Shown piece after piece: positions 1-64,000 of a DNA stretch of 64,000 bases; position 1 is the stretch's first letter; each line of letters begins with the position of its first letter. The notes beneath the pieces are model-generated. The model made no database searches. It was given only the letters and a program-made list of their open reading frames with translations, and was not told where the DNA came from. The DNA is from Cruorifilaria tuberocauda (Eukaryota; Nematoda; Chromadorea; Rhabditida; Onchocercidae). Both the position numbers and the translations under genes were made by a program. The DNA lies in the NCBI GenBank assembly GCA_013365365.1, contig JABVXU010000265.1:1-64000 (forward strand). Direction: 5' to 3'.

Positions 1-43
1 GTTTGTTTGCTCGCCAAAGTACAATTGTCGTACCAGTTTCCTC
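1..43 (+). repeat. 43-bp element repeated exactly downstream of the intact mini-collagen gene
   Basis: Bases 1-43 are identical to 10993-11035; the two copies diverge immediately after. At the second site the element lies about 300 bp downstream of the stop codon of the intact mini-collagen gene. The copy at the window edge is therefore probably the 3' flank of another collagen-gene copy lying just outside the window. The identity is read directly; the reconstruction of the missing copy is inference. Confidence 0.85.
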
Positions 44-329
44 GCGAAAGTTTATGCGATTTTGAATTTCGTTTTGTTTATTCGCCTGCGTAACTTGTTA
101 CTTGTTGGCATAAAACTAATTTGCTTTCTATTTCTGTTTTCATTGTTTTCATCTTCCAAGCAAGTTCCTAAATGAATTTCTTCGAAGTTAAATGGAGTAT
201 GTTTGAAGTCAAGTTTTTAATTATTTGAAAATTTCATCTGCAAACTCCAACATTGTTAGATGTACGACAGGGTTTTCCAGGATGAAACATATGAGATGGA
301 ATTTCAGGTAATCTAGCATTTCAAGATCT

Positions 330-430
330 AGACGGCCGACAAGAAAGGAATTACAGGAATCCAGGATGACAAGGTGAAAAAGAAAGCAAGGACTGGAAGG
401 ATCAAGAGATTTGACCAAGAGAAGAAGCTA
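330..430 (+). pseudogene. Degenerate mini-collagen exon relic
   Basis: A GA-rich, purine-biased block follows an acceptor-like TTTCAG ending near 305. Conceptual translation gives broken Gly-X-Y-like runs rich in Lys, Glu, Arg and Gln, interrupted by stops. Composition and position relative to the acceptor match exon 2 of the intact gene at 10463-10696, but most Gly codons look mutated (GGN to GAN). It could also be unrelated purine-rich sequence; placement in the duplicated locus is the main support. Confidence 0.4.
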
Positions 431-480
431 GAAATGTGAGAGGAGGGACAAGCAGCAACGAAATAGTCCCTCTTACTATT

Positions 481-2280
481 TTTTCGTTTTGATTTTTTTG
501 TTGGGTCCCATCACATCGTGAAACTCATGGGCTTGAAATTATGTTAATGCCTTATTGGAATTTGTTAATGATCATTGAAGTATAAAGTATGAACTTTAAA
601 TAGGAAAACTGTCTATTTTCAGACTACAACTTCAAGTTGTAGAAAATTCTCAACTAATTATATAAAGGTTATAAAATCCAACGAAAAAAGTAGCTCATGG
701 AAAAGACAAAAAATTATTCATAATAAGGATGAAAAATGGATTTAATATATATAAAGTCGGAGACTGATATTGTATTTATTACAATTATTTAACAATATAT
801 AAATTGTAATTATTCTCTTACATGCAGGAACTACGAATAATTTTAATGAGCAAAAAACAAATTGAACGCATTATAATTTTCTTTCGTATTAACAAATGTG
901 AAGAAAAAGTTACAACCATACATTAACTTTTGACATTTTACTTTAACTTCGAACTGACTTCATCTCTGATTCTTTCCTTTTCAACAAAATTAATAAGACT
1001 TGCTTTAACTTACATTCTTCTTCAGGTGTCTGTAAGTGTTCTCCTTCTATGTAATTCATTTTTTATCGCTATGAAAAAGTGAAATTACCATTTAGCTCGA
1101 TTAAATTTCAAGAAATTTCCTATTATGAAGCAGTAAAAATGAGAAATATGCGAAGTAATTTGAAAACATTGTAACGATTTGATTTTTAAAATTAAAGTTT
1201 GACATTTCAACATTTATAGGCAAGCTCGATCAAAGCACTTTGAATTTTGTAATATAATGGAACTAACTGATCGGTGACGAAAATGAAAGTAACCGGAATA
1301 AGACTGATATCGATAAGAAAAACCGCTTAAATTCCATCACCCGTTACTTCTCCCTTCCTGCTCGTTCGATATTTCCTTGAGCTCTCAGAAACCTTCTAAT
1401 TCTCATTTTCTTTCCTTTTCTTTCCTGATCTCGTTAATTTCATACTTTACCGTTTGAGTTTCATTCATGTTATCTTAGTGGTCTTATATTTGAAATAGAT
1501 CGATTAGAAAGTGAGATTTGCCATACTCTGTACCTTCAAATTAACCCTTCTAACTTTTAAAAAATTCATAGGGAACTAACCTGGACCACAAAACAAAGTA
1601 AATAATCGATATGAGAATGTCGAAGAGATCACGGGTACTAATAACCTGAAATTGGCGGTACACGTAACTAACGAAAATTTTTAATTTTAACACATTAATT
1701 GTCATAGTGAGGCAGAAAGAGAAATAAATAAAATCTTTTTGCTAGCAATAAGAAGTAAACTTAAAGTTTTCATTCACCTTTATTCACCTTCGTTCACCAT
1801 TATTCAAATATCAGTTTCTAAGCGTCATTGAAGTTTACATACCGACGCATTAATCAAAATTCTTTTTCGTTTAAGAAACGAAAACGATTTATTCTTGCTA
1901 AATTTCAAATGAAATCATTTTAGCTTGAAATTTTAGCTAAAATTACTTAACCAAGCCCAATTAGAGTAATTGTCGGTTGCATTCCTTCGAAAAAGTGAGA
2001 GACATAATTTTTGGTACGTTCCGCAGTAATTTTAGTTACGTTTTAACAGTTCAACTAGAGTTAGATCTTCGTAGAGTTAAGACTTGAAACGAATTATCAC
2101 GTTCCAACCTATTTAAACAAAATCTGGAAGCTAAATTTCACCATAGTAGAATTGAAGATGACAAAGAATAATATGATTTCTTTCCAAACTGTATCTAAGA
2201 AAGTTAACTTGAATTTGGATTTAAGCTACCAAAGAAAAAAACAGGAATTTCGGAAGAACAACTAATCTATAAATAATCAA
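481..2280. other. AT-rich spacer, no gene seen
   Basis: No open frame with coding character or recognisable splice structure on either strand. It lies between the collagen relic near 330-430 and the duplicated upstream block that starts near 2310. Confidence 0.5.
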
Positions 2281-2310
2281 CATATTCGATTTCTCGAACT
2301 GCTTCTTTTT

Positions 2311-2887
2311 CTTGAAGGTCCAAAACCCGTTCCTTCTTCTATCTTGCCAGATTCTCTATTAATAATTGATCCTTTAAATCGAATCGAGTGAATTAAATCT
2401 TCCTTCCGTTCATTTTAAAATATAATACAAAATGATTCGTTTAGCTTTCACAAAAACTTTTAATAATCATTCAATATTTCATTTTGTTATTTTCCATATG
2501 GCTGTTTTACTAAGAATCTTGAAATGTTTCTTTGTTTTATGAATTCCAGAAAAAGAATCATTTCATACATTTAACTTTCCAATATAAATAGAAATTTCTT
2601 CTAAATGCACTCTACTAAACTTTGATTTGGTTCTTAGATTTTTTCTGCATTTACATATCTCTCAATTATTTAGCTAGAAGTTTTCTATTCTAATCATTTG
2701 ATTGTAATTTGACTTAACTAATTAAGCATAAACAAGGGAAAAGTCATGCAAGGTTTCATAAAAAAATGACCTTGAAAAAGGTTCCAAACACTTTTTGCAG
2801 TCTTTTTGTTCCATCCTTGCAAAATTCGAAAAGAATTTTGAAAAATTTTAGGTATTGAACACGTAATCAGTTTTCGATTATCATTCA
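2311..2887 (+). repeat. Duplicated upstream (promoter-like) block, copy A
   Basis: This stretch is colinear and clearly similar to about 9713-10290 upstream of the intact mini-collagen gene. Shared landmarks include a segment with CAAAACC near 2320/9730, a GAATTCC segment near 2545/9930, the string TATAAATAG at 2583-2591 and 9961-9969, and a following stretch ending in a CATATC-like segment. The TATA-like string sits roughly 300-335 bp before the start codon in both copies, so it may be promoter DNA, although that distance is long for a simple TATA box. A third, shorter diverged copy lies near 8430-8600. Confidence 0.6.
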
Positions 2888-3240
2888 ATGTATATTCTCA
2901 GTAATTTGCTATTGTTGTCTGCTCTTTTTTCCTGCTTCAAGTCCAAGCTTCAGTTCTTTAATGGATTGTATTTAAGCCTGAAAGTAGCCTATAAAGAATG
3001 TATAAATTTTATTTTCAGGCTTGTCAACCACAAACAGAACTCAAAGGATGGAAGAGATGGCGAAAAAGGAGAGAGGGAAATACCGAGAGGATACAGGACC
3101 TCGAAAAATAATCGGAAAGCCTGGAGAGCGAGGAGTTGCAAGACAAAGGGTTTCCTGGACATCGAGGACCGCAAGGACCACGAGGTGAAGAAAGGCCGAA
3201 AGGAATGAAAAGGTCAGCAGGAGCAGGAGGACAGGAATAA
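2888..3240 (+). pseudogene. Mini-collagen pseudogene
   Basis: This is a degenerate paralogue of the gene at 10295-10696. A signal-peptide-like first exon starts at ATG 2888 (MYILSNLLLLSALFSC). Where the intact gene has the donor GTAAGT, this copy has GTCCAA. Exon 2 begins after TTTTCAG at 3019 and, like the intact gene, starts with Ala-Cys-X-Pro-Gln. The Gly-X-Y repeat is then spread over several frames: DGRDGEKGER in one, GPRKIIGKPGERG in another, and GHRGPQGPRGEE to a stop at 3238-3240. At least two frameshifts are required, and some Gly positions are lost. The broken donor plus frameshifts make a functional product unlikely. Confidence 0.75.
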
Positions 3241-3800
3241 AAGTCAATGGTTCCACTAAAATATAATTCTTGCATAGCATAAGAATAATTATAATGCTCA
3301 GTCAGCCAGCGCCTTTTATTGAATATTCATTCTTGTTATAAGCAATGCAGAGAAGCTGAAAAGATGTTTAATCAGGCTTGTGAAACAGTAAAGTCTGTTC
3401 TGTCCTCATTTGACAATTATTCAATTTCTCAGTATGGTATAATTCATGAGACACTACATTTATATTAATGTACTTTTCAAATTTATTTTTCCCGGTCGTT
3501 CCGGTTCGACTTTATTTCCCTATATTATTCTCTTGTTTTTATTTATTAAACTGACATTTCCTCTTCCACTTAATCTTTGTCTATCTCTTCACATCCGATC
3601 GTCTCAATTCTCCCCTGAAGTTGCACTCGTTTGTGTTTGAGATAAGCCTTAAGGTTAATATTACTCTTTGTTATTTATATCTTCTGCAATAATCATTCCT
3701 TAATCTCTTAACAACTAACCCAAGTCTAAAGATAGTGAAAAAGATTCAAAAAAATCAAATTCATTTTATAAAGTTTCATTAGCGATCACGCAAAGTAAGT
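3241..3800 (+). repeat. Duplicated downstream flank, copy A
   Basis: The segment around 3490-3590 (a CTTTATTTCCCTATATTAT-like region followed by a run containing AAACTGACAT and TCTTCCACTTA) matches 11285-11370 downstream of the intact mini-collagen gene, in the same order and at a similar distance from the collagen exon. The duplication therefore included several hundred bases of 3' flank. No coding sequence is apparent. Confidence 0.55.
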
Positions 3801-3929
3801 ACACTGTTGTGTGAACGATTATTAGAGAATATTATGACGAACTTTTATGATTATTGAGAAGTTGGTTGAATCACTACATTAGGTGAACGGTGAGGTTCTT
3901 TTGGTTGGTAGAAATTTACTGTCCAACTG

Positions 3930-6280
3930 TAAGTGACATTGCATATTGGACAATATGCAATGTATGGGAGAGATTATGCTATGCTTAATCAACATCATGT
4001 CCATAAAGAGATAGAGGGAAACGATGGAGAAAAGGGCAATTACTTGATTACTGATTCAGGAGAACAAAGTTCACTACTATCAGGATTACCTCCTAACAAT
4101 AAAAACACTGATAAAGCCTGATATGGAAAATCAGAAAAAGATAGGCAAAAGCATGACATCGCAGGCAATATCTATTTACTAAATCATTAAAATATGCGTA
4201 ACAGTAAAGAAAGTCATTAAAACTGCAAATCAGCCCATTAGCAAACAGCCAATAATCCTAGTCCTTAATAGCTGAAGACGGGTAATCGTAGATAATTAAA
4301 AGCTACCAAACTCGATCCAATAACCTAAAACAATATAATAAATGCCAAAAACTGGTTAAATGACAAAAATTTTTGCAAAGTCAAGAATCAACGAAGAAAA
4401 CATTCTTCACACTACTTGACACCCAGAAATGAAAACAAAAACTTCAGCAAAAGTAACTTCCAACAGTTAAACACAAAAAACCTCGTGAATAACATAATAA
4501 TCAACTAAACGCTCACTATTTCCAACTCTATTGGCCAACCAAAAAAATAAGAACAAAAGTATAATTTCCACTAAATAGTACAATCTAAAATGCAAAAGAA
4601 ATAAATTTTAAAAACAAAAAAAGGAACGAAAATCATAAAAAGGCGAGAAAACAAAACTGAACAATCTTATAAACAAAGCATAATAATCTGTCAAAAAAAG
4701 AATAGAAATCAATAAATAAATAGCCAAAAACTCAAAAAAATTAAAAGTCAATTAAGGGAAAAAGATAAAATTAGTAACTCTCCAAAAAGTTGGAAAATTA
4801 GATAACAAAATTTTGGAAAAAAGTGACAATACAAAATGGTTTACGCTATTATTCTTGTATAATTTATGATTCCGATAACGTTAACCTCTTCGTCCTTCTC
4901 CCAATCACGTGCCAGAAATAAAAACGAAAACTTCAGCAAAAGTAACTTCCAACAACTAAGCACAAAAAATTATGCCTGCATGACATTTCACTGTTTCACT
5001 TTACGTATGTCTTCAATGTCCCTCCATCAATACGACGTACTACTGTTTGTTATATCTTTGTACCGCTCACGTAGGGAGTATACATACTGTTACACCCATG
5101 TTACGCATTTGCTCACGTCAAATCGATGAGGAAAATCTTCACCAACCAAAGTCTAAGCATTTATGCTACCAAGAGAGAAGCTAAAATCCATTAAAAAATA
5201 CTGGAAGAACCCATACGATACGAATGGATTCGTTCTCTTTTATTCGTTCTCTTTTATCGAATTTCACTTTCAAAACTCAAAACTCAATAGCACATGAAAA
5301 CGATAAGTGAAGAAAAAACATGGAAAAGAAGGAAATGTGATGAAGCAATAATAATAACACAGTTCTACGAAGATATTTTATAGCATATGAATTAATTATT
5401 TTTCAAATTTCAATATGAAAACTCATTCAATGAGAAGAAACCTAACCGATTTAAAAGCTAAATCGCTTGTTTGACCCAATGTTTCGAACTTTAATCGATT
5501 CTATTCTAAGATCCAAACCTTCAAGCGCTTCTCTTAACCTTTGACATGTCCTCTTATAATTGCTTATTTTATTTGACTTGCTTGTGTTTTTTATTTGGCA
5601 ATAAATGCATTTCTTCTTTTGTTCTATTGTTTTAACGGTGAACATATTTTTAAAGATAAAAAAGGTGGATATATTCTATATATAAAAACATGCGCTTATT
5701 TCAAATACAACATTATATCAAAAATTGAAAAGAATCGGGAAAGGTATCTAAACAACAATGAAGACTTATATTTTTACTTCTATAGAAAGATAATGTACTT
5801 GAAAGATTTGAAATATAGAAAATGTCAAAAAGTTTGATGTTATCAGAAGCGTTCATTTTATCTTTCATTGAAAAATTGCTAACATTTGTTCGCTAACAAA
5901 ATAAGAAATATTGAATGTCTGAAAAAGAAACCGAAAATTCGAGAAATGAGTTTAGCTAGAAAGCAAAAGGAATGAACAAAACTAACAAGTGCCAAGTAAC
6001 AGTTTGCCAATCACTTATTGCTTATTTAAAAAGTTCTAACGATTTCATTATTTAGCGGTGAAAAGCCGCATGATAGTAACTAGTATGTCAGGATTTGCTT
6101 AATTTTTAAGTATAAATTTAAATTAAAAAATTATTCACCAAATTAATTAACTTATTTAAATAAACCAAATATGTTTGTTAAATAATTAAAATATGTCGTT
6201 ATTAAGCATATTGTAACAGTGTTGTCATTCTTTAAAGAGTACAAAATTCCACAAGATTAAACTTTTCCAGAGAGCTTAGA
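3930..6280. other. Spacer; one short direct repeat, no supported gene
   Basis: Open frames of 60-90 codons occur, but none has splice context or recognisable similarity. A frame near 4000-4050 contains a short GNDGEKGN stretch that may be another collagen trace; it is too short to call. A direct repeat within this span is listed separately. Confidence 0.4.
4423..4969 (+). repeat. Direct repeat pair of about 58 bp
   Basis: The segment at 4423-4481 recurs at 4912-4969, sharing the core ACTTCAGCAAAAGTAACTTC with only a handful of mismatches over about 58 bp. The copies are in the same orientation about 490 bp apart. Nothing coding is associated. This is either a local duplication within the collagen-locus spacer or a trace of a dispersed element. 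Confidence 0.7.
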
Positions 6281-6394
6281 AGTTTATTTGAATACCGTTT
6301 ATTGCAACATTTGAAAGAATCAAAAATTTAAGGCGCTTCAAGGCAATTTGTATGCACAAAACATACACAAATTTCATCTGCAAATTTGCAGTCC

Positions 6395-6490
6395 AGTGGA
6401 AGGACCTTTAAGATTTTCAAAATGAGGCGGATAAAAAGAATAGAGGAATAAGAGGACCATCAGAAGCTGAGGGATTAAGAGAAGTGGAAT
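6395..6490 (+). pseudogene. Possible mini-collagen relic
   Basis: A TTTGCAG acceptor-like end at about 6391 is followed by sequence encoding broken Gly-X-Y fragments (GIRGPSEAEGLRE around 6450-6486), with stops in between. The preceding sequence shares TTTCATCTGCAAA with the sequence upstream of the relic at 330. It fits the spacing of a decayed duplicate, but the match is short. Confidence 0.35.
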
Positions 6491-7429
6491 ATGTATACAA
6501 AACTATAAATGACCCAAAAAATTCATTGACATCGAGAGTCGATTCCAGAGATCAAAATGTTATCACCGCAGTGATATGATTAGAAACTAATCAGCTCTCA
6601 TTCCATGAAACATTACTCATTTTATTCTGTCCCTTTCACAACTTCCCATTACCGCGAATCTTATCGACCATCGTGATAATTCAAATGCTCATCAGCTAAA
6701 TTAAAATCTTCATCAGCATATTAGGAGACTTTCTATTAAAATAATATTAATTTGATTAAATTTTACTTTTGAATTAGAAAGTATTTCAAATAGTTGCAAA
6801 TTATTATAAAATTGGAAAATTTGTTAATTTAAACTCGACCTTGAAGTAACTGTCTTGTATTACGAATGGAATTATGAAATCAGGATAATGGATTTAGCTT
6901 TAGTAAAATTAACTCTTCACATTTACTGGTCAATCCGATAGTGTCGCCGACATAATTTTACTTCGAATTAGTTGACATCTGTATCAGTTGACAACCATCA
7001 AATTTTTTATCTAATATGATATTGTATTGCCCTTAATGTGTTCTTCAGAGTATTTTCCGATCAGTCGGCCCTTTTTCTTCATTTCATGTATTTCTTTTTT
7101 GTTTCAATTCTTTTAATTAGTACTTCCGCTCACAATCAACAATCTGTTAATAATAATAATAATAAGGTTGTGATTTAAAAATATAATAAAGCATTTAATT
7201 CAAAAATGAACGTTTCTAATTCTAAGTAATTTCCGTAAATTTCTCGATCATGATTTCAAACTTATGAAATAGGAAGAACAGAAATGTGACAAATTGGTCA
7301 AAATAAAAGTAACACAGAGAACCGCTAAGCACTAGTAATCACCGATAAATTTACTGCTCATTGATATTGGCGATCTGAAATTGATCGATCGTCCCTCTAT
7401 TTGAATGGAATTTTCAAAATTTTCTGATC

Positions 7430-8990
7430 TCTGGGAATTTTGTAAAGGATGGGAGAATAGTTAGGGAGATATTTGATCTTTCAGAAGATCATTTCCATCG
7501 AGGGTCATAATTTTAAAATATTCTTCTGAAAAACTGAAGTGAATTAGATATGTGAGACAAATTTTTAGATTTTAAATGAAATTCAAGGAAGCTAATTTTA
7601 ACAAAAAGTTTTCCATTTATATTGAAAAGTTAGATGTTGATATGAATTATTCTGAATTATGGAACAAAGAAACATTTCAAGAATTCTTTACAGGTAATGA
7701 TCGTGTAGAATTGAACAAAAGCAATATTAAGCGATTATTAATGGTACCTGCGGAAGCTAACGGATCTTCTTAAGCGATAATTTTAAAATTTATCGACAAT
7801 TGATAGAGCATTCCGGAAGATGGGCAGGAAAACTTGTCTTGAACATTCAAGAATAAAAGTTGGGAATCTGATAATCTTCAATCGATTGATGACTCGACGA
7901 CAAGATCGATTATTCTTTAACAATGTCTTTGGTTTGTATAGCACATTAGCTTATTTGTATTCTTATAACCTCACTTAAATCTTCTAAATATGGTAAGCAA
8001 TTATTTTTATGCGAACTTTTTTGAATGATTTTCAGTGTTTATATTATTATATAATATGGAAAGAAATGAACGCAAAACATTTATTGAAGAATTCAAAATT
8101 CTGTCCCAGTCCCGACTACAATTTCAGGTTTACGGATTTTGCAACAAAATGGAAGACTGGAGTTCAAGACCAACGGGAAAATAAAAATGTTGCTACTGAG
8201 AAGTATTTTTTTCATCTTTGATAGCTTCTGTTATTGAAAAATCTTTTCCCTATGATGCTCTGCAAATCTTTTACCAGCAATCTCATTAGGATCAATTCCA
8301 TTCCTAAAGTAAAACCAAACTGCCTCAGGGTGATAACGCATAGTAGAATTTTCACTTACTTCAATTCTTTTCACTGCAGTAAGCAAATAATGATATTGGC
8401 CATATTCCTCACTTACTTTCATTTCCCAAAAATTTGAAACCTACTTTCCTATGTATCCTCCAGGATTCACTATCAAATGTTAGTCTTCTACTGACCGAAT
8501 CTTTCCTACATTTGAAATCATTGTTTGAAAAGATCCATTTAACTTCCTTGCTATTGTTAGTAGTCGTTTAAATTTTGCATTTCTGGAGTAGAATATCTGG
8601 TATGTATCATTTAGGAATTCATAAGACAAAGGAATATTTCAAAATTCTTCTCATCAAGTGCAACAAAATGAAACAATAAATTATTAGTGATGGTATCCAT
8701 GAAAGCTAAACGGATCGATTTATGCGATAATTCAAACTGAACAGAAGCTGAACGATTCGGTTGACTAATAGGAAATCAAGGTAATACACGAGATGTTGAA
8801 AAAGCAGGTTTTTTAGAGAAACAGAAGTGACTTGGATATCTGGCTGGTTTCTCTGGTATCATTTAGTAATAACTTCAGTGATACTTATAATTAATCATTC
8901 TTCAAGAATTTCTGAAATTCCAGAAATCTACAGTTCTCAGTAAACTTAAATAGAGATTAACTGTCCGAGCATACGAAACAACGGCTGCAG
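7430..8990 (+). repeat. Two diverged copies of a non-coding block
   Basis: The segment near 7740-7790 (GGTACCTGCGGAAGCTAACGG and a following GCGATAATT) recurs in diverged form near 8692-8745 (GAAAGCTAACGG-like, then GCGATAATT). In addition, 8430-8600 resembles the upstream blocks at 2311 and 9713. This supports repeated tandem duplication within the collagen locus. The open frame at 7576-7773 overlaps the first copy but shows no recognisable domain and is not conserved as a frame in the second. Confidence 0.45.
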
Positions 8991-9712
8991 CGTAGGAAAA
9001 AGTAACAGGAAAAAGCTTTTTTCAACAATTTTAGTAATTAAGTATATGGAAAAAGTAATGTATTCTTTTGGTTGAAAGCTTGCTTTACAGAAAACTCACT
9101 CAGCTATCATTTCTGATAGATCTTTGTTCTTTGAATAATCTCAGTTGCTTTCAAATCATTTTAAAATCGGTCGCACCACTAAATAGACTAAAAATTCAAT
9201 AGCTGTCAAATGATGTCACTCAACTACCAAACACTGATAATTTAATCACAATCGCAATAACAATATGGCCAATGTTACCAAGATAGCTTGTAAATCGAAT
9301 AGAATCAGGCAACTTAGCATAATGAAGGACAAAAGACCAAGTAAGACAACCACAATGAAAAGTTAAATAATGAACACTCATAAACCGATGAGAAGACGAA
9401 ATTGCACCGTATGAGAAGATATTATAACTATTATTTAATGCGCAAATGAGCAAATCTCATCCCAGCTTGCATTTAATGAAAGACAGTAAAGCTACGAAAT
9501 AAATCACGTTAAGTTTGAAGAAGAATATGTCGGAACCACTGCAGCAATTTCGAGTGAAGTCTTGAAAAGTACAAATATAGCCGATCCATATAGAGTCAAA
9601 TTTTACAGTGCTTATTAAAGTAAAATGTGCAGATAATTAACTGTGGAAAAATTTCATAGAACTTATATAAACTTGCAGATAACAGCCATCATTGAAATTG
9701 GCAACTCATTCT

Positions 9713-10290
9713 ATTTCTCGAAGATTCAAAACCTGTTTTCTTGCATCCATCTGGATTCTTTATCAGGATTAATCTTCTATCAGCCTACTGAACCTTCTTC
9801 TAATTCATGTTAGGCCATGACTTGAAGTTTCCATAAATACCGTCAATAATAGTTTAAATGTTATATTATGTTGTGTTCTGCCATTCCACAAAGAATTCCT
9901 GAAATGATTCTTTCTGTCGTGAATTCCGAAAAGATTCATATCAGAGATCTAACCTGTCAATATAAATAGAATATTTCTCCTTGAAATTCGCTTCATCAAA
10001 TTTTATTTAGGAATTAAAATTTTTTACTGCATATCCTTCAAAATCATAATTTCTCAGCCTGAATTTCGATATTTTAATTAATCAATATGATTTTCTGAAA
10101 ATATTGCAATCACCCAGATGAGATTTTTTGATTCGTTTTGAAGGATAATTTGATCAGAAAATTGTGAGCTATGAGAAGAAAAATCTGTTTGCTTGAATTT
10201 CGTGAGAACTTGAAAAAAATCAACATTTTTAAGCTTCAAAAATGAAATTTAAGGTATTTTAGCTATTGCACGCACAATTAATTTCAGATT
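9713..10290 (+). promoter_or_regulatory. Upstream region of the intact mini-collagen gene
   Basis: This is the duplicated counterpart of 2311-2887. It contains TATAAATAG at 9961-9969 and ends in an acceptor-like TTTCAG at 10282-10287, seven bases before the start codon. That site is well placed for spliced-leader trans-splicing, which is common in nematodes. The trans-splice role is inference from position only. Confidence 0.4.
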
Positions 10291-10294
10291 ATCT

Positions 10295-10696
10295 ATGCCA
10301 ATGCATTTTTTCAGTACTTTCCTGTTGGTTATTTGCACTTTTTTTGTGAGCCAAGTAAGTTTCCTGGTGGATTCTTTCTAAATTGGAAAATAAGTTTCCT
10401 GATGAATTGTTTCTAAATTGTGATTTCAAGCATTTTTTTAAATTACGAATGAATATTTTTAGGCTTGTAACCCTCAAGGTAGTGCAGTTAGAGGACCGCC
10501 AGGACGAGATGGACGTGATGGACCTCGAGGAGACAAAGGAAGACCTGGAGAGGAGGGACCTCCTGGGGACGAAGGTGTGGCTGGACCTCCTGGAGATGAA
10601 GGTCCACCAGGAGAGGAAGGAGAAGCGGGAGACCCTGGAGAAACGGGTGATGAAGGGCTGCTAGGTCCAAGAGGAATGAACGGAATGGGAGGATAA
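10295..10696 (+). CDS. Small secreted collagen-like protein (mini-collagen), intact
   Basis: Two exons, 10295-10354 and 10463-10696, joined in phase 0 by a 108-bp intron (GTAAGT to TTTTTAG), encode 97 residues. Exon 1 is a signal peptide (MPMHFFSTFLLVICTFFVSQ). The predicted mature protein starts Ala-Cys-Asn-Pro-Gln, with the only mature cysteine, and then runs as about 22 uninterrupted Gly-X-Y triplets to the C-terminus, ending GMNGMGG. The helix is Arg/Lys-rich at its start and Glu/Asp-rich in the middle. It lacks the features of nematode cuticle collagens (about 300 residues, N-terminal conserved blocks, furin-like site, cysteine clusters between Gly-X-Y domains). It is probably secreted and trimerising; the single cysteine could link chains. 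Role unknown (sheath, eggshell or host-facing are guesses). The ATG at 10301 is an alternative in-frame start. Confidence 0.85.
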
Positions 10697-11740
10697 AAAC
10701 AAAAGACAATGAAATGAAATATCGAAGCAGTCACTCTCAATGATATCATTCTGTTATTTTGTTGTTTTTGTTTTCACAAATCATTGATCTGCTCCTTCAA
10801 TGGTATCAAACCTGAAATCGTTTTCGGTACTTTTCTTTATGGCTGTACGATTCCGATTCATTTTTCACACATTTACGCCAATACGATCAGCTTTTAACTA
10901 AAAAAGAAATTTGAGCAATACGAAAAGCTTGGAAGCTTGAAAACAATAACATCTTACTGCTTTTTATGCAACGCAAACTGTGCAATCAATTCGTTTGTTT
11001 GCTCGCCAAAGTACAATTGTCGTACCAGTTTCCTCACGGAGTAATTACTTCGATAGATCCTATTTTTCACTTTTATTATAAAATAATTTATTGTTACCTT
11101 TATTACCTAACCTTTTCCATTTTAATTTTCAAATTTAATCATCTCAGCTTTAACAGCGTTGGTCAGTCTGAAAACTTGCTGATCACAATTATTTAACTTT
11201 TCATTGTGATATAATCCATGTTACATTCATTCTGTGATGCACTTTTCAAATCAATTGTCGTTTCAATGAATTCATTTTTCCGATTATTTAGTTCCTTAAC
11301 TTTGTTTCCATATATTACTCTTTTATTTTAATTTGTTTAAACTAACATATCTTTCCTCATCCACTCAGCGTTTGAGCCAGTAACACCTTCTTCCAATACT
11401 CTTCGTTCCTTCCATAATGATCCTTTTTATTATATTGCCATTTTCATTATCAGTTTTTCTTTTCAAAAGGTAAAACACAATTTCCTTTGTCCTGTCACGA
11501 ACGTTTTTTGAATGGGTTTCATGGACAAATTATTTATTTGAGTTTGACTGGACACCGTCGAATTACATTTGAAAGAAAATTCATTTGCTTCTGGTCGTAC
11601 AGCTTGACACCAATGCTTTATTCAGAACTGATAGTAACAGCAATCAGTAAGGAATGATAATCATTCCTTACTCTTGTGCAATCGTAAGTCATGATCCTAG
11701 GTCAACAAATACAAATTCCCGATAAACTTTTGTTCAATCG
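10697..11740 (+). repeat. 3' flank of the intact mini-collagen gene
   Basis: Non-coding flank holding the 43-bp element (10993-11035) shared with the window edge and a block near 11285-11370 shared with 3490-3590. No obvious AATAAA lies immediately after the stop. Confidence 0.55.
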
Positions 11741-13962
11741 TAAACAGTACAGTACACAGAAACCCTAGACAAAGCCTCGGGCAGTAATTAAATAATACAT
11801 TCAATCACAGGGGTTAATTTGTAATAGAGATGGAAAAATAGCAAATTAGAAATCTTTATAATGACAATATACTAATTATATATAACATCAAGTTTCCTTG
11901 CATTTATATCAATAATGAATCATGGAGAAATTTCTTAATGAAATGATTTGTTAGTTTAATTATTTGGTTTGGTTATATGCTAAATATTATGGTTAAAAGT
12001 AATTTCGAGAAGTTTCTCGACACTTACTCATTTCCCTACCTCTTATATTTGCTCTCTCGTCCACTATACTTCTCTTATCAATACTACTCCAGGGATCGAA
12101 ATAAAAAAGTTACACATTACTACCATATAGATCCAATCGTTGAAACTAGTTCTAGAGCTAACTTGAATATCTGCATGTATGCATGTGTCGATGTGTGTAT
12201 GTATGTGGGTGTTTGTGTATGTGCATCTGTGTGTGTGTGCGTATATGTCCATACACTCGTTGTCCATTGGTGCTTCACGGTGCTGGCCATAAACTGGCCT
12301 AAACTGGTCATTTTTTAAATGTCTTAGCCTCTTTCATATTTAAGAAGTATTAACAATGATTTCATTTAGCTTTAGTACAAATTTTAGCTTTATCACTATC
12401 ACTAATTACAATTTACTCTGAATATTTATTAATTAAAATACAAACAATCGTTTTTTTCGAATTGATTCGATATATGTGAATGTGATGAATCGTCTCATTT
12501 AAATTTCTTATCGAAACATTTTCACTTCAAATCTCGATATAACATGAGAATTTTAGCATTCAACTTCAATATTGTATATACATAATACTGTCAGCCAAAT
12601 TTCTCATTTGAATATTTTACTCAAATCAGATAAAGAGTATCTATTTTTATTTTTAGAATCTGATAGAGATGAAAATTAATTTACGGCAAAGTTATTGCCG
12701 TTATGCATCATGTAGAATTTAATCCCTTTTCGGGAAATATCAGTATGAAGGAGTTTAAAATTGGTTTATTCTGAAACAAATTCAATTCAAATATGTAGGC
12801 AAAGAAAAAGTTAATAATAAAACACATTAATTAATATCTATGCATTATTGGATTTTTAAATTTTACAATATAGATGCAAAAAGGAAAAAGAAAGTATTAT
12901 GATATTTCTTTTCAGCTAATTTCCAATCAATTAAATTATATGTAAACAGACTAAATTAGCAATATTTCCGTAAATGAAAAAGTTAGTGAAATTAGAGATA
13001 GCAAAATTTGAATGAAATATAATAAGTTTTTTCAGCTTTATAAAACTTGACTTCATTTACTTCTCAAAACTTTTCTCGTATTCATTTAAAAAATCACGTA
13101 CTCTTTCGCGTATCTGGAGAGTTGAAGATTATTTTTCATGGTTGATTGAGTACCCATATTAGAATTTAATAAACAGAAAAGAACCACATATCCTTTTTTT
13201 TTTTATTTCTATCGAAAAAAATATCTTGTCATTCTAGTAGCAATATTTTCGGGATTTTTATGGTGTGAAAATTCCTAAATTTCTTTTGCTTTTCATTTTA
13301 AAAATCTTTCGCAATAACAGTAAGTAATAATGGGAATAATAATAAGTAATCAATAGTGATGACAGTGAAGAAATAGAGAAAGTTAAAAGTGAAAATGAAT
13401 GGAATAGGAATTTGAATAATACAAATAAAACAGAAATCGGTGAATATGAATGCATTCATTCCAAGGATACTTTTAGTTTTGTTTTCATCCTTTCCTTTTT
13501 TCAATAAGGAATTCTAAAAAACATAATTATGATAGCTACTTTATGCATGTAATTGACGTGAGATATAATTCATGCTAATTATTTGCAATGCAAAGATTTG
13601 AATTTTTGAAACGTTCGTTTTCTATTAGATTTCAGTCAATTGAATTTGAATTCCATTGTGATTTATTATTTTATTATTTCATTTATTTTATTAATATCAG
13701 TAACTTTTTAATCTTCCATCCATAAAATTTAATATTCAAAAGGTATCATAAAAATTTTTTAATGAGAAAAATTGATTAGCAAATTTAGTGGAAATGAAAT
13801 ATTCCGCGGTCATCTCACGTTTTATCATGCTTATCCTTATCCGACCGATCTCTTCATCCTAATAACAATCCATCTGTGAATCACCGCATCCATATCAGCG
13901 ATACAGGGACTATCGATCAAAGACTAGCCGCACTCATCTATCAGCCTACTACTAGTAATAGC
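11740..13962. other. Non-coding AT-rich spacer with a TG/TATG microsatellite
   Basis: No gene is supported. A GT/TATG-rich microsatellite at about 12173-12247 generates spurious Cys-Val-rich open frames on both strands. The higher-GC stretch 13800-13962 has stops in the frame of the minus-strand exon that follows it and is best read as that gene's 3' untranslated region. Confidence 0.5.
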
Positions 13963-14107
13963 CTAGCTTTTCCTTCGGTCAGCTGCTTGTCCATCATTTG
14001 CCATATGTCCATTTCCATCTCGAGGAGCATTTGTCGATAGAGAAGCAATTGATTCGTTTCTTTGTTTCATTGTTTCTCTCAAAATGACCGGAAATCCATC
14101 CTTTCTT
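13963..14107 (-). CDS. Probable 3'-terminal exon of an unidentified minus-strand gene
   Basis: On the minus strand a canonical TTTCAG acceptor is followed by an open frame of 47 codons to TAG (13963-13965), with one leading base from the previous codon. The predicted tail is hydrophilic and protein-like: it starts RKDGFPVILRETMKQ, contains ASLSTNAPRDGNGH and ends AADRRKS. The block is markedly less AT-rich than its surroundings, as for known exons here. Upstream exons should lie at higher coordinates, but none could be identified between 14108 and 17480. An alternative plus-strand open frame over 13798-14040 exists but lacks a start or splice context. No family recognised. Confidence 0.4.
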
Positions 14108-17100
14108 CTGAAACCATTTTATCCCAACTTCTCCGATATGTTTTATTTCAGTTACAATTAATTATGCTCACATTCTTCTAAATCTTCGGCTGATCGTAAA
14201 TTTATTCATTATTAGTTTAATAATTAATTTCTTCTTTTGAAAGAAAATCAATTGGCATTGGTCAGTTTTAATGAGACTTTAACTTTCAGTACGCATACTT
14301 GAAATGGTTGAAAATGTTCTAATAAATATGTTTTACAATAAGTTCATATGAAATTTCATTTCCTTAAAAAATCTCTCCCATTCAGTATAATCATTCATCG
14401 AGAAAAAAATATTTTTGTTAAAAGGAAATCATCGTTGTTGGTGAAAAAGTTAGAAGAAAACTATTCCACCTTGTCAAATGTTTATGGTTATATTACTGAT
14501 AATACTTATTGGTTCAATGACCTCACAAAAAAAGAACGGAAAAAATAATGAAAGAATGAATCATAATAAAATCACAGTTAAATTCGAATTTTGGTTTCGT
14601 CTTTATTGAAATGAAAAATTCACTTTCCTTCGTGATTATTTTCTTTTATTTCAATTAAGTTGGAAGTGAAAATCAATTCTAAGCGAGAATTCGTCAGAAG
14701 ATGCTGAATATATAAACAATTTTCAAGATATTACGAAGTAACGAACCTTCCAAATTATAAATTGAGTTACATTTAAAGATAGGTGGCTGTCAAAGTATCC
14801 AATAGCTAGAAAATACATATTTTCCTTTTCATTTCACTTTACTACGTATTATTTTTATAGTTCCAAGTAGAAGAAACAATTAAAATAGATTAAACCAACG
14901 AAAGCGAAATGTGTAAAGTTTTAAAAGTAAGATATTTGATTTTGTTGAATAGTGGAAGTGAGGAAAAAGTATGAAAATTACTTTTATGCGAAGTCTTTTA
15001 ATATCACATTTCGCTTTAATTCAACTTTTTTTTCTCATTTGAATTAAAATTTTTTTATCGTTCTATTCCAAATCTAATTCGTTCCTTCTTTAATCAATAA
15101 TTCTGATTCTTTCTTTCTGGATGAGAAGCTTGAAATGTCGTGAAATCTCATTTGAAATTTTAATACTTGGTGAATTAGTCATTGCATAAATTTATATGCT
15201 AATACCTATTCGCTGTCTCATATTTCTGTGAAAGGATTCAGTATATTAATTTAAATAAATTTCTATCGTATAAATCGATATGAAAGCCTTAAATTCAATA
15301 TTAAATCTTTCATTCAAATTCAGTTACGTTTTGTTCATATTATCAACTCATATTTAAACTAAATTGATTAGTGATAATAGAATACATTGATAGCTGGCAG
15401 TGGGGCACTGTTACTTTCTTTTTTTGCTTACTGTTATTTTATTAATCTACGCTTTCCTATATCTTCCGATTCCAAATATTTTCCACTACTATCAGCACTT
15501 ATGCTAAAATAAATAAGTATAAATTTTTGATCTGTTAAATTTACTCTAGCTCCTGTTACATAAGTAAAATTCAGTTCTTTTTAGTGATTAAAATTATCAA
15601 ATCACTAATTAAGCTAATTAAAATCTCATAATTTTGCAATTCGTTTTAAAATAAATAAAAAAGAAAGAAGAGTATATTGCTACCGTCGTGATCTATTCTT
15701 GCAAAATAAACAGGTAAATTCTAATTTGTTCGAATAAAAGACGACATGAAATTCTTCCTCTCTAGCAGAGGAGAAATCTGCATTTTGTAGAATTGAAATT
15801 TAAATACAGAAGATCTCTCTCTTTCTCTCTCTCTTTATCTCTCTCCCCTCAACTCCCTTCTCTCTGTTTCTGTTTCTACGCATATGAAATAGCCATTCAT
15901 TAGAAATGGTTTTTTAGCTACCTTTTGTGCAATTCGTTTTCTTTTTTCTTTTAAAATCACTATCGAATTTAGATTGGACTATCAAAGTAATGAAAATTAC
16001 CGTACATTGTTCTCATTTTATTCTTTCAAAATGTCAATTCAATTTTCCACAAATTTTTTCTCAAATTGATTTTATATATTAAAAAATATGTAATTTTCAT
16101 GCTTACATATGTATCAATAATACCATTCTATTGATTTTCACAGTACAGTTATTCATGGATCAACTTTTTTGCTTAATAAGTTTCAGTTTTTCTTTTTCTA
16201 CCATTCAAATTTAGAAGACAACTAAATTCATCAGTTTTTTTTTTAAACGTAATTTGTTGCAAACTTCTTCCATTTAATATTACTATATTAAAATAAAATC
16301 GAGTACTAAAATCAATTCAATTAGTGAATGCAAACACTCTGAAATAATATTTTTTCATCAGCAAACTTTGAGTTGATTATTTAAACTTTTTCTATATATT
16401 GCAATGATATTTTATTTTTAATACATATGCTTCCTTACATTTCTCATAACATTTGTTGATAAATTTAACCGGTAAATCGAATCTCAACACTTTTACTTAA
16501 CGGTGTTAAAATACTATAGGAAAATTGGAAGAGTCAAATAAGTATAACTGTGGTCATGGTTGCTTGTAAATTAGCGAAAAGTGAAATAACTCAGATGATT
16601 TATAGCATAAACTTTTAAGATGGATTGAATTAACCTCTTAAAAAGTATAAGTCATATTAATTTTGAAGGGCATATTCATCACATCAGTGCTTTCGTAAAT
16701 TTCTAGTCCATGAATTTTATAGCTTTTTACTTCAGTATTTAATAAATTTTACTTTTAATATTTTTTCTTCAAAAGTCAATTCAAACCACGGAATATATAT
16801 CATGCCTTCTTTATATAATTATTTTGATTGTCAATAATTTTCTTGATGATAAAAGTATTATTATTTAAATTTATGAACATGCTTTTCCGTGCGCTTTACA
16901 ATAAATGATTGAAATCAATCCAGAAACCGAATTAGAAATATATTAAGTTGCATTTTGATATGTTATATGCTCTTACTATTGTAAAAATCCATTAGTTAAA
17001 ACACTGATGAAAACGTTTTTTGAATTGTTGTTTTAATATTTAAGGAATGATTCAAATATTAATGGCTTTGAATTTGAATCTTTTAAAGAACATTCCATCA

Positions 17101-17532
17101 TCTTATAAAACCGTATTTTTGTTTATCATTTCTTCATCTTTTCCTACATTTAATACGATTTTTCTCGCCAAAATCCAATGGTTTATAAAACTTTCCAATG
17201 GTAACATTTATTGAATCATTCGTTAAACGTTCATCAAATTTTAAAAATACCTTCGTTTTTTTCTGAAAATAAAATTTTGCATTGAAAATTTATTACTGTT
17301 CTCTCTATTATTATTGAAAAGCTCATTTCTGAGCCTATTTTTCCGGATTTCTTTAATTCTATTGCTGCAAATATCGATTTTTCAAAGTCTGGAATTCCCA
17401 ACTCAGTATCACAGTGATAGTATTGAACGATCTACAATATAATCGTTTAAATTTCTTCGTTTCCAAATTCTGCATTAGTCGGTGAGAAAGGTTTATATAA
17501 AAAGGTACTGTAAAATAATTGTATTTTTGGAT
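14108..17532. other. Long AT-rich non-coding stretch
   Basis: No supported exon on either strand. It contains a TC-rich microsatellite at about 15813-15860. It may hold introns of the minus-strand gene ending at 13963 and the promoter of the plus-strand exons starting near 17533. Confidence 0.5.
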
Positions 17533-19963
17533 ATGCATAAGGATCGGTTAAACTTTGAATCACGTAGTATCAGCTTTCAATCTTCACAACACACGGAAAA
17601 TTTCAAACGAAACAGTGTTCGAGCACTCAAAGATACTTACCGACGACCGGGTGGACTCGAAATGATTCTCGCATCGATCGATGATTCTCTCAGTCTTCTA
17701 TCTGATTTAATTGCTACTACTGCTATCGACCATGCAAATATACGAAGTGATCAACTTACTGACCATGCGGAGAAAGATCAGAATTGTATGATGCGAACGA
17801 GTGATAATTCGAATGAGAACTGTTCATTACGATCGGAATCACCAGAAGTAGCAAAAATTGATTTAACTGGAGAAGAAATTATACAATGGATGGGTGGTTT
17901 ACCAATAATTAATCCGAATAAGATGCTTGCATACTTTTGTGGTGGAGGAAATCATCAGGAAACGAAAAATTTCCTGTCAAATCGTGAACCATATAAGATT
18001 TTCTCACTTAATACTCAAAAACGGCAATTTAATGATCAAATTACCACCGGAAATTTAATCCGTGAGGTTTGTCAACTTTTCTCGTAGATTTCGCATAACA
18101 TTTCAAAGGCTTCGCCTCTAATTTACCTTTTGCAATCATTGTTTGCTTTTTTAAGGATAAAAAGCATAATGATGCAAAGAGCTGAAGTATATCATAAAAT
18201 CAAGCATTGTTAAACTGCTATAAGTTAGTTTTAATTTACTATAAGATTAAATAATGTTTCATAAAAGTTAAATTTGAACGTCCCAGAAAATTTTCGAGCT
18301 TATCATTGATTAAAATGATTAGCAGCCGAGATTTATCCATTGGATTTGAAGGCTAATACCTTTAATTTTAAACATCTCTGATCTCTTCAATGTAGCTGGT
18401 ATCATTAATTCACTTTGGGAGATTCTCAAAATCGGGAATATTGCTTTATGATCGGGTAATAGATTATGTTAAATATATCCTAAAATTTTAATATTTCAAA
18501 TGGAATGGGAAAGGCATTGTATAATCTATATTTCCTATTGATCAAAGATAGTTCAATTTTGCATGAAAATGAAAATGCTTTTTGCTTATTCTCTCTTTAG
18601 CACTTCTTCTTTCTAATAGACTTCCTATACTTCTGGTACTTTTTAGAGTTAATCCTCACATCGTGATTTTAAAGATTGTTCGATTTTTCAAGAGAAATAT
18701 GTTAATTATTTGACACGGTGTAGCAAAGAATCGTCTACATCATTTTGACATCCGAAATTTTATTTTTTTCCAATTCGGGATTTTAATTTAATATTCGAAT
18801 TAATTATTTGAATTAAGCCTATTTTAGAATGTATATTTAGTATAAAGTCAGATTTTTCCTTTTAATTTGGGTTAAATCAATTTTGTATATATATATTATT
18901 TCATGTATTGTAATTCGTTTGAAAGCAATTTTTAAACTTCATATTTGTTATTCAATTGATTTAACCCAATAAATATTCATGATATTGATAATTTAAATTA
19001 GAAGCTAAGCCGATATTTCGATGAAATCGGCTGAAATATTATAATTCCTTCATTTAAAAGCTGCTAATTTTTCCGTATTTTTTCTTTTGAGTAAATATAT
19101 TCCTAATAGTTTTTATCTTTTACTTTATACTTTCTACTTCCACTACGAAGATTTAAGTTAAAGAATGAGTTCACTGATAGCTTACAAATTTTTTTCGAGA
19201 AATTGAAATGAAAGGAAGCGACGAACTCTTTCTTCTCCCTCTTCCCTCACTTTTTTCATGATTAAAATGAGAACTGAAATCGGTCAAGATTGAACATTTT
19301 ACCTTTCAATTTTGTTTGTCCCTTTTACTTCTGCAAAATTCCTTTACAATTTAATTCATGTTGTGAATCAAATTCAATCATAAACACCTTTCACGTTAAC
19401 AATATCTTGAAATAATAACTTGTGCTTTAATAACAGAATCTATCCGATTAATACTACAACTTACGAGTTTTACACTGAATAAATACATCGTGAATCATCC
19501 ACGAGAATAGTTTTGTGATAATTTACTCGTAAATTAAGGTCAAGAGATATTTGCATAAATTTGAAGACATAACTGAAATAATACATTAATGATAACTTAA
19601 CAATTTTACTTTGTCGAGAAATTGAAATTACTCTACTAAAATTGTACACATTGAGAAATTATATATAAACATAGAAATTATATATAAACGAAAATTTGCA
19701 TGGAAATTATAATAAATGGGAAAATTTTAATGAAAATTTTCGAAATTTGAAGAAACACCAAATGAATTCCCGAAATTTTGGGAGAATTCCCGGGAACAAA
19801 ACCGTTTTTTCTTTGTTTTTTCTATCCAAAAGAAATATGCAAAAGAAAGATTACGTCCAATCAATAAATCGTCTTCGTATCTCTTCTTCAGTAAAAATAT
19901 TGTAATGAAGCTTCCTTGTAGCGCACATACACAATTCATGCATGCGCCTACATACACACACAG

Positions 19964-19994
<31 letters not shown>

Positions 19995-20858
19995 TACACA
20001 TACACAAAGACATACACACATGCACACACAGACGTTGTTTTTAACGCACATGTACACACATCCTCACTTCAGATATCTCACGTATTTTTTCACTTTGGAC
20101 GCATTTTGTTGTAGCTCACGTAGTTCTTGCTGTTTTCATATCAGTGCAAATGAGAGAAGCAGAATTCATTTTAAGCTAGAGCATCTTCCCTTTCACTGCT
20201 TATGGAGTGCGACTGTGTGAATTTGTTCTGCTCAAAACTGTCGAGACGTAAGGTTAGAAGTTTCTACTGCAATCATTATTATCTACTCATCTTTTCTTTG
20301 GTAGTTATTGATTTCTTCGGAATATATCTTGAAAATCACCTGATATTATTTGAATATCACGTGAGGAAGCATAAATTTGTTCATAGATCAAATAACACTT
20401 CTAATTAATACAGTGAGAAATAGGATCGATTTATAGTTACTACCAAATAGAACGAAAAAAAAGAAAATATTAATTGTTAGTAAAATGTACAGAAAAATAG
20501 GTAATTCTTTCTAGAAGTTTGCTTTTTCTGAAAGGTGGATCAAAATTTCACTTTTTTCTCGTGTCATCTAGTCATTATCCGCTTAAGATTCAAATTATGT
20601 TCTGTTCCGGATCCGGCTAATGTGTCTAGTGGAAAATGCTTACAGTTCATTATATTCTGTCCATGCGATGGGCTGGCAGAGTGAAGTGAAATGGCGATAA
20701 ATTGAATTTCTCCTCAAGAATTTCGCTCTTTTTTTCGAATAATTCTCTCTTTATGCTGCCATTGTCGCAGCAAATTATTAATATCATTATTATAAGTTTG
20801 ATTCTCTTTGCATATATGTATTTTTGTCTGTGTCTGTGTATTTGTCTCTGTACGTACA

Positions 20859-20889
<31 letters not shown>

Positions 20890-23800
20890 GTGTGTGTGTA
20901 TGTGTGTGTGCTTACATATATTATTATGTACATGTGTATGTGTATGTATGTGTGTGTGTATGTGTGTGTGCTTATATATATTATTATGTAGAAACAAACG
21001 GAGTTTTGTATATTAATTTAAAAAAGAAACAAAAAAAAAGCTTGATCGCTCCCAATTTCTCTCTAATTTTCCAAATCATCTCAATGTTTTCTTTTTATAA
21101 TCGAAGAATTTCAAAAATTAACGTTAATCTGTGCATAATTGTTTTTGCTTTTGCTACTATTATTAATCAAATCAACCATATGAATAAAAGATAATAATAT
21201 AGCAAAATAAGTTCTTTATTTTGAAGTACAATTACTTTAAAAGTGATATAAATATTTCCAGCCTTACCTCAGCTGTAAGTAGTGCACTTTCTTGAACCTT
21301 TGGCAGTTTCTTGAATGGCAAAGAAAGAAAAGCTGAACGAAAGATGAAATTTGTTTGAATTTTATGATCAAAAATGGAAGCATTCAAATAGTTCCACTGA
21401 AGAGAAACCATTGATAATACTATTCTGTTTACTTATAATGAAATTAAAAGAAATGAAGACACTATAAAATGTCTTACTTGAATTCTTAAAATAATATCTA
21501 ACGAAGAAAATCGATTTTCATTAACCCAAAAGACTTCATTATGACCTTACTTTATTATTCGGCTAAAACAAAGAATATACTTTTCAAAATTATCAGTGGG
21601 TATCCGAGTGAAACTTTAGTTTATATTCAAATTGTAATGACGTTATTGTAGCGTTCATAACAACTCATACTTGCAGGGTTTTGACTTTCTACATCAAATT
21701 TCAACTCATCGAAATCATCTTCCATTTTGTTTTCAGTTAATCCTTAATAAGAAGCCAAAAACAGCAAACTGGACTACTGCTACGAGAGAACCGGAAACAA
21801 CTGACAGCGATAGAATAATTCTGAAAAAGGTATTTTATGATCGTTGAATTACTTGTAGGAAAAAACCATCGGTGTTCTCTTTTTCGTATATCGGCGATTC
21901 ATCGAAATTCTGAGATAAAAAAAATAAGGGTTGACTGCTTTCATTAATGATGAACAAATAGTCGTATCGTGATTCAGTAAATCGAAAAGCATTAGGAAAA
22001 TATGAATTCGGGAGCGGATTGAGTGAATAAGATAACGCTTGCTTCCAACTTAATGAGATCTTAAGCTTGATCGTATTGTTATTCACATTTAAGAAGATAT
22101 GAAGGAAAATGATTACTCTTTGAACGATAAGAAACGTCCAGTTAGTTGAAACTGAAGGAGACATCTCTCATCTTTCTAAAAAGCAATCTTTTTTTTATGG
22201 TAATATTCGTGACAATGTAAAGAATTATATGAATAAGTTTGAAATCTGAACTGCAGTTATTAACTTTTAATGAAGAAAAGCGCTCGGTTCCTTTTAAACG
22301 TTCAGTTGTGTTCGGTAATTTCGTTAAATCCTTCTAAATCCCGTTAAATGCTTCAAATCCTTTCTTAGCATTTTTCTTTTTAAATTACAATCTACAGATT
22401 TTCCGAAAAACTTCAGGTGAATTGTGCTCATAATTATGTTTACATTAGGAAACAGTGACCAAAAGCACTAAATTATAGAATTTATCGTTACATCTGAGAC
22501 CATTAAAAAAAGAATTGCTTGGAACATTTCAATTAACATCATTGCAAAACGCTTGATAGCGAAAATTACGAATTCGATGGTCGTTGTTTTATTGTAAAAT
22601 GAATTATAAAATAGAATTTGAAATATGTCTAGCAACATTAAAAGTTATAGTGGTTTTGCCAGTTGTGTTAATTATTTTGAACATGTTATAGAATAATCGA
22701 ATTGACAGTGAAACTGGTTGTACTGACAATCTGGAGCGGACATCGGTTCGTAGCATCATCGCTGGATATCAGCAGAGACATCTTTCATCGAGACCATCGT
22801 ATATTTCACAAGGCCAGACCCAAGATTCAATTTATTTCCTTCTAAATTTGTTTTATTAAAAGTTTCCTATATTAGATTTTTTTGGTTATTATTTTGTTAC
22901 TTCTGAACAGCTTTACTGATTCTTAGTACAAAGTTATTCCAGGTATCGTAGAATTTGATTATCATGATAACACTTGTAGACTAGGTTTAAGTCATAATTT
23001 TTTAACTAAGCATATATAAAATTTATAAATTCAGTTTATAATATATAGTTTATAATATATGTTTTTTCTATAAATTTCACTGTTTTCATTATAAGTGAAA
23101 ATTTTGGGTTCAGTTTCTAATTCATATTTCATTGCTTCCTAAAAAAGAAAAAAAATGCGAAAACTGTTCAGAGTACTTGATTTAGTTTTGCTTCATAATA
23201 ATTATAAAATAAAATGGTATTGAGAAATTATGAATTTATCCAGATTAACTCTTTTATTTTTCCTTTCTCTCTATGTAGAATTAGTAGTATGGATTCCGTT
23301 TTAAATTTGTCTTAATCTTTTTACTTCATTCATATAGTTACATCATCTGTGAAAAAAGAATCACTCTATACTTTTGCAAAAAGCTTTCAAAAATTAAGCA
23401 ATTTAGAAATCGCAGACAAAAAAATTCCCCTGCGTAACCAATTGAATTAAATTAATTAAGCAATTTAATTAAAATATTTGTCAAATTAAAATTGACTTAA
23501 AAAGTACTAATTTATTCAAATAATTACAAGTGAATCATCTTTCGCATCTCATTTAATTATCAGTTGGCAAGCACCGTTAGTTAACATTGATTTTCTCCGT
23601 AGTGATAATTTTCGCTGTAGGACCTTTATTATGCCGCCAATCAATTGATTTGATTCTGTTTGAATGTTCCATTTATGTTACCATCGAACTTGTTGGATCA
23701 CCGAGAATTTCTTCCCGTGTGCTTTTCTTTTTTATCGTTTTTGTTTTTGATTTACCAATTCGAATTTAGTTTTTACTAATTCTATAGGATTACCACCTGG

Positions 23801-24595
23801 AAATTCGGCAACAGTGCAAGCAAAAGAAGATATTAGCAAACAAATATCGCTTGAACCGGAAGCTGCTGAGGGTGAAGTACAACATACTGACGTTTTGCCC
23901 ATTGTATCGAAAGAATTTCAGAAAGTTATATCAAGAGCAAACGATATGATGGAATCTAGGAAACCAGTGGCAGTTAGTTTTTAAAACAACTTGGAGATGA
24001 ATTTGTCTCAATACTATCTTTATACAAAATAGTAAATAATTTATAGTAAGAATTTGCATTCATTATTGGTGCACTGAAAGATCACTTCAATGTAACAGTA
24101 TTTTTGCTTTTGGTTGCTGAAACGTTTAATAATATGTATTGACAGTAACATATGAAATGATTTTAGGCTCCGCCGGCGCCACCACTACCACCAATCCCAA
24201 CGCATCTGAAAACTTCCCAGCTGAAATTGATAAATGGCAACAGTGGATTCTCTCCAACATCATCTAATTTTTCCAATGGAGTCCATAAGAGGACACCAAC
24301 AACTGTAACTTCAGCTTCAGGTTCAACTCAAGATTCTAACAAGCATGAAGCAGCGGATGCAAAGTTCATCCCAACAGGCATGGTTTCTCGTTTCACATCT
24401 GATTGCTTCCTGCAACATCTTTGCTGTATCTCTCCTAAACATAAGACGAGTATAATCGTAGAGGACACGTCATTCACTGCTAAGATCCGTGAGCATTACG
24501 GTCTGTTATATCAAATTATTAAAAACAGAGAAATAAGGCGTACGTTCGTTCATTGGAAGAAAAAGTTATTAGAATTTAGACTAGCTAACACATAA
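17533..24595 (+). CDS. Upstream exons: long N-terminal extension of the septin, or a separate gene
   Basis: Five exons form a continuous frame. A: 17533-18066, ATG to donor GTTTGT, phase 0 (opens MHKDRLNFESRS, includes RPGGLEMILASIDDSLSLL). B: 21737-21829, phase 0. C: from 22692; the end is uncertain, and a GC donor at 22812/22813 fits the required phase. D: 23788-23972 (LPPGNSATVQAKED). E: 24167-24488, beginning with a proline-rich APPAPPLPPIP. Exon E has a good donor (GTGAGC) in phase 1, matching the septin core exon at 24764, which needs phase 1. Read together they add about 420 residues upstream of the core. If exon E is not spliced it runs to a stop at 24593-24595, giving a separate septin-less product. 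The region is polar and Ser/Thr-rich with no recognised domain. The phase match argues for a continuous gene but does not prove it. Confidence 0.5.
19951..20028 (+). repeat. CA microsatellite
   Basis: Predominantly (CA)n with interspersed TACA and GACA units. It lies in the intron between upstream exons A and B. Confidence 0.95.
20202..20252 (+). CDS. Candidate alternative first exon (Cys-rich N-terminus)
   Basis: ATG at 20202 opens 17 codons (MECDCVNLFCSKLSRRK) that end exactly at a donor-like AAG|GTTAGA in phase 0. This is the phase required by exon B at 21737. The local sequence is less AT-rich than the rest of the intron. A short N-terminus with three cysteines followed by Arg-Arg-Lys would be a plausible lipid-modified membrane anchor for a shorter isoform. 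There is no independent support, and the frame could be chance. Confidence 0.25.
20815..20990 (+). repeat. TATG/TGTG minisatellite with a tandemly duplicated 60-72 bp unit
   Basis: (TATGTG)n and (TG)n tracts occur in two successive copies. Each begins TACATGTGTATG and ends with GTGCTTA(C/T)ATATATTATTATG (20855-20927 and 20928-20988). Confidence 0.9.
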
Positions 24596-24763
24596 AGAAA
24601 GGTTCGTCTTTACCAAATGGTTTTGTTTTGGAGGAATAATCGCCGAGCACTTGAAAAATAGGGTAATATACTGCTGGTTTAAATAAAACTGTATTAGAAC
24701 TATGAACATATTTCAGAAATGATTTTATATTTTATTGTTTTACCGCAAAATGTATTTTTGCAG

Positions 24764-27700
24764 AAAAGCTTAATATACCTGGAAGTACTACGGATGAGTT
24801 TAGAACGCTAAAGTTGAATGGGCATGTTGGATTTGATTCTCTTCCGCATCAGTTGGTCCGAAAATGTACTGAACGAGGGTAATTGTAAAAACAGATTTAA
24901 TTCGAGTATTCCATATAGTTTTCATCTTAAAAAGTTAAAACATTGTGGCCGAACGGACTTCTTAAGATTTCATGGAATCTTAAGTCGATACAGGAAACTA
25001 CGTACAGCTGAAATTTCGTTGCAGTCATTCAGTGACTGATTCACTTTTTCTTTTTCTGATCAACTTATATAGAAGTTTTTTAGGTTTCAGTTCAATTTAA
25101 TGTGCGTTGGTGAAACAGGCATGGGTAAAACAACATTGATAGAATCTCTGTTTAATATGAAGCTTGAATTTCGTCCCTGTAATAATGAGCTTAAAACTGT
25201 AGAACTGCTCTCAAGGACATATGGTAAATACGTTGCAATTATTGTTTTGTGGCATCATCCTGTTCATAAACTTTTTCGTTTCTAACCACTTGTATTCCAG
25301 ATGTTGTAGAAGGTGGAATTCGACTAAAGTTAACCATTGTTGAAACAGCCGGATTTGGTGACCAGCTTGACAAAGACAGAAGGTTATATATATTACTAAT
25401 AGCTTTTTAATGCATCAATTTATATAACTCATTTTTGACTTTTAAATTGTAGCACTGATGACAGTAATGTCATTTATGTTTTACCCATAATAACTGCTCT
25501 TTCCTGAGGTATAGCTCTAACTAGTTAAGTTTTATCTGAGAAAAAAGCAGACATTTGAGGTATGTTTAAGTTAAAAATTAACATATATGTGCGTCTTATT
25601 CTACTATTCGTCAAGCTTTGTAGGCAAGAGTTATACTTTCTTTTTTCGCATTAAAATTATATATGGGCTCAACTCTGGTTTACATATTAAAAATAATAGT
25701 CTAATTCCTATATCCATATCTATTATCTCTATGATCTCCAATACATACTTAAACGATTGTTGTTTCATTTCAGCGCTCAGGTAATCGTTGATTTTATCAA
25801 TGAGCAATTCGAAAAATATTTGAAGGAAGAGTTAAAAATCAAACGTTGCTTGGATTATTACGATGATACACGTATTCATGCTTGTCTTTACTTCATATCG
25901 CCTACAGGACATGGGTCTGTATAATAATTTTTTTATCAAAACATATAAATTGATAATGCAAGGAAAACTAACGGCTGTTTTTCTGGTTAAGGAAGGGATG
26001 CAGTTTCACCAGTTTTTTGTATGAAGAATTTTTTCGAAGGGACAGAATTATCGCATTTGCTTTGTGTCACACTGTTTTTCTCAGCTTTGTTTTTTCTTTT
26101 TTCCCCAGCATGTAACTGGTGATTGAAATCAATTTTGTAATGGTATAATTTAGAAAGATTTTGTGGATCACATTTTTGACTTTTCTTTAAAAAACGATCT
26201 TTAAGTGCATTTCCCTGACTACGACTGTAATCATTTTTCTATTTTTTTTAAATCATAAATCGCCAAACAGATTAAACTTACATATGATGAGTTTTTCGCT
26301 TATTTTTCCAATGTATCGTCAAAATTTTCCCATCTCATTTCCATCCCATTTATATTCGTCGAACTTTTTGTTCCTCTTCTTTCAAGATTAGAATATTTTT
26401 TGTTACCTTTTCTTCCACCACTACTGTTAAAATATGCTAATAATGAAATTTATTGTTGCTAAGCAAAGTTTCCTTAATTTAACTGATTAACTCTGCTGAT
26501 AATCGTCTGATAAGACAGACTAAAAAAGTTCATTATTATCTGCTCTATACGATTGTCATAATCAATCTTCACTATATATCAGTACCCGAAGTTTTATTTT
26601 TAACTGTGAATACATTAGACTTTTACCCAACTTTAACGATGGTTATTAAGTAAATAATGGAACTTTATCTAAGAAAAAAAATGAAAAAAATAATCTAGTA
26701 TATAAAAGTAGAGTATTATCCGTTTCATTTCCGTCTACTTCGTTCAGGTATGGAAAAATGTTTTCTTTCAAAAATTTTTTCTAGTTTGATTGATATTTTA
26801 TTCATCTAGTGTTTTTAGTCTTGAGCGATATCTTATTAGATGCCAGATGAAATATATATGTACTTCTCAGATATATATGCATATTAATTTCGATATTTCT
26901 CTCATAAATATAGCAAAGTGTTAATCACTGATGTTCTAAACTAGCGGTTGCATCATATAAAACGGTTTGAAATTATGCACTTCCGGAATTCTCCAATGTA
27001 CTGCACGTTTCTGCTGAGTGACTGCCTACGATGTTGGATGAATTTTATATGATTTTGAGTATGCGCAATGAGAATTTGGTGAGGAAAAGTTGAATCACCA
27101 ACATTAAAGCATTTCCCTTCTTTCCATTGATTTATATCATTCGCTGCCATCTGGTCCTTATAGTCCAGATGGTCATCGTTCTCCACCTGCCATATTTATT
27201 GTTTTTTGGCCATACTATTGTTCCCTCCTCCTTTTCTCTGTTTAAATATTTAACTAATCTACCATGCGGCTTCTGGAAGAGAAAGAAGTCAGGATGAGGA
27301 ATTAATCTCTTCCATCATATATTTCAATCTTTTCTCTCAAAATAGCTTTTTGTATGCGAACCGCACACAAAATTTGTGAATTGTTTGAACATGTCACATC
27401 AAATAATAAAGCTTATACTAAGGGTGTTTTTTTATATCGATCATGATTTTGAATAAGGCGATTTCAAGGCTCACATCTCTTGCTCTTATTTTATGAGGAA
27501 AATCTTATCTTACTAAAGATTTATCTCTATTTTTCATTCTTTATTATGGAAAAGCGTGGTTGTGTCAAAATTTCCTCCCAGTTTTGTAAAAAATGAAATC
27601 TTTAGCGGAGTTTTCTTGATATTTATAAGGCGAAAAACTGTTGAAATTCTTTGTAGCATTTATGGTAATAGAATCATATGTCATTGAACTTTATCATCAT

Positions 27701-30700
27701 TTAATAAAATGATATGTTGACTCCAGGAAAAATAAATCTTCCTTATTCATTGTGAGAAACCAATGAATAGGGAAGATGAAGATTTATTTTTTAATATTCG
27801 TTTCCTTAAAATCATTCGATTATTACTGGAAATAGATCGCTTGCCAATTGCTTTTTTCTTTCTTTATCGGTCTTCTGTGTTTCATGCATTCTTGTGAGAA
27901 ACTACTTTGAGGGTGGTCTGTCCAATCGTCTCATGACATGGCATTCTCTATCATCCACTTCATTCTTTCACTGTTCCGTTTTTCTAGCATTGCTACGAGA
28001 GAAAATGAGATTGAATCATTAGCTATTTGCTTTTTAACTCTCAACATTGTGACCTCATAGATTTGGCATTTTTTTATTCTGAAAATGTTTTCTACCAAAT
28101 AAGATGCAAAAATATTTTTTGAAAACTAAGATGCTTTGACGAAGTGTTTTTGTCTTAATATTTTTCCAAAACATCGTAATGAAAGGAGTAGTTATGGTTA
28201 CAAAAAGGATTAACCTGGTTCTTAACTATTTAAATACTTGTTGAAATACTTTCTAAATTTCGGGCAGGGAAACTATGAATATTGATTACATTGAGCGAAT
28301 TTAAGTTTTAATTCCGATTTCCTCTTTCTATTCGCCGTTAATAAAAAGTGATTACAAAATAATTTTCAATTTATTTCATCCATCACACTTGCATACTTTT
28401 CACTTATTTCTCTTTGAAGTGGAAGTTTTTGCAGAACTTTGTGCGAAAAATATTTTGATCTTCTACTTTCTGGGTTACTATCTTTTCATTCTTTTAATTC
28501 CTTCTTTTAATCTTCCTCTTGTTTACTGTACAGTATCATGATGTTACGTTTTTTGATATTCGTGTGTAATACTAATTGAACTTCTTAGAATTACTAACGA
28601 TAATAGTAGTTAAATTGGTAATAAATTCGAATTTGTAGTAATGTCCCTAACCTTGTTCATTCTGCTCTTGCAGTTCTTATCTATCATGACAACATTATCA
28701 TTTATTATCTCATTACAGTAAAATGTTTCTGCTATATATTTCCATGATTAGTGGTACTCTTATGAAGAAAATCTAGTTGTTTCTCAATACCTTCAACATT
28801 TCCTGACAGTCCTAATGTATCCTAATGTTTTATTTTTGAGCAAATGAATTTGATTTTAATTAATATTTAACCTTGTAGTAAGGCGTATCCGTCCGAAATT
28901 ACCAAAAATATTCTGCATAAATTGTCTGAATAATTATTGAATAAATGATAAAATTATTTTATTATTATTTTCACTTCAATTTATTTTTTGAAGCTTTTTT
29001 CTACTCCTTTTTTTCGTATTTTAATGATTAAATTCTGAAAATTTTAACCAAAGCAACAACTTTTGATCAAAATATTTCACATGATCTTCTTCTTGTCACT
29101 TTTAAACATATTTTATATCATTTACGAGAACGGAACTTCAGAATTTAAGTCGGGATTAGAACCTCATGCATGCCTTTTTATGAAATTTATTTTTATAGAA
29201 TTCATAGATCAGGAACTTTAAAAATCTAGAGATTTTGAAATAAGTCCTATTTTGTCGAATTTTTGAAAGAGCGGATATGATTGAAATTCGTGAGATTTTG
29301 CAGACTATTACAGTTATGTTTTTAGTATGAATAATGCTTTTAGTTTAATTCTTTTTAGATATGAAAATTTACATTTGTTCTTTTTTTATTTTTCCTCTCT
29401 TTTCAGACTTAAAGCACTCGATGTTGTAACGCTGCAGCGACTTGCAGAACGGGTGAACGTTATACCCGTGATCGCAAAAGCTGATACCACCTGTAAAGAT
29501 GAACTTATCAGATTCAAAAGCAAGGTGTCCTTTTATTTTATTTAAAAAATATCATTGTTTGGCAACTAATAAAAGTTTAAGCTTCATAATAATTGTATCA
29601 TTCCAATCTTTTAGTTCCACATTTACCAGGTGATATACTTAAATCAGATGGAAGTGCGTGTTCTCTTAGGAGTTAGGTCTTTTATTTTATTATTTTAATC
29701 TTTCACCATTTTTGTATAATCATTAATGAAAAAATTGTATAGAGGATTTGATATTTAACTAGTAGTTAAGGAAACGCACTATATTGAATGCTGCAATGAA
29801 CATTCCATGGTTTTTATCTCACGTTTCTATTAATTTGAAACTTATTGTGCTGAAATTTCCGTGATATATTAATTTTTTTTCAGATTTTAAGCGAGTTGCG
29901 AAGCCATAATATTCCCATCTATCAGTTTCCGACTGACGACGAGACGGTTCGAGCAATAAATACGGAATTAAATCAGCTTGTGCCATATGCTGTCGTGGGC
30001 AGTACTGATTTTGTAAAAAAAGAAAACGGCAAAATGGTTCGAGCACGCCGATATCCATGGGGGATGGTTGAAGGTATGTATTACTCGTTTTCTATACACA
30101 GATCAATTTTCATGAAATGCAAAGCTTGAATCTTTGGTGCATAGTAATTGAATATAAATATGAATAGTAATAACTAATAAGATGGTGAATGAAAGGATTA
30201 AACATTTGACATTTAACATTTGGGCCGGTATGGTGAGTTTCGTCATTGCCCTACATTACTTAAATAGACGATACATTGTGTTGAATTTCTTATTATTTAA
30301 TTGCAAACCAAATTTCCTGTTGATTGATTAGAGCATGCATTTATCGAAATTTAAAATCTGATTTCAAAATATAGTCGAAAATGAGGAACACTGCGATTTC
30401 GTCAAATTGCGTGAGGCACTATTGCGTACAAACGTGGATGCATTACGTGAGCGAACGCATAGAGTGCTGTATGAAGCATATCGTCGTGAACGTTTACGCG
30501 CGATGAAAGTTGGTGATGGTGATACGGGGCCGAAAATGATGGAAGCTTTTGCACAGGTCTTTTTTGCAAATTTATCTATATTTCCTTTCTTCTTCAAATA
30601 GTACAAATAGTGATGTAGTGTAAATAACACTAATCGTTCTATGAGTGGAACAATTTACGGTGAAAATATCATTTTATACTTCTTACAAACCTACAAAGGA

Positions 30701-31271
30701 AAATTAAATATTTATCGAGGTAATTATTAGAAGAATTAAAATATGACACATTAGATTTAGTTGGACACGAGACTTGCATTAGAGAACTTCTTCATTTTAC
30801 AACATTTAATTCGCATGAGCTCATTGTTAGCATCATTTTAATCGATTACAATAAACTTTTTACAGAAACAGCGTGAATTCATTGATGAAATGACAAATAG
30901 AGACAAGGTTTTACGTGAAGAATTCGTTGCGCGAGTTAATAAGAAAGAAGAAGAAATGAAAAGGAGAGAAGAATTGGTTGGTTCCTTTTATTTTTTCTTG
31001 AAAACGATATCTTAAGATTTGTTTGCGGAAATAATGTCTTAAAATGTTTTTCATGCTTTAAATTTAATAAAATTCATAGTTTTTTTTCAAAAATTTTCCA
31101 ACTTCTGAAAAAAATCCTTTTTCTAATGGTTTGCAGCTAAATTTACGAACCAAAGAGATTAGCGACAATTTCGAAGAAGAATTACGACGTATCGAGTCGC
31201 AAATGCATACTTTGTTGGAGGAAAAAGCAAAGTATGAGTTGAAAACAGCTGGAAAAAAAGGAAAGAAGTAA
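24764..31271 (+). CDS. unc-61: Septin (SEPT6-group, UNC-61-like), conserved core
   Basis: Nine exons: 24764-24878, 25084-25223, 25301-25382, 25774-25914, 29407-29524, 29884-30073, 30375-30556, 30866-30976, 31137-31271. All phases agree and give 403 residues. Order: the septin entry motif [16 protein letters not shown]-loop GETGMGKT (about residues 47-54); a G3 region reading ETAGFGD (99-105) instead of the usual DTPG; G4 AKAD (182-185); the septin-unique element around [16 protein letters not shown] (from about 262); then a charged C-terminal coiled coil ending in a Lys-rich tail. Sequence and gaps match human SEPT6-group proteins and so nematode UNC-61, which acts with UNC-59 in septin filaments at the cytokinetic furrow and in morphogenesis. 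Donors at 25382 (GTTATA) and 25914 (GTCTGT) are weak but fixed by homology. The core's first exon has no start codon of its own, so translation must begin upstream. Confidence 0.93.
27146..27171. repeat. Small perfect hairpin
   Basis: CCATCTGG and CCAGATGG flank a 10-base loop inside the higher-GC patch of the septin intron. Eight base pairs; significance unknown. Confidence 0.6.
27728..27791. repeat. Near-perfect inverted repeat (hairpin) in the septin intron
   Basis: Arms 27728-27752 and 27761-27791 are reverse complements around an 8-base loop (TGAGAAAC). The stem has about 14 bp at the base, a 6-base bulge in the right arm (ATCTTC-type duplication) and about 11 bp near the loop with one G-U pair. 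The size resembles a nematode pre-miRNA hairpin, but a small palindromic element or miniature transposon remnant is equally possible. Confidence 0.7.
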
Positions 31272-32508
31272 GAGAGAATTGTTTTTCGTGTATCCCATCA
31301 CTTGCTGTTTGCTTTATTAATTTCATCTTCCATATTTCTTTCCTCATCTTGCTGTCCTGACAAGTTATATGTGCAGTTTGTATTTGATAAAGATATTGAA
31401 TTTTTTCCATCTTTCTTGCTTTTGTTTTTCTAATGAAATTAATTAGTTTGAAGAAATTTTATGGATGATAACTTTAAAAGCGTGTAACTTGCCGATTGAG
31501 GTCTTGTCTTAAAATTTTTTCGCTTGAAATGTCATAAATTCAAGTAAATTTATTTAATATTATCAAAAGGATATTTGGCTTCTTAAAAAAGTCGGTAAAT
31601 GGGATCGATATTTTGTTTTAGAAGTTTCGATAGTATGAAATTCATTTAGACCATCCTTTTCATTAAAATTTAATTGAAGGAAAACTGTTGAAGTGTTACT
31701 ACTTTAAATAAGTGTTTCAATTGGACCTCATTATCGAGCGTTTAGTCGGAAACTGTACGATCGATTCCTTTAATCATGAAATTGGTTTTTTTTTCTCCAT
31801 TTTTCGTTTTTTTGTTTTTGCTAGAATTTGTTATTAAATACGTGCGATTACAATAAAGTGTGATGAAATACTATACTCCATCATTGTAAATTTTGCAATT
31901 AGAGAATTTGAATTTAGGAACAAAAATTATTCGTGAAATTTTCGAATTTTTGGCTTTATTTAGTTTTGCAATTTAAAGATTATAATAAGTTTTTTGGGTA
32001 TTAATTTTTGCCGAAATTCTTGCGATTCGTTAAATCATGAAGAAAATAGGGTTTTGACTCACACAGTTATCATTCGAGCAATCCCAAAAATGGATAAAAT
32101 GTTGGATATTCAGCAACATTGTCTTCTTTCCTCATCTTTAAATGTAAATATTCTTTTGCTGGTGAGGAAGAATATTTGTTTTAATCTGAAGGATGTATTT
32201 TTTTTGCGCTTGAAAATGGCAGAAATTTTTGAAAAGTAGGGAGCAGTTTTTTTCTCACTTTTTAAGGTTCGCTTTCAGTTTTACGCTAAACACTAAGCAC
32301 AAAAAAATGGATATTGATCGAAAATCACTAAACACATGATATCGATGAATGACATGCTATAGATAACCATAGACAAATATCAGGAAGGAAACTGTCTCAT
32401 TATATCTAATTTGGAAAAGAAGGAATTCTAAATTTATTCCAGCAATTCTAATGATTCATTGGTCGTACTGTTCAATTCATGCATGTTAGAAGTTTTAAAT
32501 GATGTCGA
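31272..32508. other. Convergent 3' region between the septin and the repeat-protein gene
   Basis: No supported coding sequence. An AATAAA at 31852-31857 (plus) is a possible septin polyadenylation signal about 580 bp after the stop. On the minus strand AATAAA at 32433-32438 lies about 70 bp downstream of the repeat-protein stop. The septin ends AAAGAA|GTAAGA, which also resembles a donor, so an alternative C-terminal exon here cannot be excluded. Confidence 0.5.
32433..32438 (-). terminator. Polyadenylation signal AATAAA of the repeat-protein gene
   Basis: AATAAA on the minus strand about 70 bp past the predicted stop codon at 32509-32511. Confidence 0.5.
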
Positions 32509-35500
32509 TTAAGCTTCATTTCCTTTAGATCTATTTGATTTAGCTTTGTCTGATATTCCGGTTGAAACTGTATGATTAAGTTTCTTGTTCTCTGTTCTCT
32601 CTATCACTTCCGATTTTCGCTCTTCCTTTAGTTTTAGTTTATTGTCGTTGATCGATCGTTGTTTATAATTATCGACCTGTTCTCCTCCTCCGCTAGGACG
32701 TACTTCGATGTTTTCTTCGGACGACGACTCTGAACTGAACGGTCTTTCTTTGCTTCCTCCACCACTCTGAAATAACTAGATTTTTCATTAAAAAAGTGGG
32801 TAAAACCAAAGGAAATTAATAGTTAAGTAGCTTAAGTTAAGTCATGTCATAATTAACCTTTAGGAAATTTCCGTTTTAAACTTTCTTCTAGTTGCAGTAG
32901 GATACCAAAATGCATTCATCAAGACCTTCTAGAAGTTGCAAAGGCTAAAAGAATCTTATAACAGAATGGCCTTAAACATAAATCTGTCTAAGGAAAGCGA
33001 CCTTGTTTTTCTGGAGTCATTCTTTCGACGAATTACTAGAAGAATCTGTCGGATGAATAGAAGTTGAACTTATTGCTACGACTTTTCCAGTGTGTCCCTT
33101 TCTTTTTTAAAAATATGCCAAGTGTATTATAGATAATTTGAACAGTGATTAATGCTGGCTTGTGAAGTGACTGGGTAGTCGTGAGATGATGATAGGATAC
33201 AGCGTGCAAAAATACTCCCGTGTTCTTTGCATAATGGTAATACATATTTCTGGAGAGCCACAAATTTTCAGAAGTACAATGGGAGGTAGAATGCTAAACG
33301 AAATTATATAATCATGGATTTGGAAGAGTGATAACTACCTTATCGCTAGATCGATAACATAGCGTATAGAATTTAGCTGGGCATCCATCGTTTTTATATT
33401 CAGCTACAAAATATGTGCAAACACAGTTGGGATCTTTTGATGAACCTTCCACACTTTGTCCACAACTTCGATCTGTTTTCTCATGTGCCATTGAATCCAG
33501 CAACGGATTAAGTGGCGGACAGCGGCTTGCCTAAGGTTTCATTTTTATTCTATCCTTTATCAATATGAAAGATACAAATTGATTCAAATAGTATAAATAT
33601 TAGATACTGGGTATTAATTGTCTAGGTGGTATAACTATAATAAGATTGGACCTGAATAATGGATGTCTGAATAATTTTGCAATATTTGGTTAAAAGTAAT
33701 TTGGTTTTGATAAAAGAGAAGTATTTGATGGTAAACACTTCTTTTTACCATTGGATTGTTTAAATACGCTTTTTTTCTGCGCTTCTTTTTCAGTGCCTTC
33801 TGTATAGCTATTTTGTGATTGAACCTCATTAATCGGTTTTATTTTTGATTCCGCTCCATAACCCAACATCGCTTCGGCGCTATCATGTGATGAGATCGAC
33901 GGATTCTCTGGCGCTTCAGGAATGCTTTCAGTGGGACTTGGCGATTGAGGTTGATAACCGGATGACGGTGTTTTCAAATTATCTTCATAGCCTGTCGGTG
34001 ATATATTAGGCTGACTGGACTGAGATGATGGAGATGATGGTGGAGGAATTCTTTCAGTGGGATTTTCTGATTGAGATTCATAACCGAGCGGCGTTCCTGA
34101 CTGAGGTTCATAGCTATGCGGCGTTCCTGGTTGAGGTTGAGAGATGGATGGTGTCCCCGGTTGAGGAGAGACGGATGGCGTTCCTGACTGAGATTCATAA
34201 CCGGGTGGCGTTCCTGGTTGAATTTCATTGCCAAATAACGTTTCCGGTTGAGGTTGAGAAATGGATGGCATCCCCGGCTGAAATTGAGAGATTGATGGCG
34301 TTCCTGATTGAAGTTCATAACCAGTTGAAGTTTTTGGCTGAAACTGAACACCGGATGGCGCTCCTGGTTGAGGTCCAGAAATGGATGACGCTCCTAGTTG
34401 AGGTCCAGAAGTAGGTGGAGCTCCTAGTTGAGGTCCAGAAGTAGGTGGCGCCCCCGGTTGGAGTCCAGAAATGGATGGCGCTTCTGGTTGAAGTCCAGAA
34501 ATGGATGGCGCTTCTGGTTGAAGTCCAGAAATGGATGGCGCTTCTGGTTGAAGTCCAGAAATGGATGGCGCTCCTGGTTGAGGTCCAGAAATGAATGGCG
34601 CTCCTGGTCGAGGTCCAGAAGTAGGTGGAGTTCCTGGTTGAGGTCCAGAAATGGATGGCGCTCCTAGTTGAGGTCCAGAAGTAGGTGGCGCCCCTGGTTG
34701 AAGTCCAGAAATGAATAGCACTCCTGATTGAGGTTGATAACTGGATGGTATTCTAGATTGAGACTGATAATTGGGTACTGGCAAACCGACAACATATTTT
34801 GCTACATTAGGCTGATTAGGTTTAGCGTATGATGATATCATGTGAGTTGAACGGTATACCTTATGTTGTTTATCATTCAATGAGAGTGACTTTTCCTTTG
34901 GATTGCTTGGTTCTCTTTTAAAATTATGGAAATTTTTTTCAATTTTTTTAGATAATTTAAAATAATGAGTAGCTGTATAAAGAGGAATCGGTCTTTTTAC
35001 CAATTTGCTGGAACTTTTTTGAAGGTTCGTTTCAAATGGCCGAGATTTCACTTTATAATCAGAGGTTGAATCAGATTTGAAATCAGAATTCTGTTGGTAA
35101 GCTGATAGCGAATCATCTATATTTCTTTGTTTAACAACCGCTTTTGTCTCCTGTTTATCTTCAATCGTCCTTCTGTCTTTGGTAGATGAATTTGCTTCCA
35201 GAAGTGTCAAGACACGACTGGAGCTGAGCTGTCCATTACGAACGATCCATTTTGAAGAAGCATTTTCCCTTATCCCATCTCTTACTGCCCCAGACTTCAA
35301 TTTCAAGTCTATTACTTCTGAAAAACTTTTCATATTTTCAGAGTCTATTAGGATTAATGAGAGAGAGATAATAGCAGTAATATGACAGTAATAATTCAAT
35401 AAAAATAGTATTTATGTATACAACATCTATATATAACAACTTTTAATTTAATTGTTGATACCTACCATTTTGCCTAAGTTGTGAGCCTGAACTAACATGT

Positions 35501-35528
35501 GGTTTAAGTTGATCGCCGTATTTTCTAC
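32509..35528 (-). CDS. Pro/Gln/Ser-rich decapeptide-repeat protein with a six-Cys C-terminal segment (5' end uncertain)
   Basis: Minus-strand exons: 35466-35528 (RKYGDQLKPHVSSGSQLRQN), 33749-35317, 33339-33530 and 32509-32766 (stop at 32509). The large exon encodes a charged N-terminal part, then from about 34760 down to 34080 some two dozen 10-residue repeats of the type PSISGLQPEA / PPTSGPQLGA. The third exon has six cysteines (RCPP, SCGQ, NCVC, GCPA, LCYR); the last is Ser/Glu/Lys-rich. Upstream in-frame codons 35318-35399 look signal-peptide-like but have no usable initiator and end at TTTTTCAG, so they are read as intron. The real first exon may be 36555-36660. Phase does not match between the large exon's donor (33749, phase 1) and the 33530 acceptor (phase 0), so a small exon or different donor is missing there. 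Composition suggests an extracellular structural protein; no family recognised. Confidence 0.65.
34080..34760 (-). repeat. 30-bp tandem repeats encoding decapeptides
   Basis: The period is 30 bp. Three successive copies in about 34472-34561 are identical or nearly so; units towards the 3' end of the gene (34080-34370) are more diverged. Because 30 is a multiple of three, long open frames also appear in other frames and on the plus strand; these are artefacts. Confidence 0.95.
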
Positions 35529-37472
35529 CTGAAAAATAACTTGAAATTTTACCATTGCATCGATCTTAAAGTGGTTTTCTTTTTTGTTGATTATAGTGCT
35601 TTTGTAATCCATTGTTTTGATTATACGTCATGTAATACTAAGATAGAAATTAAAGTAAATATTTGGTATCTTCAATCGAGAATTGAAAGACTTTGAAAAG
35701 AAAAAGATGAGAAAAGAAAAAGAGAAGTAAATTTTTTCAAATTGATTTGTTGTAGCTTAAATTTGTGAAAAGCGAAATAATAGTTACTATATGTTACGAA
35801 AATTAATAATTATTGGAATACTTACGCGAAATTTGTGAAATGGAGAGATGAAAAATTGTCCACAAATACAATAGATGCCACAAATCATACATTTTTGAAA
35901 ATTAATTAATTATTATCATAAAATTTATTATTGAATAAGAAAGTAAAAGAAAGCCTAATTGCGATTTTTGTTTGAAAATCTGAAGAAAAGCTCGAAAATT
36001 TTAAATCAGAATTTAATGCGAGAAATCGAAATGCAACCATTTTGTTTGGAATAGTTTGATCAAACTGACATAACTTTCATTCTGTCCTCCTCGAATAGAG
36101 AAGCTGTGGGAAATAACTTGAAGTTAGATAGAAAATGAGTTTTGAACCAAAAGACCGGTTAAATTTTTAATAAATCTCTTCTGGGTAAATGATAGTTATT
36201 CTCTCATAAGCAATTCGGACAATTACAATTATTAGGTAACATGATATGATAACAAATTATATCAGGAGCGGGTTTCTATAATTCTGCTTCGGGGTATGTA
36301 AGTCTTGTTCGGTGTTATAGTCCTTTAGTCATTGTGCAAGTATTTTACTACCATCAACAGATGATAAATACATCCTTCTGAAACATGTGATATCATGATA
36401 TTTCTAACTTAGAAATAATCCGATCCAAAATTCATCTTCATTTACAATTACAGTAATTAAAGTGGAATTGATTCTGGAAGTAAACATTGCTTACAAATAA
36501 AGAATATTAATTTTATACTGTGTAAAATACTGTGCATAACGCGAACTATTTTACTCTTTTTCAACAATTTGCAGGTAAGTGAAAGAAACAAATTAGTTAT
36601 TGGAATAATGTAAACAATCGAACAGAATATGCTACGAATTCTGAGAAGAGTAATAATCATAAAGATCAGTATGGCTATTCAAAATCTTTTTGTAATTAAA
36701 TTTTTTGTTTTTAAGCCGGACAAAGTATTAAAATTTTTGGATGGTTAAGGATCTTTCTCACTTTTTTTATTGAAATAGTTTTGACAGAGTATAATTTTTT
36801 CTGTTACTTTCATCTTTGAAATTTATTTACTTAATTGTGCTAAGAACATTGTGATATTTTTAATCGAAGTATTGAATCACTCTAATAAGCACTTTCAAAA
36901 AATTTTTCTATAAAAACTTATTAAATCTTAGTTTTACACCTTCATTTTTACATTTATATTGTTTTTAAGATTTTCATGAAAATTAGCAATCAATTCGAAT
37001 TTATTCAATTTCTTTCTATTCGCATCAGTTAATCATCGTTCATTAGATAAATTCATTGTTTAATTTGTTCAGCGTAACGGAATAACAAAATGTTATTATT
37101 TAATGGAACGATGAAAATAAATGACACAAACATGCTTAAGTCCGATAAAACTTAGGTTGAAACTTATGCTTCTTCAAACAATTTAATCAACAATAATTAC
37201 AACGATATTTCATATGCTCATGTACAGGTAATCAAATCAGATTCACATTTAAAGAAATTAAAACAATTCCTGTCTTATGGAAAACTTTATGATATGGGAT
37301 AATTTACAGATGTTAGTCGGAATAATTATAATGGATTGAATCAAAAGGCAATTAAATAAATAATTTCAACGATACTAATAAATTTTGAACTGTTACAACT
37401 GCGCTCTCGGCATTTTGATTAATTTTAAATGTATTCAACATTTTTATCGATATATTCAGCATCAGTTACAAA
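35529..37472. other. Spacer between the repeat-protein gene and IFT121
   Basis: Apart from the candidate exon at 36555-36660, nothing coding was found. The interval must hold the 3' end of the IFT121 gene and the promoter of the repeat-protein gene, both on the minus strand. Confidence 0.5.
36555..36660 (-). CDS. Candidate first exon of the repeat-protein gene
   Basis: ATG at 36660 opens a hydrophobic, signal/anchor-like segment (MIITLLRIRSIFCSIVYIIP...) that can be cut at A|GTAAAA in phase 1. That phase is compatible with the exon at 35466-35528, and splicing would remove a 1.0-kb intron. The frame continues beyond the donor, and the donor is not strong. Inference only. Confidence 0.25.
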
Positions 37473-40400
37473 TTATAGTTTTCCATGACATAATGGACAA
37501 AATTGCAATGAATTAATTTCCTGTTCGTAGGCGCGATGTTTACAGGTGGAACAAAGCCAGAATTGATCAGTGAGAAGCGGTCGACCGGTTGCCACACATG
37601 TCGGGAATTTGATATCACACGACGGACATACCTGGCAATAATCTTGAATGTTTGCGTAGCATCCCGTGCATTTCACTTTATTCATTTGTGTATCTTTCGG
37701 TGGATATCTATAATTATTAATTAATACTTTGAATGAATTCGCTTTCCTTTTTTCCACTTTGTTTGGGTGAAATGAAAAGTATTCTTACTTGGTAAAGATC
37801 TTCATTGCAAGTTTTTTATAAGTTTCCTTCTCATATACTGTAAATGTTTCCAAACTTTCCAATTTAATGAATGCACGACTACATACTGCAAATTGTCGCG
37901 CAGCGCAACTCGATAAAGCTACAAATAATCTAGTTAGAAATTTATCGAGAGTAAGTAAGGAACAATCATTTATTGATTGAAAAATAAATTTACAGATCTG
38001 ACAGTACCATGTATTTTCGCCTAACTATTTGAAACTCAAACAATCTCCAATTAAAAATTCAAATTTTATATATCAGTAGAAAAACAATTCCAATATCAAC
38101 AACCAAGAAGGGAATAAATTTCAGCCGGATCGATGAGATCTTCATAGTCCGTCAAATGTATCGCTGTTATCATTGCTCGATCCACGTCACCTATAAGTTT
38201 TTCTTGATTCAACTCGAACGAATTTGTGAAATTCTTCAAAAACTATTCTATTAAAATCGAATGAAAAAGAATAAAATACACTTTTGAAAGTGAAACATTA
38301 ATTTAAATGAAAATTATGATTAATTAATAAATACAATAATGAAGATAGGAGTTCGAGAATTTCATCAAACGACAAATTTTTCTACAAAAGATTTAATCAA
38401 ATATCACAATATTTTCTTGTTAATATTCATTCTTTGAAAACAAACTTCTGTAAAGTTTTATGTTTTTTCAGAAGAATTAGAAAAGTAACCGTTATAGAGT
38501 TGCCGATGTGCAAGCATGTAAAAGTGATATGCTTCAGCACCATGCCATGCGTTATCAATGAGAGTGCTATCAGCAAGCGAAATTTTGCAGTCCACTTCTA
38601 GCAATCCTTTTAGAGCTATTTCTGCCTGAAATATAAATATTTTATTCCTGAAATTTGAAGTTTTCATATTCATCCAACAGTTTTCCTCTTTTTTGTTTAC
38701 TTAAGCTTGTGATTTTTCCAATTTCGTTATTGAATAAATTAAAAAGACTTCTAACTGTCGGAGAACAATGTGAAAGATTTAAAAGATTTGAAGGTGTGGA
38801 ATATGAAAGAAGTATAAAACCTAACATCAGATTTCTTTATCAAGTCCTTAGCAATTTCTGATTTACTTTGTTCGCGATACTGTTCAACAAGTATAGCACC
38901 CATTACGTAAAGTTTTTTTAAACGTAAAGTTTCGGCCTGCTTTACACGTTCATCATGTGCTATCTAAAAATAAAATAATTCAATAAACTTTTATTCTCTT
39001 ATGCGAAAAATAAATAAAACGGCGGAAATTTTCAGCAAAAGAATTATTCTGCCAAAAAATATAATTTTTAATATTAATTAAAAACATTAAAATTAGTCGT
39101 TAATCAAAAGAAATTCGGTAAAATATTTATTCATATAGGTGATTGACATGTAACCTGATTCCAGCATACTATGTTGGAATGTCACTAATCAAATCATATG
39201 ATAGGTCGCACTTATATGTATACAAATAAAAGTAAATAACTGGTAAGGATTATAATCAGTTCATGTCAGGAATATTTCAAGTGAGAGTCATACTAATTGG
39301 GAATTGAAACTTCTTCGCTCCTGTTCTTACTGCTTCATCAGATAACTTGTTACAGAAATTAAATTAAAAGAAACTGTGAAAATGATTAGAAGCATACATC
39401 AAAAACAATACGAGCTGCTTCTAAATATTTGCCAGCTCTTCGATAAAGCTGTACAGCTGCTAACGTTTTCTCGTTGCTTCCTACAAAAACTATTAATCAT
39501 TGCTTTTCAATTGCATCTAATTCATACGGCCCACAACTTTTCAACATTCATTTCATTACAAAAAAGTTAAAAATATATTATTCATTAATTCTGATATTTC
39601 ATTTAAAACAATTCATCTAAAAATTATATATCATTATTGTTGTATTGTTTAAGCTTAGATATAGCAATATTGATCGTACCCTTATCACATGCACTCGCTA
39701 TTGTATCCACACTTAAGCATTCCTGACAAAACTTTTCTGTATTTTGTCAACATCGATAATACCATCTATTTCTCAATAATACATAATATGAAATAGTGTT
39801 TTTATCTTAGGAACTAATGAATATAAAGATAAATGAAAGAAATCCAATCCCTAAATAATATTGAATACCTGTCAGTTGTTCAGCATAACGGTCAAGTAGT
39901 AAGTGGACATCTCGTAGATTATACGTCCTGGACAGTTGGACCGCTTGTTCCCATTGATTCAATTGTATGCAAGCATCCAATGCTTCATTTAGCATACCAC
40001 ACTGAACAAATCAATTCTAATTCTATTGCATGATGGTGTTATCAGTGTTAGTCCAAATCATTTTCATCATTTCTGCGATAAAAGTTATCACTTCTATATC
40101 AATTATCACTCTCGAAGAATGCATGAACGTCTTATTCTCTCTGAATTGTAGTCAATTACAGAGAATGATTTTAAGGAACTTTATTTTCTCTTGAGAATTT
40201 TGATAATAATGTTAAGATATCATCGATCATACACCCTTACTTTTTTAGCAGTAAAACATCATTTTCATGGTGTAAAAAAAAAGAAAAATGTGCGTTTGCT
40301 TAGTTCTATTTTATTTTCTAGAACTGTTAAGTTTTAAAGCAATCAGATAGCTCAAAATAAATTTAATGCCTTTAACGAAAATTAATTGGGATGAAAGAGT

Positions 40401-43400
40401 CTTAAATGATTACTCGTACGAAACACTGTGTTGCTTGCTCACACAAACCGGCACTAAGGAAAATTTCACCAATTTCCTGCAATTAAAAATTTTAAATCCT
40501 TATCAACAAGTGTGATAGCGACACTAAAAAAATTGTTGATAGAAATTTAATCTAAATCAAACTTTATTTTCCTCTGATTACTCTAATCATATTTTATTAC
40601 TTTAAAATAATTTCGATTCCATAGGAAGAAAACTGACGAAATTAATGAGTACTTTTCTGCCGACTACTAAGAAAAGATTCCGGATAATTGCTAATTAGTA
40701 TTTAACTAATTAAATTACATATTTAGAAATTGTGGGCTGAAGCTGATAATATTTAAAATTTACCGCGATAAGTTTGTCTCCATCGGGCAAACGTTTTGCC
40801 AATGATTCCATACTGTCATAATTATCATTCATTAGATAGCATCGAATCAATTGCTTGTGATTTTCTCCTTTCTCGTAATAACTTTGCGCTTGTTTCCTGA
40901 AATGAATTTATCATTCCAAAAACAAATTCTTGTCAAAAATCAATATATCATTTTATCATATTGAAATAATAAATAACCATATTGAAAGGTTTTATCACAT
41001 CAAATATTGCTAGCTTAAAGAATGATAAATTTCAAGTTTGATCACCGAGATGTCATGATATGTTGAATCTAATTAAATTCAAGAAAATTTCATCATCATC
41101 GTTATCATACCACTTTTGACGTTCAGCATAATAATCACCGACATGATTCCATGCCTTCTTCAATAATTGATCATCACCCGGTTGTCTGCTTTTTTGTAAA
41201 ATTTCCGCGATTCGAAACCAATCATTCATTTTTTTTCTAAGTTCAATTGCTAAATCACGTCGATCATTTTCCATATAAATTTTTTCCGCCTCGTCGATAT
41301 GCCCATAAAATGTTGCAACTTCAGCCTTTTTAAAGCCATCATGCTAGGAATATTTACAATAAAAATGGTGGAATTTTATTTTTTCTACAATAATTTTAGA
41401 TGACAAACGGTCTGAGATGCTGTGAGAAGATAAATTAGCAATAAATAGACAACTTTGTAATAATTATAATATGATATATTTACTTGTAAAGCATTTATCC
41501 GTTTGATAAGTTGTATTCCGGCATAATCTTTCAACATGACGAATGCATGTTCCGCAACAACTGTATCCAGACGATTTAATGCTACCTCAGCTAACAATGC
41601 CCATAATTTGGGATGATTATTTTTTTCGATAAATGCTGTTGCTTCTTGAATTTTCATCTTCTCTAATAAACTTTTCACGTTTCGAAGTAACTAAAGAAAT
41701 CTATCAAAAATATACTTTAAGGACTCGAATTTCTATTAAACAAAGCTAACAGACAGCTTTGATTCTCTGTGCCAAAACGAGAAGCTTCAACAATTGCAAA
41801 TTTATTTTCATTTCAATGGCTTTATTTCATCAGTGATTAGAATAGAAGTTAGGCACTCTTAAATTATTACAGTACCTTGATTTCGACGTCAATGATGAAA
41901 GATTTATGCGGCGTTTCAGGATTTTTCATCAATTCATCGAGCAGTACGGTACGGACAACAAGATTCTTGAAAGAGCAAATGTAGCCATTGTTGACAATCG
42001 GTTCTTCAGTTTCTTTATTTCGTACAACGTAGAGTCTCGTTTTTTCCATTACCGCTATCGTATCATCCTTCTCCTCAAATACAATTAATTAAAACGTGAT
42101 TCCAGTAATGTGGTATGTAGCCAAGGTTTATTCTTTCACACTCAGTTTTACATGTATTCATTTAATGTACTTAAATTTAATGCTAATTTACACGAGTATC
42201 ACTGATTAAGGACAAGTATTTATTAGTATTTGATAGAAAACAATCAGTAATCGATAAGTTTACTGCAATTCTGGTCAATTGTGAATACGAAAAAAGATTT
42301 CGGTCTGGAAGAAACATACATGGTGATCAGAGGTCGGTTAAAATTTTCAATTTTTGCTCAAACAATCTAATTTAAATAAGTAGTACTTAAACACATTTTC
42401 GGAATTCGTTTCGAATAAAAGTGAATTTTCGGCGAAAACAATCTATCACTAGATATTATATATCTTTTTTGTTCTTATTTTCTCATTTCGAATTTGAAAA
42501 TTATTTTAAAATTGTATCTTTTACCGAATCCCATTTAATATTCCAAACATCATTTCGCTCAAGATACAATGATAGTACGGTATTATCGCGTAATTCAAAT
42601 AATTTTAATCCTTTTGCAGTAAGTGCAGCCAATCGTGTTCCATTACAGTTCAATTCCAGCTTTTCCGTACGACAACCCAAATTAAGAGTTGATTGCAGTG
42701 TTACTTCTGGTAGTGAGTAATAATTAGCCATTCCAGAATTTCGACACTGCAATTATTCCTTTTTCTTTAAATGATAATTTCACGTCTTCTGTTATTAGTA
42801 CACGTAGTTTGCGTCACACTTTTATCATATTATTAGGAGTAAATTTTTGATTAAAAAACTTACAACCAGAAAGAAGTTTTTCGAGATTCCAATTGCACAT
42901 ATTTCATCTTTAAATTGCTGAAATAAATTTTGAGCAATGATCGAGTAAAATAATTTTTTTTAGCGAAGAATCATAAAATCCCGCATATCTCCTTGCTAAT
43001 TAACTTAATAGGTGAGCAAGGGATTAAGAATGCTGCATTATTAAAATGTTTCCGATAAAATACAAAACTTTTAATACTTGAGATTTTTTTCGCATAAGAT
43101 TCAAAGAAGTTTTATCGATTTCGTCAGTTTCATCAATAAAGTGTAATCTGAAATTTTGTTAACACTGTGAAATTTATTAAAACAAGGTTAAATTGAATGG
43201 AGATTGAATATTTATTGAAAGTATTGAAGAAATCAGATTCTATTTTCAATCAAAAAAGTAAGAAATAATTACTTTTGATCATTTTGAACTGAATTATCAG
43301 CACTTAAATTAATTGCTGCACGATTTGTCGCACACGGAATGTTATACTGCCAAATAGTGAATGATAAATTATTTGCGATGACAACTTCAGAATCATTCAT

Positions 43401-46400
43401 TACCACATGCTTTGGCTCTAAATTGATATATTTGGAATCGATTGTTGTTCCAATGCCATTGCAAACTTGCATAAGATACTAGAAATAAATTACTCTGACT
43501 TTAACAATAACCTAATAAACACCTAATTATTCAATTCTTTCTTTATCATTTATACTATTTTATTTTTGTTGCTTATTTTGCTAGTATTATAATATTTAAA
43601 CCACAAAATTCATGAATATAAATCTAGAACAAAGCCGTTATTAGCATCAATTGCTTCATGTCTATACTTATGTTTGTAGTTAAAATTATTAATCTAAAAT
43701 GAGTAGATGGTAAGTGATATCGGTGATAAGAGTGATAAGTGAAGAAACCTGGCCAAATTGATTCTCGACACGTGATATCAGAATGCAATGTTCATTGGAT
43801 GCAGCCAATGCAACAATCGGTTTTGCGTATTGCAAATAAACTTCTTCAAGTTTTGTTTGAAAAAAAACCACGCAATTCTCTTTACTTTCTTTTTCGTATG
43901 AATAAATCACCGTTTGATCGCAATACGCCCACTAAAAATAAAATTTAAAAATTACTTTGAAAACATTATGCTATTATCACGTGTATTTAAAAAAATTTCA
44001 GCCATAATCCAATTTAGCTTTTCCTTTCAGAGAACATTTTAAAGAAATTGAGAAATATTGCACCATCTTTCAACGAATCTTTGACAAGTCTTTCTGCTAA
44101 TTTGAATAATTTACTTAATAATTTATCCATTATCGCATCATTGAATTCTAAATATATTCTTTTTAAATTCTGCTATAGCATATATTGCAATTGTGATATT
44201 TTTAGTGGCTACTTTATAATCCGGTCGAATGTTAGCAAAGAACAAATGACTATCCACTGCAGCACAAAGTCGTAAACCATCACTTTCCCAAGATATATCC
44301 GTAATTGATTGACCCGGTATTGATAAATTTCTTAAAGGCTAAAATTCGACAAATGAGAAGAGCTGAAGAACTTTTTTTAAGTTAATACCTATTCTACAGA
44401 AAAACAAAGCACTATCCCTAAAAAGTTGGAATTTGCGACAGCTTATAATAAAGTAATTAATAAATACCGAAAATTTAAATTTATAATCAAAGAAAAAAAT
44501 CTCCAAAAGTGGAATATATGAGATGATAGAACCAGTTAACCTCGCCATAAGCAGTAGCGAAATGTATCATGCATTTTTCATCTTCTGAATCAATCTGTAA
44601 ACCGCAAATTGCAAGCATTGAACCATCCGGTGACCAACGAGCTTTACTGAGAATCATATTTGGTAGTTTGATGATTACCGGATCTGAATAAATCAACAGT
44701 TGCTACTACAACTATTTTTTTTTGTTTTTTTCTTTTGCTATCAAACGTTACATTTTTATTTGCATTGTAATATTACTAACTTGAATCATTTTCATGTCTC
44801 ATTAATTGTACAATACCATGATTGTAAGCAACAAGAAATCGCGGTCGATCATCCGGAATATGAACTCGCCGTGATACCGAAAATTTAACAATTAATATAA
44901 ATCGTCGAAATTAATATATATTATTTCAATGGTAAAAAAGAAAGAAGAGCGATTTTTTAATTAATAAAATATTGATAATATTTAGGATCTTTTCACACTT
45001 CCAACACATAACTAATACACCCAACAATTATAAAGTTTAATCAAAACTAGCCTGATAATTGCCCGAATATTTGTTTAATTGAGGTGATAGACTAAACCAT
45101 TCCGCAGAGACAATTGTAATACGACGTAAGTCTTCTAAAATAAAATTTTTATTCAGCATTTCATCGATTTGAATTCATTTCTTTGGATAAAAACAAAAGA
45201 AAAAGATTTATAATTAAAAATAGCTCACTGTTTAAAGCTGTTTCCAATTCAACATTTTCAATGCAAACCATGCGTAGCTTATGCATAAATGAGCCTGCCG
45301 CATCGTAAGCATGTATTTCGCCATCTATCATACCAAACAATACCATTGTTGAATCTCCCGACCACTGGAATATTTTAAATTCATACAAATTGTAATCAAG
45401 AATGAAAATACATTATTTTAATTAAATGCAAAATACATCAATTATCAATAATGAATCTTAAATCATCAAGAAAATTTTTTTTGAAATTACCAATAATTTT
45501 AGAAAAATGAGAGCATATATTCCAGAAAGAAATAAAAAATTCTTCATAAAAATTTATTAAACTCATATAATTTTTATTAAAATTAAAATCTTTCAACGGG
45601 CATATAGTGCAGTCTTAATGTTATCAAAGCTAAAATTTATTACAGCGTACTTTTTTTTTGAAATTGTGAGTTCCATCAAATCTCATGCGTCATTTTTTAA
45701 ATAATTTATTCTTTTAAAATTAACTTAGCTAAAAACGAACACAAAGTTTAACCAAATTACTGGCAATATTTTTATTCCATAAACGATTTCCATCAACTGA
45801 GCCAACAATTGCTTGTCCTAGAAGAGAATTATTGCTGCTTAAAATTTTTCAGTTTTTCAAAAGAGTGGAAAAAATTTCATGAGTTGGTGAAGTGAAAAAG
45901 GATAAAATTTCTAAGGTTCTTTCATCATTGACAGTTTCAGTTTAAATTTTTTGAGATCATTCATTTGAAAGAATCGCAAATATTTCAGAATATACTCATT
46001 CTATTTTTTACAAAAAAAAAACTTTCAACTAATTAAAATTTCTTCAGTTTCACTTTCAGACATGGCTTTATTCCTTTCTCGATTAATTTAATATATCCAA
46101 CATTTTTATGCAATCATCATATCATGTGCCATTTTCAATTATCTTATCCGGATCAATTCACTAATCCTATCATTCTGATACAATTTGGCATTCAAACATA
46201 TCATATACTGTGGAAAGATATGATATTAATATGATATCTTTTAAAAAATTTATAATTAACTCTGCTAGGGCAGTAGAAGCAGTCAGAAAAGGTACCCAGA
46301 TGATATGATAAGTATTACTTATTATAATATGATATTGTAATTGAATAATTATTATTTACTAGTGTAATGCTACATTGAAAAAGGTATCACTCATTTTAAA

Positions 46401-47566
46401 AGTTGAATCAATTGCTTTAAGCTATAACTGGTGTTTGAATGTTAAATAATTAATTGCAATAATTAAATTACAAACCATCCTCATAGGCAATAGCAATTTT
46501 GGTACCATTATGACTCCATGCCATATCAACCACAATTGATTTATTCCTCTTATTGATCATTTCTTCATACCAGCTATCACCTTGTGTTAACCAAACAATA
46601 ATCAATCCATTACTATCACATGTTGTCAACTTCCGATAACTTTCATTCCATTCCGCTATGTGGACAGTGTTCGAATGTCCATCTAAATTTTGATTCACCG
46701 ACAAATTGCTTGATACTGTCGATGGTGAAGCGTTGTTACTTGCTGCAAAATTAACCTCAATCCTTTTTTGCCTCCCATATGACTGATTGCATTAGTAATT
46801 TGCTTATATTTGAAAAGTGGATTTTGATTTTTTTTAAAGAAGAAAAACGGAGTTCCTAAGCTAAAGTTTTCTTCGAAGGCAAAAAAAGTAGAAATTAAAT
46901 GTTAAAATATTAAAAGTTCCATGGTCTATCAATTATTCAAATATTGAGCATTTCTAAGCATAGCTTTTTTTCTTGCTTCCTCAAATGAAAATTTCAATAT
47001 TTTTCCACTTTGTCTTTGGCAATGTTTAAATAAGCCACAAACAAAATATTGCTAACCTGAATTTGTCGGTAATTTAAGGATTTTGAGGAGTCCTTGATTT
47101 CCACCGACTGCAATGTATCCCGCTGATTTCATCCATGATACACAATGTAGCTTAGTATTGTTTGGAATTGAAATCTGAAATATTATACTGAAAATATTCC
47201 AAAAAGTTTTACCATAATTTGATCGATAAAATTAAAGAAAATTTTTTGATTTACAAAAATAAAGTTTTTCCATCGATGAAATCTGGAATTGTAGTATTAG
47301 TTTCAGTCATAAGCAGTACTCAGTAATTAGTTGTCAATTTCATCCACTTACATGAAATTGCAATACTCCTTTAATAATCAAGTATTTTATTCATATTGTT
47401 AATTATCATGATAAGATATCATCAAAAGATAGATTGTGAACTTTAATCAGTCATCTAATGAAGCATGATTGAAGTATAAATATCGATGAATTTTTCTTCG
47501 CTTTTTTTCATAATAAATGAAAAAAATTAAACAGATAACCTTTTTGCTTAAGTATACGAATATCAT
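37473..47566 (-). CDS. ifta-1: Intraflagellar transport protein IFT121 / WDR35 (IFT-A complex)
   Basis: 26 minus-strand exons in consistent phase encode 1189 residues, close to human WDR35 (about 1170-1180). From the 5' end: 47540-47566, 47057-47174, 46476-46742, 45741-45817, 45229-45364, 45048-45134, 44781-44864, 44541-44683, 44213-44338, 43749-43931, 43273-43478, 43078-43147, 42864-42917, 42525-42746, 41876-42073, 41484-41690, 41111-41343, 40764-40896, 40420-40476, 39869-40001, 39398-39480, 38826-38963, 38490-38625, 38104-38190, 37789-37918, 37473-37707. The protein starts [15 protein letters not shown]. Residues 1 to about 600 form WD40 propellers ([34 protein letters not shown]). Then comes a TPR-like solenoid ([30 protein letters not shown]) and a C-terminal zinc-finger-like region with CTGC, CQVCPSC, CSTC and CPLC. 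IFT-A drives retrograde transport in cilia, in nematodes only in sensory neurons. The weakest boundary is the 42073 acceptor (42070 is equally possible). Confidence 0.95.
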
Positions 47567-47666
47567 CTGTTCTGCAAAATGAATTTGAGAAAAAAAATTG
47601 AAATTTGAAGTATCGATTATTTAACCAAACTGAAATAGCTATTAATAAGTGCTTGTCCTATTTGCT

Positions 47667-47680
47667 GTTACTATGGCAAT
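47667..47680 (-). promoter_or_regulatory. X-box (RFX/DAF-19 site) upstream of IFT121
   Basis: On the gene's strand ATTGCCATAGTAAC fits the nematode X-box consensus RYYNYYATRRNRAC at all 14 positions. It lies 101-114 bp upstream of the start codon, within the window usual for DAF-19-controlled ciliary genes in C. elegans. The match is read directly; the regulatory role follows from established knowledge of ciliary gene promoters. Confidence 0.7.
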
Positions 47681-50600
47681 CAGTCCTAGCTGCTTATTGT
47701 TTATGGTTTATATATTTACAAGATAGCACTTCAAATTTAATATTTGCCAATCAAAATTCGATGCTCAATGACAAAAATTGAATAAAAAGGTCAGGATAAC
47801 AGTGAAATTCGCTACTTCTATAAAGATATATGAAAGGAAAAATACCAAACAAATTTATTTTTATAATTGGCAAATGGAAATTTTGATAATGCTTTTCAAT
47901 TATCAAAATATTTCTACGATGTAAATATAATTATATCTAAATATAATTATCTTTAGTGCGATTATAAAAGCGTTCCAACCATTGTAAATGAAGTGTGAAA
48001 TTTTAATTATTAGAAGAAATTCAAATTTGGATAATAATTAAAAAACAAATAAGTTAATTGAATTTTCGGAACGAAGCTATTGATTATGCGTATTATGCTG
48101 AAAAGAACATTGAGATATTTATTCTAAGGAATTTTTCTAAGGAAAGAAAAATAACTATAAAATTTCGAAATTCATTAATAAAAATTGCCAAGATATAACT
48201 CTAATACTCTGTTTGGTGAAAACTAAAGTGTCAGTTTCAAATTTTATTAATTTTCAATTCATCAAAATTTCATTTTTCATTCAATGAAAACTTTTCTTAC
48301 TTATAGCATCTGATGATAATATCATAAATAATCTCGACAAATTAATTATTTACTGATATTATCGTATCTTTACCGTAAGCGAATTGGTTTATATATCGAT
48401 CCTTTCAGGAAATGAAGAATCTTTCATAATAGCTTTTTTATTTTAATTAACTCTTATTGAAACGTTGATAATTTTAATTTCGAGTTCAATTTTGAATAAT
48501 GAAGAAAATTAAATGCTAATTCGAAAAAAAGAAAGATAGGATAAAATATTAAGTTTGAAAGAGATATATATTTATGAAAATTATTTTTGAATATTAATGA
48601 GCAAATATTAATTCAGTTTGTTCAAATCTTTAATTTTAACTCAGTGAAAAATTTTTTAATTGAAACACATTCTTTTTTTGAAACGTTGATAATTTTAATT
48701 TCGAGTTCAATCATTTTTCACGTTTCTAATTCCGTTATCTTTTTCATCAAGTAATTTTTCAATGTCCATCACTATGTAATGATAACCAACTTTGATAAAA
48801 TTTGCAATATTATGTAAATATTTATTAAATTTAAGTTCCAAATAATTTTGGCTCTACTATTTTCGGAAGACTTATCAAAAATGTGTTTATTTTATTTTGA
48901 ATGTTGTTGTAATACTTATGGTTAACAGTTATTTAATCAAAAAGAAAAATTATTATAAATATGAAAAGAGAAGTTTCAATTAAAGTAGTCTTTTGTTGAG
49001 ATGAAATTTAAAAATGTGGACAAGTTGGATTAGCAATTATGTTAGTCATTTTAACATTTAAAAATAATTTTCTGGTAAATACAAATGCCAATTATTTCTT
49101 CAAAAATTTTCTTCTCTTTTGCTTTTCAAAATGAGCACTGATAATTTTAACATTTTTACAAAAATTGATTTTTGCTGTTATTATAATTCAGTCTGGATAA
49201 CAGCACAATTAATATTATCTTTTACTTTGGCGTTCCATTTAATAATAAAGTAAAACTTCTTTTCAGAAAAAATTTTGGTATAATTGAATAATTTTTTCAA
49301 AGTTCACTAGTTTAATTAAGAGTTTATCCTTCTTGAACGTTATGAAATAATTAATTATATTTTATGATCTGATAAACAGAGTCGATCATTTATAATTTCC
49401 TTTTAAATTCCTAAATGAGAAAGGTGCATAATAGTTTTCTGACTGGAATATTTGAGACAAATAACTTTTGTAGTATATTTTAGTACTTTTATTTTATTTT
49501 AAATAATTATTTTGATTTTTGACATTTGTTATTTTGCAGAGGAATGATCGAAACTGAACTGATTCTGAATAAGATAAGTAAACAACAAAAAATTAGTTTG
49601 CATTCTTTATTTGATTCATAAATCCAATTAAATAGTTGAAATAATTGTGAGGAATGCAAATGACTTAGATAAAATTTGAATGCAAAATTATTTGGGTTTG
49701 AACTAAAATTTCCCTGCTTCGTGAGAATTCGCTCAATGATAACAGAACAGAAAAATCAAAAAGGAAAATGGAATATTTCAAATTGACAGGAAACATTTTG
49801 AAATATATAAAAAAGAAAGTTATAATCTAAAATTTATTCCCGATAGCTTTTATAAGATGATGATGCTTATTTTGACCAAGTATTTTTTGAAAAATTTTCT
49901 GCCATTGTCAACATCAACGACTTTTAGAATTAATTAGCCATAAGTCACTAGTGTTTATCAGCATAGTATTCGTTGCACAAACTTTTATTTATATATAGTT
50001 TATTCACATAATGCCATATCATATAACAGTTTCTTAAGTATTTCATTGTAATTTCAGAATTTGATGATATAAAATAGTATTTGCTTATATATATAGTATT
50101 GCATATATCAAATGACTACAATTTTGAAGGTGTTTTTTTTAGATTCAAAATATTTTTGTTAGCATTTGATTGATATGTTTTAATTAAGAATTTTAGATTA
50201 TATAATATCACTTCTAATCACGAATATTTTTAATGAAAGTATATGCATGTTTACATACTATTACTTTCTTTTCTTTTCATATGGACAGTTTCTAAGCAAA
50301 TACATCGAAATAAAATAGTTTCAAAATTTAGAATGAATAAAATTTATGAAATGCAAATGTAATTCAGAACTTTTTCAAATACATTTGAGAAATCCAATGA
50401 TAGCGTAATCGTTTAAATTAACGAATTTTCAGTGCTGATATTGTCGTCGTTATCACAAATCGAAAATCGAACAGATCCTCTATCAAGCAAGAAGATATTT
50501 CACGAACATTGTTTTCATTCTTCCTTCGTTGTTCTTCTCCTCTAATTAATTATAATAAACAAATAGAAAATATATGTATTTCCAAGCAACCATATGTTTT

Positions 50601-50843
50601 CTCATTGCAAATATACACTCAATTGTTGCCTCAAATAGGTGACTGAATAGTAAATAACTATAGCTAACTAATTGGCTAGTTTTTTCTTACTCATGCAATA
50701 GCTAATAGTTCTGGTAGTTCTGTACCGTATATTTGACAGATTTATTTCCAAAAAAAATTTGCTTTTTTTTGATAAAATTTTTCCTAAAATAATTTTATTC
50801 TTCTATTGTATACCGATTAATTACCGTATCATAGGAAAAGTAA
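47681..50843. other. AT-rich intergenic region with a 34-bp direct repeat
   Basis: No supported coding sequence on either strand. It contains the IFT121 promoter side and a perfect 34-bp direct repeat at 48457-48490 and 48678-48711. Confidence 0.6.
48457..48711 (+). repeat. Perfect 34-bp direct repeat, copies 221 bp apart
   Basis: 48457-48490 and 48678-48711 are identical (both begin TTGAAACGTTGATAATTT). The bases just outside the copies differ. Non-coding context. Confidence 0.9.
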
Positions 50844-51477
50844 ATGTTGGCAAATGCTGAGCGGAAAAAACGAAGGTGGTGGTACGGTAGAAGCACAAAT
50901 CAACAATCAAAAAGAGCCATTGATAGAAGTAAATATTATCAGAAAGCAATTCTGGGTCCACATGCCAGTTTCCGGCTCAGAATACTTCAGGAACAAAATA
51001 TGCAATCCGTAAGCATTCATCAAAGTTTTCATTACCGCTTCACAATACATATATTTGTTTAATTATCCGTTTCATTTATTTATATTAGAGAATATTTTGG
51101 TTTTCATGTGCAAATTGTGCATTATACTACATAATATATATTCTGCTTTATATATGTATTGTCTACAATTTATGTGCATATTGATAAATCGAACGGTGAA
51201 TACTTGAGTAATTTTTCCAAAGTAATGAATATTGGATAGTTTCAAGCATTTATTCTTCGAAATCACTTTTTCCGAATAAATAAGAATGAAAAATTCGCTT
51301 CATTAAAAATGTTGAAATAAGGAAAAATTTGAATAATTTCATGTATTTCTTCATAATAGAATTTTATAACGGAAGTACGCGTACAACGACAAAAATTAAA
51401 CGAATTACAACATGGGAATTTAAACAAATTCAAATTTGGATTGTGTGCCATGCAAAAAGAAAAAGAAATATTGGGCG
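50844..51477 (+). CDS. Two exons of an unidentified plus-strand gene
   Basis: Exon 50844-51008 begins with ATG 12 bases after an acceptor-like ATCATAG and encodes 55 residues: a basic MLANAERKKRRWWYGR start, then GPHASFRLRILQEQNMQS. It ends at GTAAGC in phase 0. Exon 51360-51477 follows TCATAATAG and continues in phase 0 with NFITEVRVQRQKLNELQHGN to a GTAAGT donor in phase 1. The product so far (about 94 residues) is basic, Gln-rich and probably helical. The next exon was not found: the exon at 54687 has an incompatible acceptor phase, so at least one exon lies between if they belong together. Family not recognised. Confidence 0.5.
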
Positions 51478-54400
51478 GTAAGTTTAATTATTTCCCAATT
51501 TCTTCATCACAAACAACAATAGACAATTCTGAAATAATATATGTAATGTTTACATCTTTTTATGAATATATTAATGATATTTATATATTTTGCTCATATA
51601 TTCGCTACGACGATATCATATGATATCACATATTGATACACGTTATTCCTCGATCATATATCATATCATATTACTCAATATAAATTTTTCCTGAACACAA
51701 ATGTTTCAAATATATTCTGCAATATGATGAATTTGGCTATCTTTCATGAAGTTAATGTTTAGAGTAGTCTTCTGATAATTGATTATGTTTGAGCAATTTT
51801 CGATTTCTCCTCTTTCTCTTTTTCTTCTCATTTTCTCTTTTTTTTTGTAAATGAAAAATATTAGACTTTCAGAATCATTTATCAGTTATTATTTGAAATA
51901 TTCAATAACCACACAATCCACTTATACATTAAATTTAAAAAATACAGACAAAAAAAATGGAGATCGGTAAAATGGAAGGCAAAAAATGAAAAATATTTTC
52001 GAAATTGTTCCAATATTAGTGAAAACTTCGCTCAGATTAATAATAAAATGTTATAAATATGCATGACAATAAAGTGAAATATAGGACTTGATCTAACGAT
52101 TTTGATAAATGCTTAGTTAATTTAAAAATTCATTTAATCTTAAAAAATAACTAATCATTACAAAATTAAACGACGAAGATCGTACTAAAATCTAATGCAT
52201 TTACATGCTTTGATAAAATTAATTAACGAAAAATTAATCAGCAATGAAAAAATGAATGAATAAAAGAAAGTGCTTTCTCAGCTTATTATTTAATTATTAA
52301 AATTCTAATAGCGCATCTGATATTCCTCCTGTATTATATTCACATATTAAAGGTCATTGCTTATTTGAGGATATTAAAGACTAAACGGTTAAGTGAGTTT
52401 TGTCGCTTTTAATTTGTCAGTCCTTCCGATCTTCGATCATTTGTTCATTTAGCCCAAAATGGATGCTAGCATATGAACCAGATCTGACAAGTACCATTTC
52501 ACTATTTACGCACGTTGCACTTAACTTCCTTTCGTTCTTCCTTGCTTATAAGCAATTGAAGGAATTAAAATTAAAGAATGAAGGAACAATGTTATTCCTC
52601 ATTCCCTTAGAAAGAAGCTGAATCCGTCGAGAGGAATAAGTTTTGTTTTTACGATTACCTAATGTACTAATGCTTTCTTACTTTTCTGTTTAATTAATTG
52701 GCACTTAGCATCCAAGCAAATAAGCAAATATTGAATTGTTTTTCTTTTTTTTCTTTAATACATTGTTTTAGTTAATTATTTCAATTTTAGTTAATTAATT
52801 TAAATTAAAATAAATGCAATAATTCAGTATTTCATCCGAAATTTATTATAATTTTTTCAAAGGAAAACATGAGTGAGTAACAGAAACCAAATTGAATTTG
52901 AGTGATTGAGGAGAGGAAAGTAAGAAATGTCAGCAAAAAGTAATTTTCTTTCGTCTAATTAATGGCCTGTCAAGGGTTATTGGTAATTATTCGACTTCAG
53001 TTTTTTGTTTTTACATTATAAGTTTAGTGTTAAAGGACACTTTTTTGCTTAATTGTGTTTCTTACCTTCAGGGTTTTTGCTTTTCAATAGCATTACTTTG
53101 TCATTTGAAAAAAAATTTTAAATTAATGCTCAGGATTTTTATTTTCTTTTTGTGATCTCAGCAATTTTTCGTTTTTTTTACTTCTATTCTCTCTCCTCTT
53201 CCTATTTCTGTCTCTTTATTGAAGTTATTTGGACAGTATAAAAGCTTTCATAAATTATAAATTTCTTTTATTTGTCTGAAGCCAAAGTGATTTTGTAATC
53301 AACTGTCGTGAGCAATAATAATTGAAATTTATTGCAACAAAATTCAATAGCAGTATTGCTGAATTGTATTTGCAACATTTAAATATGGCCAACAGAATCC
53401 TGTGTTGAAATAATTTGCTCTATTCCAATGTTAAGTCCAAGCTAGGCCATGGCTCATTTTCACATCAAATTTTAGAAAATGCCAATCGGAACAATTCATC
53501 CAATTCAAACTATTCAAGCAAAACCCAAGCTAATATGTGTATGTTATTTTAAATTTTCTCTTTTCATCAAAACTACTCCATTTCCAACATCGTTTCATTT
53601 CCATCTAAGAATGGAAAGAGCAAAAGTATAAAACTGAAATTGGACTATTAAAGTAAAGAATTTCTACGTCTTGTTTCATTCAGCTTAACATTTAGAGATT
53701 AAGAAAGCTTTCTTATTTAATTAGTTTTAATTTTCAATTTTTTTTCTTTTCAAAAATAATTCATGCACTATACTTTGTTATCAACTAATCGTTATCATAT
53801 TTACTCCAATAATTTTTCAAATATCAATCATTTTCTTCAAAAATTCCTAAAGTAGAAAATTTTATTCGTATTATGCTAGCTACTTTTTTCCATAATATTT
53901 GCCAAACCAAATTTTTTTTACTAAATTTTCTTGAGAATAATACTTCGATTTTGACTGAAAAATCATTCTTATAATTGATAGGGTTAATAATTTATAAGGA
54001 TAATCAAGCAGAAAATTACAAAAATTAGACTATTTGAATGAAGCATATGTTAGAAGGAATTTCGAAAATTTTAAAATCAGTAAAATGCTTATTATATGAT
54101 TCTAGACAATCCTTGACATTTATCAGAATTTATGACGTTGGAAATGAATTAAAATTCATTAAAACCAGTCAAATATTTTTACAATTTAATAATTGCTTTT
54201 ATCAAAAATTTTGTTAGAATTTTCAGTATTCTTAAAATTACGCTAAACAAATAATAGTATTAAACTGAAAATAAATTAAAATATCTGTAATATGAATTTT
54301 GAATTATACTAGAAGTTTGACGGATTTAATTGAACATGAATTAGCATATTTGAAGCATTTGGAGCATTTTTTCTATATTTCTTTCGTTTTTTTCTTGAAC

Positions 54401-54686
54401 TCTATGATTTTTTTGACAACTTCATTTTTCCATTCTTTTTTTGTTTTTCCTTACAAATTCGACTGATTGTTGGCTTCTGACGTTGTGATTGTTTGCGCTT
54501 GGAAGCATTTCATCACTCATTTTTGCTTTTTTTTACGTTTCCGATTTTTTTCATACCATTTTTACGATTTTCCCTCAGCATTTCAACAATGTGAAAATGA
54601 CAATTTACAGTACTTTTGTTGCATTTGTGCTGAAACAACCGAAATCGTTTCGTCAAACTTGCTACAACATAATTTTCACTGATCAG
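51478..54686. other. AT-rich stretch, no supported exon
   Basis: Probably intron and/or intergenic DNA. It contains a 16-bp perfect palindrome GATATCATATGATATC at 51612-51627. A 73-codon frame at 52400-52621 lacks splice context. Confidence 0.45.
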
Positions 54687-54871
54687 AATACAATTGCGTC
54701 TGAGGGATCGACAATTCCGGATGGTTGATGTTTCTCGATCAGCTCACTTAGAACAGGCTGATACGCCTGAAGACGAATGGCATCAACGTTTTTACCATCG
54801 TCATATCTCCGGTTCTGATCAAGTGATCTGTAATATTCGAAATTATAAAAAACCATTTAATTTGGTACCGG
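54687..54871 (+). CDS. Exon of an unidentified gene
   Basis: An acceptor-like GATCAG ends at 54686, an in-frame ATG lies at 54721, and a strong GGTAAGT donor follows 54871 (phase 1). The encoded segment is polar and protein-like (MVDVSRSAHLEQADTPEDEW, then HRHISGSDQVICNIRNYKKP), and the block is less AT-rich than its surroundings. Its donor phase fits the exon at 61011-61082, so it may be the first exon of a longer-intron isoform of that gene. An overlapping open frame (54587-54727), also ending at a GT and preceded by TTTCCCTCAG, is the main competitor. Confidence 0.45.
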
Positions 54872-57800
54872 GTAAGTTTTCGTTTTACACTTTCTTTTTT
54901 CCACTCATTTTTACCATTTCTCTGTGCAAGTATCGGTCATCTTATCATGGTTTCTTATTTGATCAAATAATTGTATTTACATGACAGATTTGATCTGTAT
55001 GATTCATAATTTAAATCTTACTGGTTTGATTTTTTTTAAATACTCATTTTTTTCCATACCACGGGATTAAATTTGACATTCATCATAATAGTTGGACATG
55101 AAAATTTCAGATTTCATTTCCATTTTTGATAGTGTTAATTTCACTATCAAAATATGGCAGCGAAACTTTTTTGTCCATTTTTTCAAAAGCTGATGGAGAT
55201 TTTTCTTAAAGTTTTTATCGCTTTCACTCAAAATTCACCTATTTTTAGATTATTGAAGCTTATTGAAAATATAGGCAATGAAATTCGCTTTCTCTTTTTC
55301 AAAATGAATTATCTTTGAAGTAAAAAGGAAGCACTTCTTCAAAATCAAAATAAAATTGCAATATTTTGAAAATAAATCAGTTCCGTTATCTCAAAAATGA
55401 TTTTATCTATTAAAATTTAATTATCTTCAATAAATTAAACATATTCTAAATTATTCAGCATCACATTAAAATAAATACAAAAAATTTGCAATTCTCAGAA
55501 AGAGAAATAATTTCTTTAACTTTCGCTGTTATTATTGCTATCTAAAATGCAATGATTGAAAAAAAAGTTTTTGTATGTACATTTAAATGGAATTCAATGC
55601 TATATTTATGCCTCTTTCATTTTTTCCTTCCTCTTTTTTGTTATGCTTGGAAATTTCATAAAAATGTTTTTTATTTATTTATATACATTATTGACCATCA
55701 TTTGCTTAGCAACTTTGAGAAGCATCGTATTATTTAAAAAAAACTTCTACTTCAAGTGCAATAAATAGTTGAATATTTAAGCACAAAATAAAATCAAGAG
55801 GGAAGAAATCAAAAAAGGTTAAAAGAGATTTGCTTGTTACTGCTTATTTGTTTTCAAAATGAGTAGACATCTTATAAACAATAAGAATCATTGAAAAGCA
55901 CAATATCATTTGGAGATATTATTGATATTTTATTGAATCAGTAATTGCTCTCATTTCATAAGGTTTAACCGATAGCTTGGCAACTGATCTTTCAATAGTT
56001 CCTTGTGCGACATTGAACATTGATGCAGTCAACTTGGTGGTTACAGGTAGAAATGATTAACTTACATACTTCATACCAGTTGTTATGAAAGTTTATTCCT
56101 TGTGAAGCATAAGTAGTAATACCACACGAAATTTCTGATGTCAAGATTTCCTTTTGATTATTGATACTTGAAGCAGGCGTTTCGAAATTAACGGTAGCTG
56201 ACAAAGGAGCCGTCTGAGTGAGAAATCAGGGAAGCGCGATTGATAAAACCCGCTTTGCTTCCGGAGACAATCAAGCTCCTATTTAACAGTAAGAGCTACA
56301 ACAAATACAGTTTTTTGAAGAGAACTGGATCGAAGAATTATTTAGATATACAAAGGATAAACTGATGACAGCCCACATAGGCACACAAGAGAAGCAATTG
56401 TTGGTGTACTTTAAGAGAAAACCGAAGGTTAGTTGATGTGGCGAATTTTACAACATAAAACTTTAGCGACACGCTTTTATTTTACACGTTTCCGTATCAT
56501 AACTGCTTAAAATTACAATTAATATAAGCATTAATTTCAAGATAACAATGGTATAAAAATACGTAATTAATATTAGTAAAAATCTCCTTATTTCATGTAT
56601 CGTTTCAGTATATTTAACTTTTATATTATTAGATTTTTTTGAAAATAAAATTAATTTGAAGAGAGAAATTTGGACATACAAATAAAATTTATTTTTCTTC
56701 GTATTCTCAGTTTTCTTTATATTATAATATCAGATTATAAAGGCATGCAAATATTTGTTGAAAGAAACTCATATTGCTTTCATAATATTTTTTCCTTAAA
56801 AAATGCATAGTAGGAAATTTTTGAAAATAATTTTTGTATTTAATTTTTTGAATTTCTATATTTTGCATGAGATATGAGAGCACATTTAAGTAACGAATTT
56901 ATAATATAGGTTAGAAGAGAGGAAATGAATGACAATTACATTATTAACTAAATTTTACTTTTTTTGCTGGTTTCATTAAGTTTGTTTCATTCTCCTCACC
57001 GATTTTCAAATAATTAAATCAATAAATGGCGTCACTTTTCATGCGATATTTTACATTTCAAATTTAACAAAAAATTTTCTCTCAATCTACCGACTATTTC
57101 GTACTCTCAAATTATATTTATATTGCGAAAATTTCAATATAAATTCTCTGAAAAAAAGATAATTCTATAAACTCGACATATTTAAAAATTAGCTTTCCCT
57201 CCTATCCCATGACTGACTGATGAAATATACTGAAGGATATAGTAAGTAGACTTTATTCGAAAGTATAGACTTTTACCTAAAATATTGAAGTATGAAAAAA
57301 CTACTGGATATTGTGTATAAAACCTTGGATGGAAAAGATTGAGCCTAAATAATAATAGTGATCCATCTGTATTAACATCTAATTATATGTAAAGTAATTC
57401 CTTGTGAAGAAAAGTAAATGGTAATCATTGAGACCAATAATTTACTCATCTATCTTCGGCATGCAAAATAATTTTCATAAAGTTAAGAAGGAATGAATAT
57501 TTTGAATTAATTTTAGAAATAATTTCATTCATGATTATCATAAGACTGCATATTTCTTATGAATAGGAAGCAGAATATTTTGATTAATAATAATTTCTGT
57601 TTTGCTTCCTTTTTATTGGCCATTTTTATCGTTTCATGATAATTTCATAACAAATTGTGCTACAATGAAATTAATTTAAAAAGAATTTTTTTATAAATTA
57701 TTTTATAGTTTTTTAAATAAAAGTTTGCCTTATCCATAGCTTGACAAAAAAAATTTTGCACCAGAAAGTCTTCCTGTTTTTTTCTTTTTTAAGGGTAAAA

Positions 57801-60623
57801 ATTTAGCTCCAACTCATTCATTTGTAATGAAGAGAGGGAGAGAAAAGGAAAGGAAGGGAGAGAGAGAGAAAAAAAACTATTTCCTTCTAGAGATTAAATG
57901 TGTTGAAGAGTAAAGAGAAGAGGAGGAGAAGACGGAATAGTTAAAATATTTATGAAATATGGAAATTATAATAAGAATTTTATGAACTGACGCATATTTT
58001 TGTTGCTTTTCCTATATCTTTCCTTTCCAATTCTCTTTATTGTTTTATATAATTCCGTTAATGAAGCATTGTATTTCATTGAAAACATTAGTGCTCAGTT
58101 AATTTCATTGTAATCAAGTCATTCCACATTAAACTTCACATGAATTGAAATGATTTTTTTATTGCATCTCCTCCAAGACACCTTTATTCCCAGTAGATTT
58201 GGTTTTCAACAATTGGTTTATATTTGTTATCTTATTCATCTAGCAGTTCTATCACTTTCAGACATTTTTTCCATTTTTCGAATCCCTTGGTATCGCCACA
58301 AGCAAATATGCTCCCAACCAACATTAGCAATCTTTCTCCTCTAATTTTAACTACTTCAGAATTTTAGAATTTCTAGAAAAAGATTTTAAACCTTATTATT
58401 TTTCGGCAAACCAGTTTTATGCTATTTCGTTGCCCTCATTGATTTATTCAACATTTTGAATTATTGCTGCTGAAATTTTTACAAAATTTCAACAATTGTG
58501 TTGAATGATCATCGAATTCGTTAAGTGTTTCGTCATCCGAATCCATTTATATGTCATCAATGAGTGATATTGTTTGTATCGAGCAACTTCTAGTCAGATA
58601 ATTCTTATCTATTTTTTATTGTCTTGGCTTCTTTTATTTGGAGCTAAATTTTGAAAAAGAAACAAGAAAATAGATTTATTTCTCCTTGTTTTTGTATCTC
58701 TAAACAAATATAAATTATCCAAATAATTTAAGATAAAAATAATTTAAAAAGTAACACTAATAGTTAACATTTAATTGTTTAATTAGTTTTAACTAATAAA
58801 GTTTCTCATTCTTAATTAACTTACTAATTTAGATAGATAAATTATGCAGAAAGATAATTAGCAGCAGCTAATACTATTATTCTCAAAATATCCATCATTA
58901 TTGCTACAGAAGAACAAAAGACGGCAATCAAATTAGCTGCAAGATTTCAATAAAAATTTTTCACTCATGAATTCAACTTTCTCATCTAATCGACAGTTGC
59001 TGTGAAGCTGTTTAATAATTATCTTAAATTATTCAAAAAGAAATTAATATTTATCATTAATGTTAGAAAATCATTATAATAAATGCAACTTCTTCCTTTC
59101 TTTAAAGCTATTTATATGTTTTACAACAATAATAAATTCGTTAATATTATCGAAAATTTCAACTGAGATAGAGAATTTACGGTACTTTCTTTACAATGAA
59201 AACTTAGATGTTTCTCGGCTACGAAAAACTTCTTTTTTAATTCTCTTAATATTCTTCTAATAATCAACGACTTTCTGATCCTGATTCATGCAGTTAGATT
59301 TTAGCCGAAATTTCAATAATTGTCTCAAATTTATTTATAACGTCATATATTTTTAGCATTCAAATTTCATGTTTTCAACTCTGAATACTTATTTTTCGCC
59401 ATAAACAGAATTAATGATGTATATAGCATTTTTTCTCAAAGAGAATATTTGCTAAATTATTTTTCATGATTTTCTTTTCCCCATTAAATCAGTTTCTTAT
59501 TTACGTCAAATATGCTTTTTTTAATCTAATGAGCTTTGTAAAATTTGAATTTTTTAAATGAAATACTTCAGATATAGCAATAAAATTTAATTCATATAAA
59601 AGAGCTATTCTGTTTTGCGTTTTTCTTTTTATTTTCGCTCAATTCCGTGGAATGAAGACGTATTTAATACGATTTAAAATAATTGATAACGTTAATTGGA
59701 ACAAATCTTTATAAAAAATAAGCTCAAAAAATCGATTTGATTCAATTTTATTGACGCTCGGATATTTCAAATTCATTCTTTTTATTGGATAGTTTGTTAA
59801 ATTTATTATTATTTTGCTTATTTTTCATAGTTTCAAATAAATTCTGCATCTGCCTATTTTTTGTTTGAATTTTTAATTTAATTAACAATTTCATAATTTG
59901 TATTTAAATACAAATATTTTCATCAGCTGTGATAAATCATATTCAGATTGTTGCATTTGTATGATAAAAGTTTGAAAATTCGAAATTAAAACTGATTAAA
60001 TTGATAGCTTTTAATTTATTTTCGATTTTTTAGTTCATTTATATAAAAAAGACAAAGATTTATTTCGTACTTTCATTGCACTAAGTTCTTACTGTTACAT
60101 GCGCACATAAATGTTATCGCTTATGTCCTGTTAAAGTTAGCATAGGTATTTTTAACTATTTGCTTCATTTTTAAAGTGATGGTTCTCGAAGAAATTTCGC
60201 ATCCTTGAAGTAAAATAATTAAGTTCTACTTCCAGTTCAGTCAAAACTAGCCCATCTTCTTTAATACAGCTGATTATTGTTCCGAATTCAATAGTGAGAA
60301 ATATTTATTCATTACATCTATGGATTACAACCTTGTGAAGTCAGAACTATCGTCGAATATTGTAGAGATTTTGTTATTGCCCTGTATGGAATAAAACATT
60401 CAAATTGCATTATACATTTTATTCATCACAAAATTGGTACTAATCAGTTGTTAATTAGTATTAATTAGTGATGGATGAAAATGCGCAAAATTCATGCGGC
60501 GAACTTATTGCTAAGTCGTCTCCTTCCCGCTTCTTTTTTTTAATTTTTAATTTGAAATTAATAACTTATTTTTGGATTGCAACTTAAGCTTCGTATGCTA
60601 TTTCTTCAAGTACTATCGTTATC
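54872..60623. other. Long AT-rich interval with one GC-richer block
   Basis: No supported exon. A block at about 56150-56440 is conspicuously less AT-rich, but its frames on both strands are short and broken. It could be a decayed mobile-element fragment. A purine-rich low-complexity tract lies at about 57826-57880. Confidence 0.45.
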
Positions 60624-61641
60624 ATGGCTGTTAAGAGTCCTGAGATTCATATTGAACCATTCCGATATTTTCCAACACCAAAAAATCAAAAAAGTAAGTT
60701 AATCGAAGGTAATTGACGTTGATGAAATTCTGGAAGTGAATATGATCTCCAGTCATTATCGAAAGTTTAAATAAATTTTTATTCGAATATCACATTATTG
60801 GTTAAAAATTGGCGTTTTGGCACTAATTTCATAAGCTAAGAATGTAGTAAACTCTCAATATTTCTGCAAAAAAATTTACTGATCATAATCATTTCATGCA
60901 TGAATCAAGTATAATAAATAATCATTTCAATTACTCCAATTAGGAAATATTTAATTGAGCATTCCGCAATTAGTCATTTCTTTGATCATTTCGCTGTGTA
61001 AAAGCTTAAGGTAATATGGTTTTTGCGCATTTGTCGGCTGGAGTATTTGAGCGTTGGTATCGTCGGTATGAATTATTACCAAGTAAGTTTTCATCTACAT
61101 TTTCTTAGTATAGAACATGCTCATAACTCCTATAAATTTTTTACAAATTATAACTTAAAAAGAACAAATTCAAATAAAGAAAACTCGAAGAAATATTAAT
61201 TATTAAGAAATCGATAAAAATTTGTATATTGCTGAAATTGTGATATAAACCAATGTGTACAACAAAAAATTCAGATTAATTATTACTAATTTGAATTTGT
61301 TGTTACTATCAAATTGAATTTATCGAATAAATGTTTCGCTAAATTTCTTCATCTATACATACGATTGGAAATAAAATCAAATAACAATTAAATTTAATAA
61401 CAATTGAATTGTTATCACTTGATTTTATTTCATTGAAGAATTCTACTTCGCAAGTCCGAAATTCAGCAGAATTTATGAAAATTACTTGATTAACGATTAC
61501 TATATGATTGATGTTCTCCATGACTATTTGTCTTCTCATTTTCTAGGTTATTACAAAATTCAAGTTTTTGAAGATGATAAAATAGCGACACTCTCGAAAT
61601 TTTCAATTAGTGATAGCTATTTGAAAGTATGGTTTAATTAA
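60624..61641 (+). CDS. Small protein of 78 residues, three exons, unrecognised
   Basis: Exons 60624-60693, 61011-61082 and 61547-61641 join in phase 1 each time (donors GTAAGT and GTAAGT; acceptors CTTAAG and TTTCTAG) and give 78 codons plus TAA. The protein starts MAVKSPEIHIEPFRYFPTP, continues MVFAHLSAGVFERWYRRYEL and ends KFSISDSYLKVWFN. A GT after Leu-Lys (61627) could also be a donor, making exon 3 internal. The acceptor of exon 2 lacks a good pyrimidine tract. The aromatic/basic middle segment suggests a small structured protein, but no family is recognised. Confidence 0.5.
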
Positions 61642-64000
61642 GATTGATTGAATTATTTTTTGTTCAATGCATTTTATTGCATGTTTTGAAGTATCGCAAA
61701 AATCATTTGTTAGCTTTATTAATTGAATTTAACAACGGACTAGAAGAGTGTTGCAAAAAGTAGAACATTAAAATAGCAACTGAATACTTTAAATTGCATT
61801 CTTCATATTTCAATGGATGGAAAATAAAAAGTTAAAAAATATGAACTTTTCAATTTTAAAATTAAGCAGAAATTAAAAGCGATTAATCTTTTTCCTTTTT
61901 TATTTTTTTCCATAGAAGATTTCGCGTTTTTAATTCTGAATTAGATGGAAAAATGCTATCAGCACTTCATTGATAAATAACAATGCTGTTGAAATCTTCG
62001 TTTTTGCCTCTTTCATCCTCGAGAAATCGATCCATCGTACTTGTTGACTTCAAACCATGCATGAAGCATTCTCAGATACGCGATATAATATAATGTTACT
62101 TGAAGTGAAGTGTATAAGCGGTAAAGGAACACAAAGAATTTAAAAACGTAATGTGATAATTCAATTCGAACCTCGCATCCTTTATACATTTAATTAAAAG
62201 CACTTTTGAAATTCATTTCAGAAGCTTTTCTAATTGAATTGTTGAGAACGTTTATCAGTATGCTCTATTCCCATCTCACTATTCATTCTTCCGCTTATGT
62301 ATTTCTGTTAGATTCATAATCTATCATTTATCATCAGAATATTTTCGTATTTAGAAAAACATTCTCAAAATTGTTAGTGGGAATAATGAAAATAATAATA
62401 GTAACAATAACAATAATGATAAAATGATAAAAATGATAATGTGATAACAATAATAATAATGAATTTATCTAATAGAAATGTAAATATTGTTTGTAGAATT
62501 TTAAATATTCCTTATTTATGGATTATGGAAGACCTATAAACTAATCCCTATATGAGTGATGATATCTCTTATATTCTTTTTATATGGTGTTCCTAAATCA
62601 AACTCGAGTTTCTTCTCATAAGACTTCAACAAAAATAAATTCCATACAGGAAATTTCATGCTTAAGTCATCTTCATACGCATTAGTCAATTGCATAATGT
62701 TATGGAATTTATAAATCATTTAGTAATTAATTAGTAACACTTATTGCGATATTCATTTGTACCACTAATTTTGCATTAATTTGATAGCATAATATTAATT
62801 CATTCGTTCATCAACAAATTCATTAATTTGTCACTATTTAACAGATATAAAATTATTAATAAAATTGATAGCAGACACTTTTTGAAAATGCAAAGAATTA
62901 AAAATTATGTAAGGAACAATAAATTGGTAAAGGTAATACTGGAAAGGATCGGAGCAGTAAAAGTAATCTCGACCCGATTGAGTAATGCCATGCAACAATC
63001 CTCCAAATATCCAAATATTTGGCTATGCTGTTGACCAAAAGCCAATAATCATTGGATTATTGCTTCATTCTCATCAGCGTGTGAAATAGCATCTTCCATG
63101 TAAGCATACTCTTTTCCCGATCTTCCTTACTTTATTTTCCAATCCTATTTTTAAATTTTCACTGATTTCATTGTTTTCTGATTTTTTTTTGTTTTTTCCT
63201 CTCCGGTTTTTCTCTTTTTATTAAAACTCTGTGAAATTTTTAAAGATTCCTTTCATAAATTTATAAAATTGATCAATTTTAGCATGAATTAGTTTATCAA
63301 AGCACAATGACAAGTATGCTTGAGAAGTTTCTAAGCGATTAAATTGCCATTAATCCTTCATCATCATGAATTATTCCACTGCTAAATTTAGACAATAATA
63401 GCGAAAATTTTGAATTTTATCATATTAAACAAAATGATAAATGAAATTTGAATTTTCTATGAAGTAAATCGACAAATAACTTATTGAATTTTATATCAAA
63501 TAAGTCGACAAGTGATATAGAATTTTATCTCATAAATTGATAAGTAAATAAATAAATAAATAAAAAGAAATGAACATATAACTATATATATATATGTTGT
63601 ATTACATATTTAAGCAAATAATTTAATTCAAATCACTGAGGAAAAAGGGAATGGATTATGTTATAATTGAGATTTTGTAGTGCTTATTAGCATTATTATG
63701 AATGTTTTATTATCTGTCGAAATGAATATGTCTCGTGATTGTTGATTGTTAGAATCCTTTCAGCTAAATAATTTAGGTTGTTTACTACTCGTAAAATTTA
63801 GACAAGAAGTAGACGGAAGTTTGGGAAGAGTTTAGTTAGTTCATTCACTTATTTATGCGCATTTATAGTGAAGGGAGTGAAGGAAAATTCACTTGTTATT
63901 GAAGTTTTCGGAACTTAAAAAATAGCGAAATTTATTATTCTAAGAATTATGAACTTTTTAAATTCATATTCAGTTTTTTAAATCATTTTTTGCTTCTATT
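61642..64000. other. AT-rich stretch, no supported gene
   Basis: Contains an AAT-rich repeat tract at about 62385-62465 and a (TAAA)n/(TA)n tract near 63545-63595. A 40-60 codon frame at 62828-63034 has no splice context or similarity that can be recognised. Confidence 0.5.

Follow-up and report, generated by a model that had tools for sequence, protein, structure and literature searches.

Small secreted collagens have already been described from filarial nematodes. The O. volvulus protein OVOC12404 has 98 aa, consists of a signal peptide plus Gly-X-Y repeats and shows a banded distribution on the surface of microfilariae; according to the accessible text of the study, it is the most abundant microfilaria-specific protein in that set, has no close homologue known outside Onchocerca and is under trial as a diagnostic antigen (Greene et al. 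2025, PMC12403327). OVOC12404, Ovcol-1 and OVOC12544 are grouped there as 'mini-chain collagens', a name that Greene et al. credit to Stewart 1997, and are marked by a smaller N-terminal domain and an uninterrupted helix (PMC12403327). Bmcol-2 has been termed a homologue of Ovcol-1 (PMC2708187). In O. ochengi, non-orthologous proteins are enriched in collagens, especially those present in intrauterine microfilariae only, and the accessible text does not state these to be mini-chain collagens (PMC4974336).

The window analysed here, a stretch of 64,000 nucleotides from Cruorifilaria tuberocauda (contig JABVXU010000265.1), contains a gene of the same plan: a small secreted chain of about 100 aa (95-97 aa, with a signal peptide recognised by eye), in which a small non-helical N-terminus of 10 residues is followed by an uninterrupted helix of 22 triplets. 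The published accounts, as far as their accessible text goes, give mini-chain collagens just these parts, and the 98 aa of OVOC12404 come close to the length of the window chain, a likeness in published plan and length. Because this plan is already in print for filarial mini-chain collagens, the product does not represent a novel protein type. Judged on its sequence, the window gene is most likely another member of the published family, and we hold it very probable that its product is a chain of this type.

Cnidarian minicollagens resemble the window chain in that a signal peptide is followed by a very short collagen helix. They differ from it in their long polyproline stretches and many cysteines (PMC4699822), whereas the window chain has no polyproline and one cysteine in its collagen exon. 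Among the matches listed in a literature search on nematode minicollagens, cnidarian work was the sole result. A protein database search gave 11 matches at E<=0.01 (best E 2.8e-6); all 11 were inspected, were driven by Gly-X-Y and included no recognisable orthologue, in a database whose filarial coverage is uncertain. One of them, P0007 (119 aa), likewise begins with a leader-like stretch ahead of the repeat; it differs in its additional cysteines and non-collagen tail. The phage collection gave no match to the window protein, and sequence matches in the PDB were generic collagens and collagen peptides.

The model of leader exon, intron and collagen exon holds and looks like a real gene (Table 1). 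The collagen exon has 77 codons plus a stop, and a Pfam scan of the window protein gave Collagen (PF01391, E 1.6e-10) as its sole match. Elsewhere in the window the longest Gly-X-Y run is 5 triplets, compared to 22 in the gene, and in base-shuffled windows (n=10) it never exceeds 3. The first-pass annotation had described two exons, a signal peptide, the motif Ala-Cys-X-Pro-Gln and about 22 Gly-X-Y triplets, all of which exon reading and triplet count bear out. Its 97-residue product stands as to the gene and not as to the start: read from the ATG at 10295, exon 1 is MPMHFFSTFLLVICTFFVSQ, but the ATG of the paralogues aligns with the second one, at 10301, so that 95 residues are the likelier product and translation probably does not begin at 10295. 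The leader, which holds a Cys of its own besides the single one of the collagen exon, is predicted to be a signal peptide from its hydrophobicity, judged by eye, and is common to the paralogues. From the conserved gene structure we infer splicing of 10354 to 10463. In two paralogues (L014 and L015), which lack the intron, leader and collagen form one continuous frame, in support of this junction.

Table 1. Features of the window gene and of decayed relatives in the window.
Feature	Position	Strand	Basis
Remnant of a decayed family member, contig start	1..470	+	BLAST match only at 131-234; rest by eye
Broken family copy, frame lost, upstream element included	2387..3240	+	Alignment to L036; reading frames
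Relic upstream element	7505..7787	-	BLAST; apparent decayed leader exon near 7380 (by eye)
Further decayed family piece	8446..8545	+	
Relic upstream element, not followed by any recognised gene or remnant	8573..8779	-	BLAST
Conserved upstream element, likely promoter	9881..10003	+	BLAST against family 5' flanks; genome matches
TATAAAT inside the upstream element	9961-9967	+	
TTTCAG, likely spliced-leader (trans-splice) acceptor	10282..10287	+	Conserved near ATG; predicted
Exon 1, read from the start codon shared with paralogues; leader MHFFSTFLLVICTFFVSQ	10301..10354	+	Paralogue comparison
Intron, phase 0, GTAAGT...TTTTAG, 108 nt	10355..10462	+	Same place in 18/20 leader-bearing members
Exon 2: ACNPQGSAVR, 22 Gly-X-Y triplets, final Gly, TAA at 10694-10696	10463..10696	+	Reading frame; PF01391
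Codon of the collagen exon's single cysteine	10466..10468	+	Invariant in 15-member alignment
Helix of 22 Gly-X-Y triplets without interruption, strongly acidic in the middle	10493..10690	+	Triplet count; charge count

The gene belongs to a large family, which the first-pass annotation overlooked together with the decayed relatives in the same window. We probed the 71.7-Mb genome with the window protein, PF01391 and three paralogues, and added fetched regions; at least 21 intact-looking genes of the leader-plus-helix plan were found, the window gene included. This figure is a lower bound, since the PF01391 search scored 150 of 312 candidates and not every match was fetched. Leader exons were identified in 20 of these genes (L032, at the end of contig C255, shows the collagen exon alone), and all leader-bearing members except the two intronless ones carry the intron at the equivalent place. 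Every one of the 21 has exactly one Cys in its collagen exon, although the leaders of some also contain one. In an alignment of 15 members, the Cys is invariant and the preceding Ala nearly so (one Thr), as are 21 of the 22 helix-glycine columns of the window chain; the closest paralogue of the window protein in this alignment shares 56% identity with it. Candidates on C776, C207, C1 and C269 were left out of the count, and so were L024, L028, L033, L034, L037, L038 and a truncated second copy at the start of C277. In the mostly open-access literature searched, we found no paper giving the number of mini-collagen genes per genome. The census, the corrected start, a shared promoter-like element, the local relics and an extreme acidity are what this analysis adds, and a genome-wide family with a common leader, a single cysteine and one upstream element offers a handle for finding small two-exon genes of this sort and annotating them correctly.

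The upstream element was seen from a genome search with the 271-base stretch 9830-10100, which gave at least 13 matches, itself included. The 12 non-self matches listed fall at 11 genes or relics, all of them 5' of a family gene or relic and in the correct orientation (the one on the minus strand of C522 precedes a decayed leader). This search was not exhaustive, and weaker copies that it missed were recovered by local BLAST: 12 of 17 other members matched at E<=1e-6 and 16 of 17 at E<=1e-4, the exception being the member on C137, in a set that leaves out the members on C93, C346 and C255 (contig ends, short 5' flank). A control stretch adjoining the element (9300-9570) had no match in the genome beyond itself, and a control from the 3' flank matched only itself and 38 bases at the window start. 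These 38 bases are identical at 1-38 and 10993-11030, 300 bases 3' of the gene, and are perhaps an old duplication or an assembly edge. Of 18 members, 11 carry the motif TATAAAT in the aligned position or close to it, and the other 7 show a variant with one base changed, such as TATAAGT, or nothing of the kind; across the window TATAAA plus one base turns up roughly every kilobase in any case. TTTCAG is found no more than 40 nt from the ATG in 16 of 18 members, and the genome holds 43 exact copies of the SL1 22-mer (control 0). We infer that the region upstream of the gene is made of promoter, outron and trans-splice site, with transcription presumably driven by the shared element and trans-splicing at about 10288. 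Our search of mostly open-access literature turned up no paper on a shared upstream element of mini-collagen genes.

Canonical nematode cuticle collagens are secreted by the epidermis. They are likewise secreted Gly-X-Y proteins and occur in the same genome, some with cysteine clusters, whereas the window chain is only about 95 residues long and has no Col_cuticle_N domain, no cysteine clusters and no interruptions. Col_cuticle_N (PF01484) was found in none of the 15 family members scanned and at 46 other places in the genome. None of these lies on the window's contig, and a single one shares a contig with a family gene, from which it is 9.6 kb away; several family genes sit near contig ends, which leaves short flanks for this distance test. 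The absence of cuticle-collagen domains proposed in the first-pass annotation is hence upheld, by the PF01484 scan and by the single Cys of the collagen exon.

These data bear on another reading, in which exon 2 would close a longer cuticle collagen of the ordinary type and the exons before it have gone unrecognised. The TTTCAG before the leader could in principle act as a cis-splice acceptor, and the conserved upstream block could conceivably hold a short exon. Yet in each of 13 aligned copies of this block (215-275 bases) none of the six frames is free of stops, and a coding exon there is not supported. The intronless paralogues moreover carry leader plus helix in a single frame, the window has no other long Gly-X-Y run, and there is no PF01484 on the window contig or within 9 kb of a family gene, several of these genes being near contig ends. 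We regard a larger collagen as very improbable. The chain proposed from the outset, a free-standing minimal triple helix with one mature Cys, has instead gained 20 further paralogues (two of them intronless), the upstream element and the lack of PF01484 in its favour.

The acidic middle of the helix, also noted in the first pass, is confirmed by counting: in a stretch of 36 residues, 13 are acidic and none is basic. Among the 21 chains, that of the window is the acidic extreme (net -9, middle block -13), and L027, with a net charge of +11, the basic one. The mature window chain has a computed mass of 7.36 kDa and a pI of 4.18, before hydroxylation, and contains no Tyr, Trp or Phe; Tyr is absent from 16 of the 21 members. 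Tyrosine cross-links are usual in the nematode cuticle, and for lack of Tyr they are not open to this chain. The chain would be secreted, presumably by the epidermis like the cuticle collagens, and would trimerise. The single cysteine of the collagen exon stands at the predicted mature N-terminus or next to it. With one cysteine per chain an odd thiol is left per trimer, and disulfides could therefore link trimers together. The middle block, with acidic but no basic residues, would repel itself in a homotrimer at neutral pH; more basic sister chains, or cations, seem the likelier partners, and we put forward heterotrimer assembly as a tentative possibility.

As for function, likeness to the O. 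volvulus relatives speaks somewhat in favour of a role at the surface or in the cuticle, where the chain would probably form part of the coat or cuticle of microfilariae or larvae. The earlier proposal of a lineage-specific sheath, eggshell or host-interface component is plausible, and is already in print for relatives. A different reading makes the product non-structural, a secreted acidic rod shed into host tissue as a soluble host-interface ligand. The accessible text on OVOC12404 speaks for it by describing a halo of OVOC12404 staining around free microfilariae, ascribed to secreted or shed protein, and against it by reading the banded surface pattern as cuticle in the same study (PMC12403327); we think a soluble ligand rather unlikely. 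One may go as far as to picture at least 21 single-cysteine mini-collagens, regulated together behind one upstream element, with charges from -9 to +11 (L027), that form charge-complementary heterotrimers and build a combinatorial surface coat with turnover by gene birth and death. This full picture is speculative and its odds are poor. The family itself lays the idea that its genes are co-expressed, and their chains assembled into heterotrimers at a parasite surface, open to test.

Sequence divergence within the family points to weak constraint outside the glycines. For the window's collagen exon against five paralogues, dN/dS was 0.31-0.69, which counts in favour of the gene; after removal of shared glycines it was 0.55-0.74 against L010, L012 and L013, where unsaturated, and saturated otherwise. 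The pairs L036/L047 and L020/L032 gave 0.83 and 1.18 without glycines. All these figures are rough, because synonymous distances are high and imprecise. They suggest that the helix glycines are kept and that X and Y positions drift, and selection on the window copy may have relaxed.

At least four decayed relics of the family lie within the first 10.7 kb of the window (Table 1), which fits gene birth and death in the mini-collagen family. One of them, the broken copy at 2387-3240, is closest to L036, a gene on C23, with 71% identity over 888 aligned bases. With such relics in the same 10.7 kb, loss of function of the window copy has to be kept in mind: it might be a recent or imminent pseudogene, unexpressed and with a frame open by chance. 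Besides the relics themselves, its extreme charge, the weak constraint at X and Y positions and the additional ATG at 10295, absent from the relatives, would agree with this. However, the 22 helix glycines, the splice sites, the leader, the Cys, the stop and the upstream element are all intact, whereas the relic at 2387-3240 has no frame left. On balance a pseudogene appears improbable.

Some further open frames were seen in the window. On the minus strand, open stretches at 8231-8775 look protein-like by eye and overlap one of the upstream-element relics; no Pfam family matched them above the cut-off. A frame of 573 codons at 33693-35411 (-) seemingly includes a repetitive stretch. Open frames at 41056-41690 (-) may resemble the intraflagellar transport protein WDR35/IFT121.
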